Origin: Draconibacterium orientale
Lineage (GTDB): Bacteria; Bacteroidota; Bacteroidia; Bacteroidales; UBA1556
Length of the DNA stretch: 33,698 nt
Direction of reading: 5' to 3'
Assembly: GCA_020718275.1 (NCBI GenBank)
Contig: DYSI01000023.1
Location: forward strand, 1-33,698
Positions within the stretch are counted from its first letter, which is position 1. The number at the start of each line of letters is the position of its first letter. Both the position numbers and the translations under genes were made by a program. Positions 1 to 33,698 of the stretch are shown piece after piece. The notes below the pieces were generated by a model. The model made no database searches and was not told the DNA's origin. It saw nothing but the letters and a program-made list of their open reading frames with translations.

Positions 1-430
1 GGACGACAAAGTTATATAATTATTTTATTTAACTTTGTCTCCTACTTTAATTTAAGGTGTCTTTTACTCATTCTACGGAATCCTAAATTTGTTTTTTTAA
101 TTTACAGATTGTCGATTAAATTCGTTTCGATTTATTGGAAAAAATGAAACACGGATGATGAATTTAGGAATTTTACATGTTTTTTTTTGAAACAATGATG
201 GAGTTTGTCATATTGTTAGAATTAGATTTAAGGCAAAGTAGTTTTGATAGTGCCTCATCTGTTTTATTAATAACAGGATTTTGAAGTATGTGATAAAAAC
301 ACAAAGTATGTTGTTTTTTTGTTGAAATAATGTTTTATCTATTATTTTTCATTTAAATAGTTGAATTATATTAAATTTGCGATTCCTATTATCAATATAA
401 ATTAGCATATCAATCTAAATACATAAAACG

Positions 431-493
431 ATGAAGCAATTTCTACTTTTATTAAGCTTAATCTTGACTTTTGCCTTTAGCGTAAAATCACAA
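431..493 (+). other. Predicted Sec signal peptide of the giant protein
   Basis: MKQFLLLLSLILTFAFSVKSQ: basic start, hydrophobic core, small-residue cleavage region. Confidence 0.8.
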
Positions 494-3400
494 GTAAATG
501 TTTTCAGCGAGAATTTTGAAGGAACCAGTCTTTCCATGACCTCAAGTTCGATGACTGGGCTTAACAATTGGGCAATCAGTACAAGTCTCCATGCAGGAGG
601 TCTAAAATCAGACAGTGCTCGAGTAGCGGCAAGTGATACTACCTATTTGACCTCTTCAGCCTTTAGTACCACTGGATCTTATGTGGTGAATTTACAATTT
701 AAGCAAATTTGTAAGATACATTGGCTAGACGCCGCAATAGTAGAAGTTTCCAATGATAATGGAGCTACATGGACAAGACTCAATGGAATGTATTATCAGG
801 GTCTAGCTCAGTTTGGCAATATAGGAAATCGTTTTACGGCAGTTTCGTACGCAGTAGATTGGAATGCATCAGTAGACGCAGCTGTACCAACCAATACTTG
901 GTGGAAAACGGAGCAGTTTAATATTTCATCACTCGTTTCTAATTCCGCACAAGTGAAGGTTCGATTTGGATTAATTGATGGCGACGGAATGGGAGCCAAT
1001 TTTAATTATGGTTGGTTGTTAGATGATATTATTGTTAGTGTTCCTTCACAATTTGAAGCAACTGCAATGAGTTATAATTTACCCTATGCTTTGACCTCTG
1101 GTTGTGGACTTAGTAATGAAACCGTACAAATAAAAATTCTTAATTCGGGTGCTGGCATTATCAATGGTAATTTAACTGCTAGTTTTCAAAGAGATGGAAG
1201 TGCTGCTGTAACAGAGACGGTTTCACAATCAATCAATCCCACCGATTCTTTGCTTTACACCTTTAATACGGCTATCAATTTATATTCTTCCGTCGACACG
1301 CTTTATCCAATTAAGGTTTGGGTGAGTTTAGTTGGCGACCCAAATCAAACTAATGATACCATCATCGATACCCTTGCAAGCCGTGTGCCTTTGTCACCAC
1401 CTGTGATTACTGATCCCACCATTCCTTTTAATACCAGTGTTACCCTGCATGCAATCCATACTGACACTTTATTTTGGTATTCTGATCCTTTAGCACAAAA
1501 TCAGCTATCGATGGGGCAATATTTTACCACTCCTGTTTTATTAGATACCACTATTTTTTATGTTCAAGCTAGTGGTGCTATGCCAGATGTTAAAATCACT
1601 GAAATTGTTCAGTATGAAACAGGAATGGGGGCTACTAATCCATATCCGGCATGGATAACAGGAGTTGCAAGTGGTGATTTTGATGGCGTTGAAATTACAA
1701 ATCTTGGCAATGCACCCGCCAACTTATCAGGTTGGACACTCAATTTTTATAGTACTGCCACCTCTAATGGTACGAATGGTGCCTTTACTTTTCCTATTGG
1801 TACTATTTTACCCAGTGGAGGCATTTCGGTAATTGATATTAAAAACACTTCCGCAGTAAATAATCCAGCTAATTTTTATTTTGGTGCAGGTCTTACATCG
1901 GCAAACCCTCAGTCTAGCACTGTTCAAGCATACTATATTAAGGACCTGGGAGGTAATGTAATAGATGCAGTTTCAGCCAACGGACAAGTATTTGATGCTC
2001 TTGCTACTGGCGTTACCGCAGCCGATTGGGTAGGTGTTGTTCCCTCTTCATCGGGTAAGGCTGGTATTTCGAGACTAACGTCCGACTCCGACAGTGCCTC
2101 TGACTGGGGTATTGCCAGCATTAATCCTATAATGCAAAGTTTTGGTACTTTGAATCCGGGATTAACGATAGGACAAGGCTCTAGTGGAGTTGGTACTGCA
2201 TGTCCAAGTATAGCAAAGCCTGTGAAGGTAATGATATCGGGAATGCCGATTTATAATGCAGGAGTCACCAGTATAACAAGTCCTTCAGGTGCCTATACTC
2301 AGGGGTCTATTGTGCCTGTAACGGTTAATCTTAAGAATTTTTCGGGAGACACACTAAAGAAAGTTAATATTTCGTACAGTGTGAATGGCGTTTTGAAAAA
2401 CACTTTTGCATGGACTGGCAATTTGTTGTATAACCAAACTACATCAGTAACCATCGGTACCGATACCTTCAGTGGAGGAGCTTATAGTTATAAAGCATGG
2501 ACATGGTTGCCCAATGATAGTGCCGACCAATACACTTCAAATGATACTGCCACGGGCATAGCTTATGTTTGCCTGAGTGGTACTTTCACCTTAGGAGGTT
2601 CGAGCGCCGACTTTAGCGATTTTGCAGTTTTTAACTCTATTATTTCCAATGTGGGTGTTTGCGGACCAACGGTCATCAATATTCTTCCAGGCACTTATAA
2701 TGTTCAGCTAAATTATGGTCTTATCAATGGATCTTCTAACATCAATCAATTGACTTTTCAATCATCAACAGGAGTAAATACTGATGTGGTATTGCAATAT
2801 GCTGCTGCTAGTACTGCTGATAATTTCGTGGTTAAGTTGACTGGAACTCAATATGTGAATTTTAAAAACTTAACTATCGAAGCTAGCGGTACAACCTACG
2901 GCTATGCACTACTATTACTGAATGGAGCTAGTAATAACTCATTTGAGGGAAATATAATACGATCCATTACAACCGTTAGTTCATCTAGTAATCCTGTAAG
3001 ACTTTATGGTGGAGGAACTCATTATAATAGTTTCAAAAATAATATTATTAGCGGTGGGTTTTATGGAATTTATGCCTATGGCTCTAGTTCAACCGCTAAG
3101 ATCAATGGAAACCAATTTATTAATAATGATATTTCTGGTTTCTATTATTACGCTACTTACCTTTTTTATCATGATTCTTTGCAGTTTCTTAACAATAGTG
3201 TTCATGACGGAATCAATACTACTCAATACGGTATAAATGCAAATTATTGTGATAATTATTCCAATTTATCCAATAATAAGGTAGTCTTATTCCCATCCTC
3301 ATACGCCTATGCCATGCGAGTTGCTTATAGTAATTATACAAATCCAGCCTTGGGTAGAGTAATAGTATCCAATAACATGATAAGTATTGGTTCAGGTACT

Positions 3401-6400
3401 ATCACTAATTATGGATTGTATGTATTTTATTCAAGTAATACGCACGTATTGTACAATAGCATACATATCGAATCGGGCGGGGGAAGCAGTCGTGCACTTT
3501 ATCAAAATGGTACAACTACGGTTACGGGGCAAATTTTTAAGAATAATATTTTCTCCTCGAAAGATGGATTTGCGGCATACTTTAATACTCCAGCAAGCAT
3601 TAGTTATTGCGATTATAACGACTACTATTGTACCACTGCCACATTAGCTTATCATGGAGGGAATATTGCCACCCTGGCCGCATTGCAATTAGCAAGTGGA
3701 AAGGATTCAAACTCAGTTGCACTAGATCCATTATACACTTCAATTAGTGATTTACATGCTAGTGCTTTGGGTATTAATGCCGCAGGAAGCCCTGATTCAT
3801 TGGTAAGTATAGATTATGATGGTTTCCCACGGGATGTTACCACTCCTGATATCGGTGCCGATGAGTTTATTATGTGGAATGATGATGCTGGGGTTTTAGC
3901 CTTAGTTTCTCCTGTAATTGCTTGTCCAGCTTCTAGCTCATCCATTGAAGTTAAGGTAAGAAATTTTGGTATTGATACGCTGTTTACGGCCACAGTTAAT
4001 TGGAAAGTTAATGGTATAGCTCAAACTTCGTATATTCTTTCTGATACACTTTTACCTGGGCAAACCGCCAACGTAGTTTTAGGGAATTATGTATTTCAAG
4101 ATTCTATCAATTATGTTTTAAATTTTTGGACCACCAATCCTAATGGAGTGGTTGATTTGAATAACCCAAACGATTCCTTGAATTTCCCATTTTTTAAAGC
4201 AGCCTTAGCCGGAGGAACCTATACCATTGGCTCAAATGCTAGCAATGATTTTCCAAATTTTGCAACTGCCATTGATTATTTGACGAATTACGGCATTTGT
4301 GGATCGGTAGTATTCAATGTTGATTCAGGAACTTATAATGGTAATCTGCTTATTTCTAATATTTTAGGTACTGATGCAAATAATACTATCACTTTCCAAT
4401 CAACGACCTCAGACAGTACCGATGTTAAGATAGTTTCATCTTCAGCAAGTACCATTAGCTTTATCGGGGCCTCATATATCAATTTTAAAAACATTTCAGT
4501 TATAAATAGTTCGGCTAGTCAGGCGGTTGCAATAAAGAATGGAACTCATCACCTTGCATTTAATAATTGTGTTATTCGAGTGCCGCTTTCTACTTCTAGT
4601 GCTGTTGCTCCGATTTATAATTATACGGGAATAGATTATAACTTAACCTTTACAAATAATGCCATCATTGGCGGTTATTATGGGGTTTATAATTATGGAG
4701 GTTCATCCACTAGTTTAGAAAGCTCCAATGTTTTTAGCAATAATATTATTTCTGATTTTTATTTATCTGGATTGTATAATTATTATCAAGATTCAATTAT
4801 AATTAACGGAAACAGAATAAGTAATTCTGCGGCTTCTGCTACCAATTACGGTATCTATGCATATTATTGTGATGATGCCATCGAAGTAAGTAATAATGTG
4901 ATTAAGTTGAACGGTGCTGGAACACAATATGGGGTGTATTTATATTATTGTGATGCTAGCGTTGGCAGCCATGCAGTAGTAGCAAACAATATGGTTTCGA
5001 TAATTAATAATAGTACCAAATACGGAATTTATTCTGCCTATGGTACCAATCATGATTATTTTTACAATTCCATTAATATATCAGGAACAGGTGCTTCTTA
5101 TGCGATGTATTTTAATGGCTATGCTGGTCATAGTATTAAAAATAATAATTTAATCAATGGAGGCACTGGAACTGGCACTCGTTACGCGCTTTATTTGAAT
5201 AGCGCTTATCCACCAGCATCTGATTATAATAATATCTATTGTGCCAATGGCAATGCTGCTTTTTGGGTCTCAGCCAAAGCAACTTTAGCTGATTATCAAA
5301 CAGCCTCAAGTCTTGATGCTCATTCGGTAAGTCTTCCAGTAGTATTTTTTGCGCCAAACAATCTACATACCGTCAGTTCAACCGTTAATGGCTATGGTAC
5401 ACCAGTCTATATCACCCATGATATCGATGGAGATTTACGAAATACCTTAACACCAGATATTGGCGCTGATGAATTTGATCCACCAGCACAAGAAGCAGCT
5501 TTGATTGAAGTTTTTGAACCCACTACCAGTTGCGGAATGGATACTGTTGAAGTAAAAATAAAAATTGCCAACTTCGGATTAGATACTATCTCGGGTAATT
5601 TAACGGCAAACTATTCAATACTAGGCAATGCCAATGTGGTGACCGAGAACATAAGCACCATGATTTTACCCGGTGATACGCTTGATTATACCTTTATTGG
5701 TAAGGCAATTATTAGTTCGCCAATTGATTCTACCTTTTATCTAAACAGTTGGATTAGCCTCACTGGTGATCCAATTCAGCTAAATGATACAATCTTAAAA
5801 GTATTTAATAATAATACGATTCCTTCGGCACCAGTAATTAGTAGTTCAACAACTACTTATGGCAATACCGCTTTGATATCGGCAACGGCTATAGGAACTA
5901 TCTTATGGTTCGCAACGGATACTTCGATGTCTCCAGTCGGACTTGGAACTTCATACACCACACCTGTGCTATTCGATACCACTCAGTTTGTTGCCAAGGT
6001 GCTTTCGACGAATGGTTGCTATAGCGATTATTCATATACCAATGTCATCGTAACTGGAATTCCAACTGGTGAAGTAGGAATAGCTGAGATTTTGGTAAAT
6101 TCCGGTTGTGGATTAGACACCAACGAATCGGTTACGATTCGCGTATTTAACAATGGAACACAAACGGTAAATACAAACTTAACGGCTCGTTATAAGATTA
6201 ATGCCAATGCCTATACAAGTTTTGAAACAATCAATATTCCAGTGCCATCGCAAGACACCATTGATTATGTATTTATCAATAAGGCCGATCTTTACGCATA
6301 CAATGCAGATACTGTTTTCAAAATTAAAGCAGAAGTGCTATTAACGGGCGACCCATATCATACTAACGATACCTTAACTTTATCTGGCATTGAATCTAAT

Positions 6401-9400
6401 TTAACAGCGGTTGATCCAATAGTAGTTTCTCCTCAATCGCTTGCCTATGGTGCCTCAGTTACTTTGACTGCCACTAGTCTCGATACCTTAATTTGGTATG
6501 GAACAGATACTTCCACAGTGGAGGATTATGTAGGTCATTATTATACAACGCCTTACCTCTATGCAGATACTACCTTCTACGTAGAAGCAGTTTTGGGAGC
6601 TAGCTATGGCGCTGCTGGAACTAATATTGCACCATTAGCAACCGCTAGTGCAAGTAATTGCAGTACTGGGCCTTGCGGTGCACTGAATGATTTGAATTTA
6701 GGCGTTTGTGGAACTCAATTGATGTGGATTTCAACTGCTTCGCCACCATCTTCGGTTCCTCATACCGATTATATAGATTTTGAATGGATCGCACCACAAT
6801 CGATTAGCGGAATGAAAATTCATCATGCACAAACGACTACTCGATTACTTTCTGGCGGAGAATTATATTATTGGAACGGTAGTGCTTGGGTATATTTCTA
6901 CACCTTCACCAATTTGCCAATGCAATGCGAAAATATGGTGATGTTCCCTTTAGTAACTACTACCAAGTTTAGGATTACCACTTTCCAAACGAGTGGAACT
7001 CAATTATCGAATCCTAATTTTAGAGAAATTGAAGTTTTTGCTGCTGCTACTGGTTGCGCAAGTAATAGGATACCAATACAAATCAATGTGGCATCGCCAC
7101 CAGCAGTAGATGCCGGTATTTATTCTATTGACTCTCCTTCATTAAGTTCACCATCAGGAGTAAATACGCCAATTCAAGTGAAGCTTAAAAACTTTGGAAC
7201 TTCAACGCTTACTAGTGCTAGCATCATTTATTTCTTAGATAATGTGCCAAAAGACACCTTTGCTTGGACCGGAAGTTTAGCGTTCAATCAGGTTTCATCT
7301 CCAATTACTATTTCATCCGATGTTTTTGTTGGAGGTTTACATACCATAATGGCTAAAGTGATTAACCCAAATGGCATAGTGTCAGGGGTAAATCCTAACG
7401 ATTCAATGATACTTGCTTTCTCAGCTTGTATGAATGGAAACTATACCGTTGGAGGGGCAAGTGCGGATTTTGTGGATATCTATACTGCCATTTCAGCAGT
7501 ACAAACTGCTGGTGTTTGTGGGCATGTGGTATTTTTACTCATCCCAGATACTATTAACGGTCAATTGATAATCCCTGCAATTGCTGGTTTGGATTCTAAT
7601 AATACCGTAACTTTCCAATCTGCTACAGGTGATAGTACCGATTTTGTTATTCAATATGCAGCTACTGGAACTGCAGATAATTACGTAGTGCGCTTTGCCG
7701 CCAGCAAGTACATCACGCTCCGTAAAGTTACTATAAAAGCGCTTGGTGCTACTTATGCCTATGGGGTGGAACTCACAGGTGGAGCTAGTTACAATACGGT
7801 TGAGAATTGCTATATTTATTCTGCAGTTTCAACTTCATCCTACGGACGCCCACTGGTTATTACTGGTGGAACTAATAATAAATTTAACACCATTAGCAAT
7901 AATATCATCGATGGTGGTTATTACGGTATTTATTTGAGCGGGTCTAGTTCATCGGCGCTTGATAAAGGGAATAAAATTTTGAATAACGACATCAAGAATT
8001 TTTACTACTACGGTCTTTACTTGTATTATCAGGATTCAGTACAAGCCATTGGAAACTATATTCATGATGGTACAAATTTGTATCAGTATGGTATGTATAC
8101 TTATTACATATTCAATGGATTTGATATTAGTAAGAATATTATTGATTTGAATCCAGCATCTTATGCCTATGCCATGCGCATCTACTTTGCTAATTATTAT
8201 TCAATTACTACAAATCCTCGAAATGTAGGAAAAGTATATAACAATATGATAAGCATCAATAGTGGAACTGGAATTAATTATGGTTTGTATGATTACTATT
8301 GTGATAAGGTTGAATATTATTTTAATACTGTAAATATTTCTAGCGGAGATTTGAGCTCTAGGGCATTATATCAATACAATACAAGCTCCAATACGATTGG
8401 ACAAACCCATATCAATAACATTTATTCTAATACCTCTGGTGGTTACGCAGCTTATTACGGCACCCCTGTTTCGGTAAATAATGCTGATTATAACAACTAC
8501 TTTGTCACTGGAACAAAACTAGCTTATTGGAATGGTGATAAGGTCGATTTATCAGCATTACAAACCGCTAGCGGATATGATACTCATTCTAAATCAGTTG
8601 ATCCAACGTATTACTCCAACACTAATTTACACTCCAACGCTCTGCTTTTGGATGGTGCCGGATTTAGTATTAGTGGAATTACTGAAGATATTGATGGACA
8701 TTTAAGGTCTACTACTCCCGATATTGGCGCAGATGAATTTACAACATCACCCAATGATGCCGGAGTTTTTGGAATATCAAGCTCTACCACTCCTGCCTTA
8801 TCAGGAACTCATCCCTTGAAGGTGAAAATTAAAAACTATGGTACTGACACCTTGCAAACAGTTAATGTGAACTTCTCCTTGAATGGCGTACTAAATACTA
8901 CTCCATTAACTTGGAATGGAAGTTTGCTCCCAGGGGATACTGTTCTTAATCTGAATGTTGCCAATGGTAGTTTTATCACTGGAAACAATCTAGTGAAAGC
9001 CTGGACATCTATGCCTAATGGCGTAATCGATGGTCAAACCATGAATGATACTTTGCACACCAGTATTTATGGTTGTAGTAATTTCTTACATGGAACCTAT
9101 ACTGTAGGGGGCGCCACAGCCGATTACCCCACTATTAGTAGTGCCGTTGATGCCCTTAATATTTGCGGGATTGATAGTGCGGTAGTTTTCTTGATTAATC
9201 CAGGAAATTATAACGAGCAATTTGAGCTTACAGCCATTAGCGGAGCAGATAGTTTGAATACCGTTACTTTTACCTCCTCACTTTACGATAGTACGAGTGT
9301 AAATATCAATTATAGTCCCGGCGGATTAAAACCCTATGTGGTTTCCCTTAATGGGACTGACTATGTACACTTTAAAAACCTAAGTATTGAAGTAACCAAC

Positions 9401-12163
9401 AATGCCTATACAATTTTGATAAAAGGTGGTGCCTCACACAATGTTTTTGAAAGTAATATTCTAAGAACTCCGATTACCACAAGTTCCACTGCTGCTGTTA
9501 TTTATTCTAGTACCGATAACGATAATTATAACACTTTCCGTTATAATTCAATTGAAAATGGTTACTATGCTGTTTATTGGAGAGGTTCTTCTACCACTTC
9601 ATTGGAATCTAAAAATATATTTGAATACAATAACATTACTGGATATTACTATTATGGATTGTATTTATATTATCAAGATGCGCCTACGGTAGTTGGAAAC
9701 TATGTTGCGGATGGTGCGGCAAATTATGGCTACGGTTTATATATGTATTATTGCGACAATAACGTATTGGTAAGTAATAATATCCTGGATTTGACTCCTG
9801 CTAGCGTTCACTATGGATTATATATGAATAGTTGCGACGGTTCTTCCAGCTTGCCAGGGAGGGTTTTCAATAATTCCATTAGCATTTCCTCAGGTTCAGG
9901 AGCGAGCTATGGGATGTACATTTATAACAATTCGTATGTTGAATTTGCGCACAATTCTATCAATGTTTCAGCGGGTTCTGCAACGAGTAGGGCAGTTTAT
10001 GTTACAAGTGGTAGTAATCTATCGTTCTTGAATAACAACTTAGTAAGTGTTGCCTATAATTATTATGTCAGCACGGCTTCGGCGGTTGTTACTTCAGATT
10101 ATAACAATTTCTACGGAAGCTCTGCGAGTGTTTTCGCCTACTGGGGTAGTGCGGTGGCAGATTTAACCGCCTTACAATCAGCATCAGGCAAAGACATGCA
10201 TTCAATAAGTACTGACCCAATGTTTTATGCCCCAAGTGACTTGCATGTAATATCACCAGTTTTGAACGCTGCAGCAACGCCTATTTCGTATGTTACCAGC
10301 GATATTGATGGCCAAGTGCGTAATGCCACTACCCCCGATATTGGTGCCTATGAGTTTACCCCAACACAATGGGATGTGTATGCAACTAGTTTAGTAAGAC
10401 CAATAAATACTTTTGGTCCTGCTATTAATAATACCGTGGTTGAATTCACTTTTAGAAATATCGGTTTAGACACAGTCACTTCGGTGACGGTTTCCTATCG
10501 CTACAACGGCCTTACTACTACCCAAAATTGGGGGGGAATGTTAGCGCCTGGCGCCGATACTAGCTACACTTTTCCTGGTGGATTTACGGCTATAGCTGGT
10601 ACAAAACCACTTCTTGTATATGTAAATTTGGTTAATGACGCCAACGCGGCTAATGATACTATTTTTGCTACCTACACAGGTGTTCCGTTCCTCAGTCCTA
10701 GCTATGTTGATAATTTTGATGTTCAACCTTTTATATGGGCACAAGAGGGCAATGTTTGGGAGCATGGTACTCCAGCCGGAAGTGTTATTACCGTCCCTCA
10801 TTCCGCTCCTAATGTATGGATGACTGAGTTAAGCAGTAATTATCCTTCTTCTACCAATTCGTATTTGTACAGTCCATATTTTAATTTCGCTATTGATACG
10901 GCAATGACTATGAGTTTCTGGCAATATCGAAACTTGTTGTCCAATGATGGAGTAAATATCGAATATACCAAAGACAATGGTGTGAGCTGGGTTTCTTTAG
11001 GATTCCTAAATGATCCTGCTTCACCTACCAACTGGTACAATACTAGTGCAAATGGAATCGACATGTTCTCGGGAACATCAAGTGGCTGGGAATTTCAAAG
11101 TTATCATTTGGATGCCTTCAATTATGAGCCAATGCCTGTCCAATTCCGCTTCCATTTAGTTTCGGATGGTTCAGGAACTGCTGATGGCTATGCATTGGAT
11201 GATTTCAAGATCACACTTCCATTGATACAACATGATGCAGGAGTAACTTCAATTGAGCTACCACAAGCAACGACGCCTATTGGCGCTGGTGTTACAGTAA
11301 AGGTGAAAGTTAAAAATTATGGATATGATCCTTTAACTTTAATTCCAATACAGTACGATGTCAATAATAGTGGTAACCCTGTTTCTGAAAATATTGTACT
11401 TACCGGCTCAGGCTTGCTTCCTGATTCAACTTATGAATTTATTTTTGCTACCTCCTTCATAAGTCCAGTTTCTAGTTACAGTTTGTGTGTGCGCACCTTA
11501 GTTAGTGGTGACTTATATTCTAATAATGACGGGCAGTGTGCAACCTTTGGTACTACACCTGGTGCTTTGGATGCCGCTATTGATCATGTTAATCCTAAAA
11601 ATGTTGTCTCTTTTGGTCACCCAAATACGGTAACGGCTTGGATATTTAATAGAGGAACAACGCCTTTAAGTTCGGTGGATGTTAAGTACAGCCTAAATCA
11701 TCTTAATGATGTTGTGCAAAATTGGACTGGAACAGCTTTGAATTATGGCGACTCAGCAATGATTACCTTTACGCAACCATTTAATGCTCCTTTAGGAAAT
11801 TTCATATTGTGCGTTGAAGCTTTGCTACCGAATGATGTGAATACCGCAAATGACGAAAGTTGCGAAGCATTGATTTCCTCTGGCTTGTCTGAGATTACTG
11901 AACAAGGCTTCAAGCTCTTCCAAAACGTTCCTAACCCAGCGAATAGCCAAACTCAAATCGCCTTTGAAATACCGCAATCTGGTGCTGTTTCAGTCGAAAT
12001 TGCTGATGTTGCTGGTCGCGTATTGATGACTAATGAAAGTAATTTCACGGCTGGACATCATGTATTGGAAATGGATTTGAAGAATTTTGCCAATGGAGTG
12101 TATTATTACACCCTAGTCTTCGATCATCAAAAATTAACACGCAAAATGATTATTGCCAAATAA
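431..12163 (+). CDS. Giant secreted multidomain repeat protein with T9SS type A C-terminal sorting domain (adhesin/surface-protein-like; MAM-like, lamin-tail-like, discoidin-like, CARDB-like and parallel beta-helix modules)
   Basis: 3910-aa uninterrupted ORF; N-terminal signal peptide MKQFLLLLSLILTFAFSVKSQ; C-terminus 'FKLFQNVPNPANSQTQIAFEIP...ADVAGRVL...GVYYYTLVFDHQKLTRKMIIAK' is typical of T9SS sorting domains; four internal modules end in DIDGxxRxxxTPDIGA(D/Y)EF. Confidence 0.93.
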   Translation: MKQFLLLLSLILTFAFSVKSQVNVFSENFEGTSLSMTSSSMTGLNNWAISTSLHAGGLKSDSARVAASDTTYLTSSAFSTTGSYVVNLQFKQICKIHWLDAAIVEVSNDNGATWTRLNGMYYQGLAQFGNIGNRFTAVSYAVDWNASVDAAVPTNTWWKTEQFNISSLVSNSAQVKVRFGLIDGDGMGANFNYGWLLDDIIVSVPSQFEATAMSYNLPYALTSGCGLSNETVQIKILNSGAGIINGNLTASFQRDGSAAVTETVSQSINPTDSLLYTFNTAINLYSSVDTLYPIKVWVSLVGDPNQTNDTIIDTLASRVPLSPPVITDPTIPFNTSVTLHAIHTDTLFWYSDPLAQNQLSMGQYFTTPVLLDTTIFYVQASGAMPDVKITEIVQYETGMGATNPYPAWITGVASGDFDGVEITNLGNAPANLSGWTLNFYSTATSNGTNGAFTFPIGTILPSGGISVIDIKNTSAVNNPANFYFGAGLTSANPQSSTVQAYYIKDLGGNVIDAVSANGQVFDALATGVTAADWVGVVPSSSGKAGISRLTSDSDSASDWGIASINPIMQSFGTLNPGLTIGQGSSGVGTACPSIAKPVKVMISGMPIYNAGVTSITSPSGAYTQGSIVPVTVNLKNFSGDTLKKVNISYSVNGVLKNTFAWTGNLLYNQTTSVTIGTDTFSGGAYSYKAWTWLPNDSADQYTSNDTATGIAYVCLSGTFTLGGSSADFSDFAVFNSIISNVGVCGPTVINILPGTYNVQLNYGLINGSSNINQLTFQSSTGVNTDVVLQYAAASTADNFVVKLTGTQYVNFKNLTIEASGTTYGYALLLLNGASNNSFEGNIIRSITTVSSSSNPVRLYGGGTHYNSFKNNIISGGFYGIYAYGSSSTAKINGNQFINNDISGFYYYATYLFYHDSLQFLNNSVHDGINTTQYGINANYCDNYSNLSNNKVVLFPSSYAYAMRVAYSNYTNPALGRVIVSNNMISIGSGTITNYGLYVFYSSNTHVLYNSIHIESGGGSSRALYQNGTTTVTGQIFKNNIFSSKDGFAAYFNTPASISYCDYNDYYCTTATLAYHGGNIATLAALQLASGKDSNSVALDPLYTSISDLHASALGINAAGSPDSLVSIDYDGFPRDVTTPDIGADEFIMWNDDAGVLALVSPVIACPASSSSIEVKVRNFGIDTLFTATVNWKVNGIAQTSYILSDTLLPGQTANVVLGNYVFQDSINYVLNFWTTNPNGVVDLNNPNDSLNFPFFKAALAGGTYTIGSNASNDFPNFATAIDYLTNYGICGSVVFNVDSGTYNGNLLISNILGTDANNTITFQSTTSDSTDVKIVSSSASTISFIGASYINFKNISVINSSASQAVAIKNGTHHLAFNNCVIRVPLSTSSAVAPIYNYTGIDYNLTFTNNAIIGGYYGVYNYGGSSTSLESSNVFSNNIISDFYLSGLYNYYQDSIIINGNRISNSAASATNYGIYAYYCDDAIEVSNNVIKLNGAGTQYGVYLYYCDASVGSHAVVANNMVSIINNSTKYGIYSAYGTNHDYFYNSINISGTGASYAMYFNGYAGHSIKNNNLINGGTGTGTRYALYLNSAYPPASDYNNIYCANGNAAFWVSAKATLADYQTASSLDAHSVSLPVVFFAPNNLHTVSSTVNGYGTPVYITHDIDGDLRNTLTPDIGADEFDPPAQEAALIEVFEPTTSCGMDTVEVKIKIANFGLDTISGNLTANYSILGNANVVTENISTMILPGDTLDYTFIGKAIISSPIDSTFYLNSWISLTGDPIQLNDTILKVFNNNTIPSAPVISSSTTTYGNTALISATAIGTILWFATDTSMSPVGLGTSYTTPVLFDTTQFVAKVLSTNGCYSDYSYTNVIVTGIPTGEVGIAEILVNSGCGLDTNESVTIRVFNNGTQTVNTNLTARYKINANAYTSFETINIPVPSQDTIDYVFINKADLYAYNADTVFKIKAEVLLTGDPYHTNDTLTLSGIESNLTAVDPIVVSPQSLAYGASVTLTATSLDTLIWYGTDTSTVEDYVGHYYTTPYLYADTTFYVEAVLGASYGAAGTNIAPLATASASNCSTGPCGALNDLNLGVCGTQLMWISTASPPSSVPHTDYIDFEWIAPQSISGMKIHHAQTTTRLLSGGELYYWNGSAWVYFYTFTNLPMQCENMVMFPLVTTTKFRITTFQTSGTQLSNPNFREIEVFAAATGCASNRIPIQINVASPPAVDAGIYSIDSPSLSSPSGVNTPIQVKLKNFGTSTLTSASIIYFLDNVPKDTFAWTGSLAFNQVSSPITISSDVFVGGLHTIMAKVINPNGIVSGVNPNDSMILAFSACMNGNYTVGGASADFVDIYTAISAVQTAGVCGHVVFLLIPDTINGQLIIPAIAGLDSNNTVTFQSATGDSTDFVIQYAATGTADNYVVRFAASKYITLRKVTIKALGATYAYGVELTGGASYNTVENCYIYSAVSTSSYGRPLVITGGTNNKFNTISNNIIDGGYYGIYLSGSSSSALDKGNKILNNDIKNFYYYGLYLYYQDSVQAIGNYIHDGTNLYQYGMYTYYIFNGFDISKNIIDLNPASYAYAMRIYFANYYSITTNPRNVGKVYNNMISINSGTGINYGLYDYYCDKVEYYFNTVNISSGDLSSRALYQYNTSSNTIGQTHINNIYSNTSGGYAAYYGTPVSVNNADYNNYFVTGTKLAYWNGDKVDLSALQTASGYDTHSKSVDPTYYSNTNLHSNALLLDGAGFSISGITEDIDGHLRSTTPDIGADEFTTSPNDAGVFGISSSTTPALSGTHPLKVKIKNYGTDTLQTVNVNFSLNGVLNTTPLTWNGSLLPGDTVLNLNVANGSFITGNNLVKAWTSMPNGVIDGQTMNDTLHTSIYGCSNFLHGTYTVGGATADYPTISSAVDALNICGIDSAVVFLINPGNYNEQFELTAISGADSLNTVTFTSSLYDSTSVNINYSPGGLKPYVVSLNGTDYVHFKNLSIEVTNNAYTILIKGGASHNVFESNILRTPITTSSTAAVIYSSTDNDNYNTFRYNSIENGYYAVYWRGSSTTSLESKNIFEYNNITGYYYYGLYLYYQDAPTVVGNYVADGAANYGYGLYMYYCDNNVLVSNNILDLTPASVHYGLYMNSCDGSSSLPGRVFNNSISISSGSGASYGMYIYNNSYVEFAHNSINVSAGSATSRAVYVTSGSNLSFLNNNLVSVAYNYYVSTASAVVTSDYNNFYGSSASVFAYWGSAVADLTALQSASGKDMHSISTDPMFYAPSDLHVISPVLNAAATPISYVTSDIDGQVRNATTPDIGAYEFTPTQWDVYATSLVRPINTFGPAINNTVVEFTFRNIGLDTVTSVTVSYRYNGLTTTQNWGGMLAPGADTSYTFPGGFTAIAGTKPLLVYVNLVNDANAANDTIFATYTGVPFLSPSYVDNFDVQPFIWAQEGNVWEHGTPAGSVITVPHSAPNVWMTELSSNYPSSTNSYLYSPYFNFAIDTAMTMSFWQYRNLLSNDGVNIEYTKDNGVSWVSLGFLNDPASPTNWYNTSANGIDMFSGTSSGWEFQSYHLDAFNYEPMPVQFRFHLVSDGSGTADGYALDDFKITLPLIQHDAGVTSIELPQATTPIGAGVTVKVKVKNYGYDPLTLIPIQYDVNNSGNPVSENIVLTGSGLLPDSTYEFIFATSFISPVSSYSLCVRTLVSGDLYSNNDGQCATFGTTPGALDAAIDHVNPKNVVSFGHPNTVTAWIFNRGTTPLSSVDVKYSLNHLNDVVQNWTGTALNYGDSAMITFTQPFNAPLGNFILCVEALLPNDVNTANDESCEALISSGLSEITEQGFKLFQNVPNPANSQTQIAFEIPQSGAVSVEIADVAGRVLMTNESNFTAGHHVLEMDLKNFANGVYYYTLVFDHQKLTRKMIIAK
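1583..2137 (+). other. Lamin-tail-like (LTD) domain inside the giant protein
   Basis: 'VKITEIVQY...DFDGVEITNLGNAPANLSGWTLNFYS...FPIGTILPSGGISVIDIKN' matches the LTD pattern (EI.NLG...L.GW.L......G..L..G). Confidence 0.65.
2570..3868 (+). repeat. Parallel beta-helix / choice-of-anchor-Q-like module, copy 1 (type A)
   Basis: CLSGTFTLGGSSADFSDF ... NNSFEGNIIRS ... FYGIYAYGSSSTAKINGNQFINNDISGFYYYATYLFYHDS ... SSRALYQ ... DGFPRDVTTPDIGADEF. Confidence 0.8.
4202..5476 (+). repeat. Parallel beta-helix module, copy 2 (type B)
   Basis: ALAGGTYTIGSNASNDFPNF ... YYGVYNYGGSSTSLESSNVFSNNIISDFYLSGLYNYYQDS ... YGIYAYYCDD ... YGVYLYYCDA ... DIDGDLRNTLTPDIGADEF. Confidence 0.8.
6620..7054 (+). other. Discoidin / F5/8 type C-like domain inside the giant protein
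   Basis: 'TNIAPLATASASNCSTGPCGALNDLNLG...YIDFEWIAPQSISGMKIHHAQT...YYWNGSAWVYF...TTKFRITTFQTSGTQLSNPNFREIEVFA' follows the discoidin fold pattern. Confidence 0.55.
7427..8740 (+). repeat. Parallel beta-helix module, copy 3 (type A')
   Basis: CMNGNYTVGGASADFVDI ... YYGIYLSGSSSSALDKGNKILNNDIKNFYYYGLYLYYQDS ... SSRALYQ ... DIDGHLRSTTPDIGADEF. Confidence 0.8.
9074..10357 (+). repeat. Parallel beta-helix module, copy 4 (type B')
   Basis: CSNFLHGTYTVGGATADYPTI ... SSTTSLESKNIFEYNNITGYYYYGLYLYYQDA ... YGLYMYYCDN ... DIDGQVRNATTPDIGAYEF. Confidence 0.8.
11906..12160 (+). other. T9SS type A C-terminal sorting domain
   Basis: GFKLFQNVPNPANSQTQIAFEIPQSGAVSVEIADVAGRVLMTNES...NFANGVYYYTLVFDHQKLTRKMIIAK at the extreme C-terminus. 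Confidence 0.9.
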
Positions 12164-12185
12164 AAGCGTTTGTTATCTGATATTA

Positions 12186-12222
12186 AAAATTCCTCTCCGA
12201 TTCACGGAGGGGAATTTTTTTT
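12186..12222 (+). terminator. Rho-independent terminator of the giant gene
   Basis: ATTCCTCTCCG-ATTCA-CGGAGGGGAAT stem followed by a T8 tract, ~20 bp after the stop codon. Confidence 0.85.
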
Positions 12223-12282
12223 GATAATTTCAATCTTGGGTTTGTTGAAGAATTTGCCAAACCGCGCTAATTCGCATTATAC

Positions 12283-12321
12283 AAAAAAAAGTCAGGAAGA
12301 ATTTTATTTCTTCCTGACTTT
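12283..12321 (-). terminator. Terminator-like hairpin downstream of ilvE (minus strand)
   Basis: Perfect 14-bp stem AAAGTCAGGAAGAA / TTCTTCCTGACTTT with 6-nt loop; the A-run at 12283-12290 reads as a T-tract on the minus strand. Confidence 0.8.
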
Positions 12322-12358
12322 ATCTAGGTTCAAAAAATGCTGTTTTACGATTTGACGA

Positions 12359-13378
12359 CTAATCGATAATCGTGTTCCATTGGTATTTATCTTCTACGGT
12401 TCCCAATTGAATTCCTTGCAAAGTATTATAGAGTTGCGTTGAAATGGGGCCCGCTTTACCGTCTTTGCAATAAAGATAATCTTGGCCAGTATCCCGATCG
12501 TGAATTCGTTTAATAGGAGAAATAACCGCTGCCGTACCGCAAGCGCCTATTTCGTCAAAAGTGGATAATTCTTCTACCAACACATGACGTCTTTCAACGC
12601 TAAGTCCCAAATCTTCAGCTAGGGTACGTAAGCTCATATTGGTAATGGAAGGAAGAATAGAACCACTATCTGGCGTGATGTATTTGCCGTCGCGAATTCC
12701 GAAGAAATTGGCTGGTCCAGCTTCATCGATATGCGTTTTTGTTTTGGCATCAAGGAAAATACTTGCTGCATATCCATCATGATGTGCTCTCACGCCGGCT
12801 TTCAAGCTGGCGGCATAGTTACCACCTACTTTGGCATGTCCTGTTCCTAGCGGGGCTGCACGGTCAAAATCGCGTACAATTTCCATATCCACTGGATTAA
12901 AGCCTTCTTTGAAATAGGGTCCTACTGGCGTTACAAATATGATAAATAAATATTCAGCAGCCGGACGAACGCCTACTTGTGGCCCTGATCCGATTAGTAA
13001 AGGTCTAATATACAATGATGAACCACTTCCAAAAGGAGGAACAAACTCTTCATTTAACTTTATCACTTTAACTAATGCTTTTAAGAACAACTCAGACGGA
13101 ACTGGCTCCATCAGAATGGCATCTGCAGAGGCTTGTAGTCGCTTGGCATTTTCTTCCCAACGGAAAACACGTAATTTACCATCAACTCCTCTGAATGCTT
13201 TCAAACCCTCAAAGGCCTCTTGGCCATAATGCAGAGCAGTGGCAGCCATGTGAATATTGATAGTTTCTTCAGAACTTACTTCTAAAGCGCCCCATTTGCC
13301 GTTTTTGAAATAAGTACGAACATTATAGTTTGTAGGAGTATAACCAAAAGTTAGATTTTTCCAATCGATTGCTGCCAT
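12359..13378 (-). CDS. ilvE: Branched-chain amino acid aminotransferase
   Basis: 339 aa; 'ALHYGQEAFEGLKAFRG', 'SLYIRPLLIGSGPQVGVRPA', 'VGGNYAASL', 'DEIGACGTAAVISPI' typical of class-IV PLP branched-chain aminotransferases. Confidence 0.95.
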   Translation of the reverse strand: MAAIDWKNLTFGYTPTNYNVRTYFKNGKWGALEVSSEETINIHMAATALHYGQEAFEGLKAFRGVDGKLRVFRWEENAKRLQASADAILMEPVPSELFLKALVKVIKLNEEFVPPFGSGSSLYIRPLLIGSGPQVGVRPAAEYLFIIFVTPVGPYFKEGFNPVDMEIVRDFDRAAPLGTGHAKVGGNYAASLKAGVRAHHDGYAASIFLDAKTKTHIDEAGPANFFGIRDGKYITPDSGSILPSITNMSLRTLAEDLGLSVERRHVLVEELSTFDEIGACGTAAVISPIKRIHDRDTGQDYLYCKDGKAGPISTQLYNTLQGIQLGTVEDKYQWNTIID

Positions 13379-13660
13379 AGTATTTAGTTTTATAAAATTT
13401 ATCTGATTTGAAGGCTGCTAAGATAACACGAACTTGCCAAATATTGCCTTTCAAATTGCCATTTCTATGGGAAATATTACATAATTGAGAATGACATTCC
13501 TCTTTAGCGCTATTTATAAATGCGGAAAGTCATGTGGAGCAAAGCATATTGCCTGCAATTCGCAAATTATTTTCTTCCTCTTGACGCTGCGCTTAATGGT
13601 AATTTAATATGTGCAAGGAATTAATAATATACTAAAACTTTAGGGTTTCAAAATGGTTAA

Positions 13661-16084
13661 TTATAGCTGAAATTGGAATGACAGTTTATAAGCAAAATTA
13701 TCTTTTTGATTAACGAAAGCGTAAGCTCCCCAACGATACATTACACCAATTCCTATGTTGCTAATTCCCGACTTAAGGATGGAATTTAGCATTAAGCCAG
13801 ATTCGAAATAGGCTTTTTCCAAAGTATTAAATTCAATATTTTGGTGATTATTGCTATTCGAGAGCTGTCCAATACTCATTTGTGTAATCAAAAGAGGTTG
13901 AGGAACAAATGGCTTATTACCGAATAATAAGCCTTTGAAATCGTGGCGAAAATGGAATGAAATATATTCATCGGAGAGAAATTCGTTGATGCCCATCGTG
14001 CCAAAGGTAAAAGGGGTTTCTAAGAAGAATGTGGCCATGCTGCCATTTCCATGATAGAGTTTATACCAAGGCAAATCGCCAAACACTTTAGCGGCGCTTA
14101 TTCGCCAATGGCTGCGCCCAACGAACTGAATAAAGTAGTCATAATCAAATTGTAAATCCAGTTTTTGATAGTTGAATATCGCATAACCAATTCTTGGAAA
14201 TCCTTTAGTATAGTGTATTTGTAGGCTAGGGTAGGGGTTTGCTAGTTGATTATATTCTCCTTGGTTGTTCATTATTCTCTCCTTCCAAGCAAAGCGCCAA
14301 TTTAGTTGTGCTTCTGCAAAATCAAAATCTCCTCTTGCTTCGTAAAGGCTTGCTTGATTGGTGAGTACGTATTGGTAAGGGTCTGTTGAGTTTATTTTTT
14401 CATAATCTAGCGAAAGAGTCCAGGTGGAATGAGGTAATAGGCTAAACTCGTACGAACAATTGGCATGCTGAGAATAGACCATTTTTTCAACCAAATAGGC
14501 TCGATAGGAGGATGGATTGAAAAGACCTTTTCTTTCAAATGAAAAAGGGGCAGCACTTTCCCTTACGTCTTGTTGATAGCTCAAGGATAAGCTCATCTTT
14601 TGTTGCGTTGGGATATTTATCTTTATTGATCCTCCAGCCTTAATCGCTTGATCGGTAAAGCCATAGGCGACATACGTTCCTATCTCCATCTGCTTCATCA
14701 ACTTTTGATTGCTTACTATTCCCATCCCGATTCTCCATCCTTCGAATAAATTGTAGTGGATCAATTGATTCAAATCGATATCGATTCGGCCAATTGGAAG
14801 TTTTCCTTTTATTAAACTCCTCATTAATAGCATTTTTTGGTCGAGATGCTCTGCTTCACCTAAACTATCAATTACGTGATATGTTTTTGATTCCATCGAA
14901 TCAAGGGGAAGCGTTCGGTATTCGTTCCAAAAGGATTCACCCTCTTTTTCGCCAAGTGCTTGACTTAATTCCAAAACTACATTGCTATATTTTGTTTTGG
15001 GAGGGGCAGGATCATTCACTTTAATATTTCGGAGATAGCTTCGCCCTATTCCTTTCAAATAGGTTGAATTTACAAGCAGATTATAAAAAATGATGTCGGT
15101 ATTCAATTGGCTTGGAAACCAAGTTGTGCCATTTATTAACTCATATTTCTGTTGTATATGAATTCCGACTTCTGCATTGCTGTCGGCGGGTTCAGCAATT
15201 ACATCTTTAATGGCATAACCAAAACTACTAATATGAACTTGTCCTTGTAAACCCTCGAAATGGGTGCCTTTATATGGGCGGAAACTGATTAAATAGGTGG
15301 TGTCGAAATCGCTGAAAACGCTGTCTTCGAGTTGGTAAAAATATTTGTTTAAATTATTGTTTACCAGTGGATTGATGTAGTTTTTATCGAGAAGATTAAT
15401 ACTGGGGGCATAAAAACTGAACGATTGCAATTGATTGCCAATTACCGCGAAAAATGGATCACTCAATCCCGATACTTGGTTGGCTAAGATGGTCTCTTTA
15501 CTTTTATTGGGCGCTTTGAAAAAACGCTCGCTGACGGTTTCAGAAATAAGCAAATGTTGTGATTGAAAGAAATCTTGCATTTGGATGGTAGAACTGTCTA
15601 TTCTGCTTGAGTCGTTTAGGCTTTTTTGAATAGATTCTGGGTCTGCGGTGATGATAAATTTATGGTAGGCCTTGTAATAAAAATTAGAAAGTTTTTCAGG
15701 ATTATTTTGGTCTTGTTGGTCGATTACTCGTCTAATTATTTTGAGTGCGGGGTTTTCGCCTGGAAGAATTTCTACTGGACTAAGTTGAATTTTCTTTGAC
15801 CTAAGAAAAATGGTTTGCTTGGAATGGAGACTGCTTAGGGCAATGGTGGTGTCCATATATCCTACGTAGCTTAAGGAAATACTTTGGTAATTACGGGCAT
15901 TCTCAATGTTGAAATATCCATCGATATCACTCGAAACGCCTTGCAAACTTTCCCCAAACTTAATATTTACGAATGCTAAACCTTGTTTACTATCTTGTTC
16001 AGCAACTCTTAAGCTAAGCCTCTGCGCATGGACAACGCTAACACAAAAGAAGAGGATAATGAAAAAAATGTGGTTTAATTTCAT
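13661..16084 (-). CDS. DUF5686 / carboxypeptidase-regulatory-like-domain outer membrane protein
   Basis: 807 aa with signal peptide; N-terminal 'FVNIKFGESLQGVSSDIDGYFNIENA...ISLSYVGYMDT' CarboxypepD_reg-like domain followed by a long beta-strand-rich C-terminal region as in DUF5686. Confidence 0.8.
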   Translation of the reverse strand: MKLNHIFFIILFFCVSVVHAQRLSLRVAEQDSKQGLAFVNIKFGESLQGVSSDIDGYFNIENARNYQSISLSYVGYMDTTIALSSLHSKQTIFLRSKKIQLSPVEILPGENPALKIIRRVIDQQDQNNPEKLSNFYYKAYHKFIITADPESIQKSLNDSSRIDSSTIQMQDFFQSQHLLISETVSERFFKAPNKSKETILANQVSGLSDPFFAVIGNQLQSFSFYAPSINLLDKNYINPLVNNNLNKYFYQLEDSVFSDFDTTYLISFRPYKGTHFEGLQGQVHISSFGYAIKDVIAEPADSNAEVGIHIQQKYELINGTTWFPSQLNTDIIFYNLLVNSTYLKGIGRSYLRNIKVNDPAPPKTKYSNVVLELSQALGEKEGESFWNEYRTLPLDSMESKTYHVIDSLGEAEHLDQKMLLMRSLIKGKLPIGRIDIDLNQLIHYNLFEGWRIGMGIVSNQKLMKQMEIGTYVAYGFTDQAIKAGGSIKINIPTQQKMSLSLSYQQDVRESAAPFSFERKGLFNPSSYRAYLVEKMVYSQHANCSYEFSLLPHSTWTLSLDYEKINSTDPYQYVLTNQASLYEARGDFDFAEAQLNWRFAWKERIMNNQGEYNQLANPYPSLQIHYTKGFPRIGYAIFNYQKLDLQFDYDYFIQFVGRSHWRISAAKVFGDLPWYKLYHGNGSMATFFLETPFTFGTMGINEFLSDEYISFHFRHDFKGLLFGNKPFVPQPLLITQMSIGQLSNSNNHQNIEFNTLEKAYFESGLMLNSILKSGISNIGIGVMYRWGAYAFVNQKDNFAYKLSFQFQL

Positions 16085-16108
16085 AGCTACTGAACTGATT
16101 TATGGAGT

Positions 16109-16432
16109 TTATAGTTTTTCGTTCAGCCTATGACGCATGGAATCGCGTAAAGTTTTTTTAGTCATGTTTTTTTCAAAAGCTTCCGTAAGATTTACGCCTG
16201 TTTGATTGGCCAAGCAGATTAGCACCCACAGCACATCCGCCATTTCGTCGCCTAAGTCTTTGTCTTTATCAGATTCCTTAAAAGATTGTTCGCCATATTT
16301 ACGCGCGATAATTCTTGCCATTTCACCCACCTCTTCACTAAGCAAAACCATATTGGTCAGCTCGTTGAAATATCGTACTCCATAAGTCTTAATCCATTCA
16401 TCTACTTGTTTTTGCGCTTCATCTAAGGTCAT
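16109..16432 (-). CDS. MazG-like nucleotide pyrophosphohydrolase
   Basis: 107 aa; 'LLSEEVGEMARIIARKYGEQ...DLGDEMADVLWVLICLANQTGVNL' carries the EEVGE and DE.AD MazG metal-binding motifs. Confidence 0.88.
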   Translation of the reverse strand: MTLDEAQKQVDEWIKTYGVRYFNELTNMVLLSEEVGEMARIIARKYGEQSFKESDKDKDLGDEMADVLWVLICLANQTGVNLTEAFEKNMTKKTLRDSMRHRLNEKL

Positions 16433-16446
16433 AGCGTGGGAAAATA

Positions 16447-17124
16447 TTAATCGATTCGTAGCATGCGCATATAATTCATAAATCCAAAATCCTCTAGCGT
16501 TTTGAAAATTAGGACTATTCCAAATAATACCAGCGCAATTCCAACCACTTTATTGAGAACGAGCTCTCGCCTTGGTGAAAAATAACGTTTTATTTTTATT
16601 CCAATAAAACTCTTCAGAACGTCAGTTACGAAAATAGTGAGGAAGGTGGCCGAAAAGAAAACGATCGAATTTTCGAGTAAGTTTCCTTTTTCTGAATTTT
16701 TCCCAACAAAACCAAGTGCACCAAACCAAAAAAAGAATAGGAAAGGGTTCATAATGTTGAGGATAAAGCCTCGCAAAACATAGCCAATAGGTTGTGGGTC
16801 TTTGGGCGGATTTTCGAGATTGATATGCCGACGTTTCATTATTTCAGGCTTTTTTGCCCAAGATACCGAGCCGAAAATGATTAGAATAATGCCGCCAATG
16901 ATTCCTACATAAATCTTGCTTTGAGCATCGTTAAAAAGGGCGGCACCAATCGCAAAGCTAATAATCACCATCACTATGTCGCTTAAACTTATCCCTGCGG
17001 CCATGTATACGCCATACTTGAATCCCTTGTTAATGCCTGTTTGGATAATGGCAAAAAATGCCGGTCCAACCGAAATGGCAATTAGGGCGCCCAACAATAA
17101 TCCCTCAATGAATAGTGATGTCAT
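16447..17124 (-). CDS. LysE-family translocator (start re-assigned to MTSLFIEGLLLG)
   Basis: 'LLLGALIAISVGPAFFAIIQTGINKGFKYGVYMAAGISLSDI' LysE/RhtB family N-terminus; the ORF-track start at 17175 adds 17 non-family residues that overlap a promoter. Confidence 0.85.
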   Translation of the reverse strand: MTSLFIEGLLLGALIAISVGPAFFAIIQTGINKGFKYGVYMAAGISLSDIVMVIISFAIGAALFNDAQSKIYVGIIGGIILIIFGSVSWAKKPEIMKRRHINLENPPKDPQPIGYVLRGFILNIMNPFLFFFWFGALGFVGKNSEKGNLLENSIVFFSATFLTIFVTDVLKSFIGIKIKRYFSPRRELVLNKVVGIALVLFGIVLIFKTLEDFGFMNYMRMLRID

Positions 17125-17146
17125 TTGCGTTGATAATCGTGAAATG

Positions 17147-17175
17147 CAAATATAAAAAAATCTGATTACCGCCAA
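17147..17175 (-). promoter_or_regulatory. Bacteroidota-type promoter for the LysE-MazG-DUF5686 cluster
   Basis: Minus strand: TTTGG - 18 nt (from TTG) - TATATTTG, matching -33 TTG / -7 TAnnTTTG; predicted TSS ~16 nt before ATG at 17124. Confidence 0.65.
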
Positions 17176-17283
17176 ACCTACTTCCGATAGTGAGGTTTAA
17201 ATCTGACTAAAATTTGTAAAAGCTACATCAGGTTCTCGTGCTCATCGAGATACTTCAATTCTTAGTGGAGGTTTGTTGAAAAA

Positions 17284-18246
17284 CTATTTATAGCGCTTTT
17301 CAACGTAATATTTTAGTTGCTGATAAGCCAGATCATTATTCTCCCATAGGTTTTCGTCACGCATATCTTGAAGCAGATAAAGCGCCTTATGTGCTTCCAT
17401 AATATCATCAAAAGCTTGAATGGCCGCATTATACGTTTTTGGATTTCCATCAAACAAATCATTGATAATCATAAATTTGTCGTTGATACCGATAGAATTT
17501 TTCAGGCTTTTCAGGTCTTTTTTTACCACGGTTTGACTAGCTGGGTTCTCTTCGATTACTTCATCTTCTTCTGCACTCACTTCCAATATGTGCACCGTAC
17601 GCGCTGGATTTTCTTCTTTAATAGAAGGGGGTAATTGTACCTTTAGTTCTCTTTTGCCTGCAGGAGCAATGGTTTTCGCTTCTTCAGTAGCTTTTTCAAC
17701 CTTTGGTTCTGGTTTAATGGCAGGTTCAATTTTGGGAGTAATATATTCTTTGCGCTGTTCACTTTCTTGCGGTTCTGGCTGCTGAATTTTGGTTGAATCT
17801 GCCAATGGTATCAGCACTTCTTCTTCTTTCTTTGTAACTTTCAATTGAGCTTCCATTTCTGCTTTTTCCAGAGTTTGGCGATGAACTTCCGAGATGGTGG
17901 CTAAGTCAGGGATTTGAGGTTGGCGCTTTTCTTCGACCACTTGTTCTTCCAATACTTTTTCTTGCTCCTCAATTTGATGCTCTAATTCGAGTGTGAATGC
18001 AAGTTCAGCTTCGTCAATGAGGTCTTCTGTTTCTTTATCAATTTCACGTGACGACTCGATAGAATGTTTTCCAGGCTTTGCTTTTTCGTTAAACGAATCG
18101 ACTAATTGATATAGATTTTGCAAATTTCGCTTTAGTAAATCAATTTCAATAAGCGGAACTGTATGATTATAGGATACAATCGTTTCTAGTTGATCTTTGA
18201 TAACTTCTAACAGCTCAAGGCTATAGGTTTTTTGATGGTTGTTCAT
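17284..18246 (-). CDS. Hypothetical protein, Bacteroidota-type, with charged disordered centre and ordered C-terminal domain
   Basis: 320 aa; central Glu/Lys/Pro-rich region; C-terminus 'LKNSIGINDKFMIINDLFDGNPKTYNAAIQAFDDI...YQQLKYYVEKRYK' resembles a domain recurrent in Bacteroidota hypotheticals (from memory, not searched). Confidence 0.75.
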   Translation of the reverse strand: MNNHQKTYSLELLEVIKDQLETIVSYNHTVPLIEIDLLKRNLQNLYQLVDSFNEKAKPGKHSIESSREIDKETEDLIDEAELAFTLELEHQIEEQEKVLEEQVVEEKRQPQIPDLATISEVHRQTLEKAEMEAQLKVTKKEEEVLIPLADSTKIQQPEPQESEQRKEYITPKIEPAIKPEPKVEKATEEAKTIAPAGKRELKVQLPPSIKEENPARTVHILEVSAEEDEVIEENPASQTVVKKDLKSLKNSIGINDKFMIINDLFDGNPKTYNAAIQAFDDIMEAHKALYLLQDMRDENLWENNDLAYQQLKYYVEKRYK

Positions 18247-18387
18247 TACGATAAATTTTTACGAATGATAAATTTTTAAGTATCTATTGTCTTTTAATTA
18301 AATTTGCATCTTATGGAAAAAGAATCCTTCCCGTGATTTTCTAAATAGCGGGTAAAGATATTCTAAAGTTAAATCATAAATACGAGA

Positions 18388-18969
18388 ATGTTTTTAGAAA
18401 ATTCAACAAATAATAAACAAGAGTCGGGCTGGATCGAAGTAGTTTGCGGCTCAATGTTTTCGGGCAAAACCGAGGAATTGATCCGAAGATTGAAACGGGC
18501 TCGCATTGCCAAATTGAAGGTAGAAATATTCAAACCAAGCATCGATGTGCGATATGATGAGGTAAAAGTGGTGAGCCACGATCGCAATGAAATTTTGTCG
18601 ACCCCAGTTACTACCTCTAGCAATATTTTGTTGATGGCTAATGACATTGATGTGGTTGGTATTGATGAAGCTCAATTTTTCGATGATGAGTTGCCTGATG
18701 TTTGTAACGAGCTGGCCAATAGAGGAATAAGAGTCATTGTTGCTGGTTTGGATATGGATTTCAAAGGAAAACCTTTTGGGCCGATGCCTCGCATTATGGC
18801 CATGGCGGAATATGTCACCAAAGTACATGCTATCTGTATGCGTTGCGGAAAATTAGCCCATTATTCGCATCGTACCATTCAAGGCGATAAATTGGTAATG
18901 CTTGGCGAAACTGAAAGTTACGAGCCTCTTTGCCGAAATTGCTTTGTCAAAGCGGGCGGAAATATTTAG
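18388..18969 (+). CDS. tdk: Thymidine kinase (type II)
   Basis: 193 aa; '[18 protein letters not shown]' P-loop, '[10 protein letters not shown]', Zn motifs CMRC...CRNC. Confidence 0.96.
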
Positions 18970-19076
18970 CTAGTTCCTAACGCTTCTTTGATTGTCCTTG
19001 CTTTTTGATTGTTTTTTTTTGTCTATAGTTTCTTTTTTATGAAATTATTTTCAAAATCTTTCCTACTTTTACCGCT

Positions 19077-20978
19077 ATGACATCGGTACAAATACTTTTA
19101 AAATATTGGGGCTATGCAGGTTTTCGACCTTTGCAAGAACAAATCATCGATTCGGTGCTTGCTGGAAAGGACACGCTTGCCTTAATGCCTACCGGTGGTG
19201 GTAAAAGTATTTGTTTTCAGGTGCCGGCTCTTATGCTTAGCGGGGTTTGCATAGTGGTGACTCCTCTCATTGCCCTCATGAAAGATCAGGTGCAGCAACT
19301 TCAGAATAGAGGCATCCGTGCGCTTGCTATTTTTTCGGGAATGCATTATCGTGAAATTGATATTACCCTCGATAATTGTGTGAATGGAGAGGTGAAATTC
19401 TTGTATGTATCTCCAGAACGCCTTGAAACAGAGCTTTTTCAAGAGCGCTTAAAACGAATGAAAGTAAGCTTGCTGGCTGTGGATGAGGCTCATTGTATCA
19501 GCCAATGGGGCTACGATTTTAGACCACCTTACTTGCGAATTGCAGATATTAGAGAGCTTATTCCAAATGTTCCTGTGCTGGCAGTAACTGCTACGGCTAC
19601 TCCCGCCGTGGTGCTAGACATTCAAAAGCGCCTTAATTTTAAACAAGAAAATTTGTTTGAAATGAGTTTTGAACGGAGCAATCTGAAATATCATGTTGAG
19701 CAGAAGGAAGATAAAATGGGTCGGCTTTTGCAATTACTCCAACAAAATCCAGGTACCGCCATTGTTTATGTTCGTAATCGTCGTAAAACGAAAGAGATAG
19801 CCATTTTTTTAATGCAAAATGATATTCCAGCTCACTATTATCATGCTGGATTAACTACTGATGAGCGAGATGCCAAACAGAGTGATTGGATTCAAAATAG
19901 GGTGCGCGTTATTGTTTCAACCAACGCTTTTGGAATGGGAATCGATAAGCCAGACGTGCGTTTGGTTGTGCATTTGGACGTGCCCGATAGTCTTGAAGCT
20001 TACTTTCAGGAAGCCGGACGCGCAGGTCGTGATGGTAAAATGGCCTTGGCGGTTTTAATCTATCACAAAAGTGATCTTATGGATTTGCAACGTAATTTCG
20101 AGATGAGTTTTCCTGAAATTGCTTATATCAAAAATGTGTATAATGCCTTGGGAAATTATTTCCAACTGGCGGTGGGCAGTGGAGTGGATGAATCCAATGA
20201 ATTTGTTATTGCTGATTTTGTGCAAATGTACAATCTGAACGCAAACGAGGCCTATAGCGCTATCCGATTCCTCGAAAAAGAAGGCTATTTATTTCTTTCG
20301 GATGCCATTAATCGCCCTTCCAAATTGATAATTACCGTGGATCGTGAAACCCTTTATCGGCATCAGGTGCGATATCCCCAAATGGGTGATTTTATCGACG
20401 TGCTCATTCGATCGTATAGTGGCTTGTTTACTGATTTTGCTATTATTGATGAGAATGTTTTGGCTCGCCGACTAAATACTAGCGCACTAGTGGTTGAAAA
20501 TATGCTTAAATTACTCCATAAAACTAATGTGATAACGTATATTCCTAAAACCTCGAAGCCGCAAATTATTTTTAATGGCGGTCGTTTGAATAATAAGGAG
20601 GTGGTGATTTATTCCGAACATTATCAGCTGCTTAAGGAAACGGCCGAAAAGCGACTCAAATCTGTTGTGTATTATGTTACTTCTTCCACCAAATGTCGTA
20701 GCGAATTGCTGCTTAGCTATTTCGGTCAATCTAATATTCGGCGCTGTGGACAATGCGATGTTTGCCTGCTGCGCAATACCGTGGCTTTGAGCCAGCATGA
20801 ATTTGATTTAGTAGTTGATCAGATTAAGCCGCTACTGCAACAACAGAATTTAAGTGTTTATGAGCTCTTGACTAAACTTCCTAATCTTCAAGAAGATAGA
20901 TTGATAAAAGTGCTTCGCTGGCTTATGGATAACGGTAAAGTGGCTGATTTTGGCGAACAGTTGATTTGGGTAAAATAG
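19077..20978 (+). CDS. recQ: ATP-dependent DNA helicase RecQ
   Basis: 633 aa; 'LALMPTGGGKSICFQVPA', 'DEAHCISQWGYDFRPPYL', 'QEAGRAGRDG', Zn-binding 'CRSELLLSYFG...CGQCDVC'. Confidence 0.95.
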   Translation: MTSVQILLKYWGYAGFRPLQEQIIDSVLAGKDTLALMPTGGGKSICFQVPALMLSGVCIVVTPLIALMKDQVQQLQNRGIRALAIFSGMHYREIDITLDNCVNGEVKFLYVSPERLETELFQERLKRMKVSLLAVDEAHCISQWGYDFRPPYLRIADIRELIPNVPVLAVTATATPAVVLDIQKRLNFKQENLFEMSFERSNLKYHVEQKEDKMGRLLQLLQQNPGTAIVYVRNRRKTKEIAIFLMQNDIPAHYYHAGLTTDERDAKQSDWIQNRVRVIVSTNAFGMGIDKPDVRLVVHLDVPDSLEAYFQEAGRAGRDGKMALAVLIYHKSDLMDLQRNFEMSFPEIAYIKNVYNALGNYFQLAVGSGVDESNEFVIADFVQMYNLNANEAYSAIRFLEKEGYLFLSDAINRPSKLIITVDRETLYRHQVRYPQMGDFIDVLIRSYSGLFTDFAIIDENVLARRLNTSALVVENMLKLLHKTNVITYIPKTSKPQIIFNGGRLNNKEVVIYSEHYQLLKETAEKRLKSVVYYVTSSTKCRSELLLSYFGQSNIRRCGQCDVCLLRNTVALSQHEFDLVVDQIKPLLQQQNLSVYELLTKLPNLQEDRLIKVLRWLMDNGKVADFGEQLIWVK

Positions 20979-21058
20979 CGCTTTTACTTTTCAAGTTGAG
21001 TACCCTGCCGAAATGATTTGCAGTGCTTTTTTTTGCAGGCAGATATTTTTGCGCTTAC

Positions 21059-21115
21059 GAAAAAATTAAGGGCTGGTTATTTTTCAATTAATATTTTGAA
21101 AAATAATCAGCCCTT
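21059..21115 (-). terminator. Long hairpin between convergent recQ and S46 peptidase genes
   Basis: 20-bp stem AAGGGCTGGTTATTTTTCAA / TTGAAAAATAATCAGCCCTT (one G:T wobble), 8-nt loop; A-run at its left edge gives a minus-strand T-tract. Confidence 0.8.
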
Positions 21116-21135
21116 GGTCAAATTTTAAGAATTCT

Positions 21136-23319
21136 TTATTCGATTACTCGGTTTACTAAGGTGAGTTCATCAATCAAATTTTTGGCGCCAGCATATCGGT
21201 CGATAATAAGAAGTACATATCTGATATCCACGGAGATAGTGCGTTGCAATTCTGGCTCAAAAGCGATATCACCACTCATCGCTTCCCAATTACCATCGAA
21301 AGCAAGTCCAATTAATTGTCCTTTTCCATTGATAACAGGGCTTCCACTATTACCGCCAGTAATATCATTGTTGCTCAGGAAGCAAACTTTCATAGTTTCG
21401 CCTTCACCATACACACCATAATCTTTTTTCTGAAAGATTTCTTTAAGCTTTGGTTCCACAACAAATTCTGGATTTGTAGGATCTTCTTTATCCATAACTC
21501 CTTGCAGCGTAGTGAAGTAATTGTAATGAACCGCATCTTGTGGATAGTAATCTTTCACATTTCCATAGGTTAATCGCATGGTGAAATTGGCATCTGGATA
21601 GAAGGTTTTATCAGTTTCCATTTGACGAAGTGCATCAATAAACAAGCGATTTCCTTTGTTTAGCTGGTCAGAAGCGCTACTGGATTTCGCTCTCACTACT
21701 TCAAATTGATCGAAAAAAGCATTCATAGCCACGTAAACAGGATCTTTGGCGAGCACCTTTATGCTAGGATTTGCAAGGAAAGCATCAAGCTTAGCTTGGC
21801 TTACAAAAATAGATTTAGCATAAACTTGTTCAGCCCATGCGGCATAGTTTCCTTTATATTTTTTATCAATATCAATTAAATAGCTAGGTTGTTGGTCCAT
21901 TGGCACATCTTGATGATATAGCTGCATCATTTTAGCCCAAACTTGCTTGTCGGTGGTTAAATCAAAGTCCTTGAAAAAGCCAACGGAAGAGGCTTTAAGG
22001 CTTGCTGTTATTTTGTTAATTTTGTCGTTATCAGGATTTTCTGCTTCTAATTCTTTCATCAAGCTTTTGAAACCCAGGGCGTTTTTTATTGCCTCTGAGC
22101 CACTATAAATGGCTTCAATAAAGTAGTAACGGCTAGTTACATAAGCATCCATATTTTGGTAAGCGGTTTGAATATCGCTCATGGCTGTTCCATATTTGGC
22201 TTTTCTGCTGTCGTCGGCATCAATCCATTGTGCTAATTTGGCTTCTGTTTCACGCTTCTTATCAGCCACATCCAATCTATTTAGCCCGCGGCTCATGCCG
22301 ATAAAGTTTTTCCAATAGTTGGCAACGCCTGCATATTTACTGGCATATTGGATTCTCACTTTTGCATCAGCATCCATGTTGGCGGCATAAATATCTAGTT
22401 TTGCTCTGCGTATTTTGATACGGGTAGGATATACTAATTTTAAGTTTTGCTCAACGCCAAAGGAAGTCAAGTAACGGTCAGTACTGCCTGGGTATCCCAT
22501 AATCATGGCAAAATCGCCATTTTTAACGCCTTCTAAGGAAATTGGTAAGTGATGTTTGGGCTTCATCGGAACATTGTCTTTGGAATAGTCGGCTGGACTT
22601 CCGTCGGGAGCAGTATAAACTCTAAACATCGAGAAGTCGCCAGTATGCCGTGGCCACATCCAATTGTCGGTGTCTCCGCCAAATTTGCCAATGGATGAAG
22701 GTGGGGCGCCTACCAAACGAACGTCGCGATAGGTTTGCATTACAAACATATAAAACTCGTTGCCATTAAAAAATGGTTTTATCACGACATCATATTTACC
22801 ATTTTCATTGGCCTTGTCAGTGAGTTTTTTGGTAACATCTGCAATGGCTTTGCTACGTTCTGTTTCGGTCATTTTATCGTTAAGATTGGCAAGTACTTCT
22901 TTACTCACATCTTCGATACGGATTAAGAATTTCACAAAGAATCCTGGATTGGCAAGCTCTTGGTCTTTGCTAAATGCCCAAAATCCATCCGTCAAATAAT
23001 CGTGTTCGATGCTCGAATGTTCTTGTATTTTGCCAAAACCGCAGTGATGATTGGTCAAAATTAATCCTTGGTCGGAAATAATTTCGCCGGTGCAGCCATT
23101 TCCAAATTGAATGATGGCATCTTTTAAACTGGAATTATTTACGCTGTATATTTCTTCAGCAGTTAGCTTTAGGCCGTGCTTTTGCATATCAGTGTAATTC
23201 AAGCGGTTTACCAGAAATGGTAACCACATGCCTTCATCTGCCTTGGCTGATTGAAAACTTCCACCGATAAAGGTAAAAATTAACAGGCTAATCATTAAAA
23301 TATGGGTTGCTTTTTTCAT
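21136..23319 (-). CDS. S46 family dipeptidyl-peptidase (DPP7-like)
   Basis: 727 aa; signal peptide; 'GLILTNHHCGFGKIQEHS' His motif, 'TGGNSGSPVINGKGQLIGLAFDGNWEAMSGDI' Ser motif, 'QRTISVDIRYVLLIID' typical of S46. Confidence 0.95.
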   Translation of the reverse strand: MKKATHILMISLLIFTFIGGSFQSAKADEGMWLPFLVNRLNYTDMQKHGLKLTAEEIYSVNNSSLKDAIIQFGNGCTGEIISDQGLILTNHHCGFGKIQEHSSIEHDYLTDGFWAFSKDQELANPGFFVKFLIRIEDVSKEVLANLNDKMTETERSKAIADVTKKLTDKANENGKYDVVIKPFFNGNEFYMFVMQTYRDVRLVGAPPSSIGKFGGDTDNWMWPRHTGDFSMFRVYTAPDGSPADYSKDNVPMKPKHHLPISLEGVKNGDFAMIMGYPGSTDRYLTSFGVEQNLKLVYPTRIKIRRAKLDIYAANMDADAKVRIQYASKYAGVANYWKNFIGMSRGLNRLDVADKKRETEAKLAQWIDADDSRKAKYGTAMSDIQTAYQNMDAYVTSRYYFIEAIYSGSEAIKNALGFKSLMKELEAENPDNDKINKITASLKASSVGFFKDFDLTTDKQVWAKMMQLYHQDVPMDQQPSYLIDIDKKYKGNYAAWAEQVYAKSIFVSQAKLDAFLANPSIKVLAKDPVYVAMNAFFDQFEVVRAKSSSASDQLNKGNRLFIDALRQMETDKTFYPDANFTMRLTYGNVKDYYPQDAVHYNYFTTLQGVMDKEDPTNPEFVVEPKLKEIFQKKDYGVYGEGETMKVCFLSNNDITGGNSGSPVINGKGQLIGLAFDGNWEAMSGDIAFEPELQRTISVDIRYVLLIIDRYAGAKNLIDELTLVNRVIE

Positions 23320-23366
23320 AATTTGTTATGGGTTGATGATAATTTAAGTGGTTAAAGGTTAATTGG

Positions 23367-24455
23367 TTAGGTGTATTGTTCACCTTTCACGATCTTGATG
23401 TCGTTGACGAAATTACGAATCATTTGTTCATCTTGTTTTCGGCAAATTAGTAGCGAATGATCTTTGGAAGCCACTATATAGTTTTCTAAACCTTGTATTA
23501 CAACCAGCTTTTTGTCGGGCACATTCACTATACAATTGTGTGAATCATAAATCATTACGTTCTTTCCAACAATGGCATTGTTGTCTTCGTTTTTTTCTTT
23601 AATCTCGTACAATGATCCCCAAGTACCTAAATCCGACCAGCCCAAATCTGCAGCATAAACGTATACATTATCTGCTTTCTCCATCACGCCATAATCTATG
23701 GAAATACTTTTACAGACGCTGTATGTTTTGAGGATAAAATCCTTTTCTTCGGGGGTATTGTAGTATTCGCTTCCTGCTGTAAAAAGCTGATTAACCTCTG
23801 GTAAATATTGGTCGAAAGCTTGTTGAATACTCTTTAAACTCCAGATAAAAATACCTGCATTCCACAGAAAATCACCACTTTCGATAAATTTTTGGGCTAG
23901 TTCTAAAATGGGCTTTTCGGTAAATGTTTTTACTTTACGAATATCGCTATTGGCGTGTACATTTTCCTGCTCAGAGTACTGGATATAGCCGTAACCAGTA
24001 TCTGGACGATTGGGTTTGATACCAATGGTAAGCAACCAATCATTATCTGCTACCGCTTGCAATGCTTCGGTAATGACCGTGGTAAATACGTCTTCTTTGA
24101 GAATGATATGGTCGGAAGGGGCGACCACAATTCTAGCCTCTGGATTGATGGTTAGAATCTTGTGATTGGCATAAGCAATGCAAGGGGCTGTATTTCTGCG
24201 TGAAGGCTCGCCGAGTATTTGATTATCTGATAGTTGAGGAAGTTGCTCTTTTACCAAATTGCGATATTCTTCACCAGTGACGATGTAAATATTCTCTGGC
24301 GGGCAGATTTTCAAAAAACGTCGAAAAGTTTGTTGTATTAAGGTTTCGCCGGTTCCTAAAATGTCAATAAATTGCTTTGGGTGTGATGAAGTACTCATGG
24401 GCCAAAATCTGGCGCCAATTCCTCCTGCCATGATTACACAGTAGTTGTTTTTCAT
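23367..24455 (-). CDS. Mannose-1-phosphate guanylyltransferase
   Basis: 362 aa; 'IMAGGIGARFWPMSTSSHPKQF', 'EPSRRNTAPCIAYA', 'VAPSDHII', 'FTEKP', 'FLWNAGIFIW', 'LGWSDLGTW'. Confidence 0.94.
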   Translation of the reverse strand: MKNNYCVIMAGGIGARFWPMSTSSHPKQFIDILGTGETLIQQTFRRFLKICPPENIYIVTGEEYRNLVKEQLPQLSDNQILGEPSRRNTAPCIAYANHKILTINPEARIVVAPSDHIILKEDVFTTVITEALQAVADNDWLLTIGIKPNRPDTGYGYIQYSEQENVHANSDIRKVKTFTEKPILELAQKFIESGDFLWNAGIFIWSLKSIQQAFDQYLPEVNQLFTAGSEYYNTPEEKDFILKTYSVCKSISIDYGVMEKADNVYVYAADLGWSDLGTWGSLYEIKEKNEDNNAIVGKNVMIYDSHNCIVNVPDKKLVVIQGLENYIVASKDHSLLICRKQDEQMIRNFVNDIKIVKGEQYT

Positions 24456-24613
24456 ATTGCATTGATTTATAAAACCATTAATATTTGAGATTCAATTAAT
24501 TAGCTTTATCTTACAACAATTGGAACTTCAATAAATAGCATACACTTCGGGCTATTTACTAAAACATGAATGCTGTATGAACTCAAAAAACAATTGACTG
24601 AATCGTATTTGAT

Positions 24614-27600
24614 CTAGAGTGTTCGTTTAACTTCTTTTTGGTCGTAGCCTTCGATGATGTCGCCTACTTCGATATTGTTGTAATTATCGATATTTAAACC
24701 ACATTCAAATCCTTTGCTGACTTCTTTAGCATCGTCTTTGAAACGCTTAAGTGAACCTAAAATACCAGAGTAAATTACAATTCCATCACGGATAATTCGA
24801 ATTTTCGAATTCCGCTGAATTTTACCATCCAGCACATAGCAACCAGCCACCGTACCTACCTTGGTAATTTTGAACACTTCGCGCACTTCTACGCTACATA
24901 ATATTTCTTCAACCAAATCAGGTGATAACATACCTTCCATGGCCGCTTTTACTTCGTCAATTACATTGTAGATAATCGAGTAGATGCGGATATCAATTTG
25001 CTCTTTTTCAGCAAGTTGACGTGCCGAAACGCTTGGTCGTACTTGGAATGCAACAATAATAGCATCCGAAGCGCTAGCTAGAATTACGTCGGCTTCGTTC
25101 ACTTGTCCAACCGATTTATGGATGATATTTACTTGGATTTCAGCAGTACTCAATTTCACTAATGAATCGGCAAGGGCTTCAACGGAGCCGTCAACGTCAC
25201 CTTTGATAATTACGTTAAGTTCTTTGAAATCACCAACGGCTAAGCGGCGACCGATTTCATCAAGGGTAATATGTTTTTGAGTACGAACGCCTTGTTCTCT
25301 TTGTAACTGTTCGCGTTTAAGGGCAATATTGCGAGCTTCTTTTTCATCTGCCATCACACGAAACGAATCACCTGCTTGTGGGGCACTATTCAAACCGAGT
25401 AAAAGCACAGGGGTTGCTGGACCTGCCTCTTTCACCACTTTGTTTCGTTCGTTATACATGGCTTTTACCCGACCATAAGTGGTTCCAGCAAGCACTACAT
25501 CACCCACTTTTAGGGTTCCGTTTTGGACTAATATTTTTGAAACATATCCTTTTCCTTTATCAAGGGAAGCTTCCAAGATGGTACCCACCGCAAACCGATT
25601 GGGGTTAGCTTTTAAGTCAAGCATTTCGGCTTCCAGTAAGATTTTTTCCATCAAGGTATCAACCCCCATTCCGTGCTTTGCAGAGATGTCTTGCGACTGA
25701 TATTTTCCTCCCCAATCCTCAACCAAGAGATTCATACTGGCCAAACCTTCTTTTATTTTTTCTGGTTGTGCATTCGGTTTATCTACTTTGTTGATTGCGA
25801 ATATGATAGGTACTCCTGCTGCTTGAGCGTGCGTTATTGCTTCCTTGGTTTGTGGCATGATGGCGTCGTCAGCAGCAATCACAATGACTGCGATATCTGT
25901 AATTTTTGAACCCCTTGCACGCATAGCGGTAAAGGCTTCGTGGCCTGGTGTATCTAGGAAAGTGATTTTTTCTCCAGAAACTAATTCTACTTCATACGCG
26001 CCAATGTGTTGCGTAATACCGCCAGCTTCACCAGCTATAACATTGGTTTTGCGAATATAATCCAAAAGTGAAGTTTTACCATGATCCACATGTCCCATTA
26101 CGGTAACGATTGGATTACGAGGTTTCAAATCTTCTTCTTTGTCTACAATATCTTGTATGGATTCTTCTACTTCCTTGGCGCCTACAAACTCAACCTTGAA
26201 TCCAAATTCACCCGCTACAATACTGATTGTTTCAGCATCTAGACGTTGGTTGATGGATACAAACATGCCTAATGACATACAAACTTTAATAATTTCGTTA
26301 ACAGAGGTGTTCATCATACTCGCTATTTCATTAGCGCTTACAAACTCTGTAACTTTTATAATTTGCTTATTAGCAATAGCTTCTTCCATTTCTCTTTGGG
26401 TGTTCTGAGAAACAGCATCTCTTTTTTGACGGCGATATTTTGCTCCTTTGCTCTTGGTGGTGTCACTCAATCGAGCCAAGGTTTCTTTAATTTGTTTTGA
26501 AATATCTTCTTCGGAAAGTTCGGGTTTTGGCTCGATTTTCTTCTTCAGACGGTTCTTATTGTTATTATTAGCCGTGTTATTAGTATTATGGTGGTTTGGT
26601 CTATTGTCACCTGGTTTTTTGGCGGCATCGGGAGCCACCACATCGGTCTTAATTCTTCTGCGTTTCTTACGGTCGTTTTCTTTGGCTTTTTTCTGTGGCG
26701 AATCAGAGGAGGAACCAACTGGCAACTTCTTCTTTTCGGCACTTTTAGGATCTGGAAGGTCGATTTTTCCAACCACGCGTGGCCCTGATAATTGATCCAC
26801 TTTAGGTTTTATAAAACGGGTATCCGTGGAATCTGTTTTGGCATTGGCACCGCCAGCGGCCGCATTCGGATTATCTTTTCTGAATTCGGGGCGTTGCTGA
26901 TTATGTTGTTGTGGGCGCTGTTGTTGTTGAAATGAAGGCCGACTTTGCTGTTCGGCTTTTCTTTTAGCAAGGGCTACTTCTTTTTTGGCGGCTTCCTCTG
27001 CTTCGCGTTGTTTGCGAGATTTTTTTGGAGGTCTGGTTTTTTGGTTCATGCTATCCAAATCCAACATTCCCAACACTTTTGGGCCTTTCAGACCGACGGC
27101 TTCGGCGCTTTCTTCGGCAGTGAAAGTTCGTCCTTTTTCATGCACTTTTGGCGCAGCAGGAGCTTCTTCTTTATCTTCAGCTTTAGGAGCCACTTCCACT
27201 TTTACTTCATCAATTTGGCTTGTAGTGGATGCTTTAATTGGTTCTTCTGCTTCAATGATAGGAGGAACGTCTACTTTTTCAGCTACATGAGTTTTCACTT
27301 CTTTAGCAACTTGTTCCGTTACCTCTTTGACTTCTGGTTTCTCTATCTTTTCAGGGCTTGGAATCTCAACTTTTTCAATCGTAGGTTTTACTTCTTCAAC
27401 TGGTTTTTCAGTGGCTACAATGAATTCTGGTTTCTCATTCTTTTTTTCTTCGGCCACTTCACTTGCTTTTGGTGGCGCTTGTTTAGCAGGCTCAGCAGCG
27501 ATAGGTTCTACTGTTTTTTGTTCGCTGATTGGAGGTTTGGGAGGCTCAACCGCTTCTTGTTTTGGTGCACGTTTAGATTCAAATTTCGACAAGTCGATTT

Positions 27601-27946
27601 TGTCAACCACTTTAGGTTTAGGTATTTCGGTGGCGATAGTTTTAGGCTGCTCCACGGGTGCAGTAGGCTCTGCTGGGGTATCGTTTTCCTCAGGACCGTC
27701 ATGATCAGTTTTTTTGACTTTGCGACCCCGATATTCTTCCACAAGTTTTTCCTTTTGCTCTTTGACCGACCGATCGACCTTAAAGTTTTGCTCCAATAGA
27801 TTGTACATCTCAGGAGTAATTTTTGCGTTGGGGTTGCTTTCAACCACAAAGCCTTTTTTCTCAAGGAATTCAACCACCGTAGCAGTTCCCAAATTGAATT
27901 CCCCGGCTACTTTTCTCAATCGTTGTACTTGATCAGATGCTGACAT
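24614..27946 (-). CDS. infB: Translation initiation factor IF-2
   Basis: 1110 aa; '[36 protein letters not shown]', '[16 protein letters not shown]', 'NKVDKP'; N-terminal IF2_N motif and charged linker. Confidence 0.97.
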
Positions 27947-28001
27947 ATTTGAATTTTAATTTTGTGCGATGTTAATGTTAATATGGTACTATGGTATGGT
28001 A

Positions 28002-29237
28002 TTACTCGAATTCTGCACGTAAAATTCTGAGTACTTCTTGAATGGTTTCTTCTTCTAAATCAGTCCGTTTGATAAGTTCCTCTACACTTAATTCCAAAAC
28101 GCTTTTAGCAGTATCGCAGCCAATATTTTTGAACTCTTCGATGATCCAGGCGTCAATTTCGTCTGAGAATTCTTGCAAATCAACGTCTTCAACATCTTCA
28201 TCCGTATCACGGTATACATCAATTTCGTAACCGGTTAATCTGCCGGCGAGTTTGATATTATGACCACCTTTACCAATGGCTAAGGAAACTTGATCTGGTT
28301 TAAGGAAAACGTCGGCTCTTTTCTCTTCTTCGTGAACGGTGATGCTCGAAATTTTGGCAGGGCTTAACGAACGTTGGATATACAAGCTTACGTTGTTGGT
28401 AAAGTTGATTACGTCAATATTTTCGTTTTTCAATTCACGCACAATACCGTGGATCCGTGAACCTTTCATTCCAACGCATGCGCCAACAGGGTCGATACGG
28501 TCATCGTAGGATTCAACCGCAACCTTTGCTCTTTCGCCGGGCTCGCGAACGATATTTTTGATGGTAATTAGGCCATCATATACCTCAGGAACTTCAGCCT
28601 CGAAGAGGCGTTCCAAGAAGATAGGAGAGGTGCGTGATAAAATGATTACTGGATTATTATTTCGCATCTCAACTTTAAGTACGACGGCTCTAATGGTGTC
28701 GCCTTTGCGGAAAAAATCGGAAGGAATTTGTTCGGTTTTTGGAAGGATAAGTTCAATATCTTCATCGTCTAAAATCAGAATTTCTTTCTTCCAGATTTGG
28801 TAAACTTCGCCGGTAACGACATCACCAATACGGTCTTTGTATTTTTTGAATTCGTTATCTCGTTCATACTCTTGTATTTTGGCAGCCAGATTCTGACGAA
28901 TAGTCAATACTTCGCGACGTCCAAAGTCGGCTAATTTGATTTCTTCTGAAACCTCTTCGCCCACTTCAAAATCGGGTTCTATTTTTATGGCGTCAGAATA
29001 AGCTACTTCACGATTTGGATCAGTGACTTCCCCATCTTCAACTACCGTTCTGAAATGCCATATTTCCAAATCCCCTTTATCTACGTTGACAATAATGTCG
29101 AAGTTTTCGTCCGTGCCAAACTTTTTAAGCAAGGTATTCCGAAACACTTCTTCCAAAATCCTCATCATCGTGGGACGGTCAATATTTTTGAATTCTTTAA
29201 ATTCTGCAAAAGATTCAACGAGACTTAAACTATTCAT
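28002..29237 (-). CDS. nusA: Transcription termination/antitermination factor NusA
   Basis: 411 aa; 'GACVGMKGSRIHGIVRELKNENIDVINF' and 'VSLAIGKGGHNIKLAGRLTGYEIDV' KH motifs; located between infB and rimP. Confidence 0.97.
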   Translation of the reverse strand: MNSLSLVESFAEFKEFKNIDRPTMMRILEEVFRNTLLKKFGTDENFDIIVNVDKGDLEIWHFRTVVEDGEVTDPNREVAYSDAIKIEPDFEVGEEVSEEIKLADFGRREVLTIRQNLAAKIQEYERDNEFKKYKDRIGDVVTGEVYQIWKKEILILDDEDIELILPKTEQIPSDFFRKGDTIRAVVLKVEMRNNNPVIILSRTSPIFLERLFEAEVPEVYDGLITIKNIVREPGERAKVAVESYDDRIDPVGACVGMKGSRIHGIVRELKNENIDVINFTNNVSLYIQRSLSPAKISSITVHEEEKRADVFLKPDQVSLAIGKGGHNIKLAGRLTGYEIDVYRDTDEDVEDVDLQEFSDEIDAWIIEEFKNIGCDTAKSVLELSVEELIKRTDLEEETIQEVLRILRAEFE

Positions 29238-29247
29238 TTTGAGTATA

Positions 29248-29703
29248 TTATTTAAAACTGATTACTGATTTAACTTCTTTTATCTGTTCAAAAAGCATTT
29301 CCTTGACCGGATTTACGCCTTCTTTGATTTGCTTTTTGCTGAGTTCGAGCTTTAACTCGATTTTGTTTTCGGAATATGAGCTTAAAATACCTTTAAATTT
29401 TTGTTGGTCGATGTCTTGAACTTCAACCATTTGGTCAATATTTTTAATAAATTGAGCTGGCAAAATCAAGGGACGTCCTAGACCATAGGAGCTAACTTCC
29501 AAACTGAAATCTTCTATTTCACGGTCAAGGTTGTGTTCGACGTTCCTACTGACCGACACACATTGTTCAATAGTGAGTCCGCTAAGGCCATCGAGCACGA
29601 TCTTTATTTTGTTTCCGGGATCAATGTCCACCGAAACGATGAAGATATCGGTATTAACGATTCGTTCTTCAACCAACTGTATTACAACGTTTTTGTCTAT
29701 CAT
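29248..29703 (-). CDS. rimP: Ribosome maturation factor RimP
   Basis: 151 aa; 'IFIVSVDIDPGNKIKIVLDG...LTIEQCVSVSRNVEHNLDREIEDFSLEVSSYGLGRPL' RimP pattern; conserved position upstream of nusA. Confidence 0.95.
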   Translation of the reverse strand: MIDKNVVIQLVEERIVNTDIFIVSVDIDPGNKIKIVLDGLSGLTIEQCVSVSRNVEHNLDREIEDFSLEVSSYGLGRPLILPAQFIKNIDQMVEVQDIDQQKFKGILSSYSENKIELKLELSKKQIKEGVNPVKEMLFEQIKEVKSVISFK

Positions 29704-29719
29704 GATTTAAAAAATCAAT

Positions 29720-29745
29720 ATAAAAAGAGGGGACATTGTCCCCTC
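29720..29745 (-). terminator. Terminator/attenuator hairpin between tRNA-Gln and rimP
   Basis: Minus strand GAGGGGACAATGTCCCCTC followed by TTTTTATATT; ends about 20 nt before the rimP ATG. Confidence 0.75.
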
Positions 29746-29811
29746 AATTATCAAATCTCCTTCTGTTTTTGATGCCGAGACATCAGGATAAGGTTTTCGG
29801 ACTCATCCTTG

Positions 29812-29882
29812 TTGACCCATAAGGATTCGAACCTTAACTGGCAGGACCAAAACCTGTAGTGCTACCGTTACACCATGGGTCA
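29812..29882 (-). tRNA. tRNA-Gln (anticodon TTG)
   Basis: Minus strand TGACCCATGGTGTAACGGTAGCACTACAGGTTTTGGTCCTGCCAGTTAAGGTTCGAATCCTTATGGGTCAA: 7-bp acceptor stem, TTTTGGT anticodon loop, 5-bp T-stem with TTCGAAT loop; CCA not encoded. Confidence 0.92.
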
Positions 29883-29906
29883 ATCTTTTCCCTCAAAATG
29901 GGAACG

Positions 29907-29935
29907 CAAAATTACAATTATTTTTGAAAATCCAA
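29907..29935 (-). promoter_or_regulatory. Bacteroidota-type promoter for tRNA-Gln (and possibly rimP-nusA-infB)
   Basis: Minus strand TTG - 18 nt - TAATTTTG; perfect TAnnTTTG -7 element; predicted TSS ~18 nt before the tRNA 5' end. Confidence 0.7.
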
Positions 29936-30163
29936 ACACATTATCAAAATATACCAAAAAAATACCGCTGGACTTTGTTTTACTCACGATTAGTTATAGA
30001 TATAAACGTGAAAATCAGATTAATACAGCTTAATATTTTACTGATGTTTGAACAATTTTATGGTAAATATCTACTTTGTTTCGTAAATTTTTCGGCGCTA
30101 TTTGGACAAAAATAAGATGCATAAAGTTTATTAAGCAATCAAGCGAAGGCTTAGGATGACTAC

Positions 30164-31714
30164 CTATATAATTTTTTTGGCAATTGATTCTGCAATGCGC
30201 TGTCCATCCATGGCTGCCGAAACAATACCTCCTGCATATCCAGCTCCTTCTCCGGCTGGATATAATCCTGCTATCTGAGGATGCATTAGGCTGATGGGGT
30301 CTCGAGGAATTCTTATAGGACTGGAAGTTCGGGATTCTACACCAATAACGACTGCTTCGTTGGTTAAATAATTGCGCATTTTTTTATCAAAAGCTTTAAA
30401 GCCTTCCTGCAAGCGTGGGCCAATGGATTTGGGAAGCCAAGCGTGCATTGGAGATGAGATGATTCCAGGATGATAGGAAGTATCGGGTAAATCTGCAGAA
30501 ACTTTCCCTCTTACAAAATCTACTAATCTTTGACCTGGTGCAACTTGACCAATGCCGCCATTATTGAAAGCCATTCGCTCCAATTCCTTTTGAAATTGCA
30601 AACCAGCCATCAGCCCATACGACTCATAGGCTTTCAAATCTTCCTGTTTTATTTGTACAACGATTCCTGAATTGGCGTATTTTGAATTGCGCAAAGAAGG
30701 TGACATTCCATTCACCACAGTTTCATCGGGCGATGTGGTGGCGGGCACGATAAAGCCACCCGGGCACATACAGAATGAATAAACGCCTCTGTCGGATACT
30801 TGACTTACTAAACTATAAGCTGCTGCTGGAAGGTATTCGTCGCGCAAAGTGCAGTGATACTGGATGTTATCGATTAGTTGTTGGGGATGCTCCACTCGTA
30901 CACCCATTGCAAATTCTTTGGGTTGTAACAAAACTCCTTGCTGATGTAGCGTATGGTAAATATCTCGTGCTGAATGTCCAGTGGCTAAAATAACGGCTTC
31001 TCCTTCGTATAGGTTTTCGCTTGCCGACACCCCAATTATCTGATTGGCTTTTATCAGCAGCTTATCAACTCTTTGATTGAAATGAAATTCCCCGCCATGA
31101 TTTAAAATCGTTTCGCGAATCTTCTGAATGATACGTGGAAGTTTATTGGTTCCAATATGAGGGTGGGCATCAATGCCAATGTCGGAATCAGCGCCATGAT
31201 AAATTAATAGGTCTAAAATGGCTCGTACATCGCCTCTCTTGTTAGAGCGGGTGTAAAGTTTACCATCGGAAAAAGTGCCTGCACCGCCTTCGCCAAAGGC
31301 ATAATTGCTATCTGGATTGACCAAACTCTCGCGATTGAGTTTAGCAATATCACGTTTGCGATCCGATACTTCTTTTCCGCGCTCTATAATAATGGGCTTG
31401 ATTCCCAATTCGATAAGTCGTAAGGCGGCAAATAAACCAGCTGGCCCGCCACCAACAATAATTACCCGTTTTGCATTTTCTACTTGCCGAAATGAGGGTT
31501 CAAATACTTTAATATCAGGATTTTCTGAAATATAAGCCTTGAGCAAAACATTGATTTTAATTTGCCTATTTCGAGCATCAATCGACTTTCGATGAATTTC
31601 AAAATGGATTAATTCCTTTGAGTCAATTTGGAGGGTTTTCAAAACAGCTATTTTGATAAGTTGCTCATCAGCGGCTTCTTGTGGTGATAATACTAATGTT
31701 ATTTCTTTTTGCAT
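30164..31714 (-). CDS. FAD-dependent dehydrogenase/oxidoreductase (COG2509-like)
   Basis: 516 aa; 'RVIIVGGGPAGLFAALRLIELGIKPIIIERG' Rossmann, 'FGEGGAGTFSDGKLYTR', 'CMCPGGFIVPATT', 'LYPAGEGAGYAGGIVSAAMDG'. Confidence 0.9.
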   Translation of the reverse strand: MQKEITLVLSPQEAADEQLIKIAVLKTLQIDSKELIHFEIHRKSIDARNRQIKINVLLKAYISENPDIKVFEPSFRQVENAKRVIIVGGGPAGLFAALRLIELGIKPIIIERGKEVSDRKRDIAKLNRESLVNPDSNYAFGEGGAGTFSDGKLYTRSNKRGDVRAILDLLIYHGADSDIGIDAHPHIGTNKLPRIIQKIRETILNHGGEFHFNQRVDKLLIKANQIIGVSASENLYEGEAVILATGHSARDIYHTLHQQGVLLQPKEFAMGVRVEHPQQLIDNIQYHCTLRDEYLPAAAYSLVSQVSDRGVYSFCMCPGGFIVPATTSPDETVVNGMSPSLRNSKYANSGIVVQIKQEDLKAYESYGLMAGLQFQKELERMAFNNGGIGQVAPGQRLVDFVRGKVSADLPDTSYHPGIISSPMHAWLPKSIGPRLQEGFKAFDKKMRNYLTNEAVVIGVESRTSSPIRIPRDPISLMHPQIAGLYPAGEGAGYAGGIVSAAMDGQRIAESIAKKII

Positions 31715-31758
31715 GTTTTGTTTTTCCTTCCTTTTTTAGCGTAATTTTTTTGGTCGAT

Positions 31759-33360
31759 TTATTTATTTTTTGAATTAGCCAATTCGTCTGCCATTTTCAC
31801 GGCTTCAAATGCATCGACTACGCCTCCAGTGGCGCAAAGATTTGCAAAGGAGATTTTCTTATTGATAGGCCCTGGTTTTAGAACTTTCTTGTTATTAAAT
31901 TTCTTTGCTGAACTTAGGATAATAGTTCGTATTTCTTGTGCACTGAGGCTTGGATAATATGATTTTATTAGGGCGGCAATTCCACTAACTACTGGGGCAG
32001 CATCGCTGGTACCGCTACTGCTACGATAGTTGTTTTTAGGCGAAGTGGAATAGATATCAACTCCAGGGGCAAAAATATCGACGCTCTTTTTGCCATAATT
32101 GGTGAAAGAAGCGGCTAAATTATCATCTGCTTTGGTGTTAGAAGCTCCCACTTCAATCCAGTTGGACAGTTGAGAATTCTTGGGCACTGGAAAATGGGCG
32201 GTTATGTCATTATCTGATGCACTATTGCCTGCTGCATGAATAATTAACACATCATGTTTAATGGCATACTCAATGGCTTCTTGCACAAATTCAGGATGAT
32301 TGCTATAGGCTTTTCCAAAACTACAATTTATAATTTTGGCGCCATGATTCACGGCGTAACGAATGGCAAGGGCCACATCTTTGTCGTATTCGTCACCACC
32401 TGGCACTACTCTAAGGCTCATAATCTGCACTGAATCAACAATTCCGGCAGTTCCTATTCCATTGTTTCTAATTGCAGCTACTATGCCGCTAACGCCTGTT
32501 CCATGACTAATGCCTGCGGCAGATACATTGGAATTTCCATAGATAGTGTCGTTAATATCATCGGGATTGTCCTTTACAATATCAGGGCGAGGATTATAAT
32601 CGATATTGTATTTTTTGCTCAGTTCTTTTTGAATACCGCTTATGATGTTTTCCATGACGGTGGGCGTCAAATTTAGACTGTCATTTCGCATTAAGAAAGC
32701 TTTCATTTCAATTAGCTTTTCGGTGATTGGCTCGTATTTTTGAAGGATTGCATGGCTTAAACTATCGGTTCCGATGGCTTTGGAAATAATGTTTTCATAT
32801 TCTAGGGTTCGCTTAAGATAGTTTTCTACTGATGCTAAATAGGCGGTGTTTTCATTTATTTTGGTGATTATTTCCTCCTCTGCTTTTTTCCAAAGGTCGT
32901 AATCAAGTTGTTGTGATTTAGGTATTTGGCTTCTTTTCTTCCCCGCAAAGCTTGATTTGTATTGTCGATAAAAGCGCACGGATTCAAGGGTTTCCCCATC
33001 AAGGTTTCTACCTTCGGTGCCGCCAATGAAATTCCATCCATAATAATCATCTACTAATCCATTGTGGTCATCATCTATTTTGTTGTAAGGTATTTCATTT
33101 GGATTACGCCAAAGTCGAGCAAGCAAATCTTCGTGTGCGGTGTCGATACCCGAGTCGATGATCGCTACTATACAAGTCAAAGGTTTTCTATGCGTATTTT
33201 GCAGAAATTGATAGGCTTGCAGGAGGTTTATTCCTTGATATGGGCTTTTTTGCGCTGATTGATGATACCATGGAATACTATCTTTTTGAATGCTTTGACT
33301 AAATCCATCGAGTTTTAAAAGAATGACAATTGCGAGTAAGATTCTAATATTTAGTAACAT
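31759..33360 (-). CDS. Secreted S8 (subtilisin-like) serine peptidase
   Basis: 533 aa; signal peptide; 'VAIIDSGIDTAHEDL' (Asp), 'SHGTGVSGIVAAI' (His), 'IHAAGNSASDND' (oxyanion Asn), 'SSGTSDAAPVVSGIAALI' (Ser). Confidence 0.95.
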   Translation of the reverse strand: MLLNIRILLAIVILLKLDGFSQSIQKDSIPWYHQSAQKSPYQGINLLQAYQFLQNTHRKPLTCIVAIIDSGIDTAHEDLLARLWRNPNEIPYNKIDDDHNGLVDDYYGWNFIGGTEGRNLDGETLESVRFYRQYKSSFAGKKRSQIPKSQQLDYDLWKKAEEEIITKINENTAYLASVENYLKRTLEYENIISKAIGTDSLSHAILQKYEPITEKLIEMKAFLMRNDSLNLTPTVMENIISGIQKELSKKYNIDYNPRPDIVKDNPDDINDTIYGNSNVSAAGISHGTGVSGIVAAIRNNGIGTAGIVDSVQIMSLRVVPGGDEYDKDVALAIRYAVNHGAKIINCSFGKAYSNHPEFVQEAIEYAIKHDVLIIHAAGNSASDNDITAHFPVPKNSQLSNWIEVGASNTKADDNLAASFTNYGKKSVDIFAPGVDIYSTSPKNNYRSSSGTSDAAPVVSGIAALIKSYYPSLSAQEIRTIILSSAKKFNNKKVLKPGPINKKISFANLCATGGVVDAFEAVKMADELANSKNK

Positions 33361-33665
33361 AGATGATATTTTTTGGTTTTATCATTGGTTTTAGTTGTTG
33401 TAACGAAAGTATAAAAAAGGCCTAAGGAAAATGCTTAATCTAAAATACAGGTAAATTACCTAGATGAATCGGGTATTAGTCGATATTTATAAGGGTGCTT
33501 TTGGGAGTATTTTTGGATTTGATTCTGATATGTTCATTTCATGTTGTTCCTTTAAGTGCTTAAATCTCGCCTAAAAATATTATCGCATTATGGTTTGTTC
33601 ATAAATCTTACCCTTGATAAAATGTTTGTCAGTCACACATATCAGATCACTAATTAATAATCATG

Positions 33666-33696
33666 AAAAACCCCAAAACTAATTGGGGTTTTTTTA
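33666..33696. terminator. Rho-independent terminator-like hairpin at window edge
   Basis: AAAAACCCCAA-AACTAA-TTGGGGTTTTT plus extra T's; 11-bp stem with A/T tracts on both sides, so possibly bidirectional. Confidence 0.75.
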
Positions 33697-33698
33697 TG

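Follow-up and report, generated by a model that had tools for sequence, protein, structure and literature searches.

The window examined here, 33,698 nucleotides of DNA from Draconibacterium orientale, carries a giant open reading frame whose 3910-aa product we regard, with somewhat better than even confidence, as a surface adhesin without enzymatic activity that is exported through the type IX secretion system (T9SS), its four beta-helix rods having arisen from the doubling of a linker-A-linker-B pair. In the mechanism that we propose, this very long protein would leave the cell through the T9SS, after which its sorting domain would be removed and the chain anchored at the surface. The four right-handed beta-helix modules would form rigid rods, rich in Tyr and Asn and connected through CARDB linkers, and would derive from a pair whose doubling predates the divergence of the genes compared here. 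Adhesion may then occur through the beta-helix faces together with exchangeable accessory domains (lamin-tail-like, CBM32-like and MAM) situated upstream of the A modules.

Pfam and NCBIfam searches with the 3910-aa protein, which is encoded by a single ORF, revealed beta-helix (four stretches), three Ig_7, CARDB, lamin-tail and reelin-subrepeat-like matches, as well as a T9SS type A sorting domain (Table 1). Domain boundaries were placed by hand and with profiles built from the protein itself, and since BLASTP of the whole chain against itself returned no off-diagonal pairs, the comparison was made by segments. The beta-helix profile PF13229 matched four stretches at 65.1 bits against a cut-off of 25.9, and the fold was predicted with a pLDDT of 90.6. 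Among the linkers, C3 alone exceeded the CARDB cut-off (25.7 bits against 22.7), with a Foldseek match to 3idu at a TMt of 0.68; the other linkers were assigned to CARDB through similarity, which is weak for some of them.

Table 1. Features of the giant ORF, listed in their order along the chain from the N terminus (C, CARDB-like; H, beta-helix)
Feature	Position	Strand	Evidence
Giant ORF with T9SS sorting domain	431..12163	+	3910 aa; Por_Secre_tail aa 3834-3908
Nt, N-terminal domain	488..1045	+	weak likeness to C-terminal MAM-like domain, Z 8.9
Head 1, CARDB-like C1 + Ig_7	1046..1576	+	Ig_7 PF19081; hd1 clade 100/99 with G008, G006
Accessory X, lamin-tail-like (LTD)	1577..2245	+	PF00932 1.1e-9, above cut-off; 69% identity in G006:C44
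C2, CARDB-like linker before A	2246..2572	+	C2-C6 39%, Z 23
H1, beta-helix module type A	2573..3871	+	PF13229; AF2 pLDDT 90.6 (H1-C3-H2 model)
C3, CARDB linker between A and B	3872..4207	+	CARDB 1.4e-5; Foldseek 3idu, 2kl6
H2, beta-helix module type B	4208..5476	+	segment alignments, indels, AF2 model
Head 2, CARDB-like C4 + Ig_7	5477..6064	+	best Ig_7 stretch aa 1798-1875; hd2 clade 98/96
Head 3, CARDB-like C5 + Ig_7	6065..6643	+	hd3 clade 95/95
Accessory Y, likely F5/8 type C / CBM32-like galactose-binding fold	6644..7105	+	weak PF22633; Foldseek CBM32
C6, CARDB-like linker before A'	7106..7432	+	segment alignment
H3, beta-helix module type A'	7433..8740	+	48% to H1; insertions common to H1
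C7, CARDB-like linker between A' and B'	8741..9085	+	segment alignment
H4, beta-helix module type B'	9086..10357	+	h4 clade 100/97 across genomes; deletions common to H2
C-terminal frame: C8, MAM/reelin-subrepeat-like domain, C9, C10	10358..11884	+	PF21471; kept in family members
T9SS type A sorting domain	11885..12160	+	TIGR04183 4.7e-9, PF18962 3e-9

The C-terminal sorting domain exceeds the curated cut-offs of both TIGR04183 (36.1 bits against 23) and PF18962 (37.5 against 27), and the genome, which is 71% complete, holds 47 such domains above cut-off. It also encodes a C25 protein of 1688 aa without a listed sorting domain; the SprA_N profile found no match in this 71%-complete genome, and a control search likewise matched nowhere. 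Judged by eye, the N terminus of the giant protein resembles a signal peptide. T9SS cargo of Porphyromonas is anchored via a sortase-like step (PMC4560394), and we assume that the 3910-aa protein would be anchored in the same way.

Beta-helix modules of this kind occur in 22 of the 60 genomes searched (its own and relatives), including all ten other members of the genus. Three genes elsewhere share the four-module frame (G008:C4, G004:C57 and G003:C64, given as genome and contig), and it is present in part, broken by contig ends, in G006 and G002; other family members carry one to three modules within the same N- and C-terminal frame, Nt being kept at their N terminus. A tree of the C-terminal frame sets the genes of G003 and G004 apart from the lineage of the window, G008 and G006, and places them together with G002. 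Two contigs of G006 (C28, L043, and C44, L057) both terminate within a beta-helix module and may be two parts of one gene split at the helix; the G006 modules flanking its heads 2 and 3 are sisters (95/88). At least three further giant ORFs with beta-helices, of 3201, 4523 and 2875 aa (G000:C33, C67 and C16; L048-L050), are encoded in the genome from which the window comes, and both positions of the G000:C33 pair form their own clade with relatives. In a more distant relative (L041, G041:C29) the two modules are sisters (100/99), the product of a separate tandem doubling that differs from the A/B alternation in the window.

Homology among the four modules of the window is certain at the level of sequence, with all six pairs reaching Z scores of 45-64 against shuffles. 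In global alignment H1-H3 is the closest pair (48.4% identity), followed by H3-H4 (42.5%), H2-H4 (42.4%), H2-H3 (40.5%), H1-H2 (40.3%) and H1-H4 (40.0%); H2-H4 thus ties with H3-H4, and identity alone separates 1+3, not 2+4. The first-pass annotation had proposed two subtypes alternating as A-B-A'-B'. Every motif that it quoted (e.g. QYAAxxTADNxVV for modules 1 and 3, and SST(S/T)SLESxNxFxxNxI for 2 and 4) was found in the modules concerned, and the alternation itself was confirmed by indel columns and constrained likelihoods. Its figure of ~4.4 kb for the repeat is the length of the unit and not the period, which is about 4.87 kb: matching parts (H1/H3, C2/C6, C3/C7 and H2/H4) lie 4.85-4.88 kb apart, with 4860 nt between H1 and H3 and 4878 nt between H2 and H4.

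Indels were compared over 16 modules, the four positions of four genes from four genomes (the window gene, WIN, and those of G008, G004 and G003). Column 86 of the alignment is a gap in 0/8 of the h1 and h3 modules and 8/8 of h2 and h4, column 146 in 0/8 and 7/8 respectively, while residues occupy columns 267-268 and 335 in 6/8 of h1 and h3 and 0/8 of h2 and h4. No indel column with a difference of four or more favoured 12|34 or 14|23 in these 16 modules. Because the four genes have a common history, each such indel represents about one event and not eight. Outside the four genes the state of column 86 varies, and certain A-like modules from other proteins have the gap too. Two loop insertions, near NYYSY...G and QYNTTSNT.G, characterise most A-like modules, and module 3 of G003 and G004 is a separate lineage that lacks the A insertions. 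Recent duplication was ruled out as the source of the repeat, DNA repeats being merely 20-45 nt long and codon-aligned nucleotide identity between H1 and H3 only 54%, as was an assembly artefact, given the divergence of the modules and the recurrence of the layout in three further genomes. A recent homogenising event between H1 and H3 of the window was likewise ruled out, WIN_h1 pairing with G008_h1 and WIN_h3 with G008_h3. The A-B-A'-B' layout is conserved and, as read from these comparisons, old, having been in place before the compared genes split.

The grouping of modules 1+2 and 3+4, which had been named in advance as the contrary outcome, is disfavoured by 40 or 48 log-likelihood units. 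For the 16 modules the free tree has an lnL of -12542.5; 13|24 lies 2.3 units lower (p-AU 0.57), 14|23 21.1 lower (p-AU 0.13) and 12|34 48.0 lower (p-AU 0.054, falling to 0.033 when the modules of each position are kept monophyletic). Under a mixture model 12|34 is rejected (40 log-likelihood units, p-AU 0.004), with 13|24 and 14|23 both unrejected. The expectation that 1+3 and 2+4 would cluster in a module tree with homologues was borne out in part: the 13|24 arrangement carries only the small cost given above, but 2+4 is not a single clade in the free trees. In a 63-module tree, whose bootstrap had not settled, the h4 (100/97) and h2 (96/94) modules form clades, as does ((WIN_h1,G008_h1),(WIN_h3,G008_h3)) (93/92); the placement of WIN_h2 shifts among free trees. 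For a set of 36 modules, the likelihood was higher with h2 and h4 constrained to join than in the free search (+17.5, p-AU 0.81), and therefore the free search was stuck. The signal separating 13|24 from 12|34 is not uniform and comes mostly from mid-module (columns 130-258 and 302-344). Clustering of 2+4 is weak in the free trees, and it is the indels and constrained likelihoods that argue for it.

Two subtypes in alternation could also have come about stepwise, through copying or conversion of modules within the protein (e.g. of A from one to the other of positions 1 and 3 in the lineage of the window and G008) instead of through one pair event, and we regard this as a possible but doubtful history. 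It would accommodate the sister relationship of h1 and h3 in WIN and G008, the separate clade formed by the h3 modules of G004 and G003 (100/99), the 35 units that it costs to force each position to be monophyletic, the pairing of G006c28_h1 with G006c28_h2 (95/88), and the range of one to four module copies within the same frame. Against this, h3 of all four genes agrees with the pattern at columns 86 and 146, and forcing the h3 modules of all four together is not rejected (p-AU 0.31). From these sequences we infer doubling of a pair rather than stepwise copying.

The first-pass annotation had drawn the duplicated unit more widely, to include a GCGL/WY head and an accessory domain, and this wider unit is not supported. 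Both of the heads that it paired (~1046 and ~6071) exist, but a third CARDB-Ig7 head (5477-6064) had been omitted. The three heads form positional clades, no pairing of which is preferred by the head tree (p-AU 0.34 for hd1+hd3 and 0.38 for hd1+hd2), and C1 is nearer to C4 (40% identity) than to C5 (36%). Detection of head 1 was confined to the WIN/G008/G006 lineage; the four-helix genes of G003 and G004, in which it was undetected, have at its location a different region with a MAM domain at its end. Comparison of accessory domains X and Y of the window gave no similarity (Z 0.3), and the content of both slots varies between species, the X slot holding LTD (window and G006), a domain without family assignment (G008) or MAM (G003 and G004), and the Y slot a CBM32-like domain (window) or one that we term SYPxPY (G008, G003 and G004). 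Because the heads are unpaired and X and Y are dissimilar and species-variable, the linker-A-linker-B pair is the best-supported duplicated unit, and the simplest reading leaves heads and accessory domains outside it.

Duplication of the entire 4.4 kb unit would then call for later replacement of the accessory domains and insertion of an extra head between the copies, which we consider unlikely. The head-accessory-CARDB-A-CARDB-B order does recur in both halves, and the proposed match of the linkers in register holds to the extent that C6 is the best match of C2 and that the preA1 and preA2 linkers group in WIN and G008 (80/83); C3-C7 identity (34%) is no higher than that of C2-C7 (38%). Against duplication of the entire unit, preA1 groups with mid2 instead of preA2 in G003 and G004; the lack of any preference of hd1 for hd3 over hd2, the closer match of C1 to C4 than to C5, the distribution of head 1 and the dissimilarity of X and Y also weigh against it.

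Returning to the linker-A-linker-B pair, the heads and accessory domains appear, from their distribution, to have been exchanged independently of it. Matches to LTD all lie within very long ORFs, none shorter than 1055 aa and several belonging to the family, and occupy more than one slot. Head 1 and LTD (window 1046-2245) are ~69% identical to their counterpart in L057 (G006:C44), and the neighbouring H1 just 47%; judged by these identities, conservation is stronger, or sharing more recent, for the head-accessory cassette than for the adjoining rod. The SYPxPY domain, which has a SYPxPY...KEQYLI-like start, is located at L037:7517-8107 (G008), L038:8040-8627 (G004) and L039:7644-8228 (G003), and had no good Pfam or NCBIfam match in the searches of L037 and L038; in G001 a domain resembling it takes up the X slot (L042:2842-3762). 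It is a tentative suggestion that A-B-A'-B' serves as a fixed scaffold that retains its rods, linkers and ends, with binding domains swapped between species at the X and Y slots, such that new ligand specificities may be acquired through cassette exchange.

The giant gene and its surroundings give different pictures of relatedness. A neighbouring protein, judged ilvE-like by eye (window 12359-13378), shares 89% identity with its counterpart in G003 and 77% with that in G008, whereas corresponding modules of the window and these two genomes share ~50% identity or less. By the similarity of this neighbour G003 is nearest to the window, which conflicts with the giant-gene tree, where G008 and G006 are. 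The two genes lie on separate contigs in G003, G004 and G008, and the discrepancy could stem from fast change, from paralogy or from transfer. Elsewhere in the window, a 284-aa ORF (26945-27799, +) lies antisense to an 1110-aa ORF resembling infB by eye and is probably spurious.

An AlphaFold2 model of H1-C3-H2, built from 18 sequences (pTM 0.58), agrees with a pair of beta-helices linked through a CARDB beta-sandwich, how the rods lie relative to each other not being fixed by the model. Foldseek matched it to PL6 lyase, glycosidase and AlgE epimerase beta-helices, PfbA and CARDB structures. Conservation across 65 modules falls on an Asn ladder and on Gly and Tyr, charged residues being conserved solely within the C-terminal cap (LH...DxDGxxR..PDIGADE), and Tyr makes up 8-12% of module composition. 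It is very improbable that the modules are active polysaccharide lyases or epimerases and not binding rods: a PL6 alginate lyase is the top Foldseek match (6.6e-8), but TM-scores are low, Lys and Arg together account for only 3-5% of residues, and no conserved Lys/Arg outside the cap, nor a catalytic cluster, was seen among the 65 modules. Accessory Y did not reach the Pfam cut-off for an F5/8 type C domain (PF22633, 14.3 bits against 27.8, E 0.067), and its top Foldseek matches, obtained with a query model of pLDDT only 57, are nearly all of the F5/8C/CBM32 kind (~1e-5). A CBM32-like galactose-binding fold is likely for Y, whose resemblance to CBM32 would point to sugar binding. Taken as a whole, the protein most likely functions as a surface adhesin.

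Comparable proteins are known. PfbA of Streptococcus pneumoniae (PDB 4mr0; Foldseek 8e-4) is a surface right-handed beta-helix adhesin without obvious catalytic machinery (PMC3718772), but it has one beta-helix core domain, attaches to a Gram-positive cell wall and lacks CARDB linkers and A/B modules. Adhesin-like proteins of methanogens (PMC11532034) are similarly long and combine several beta-helix and Ig-like (Big) domains with occasional carbohydrate-binding domains, differing in being archaeal and membrane-anchored and in their linkers. The C-terminal TIGR04183/PF18962 sorting domain is shared with T9SS type A cargo of Bacteroidota (PMC4560394, PMC8545088), relative to which the 3910-aa protein is very large. 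Choice-of-anchor Q (NF041518) and PF13229 proteins share the DIGADEF cap motif and beta-helix repeats with the window protein, which unites four modules of two subtypes in a single chain. Our literature search found no paper describing this domain combination.

The window protein illustrates well a class of modular surface proteins that is already known; it is no new type of system, and it leaves general views unchanged. What it offers is a worked example of how a giant bacterial surface protein may grow, with a structural module pair doubled and small putative binding domains swapped at fixed slots, and its conserved rod and variable slots would allow one to test whether the accessory domains set ligand specificity.
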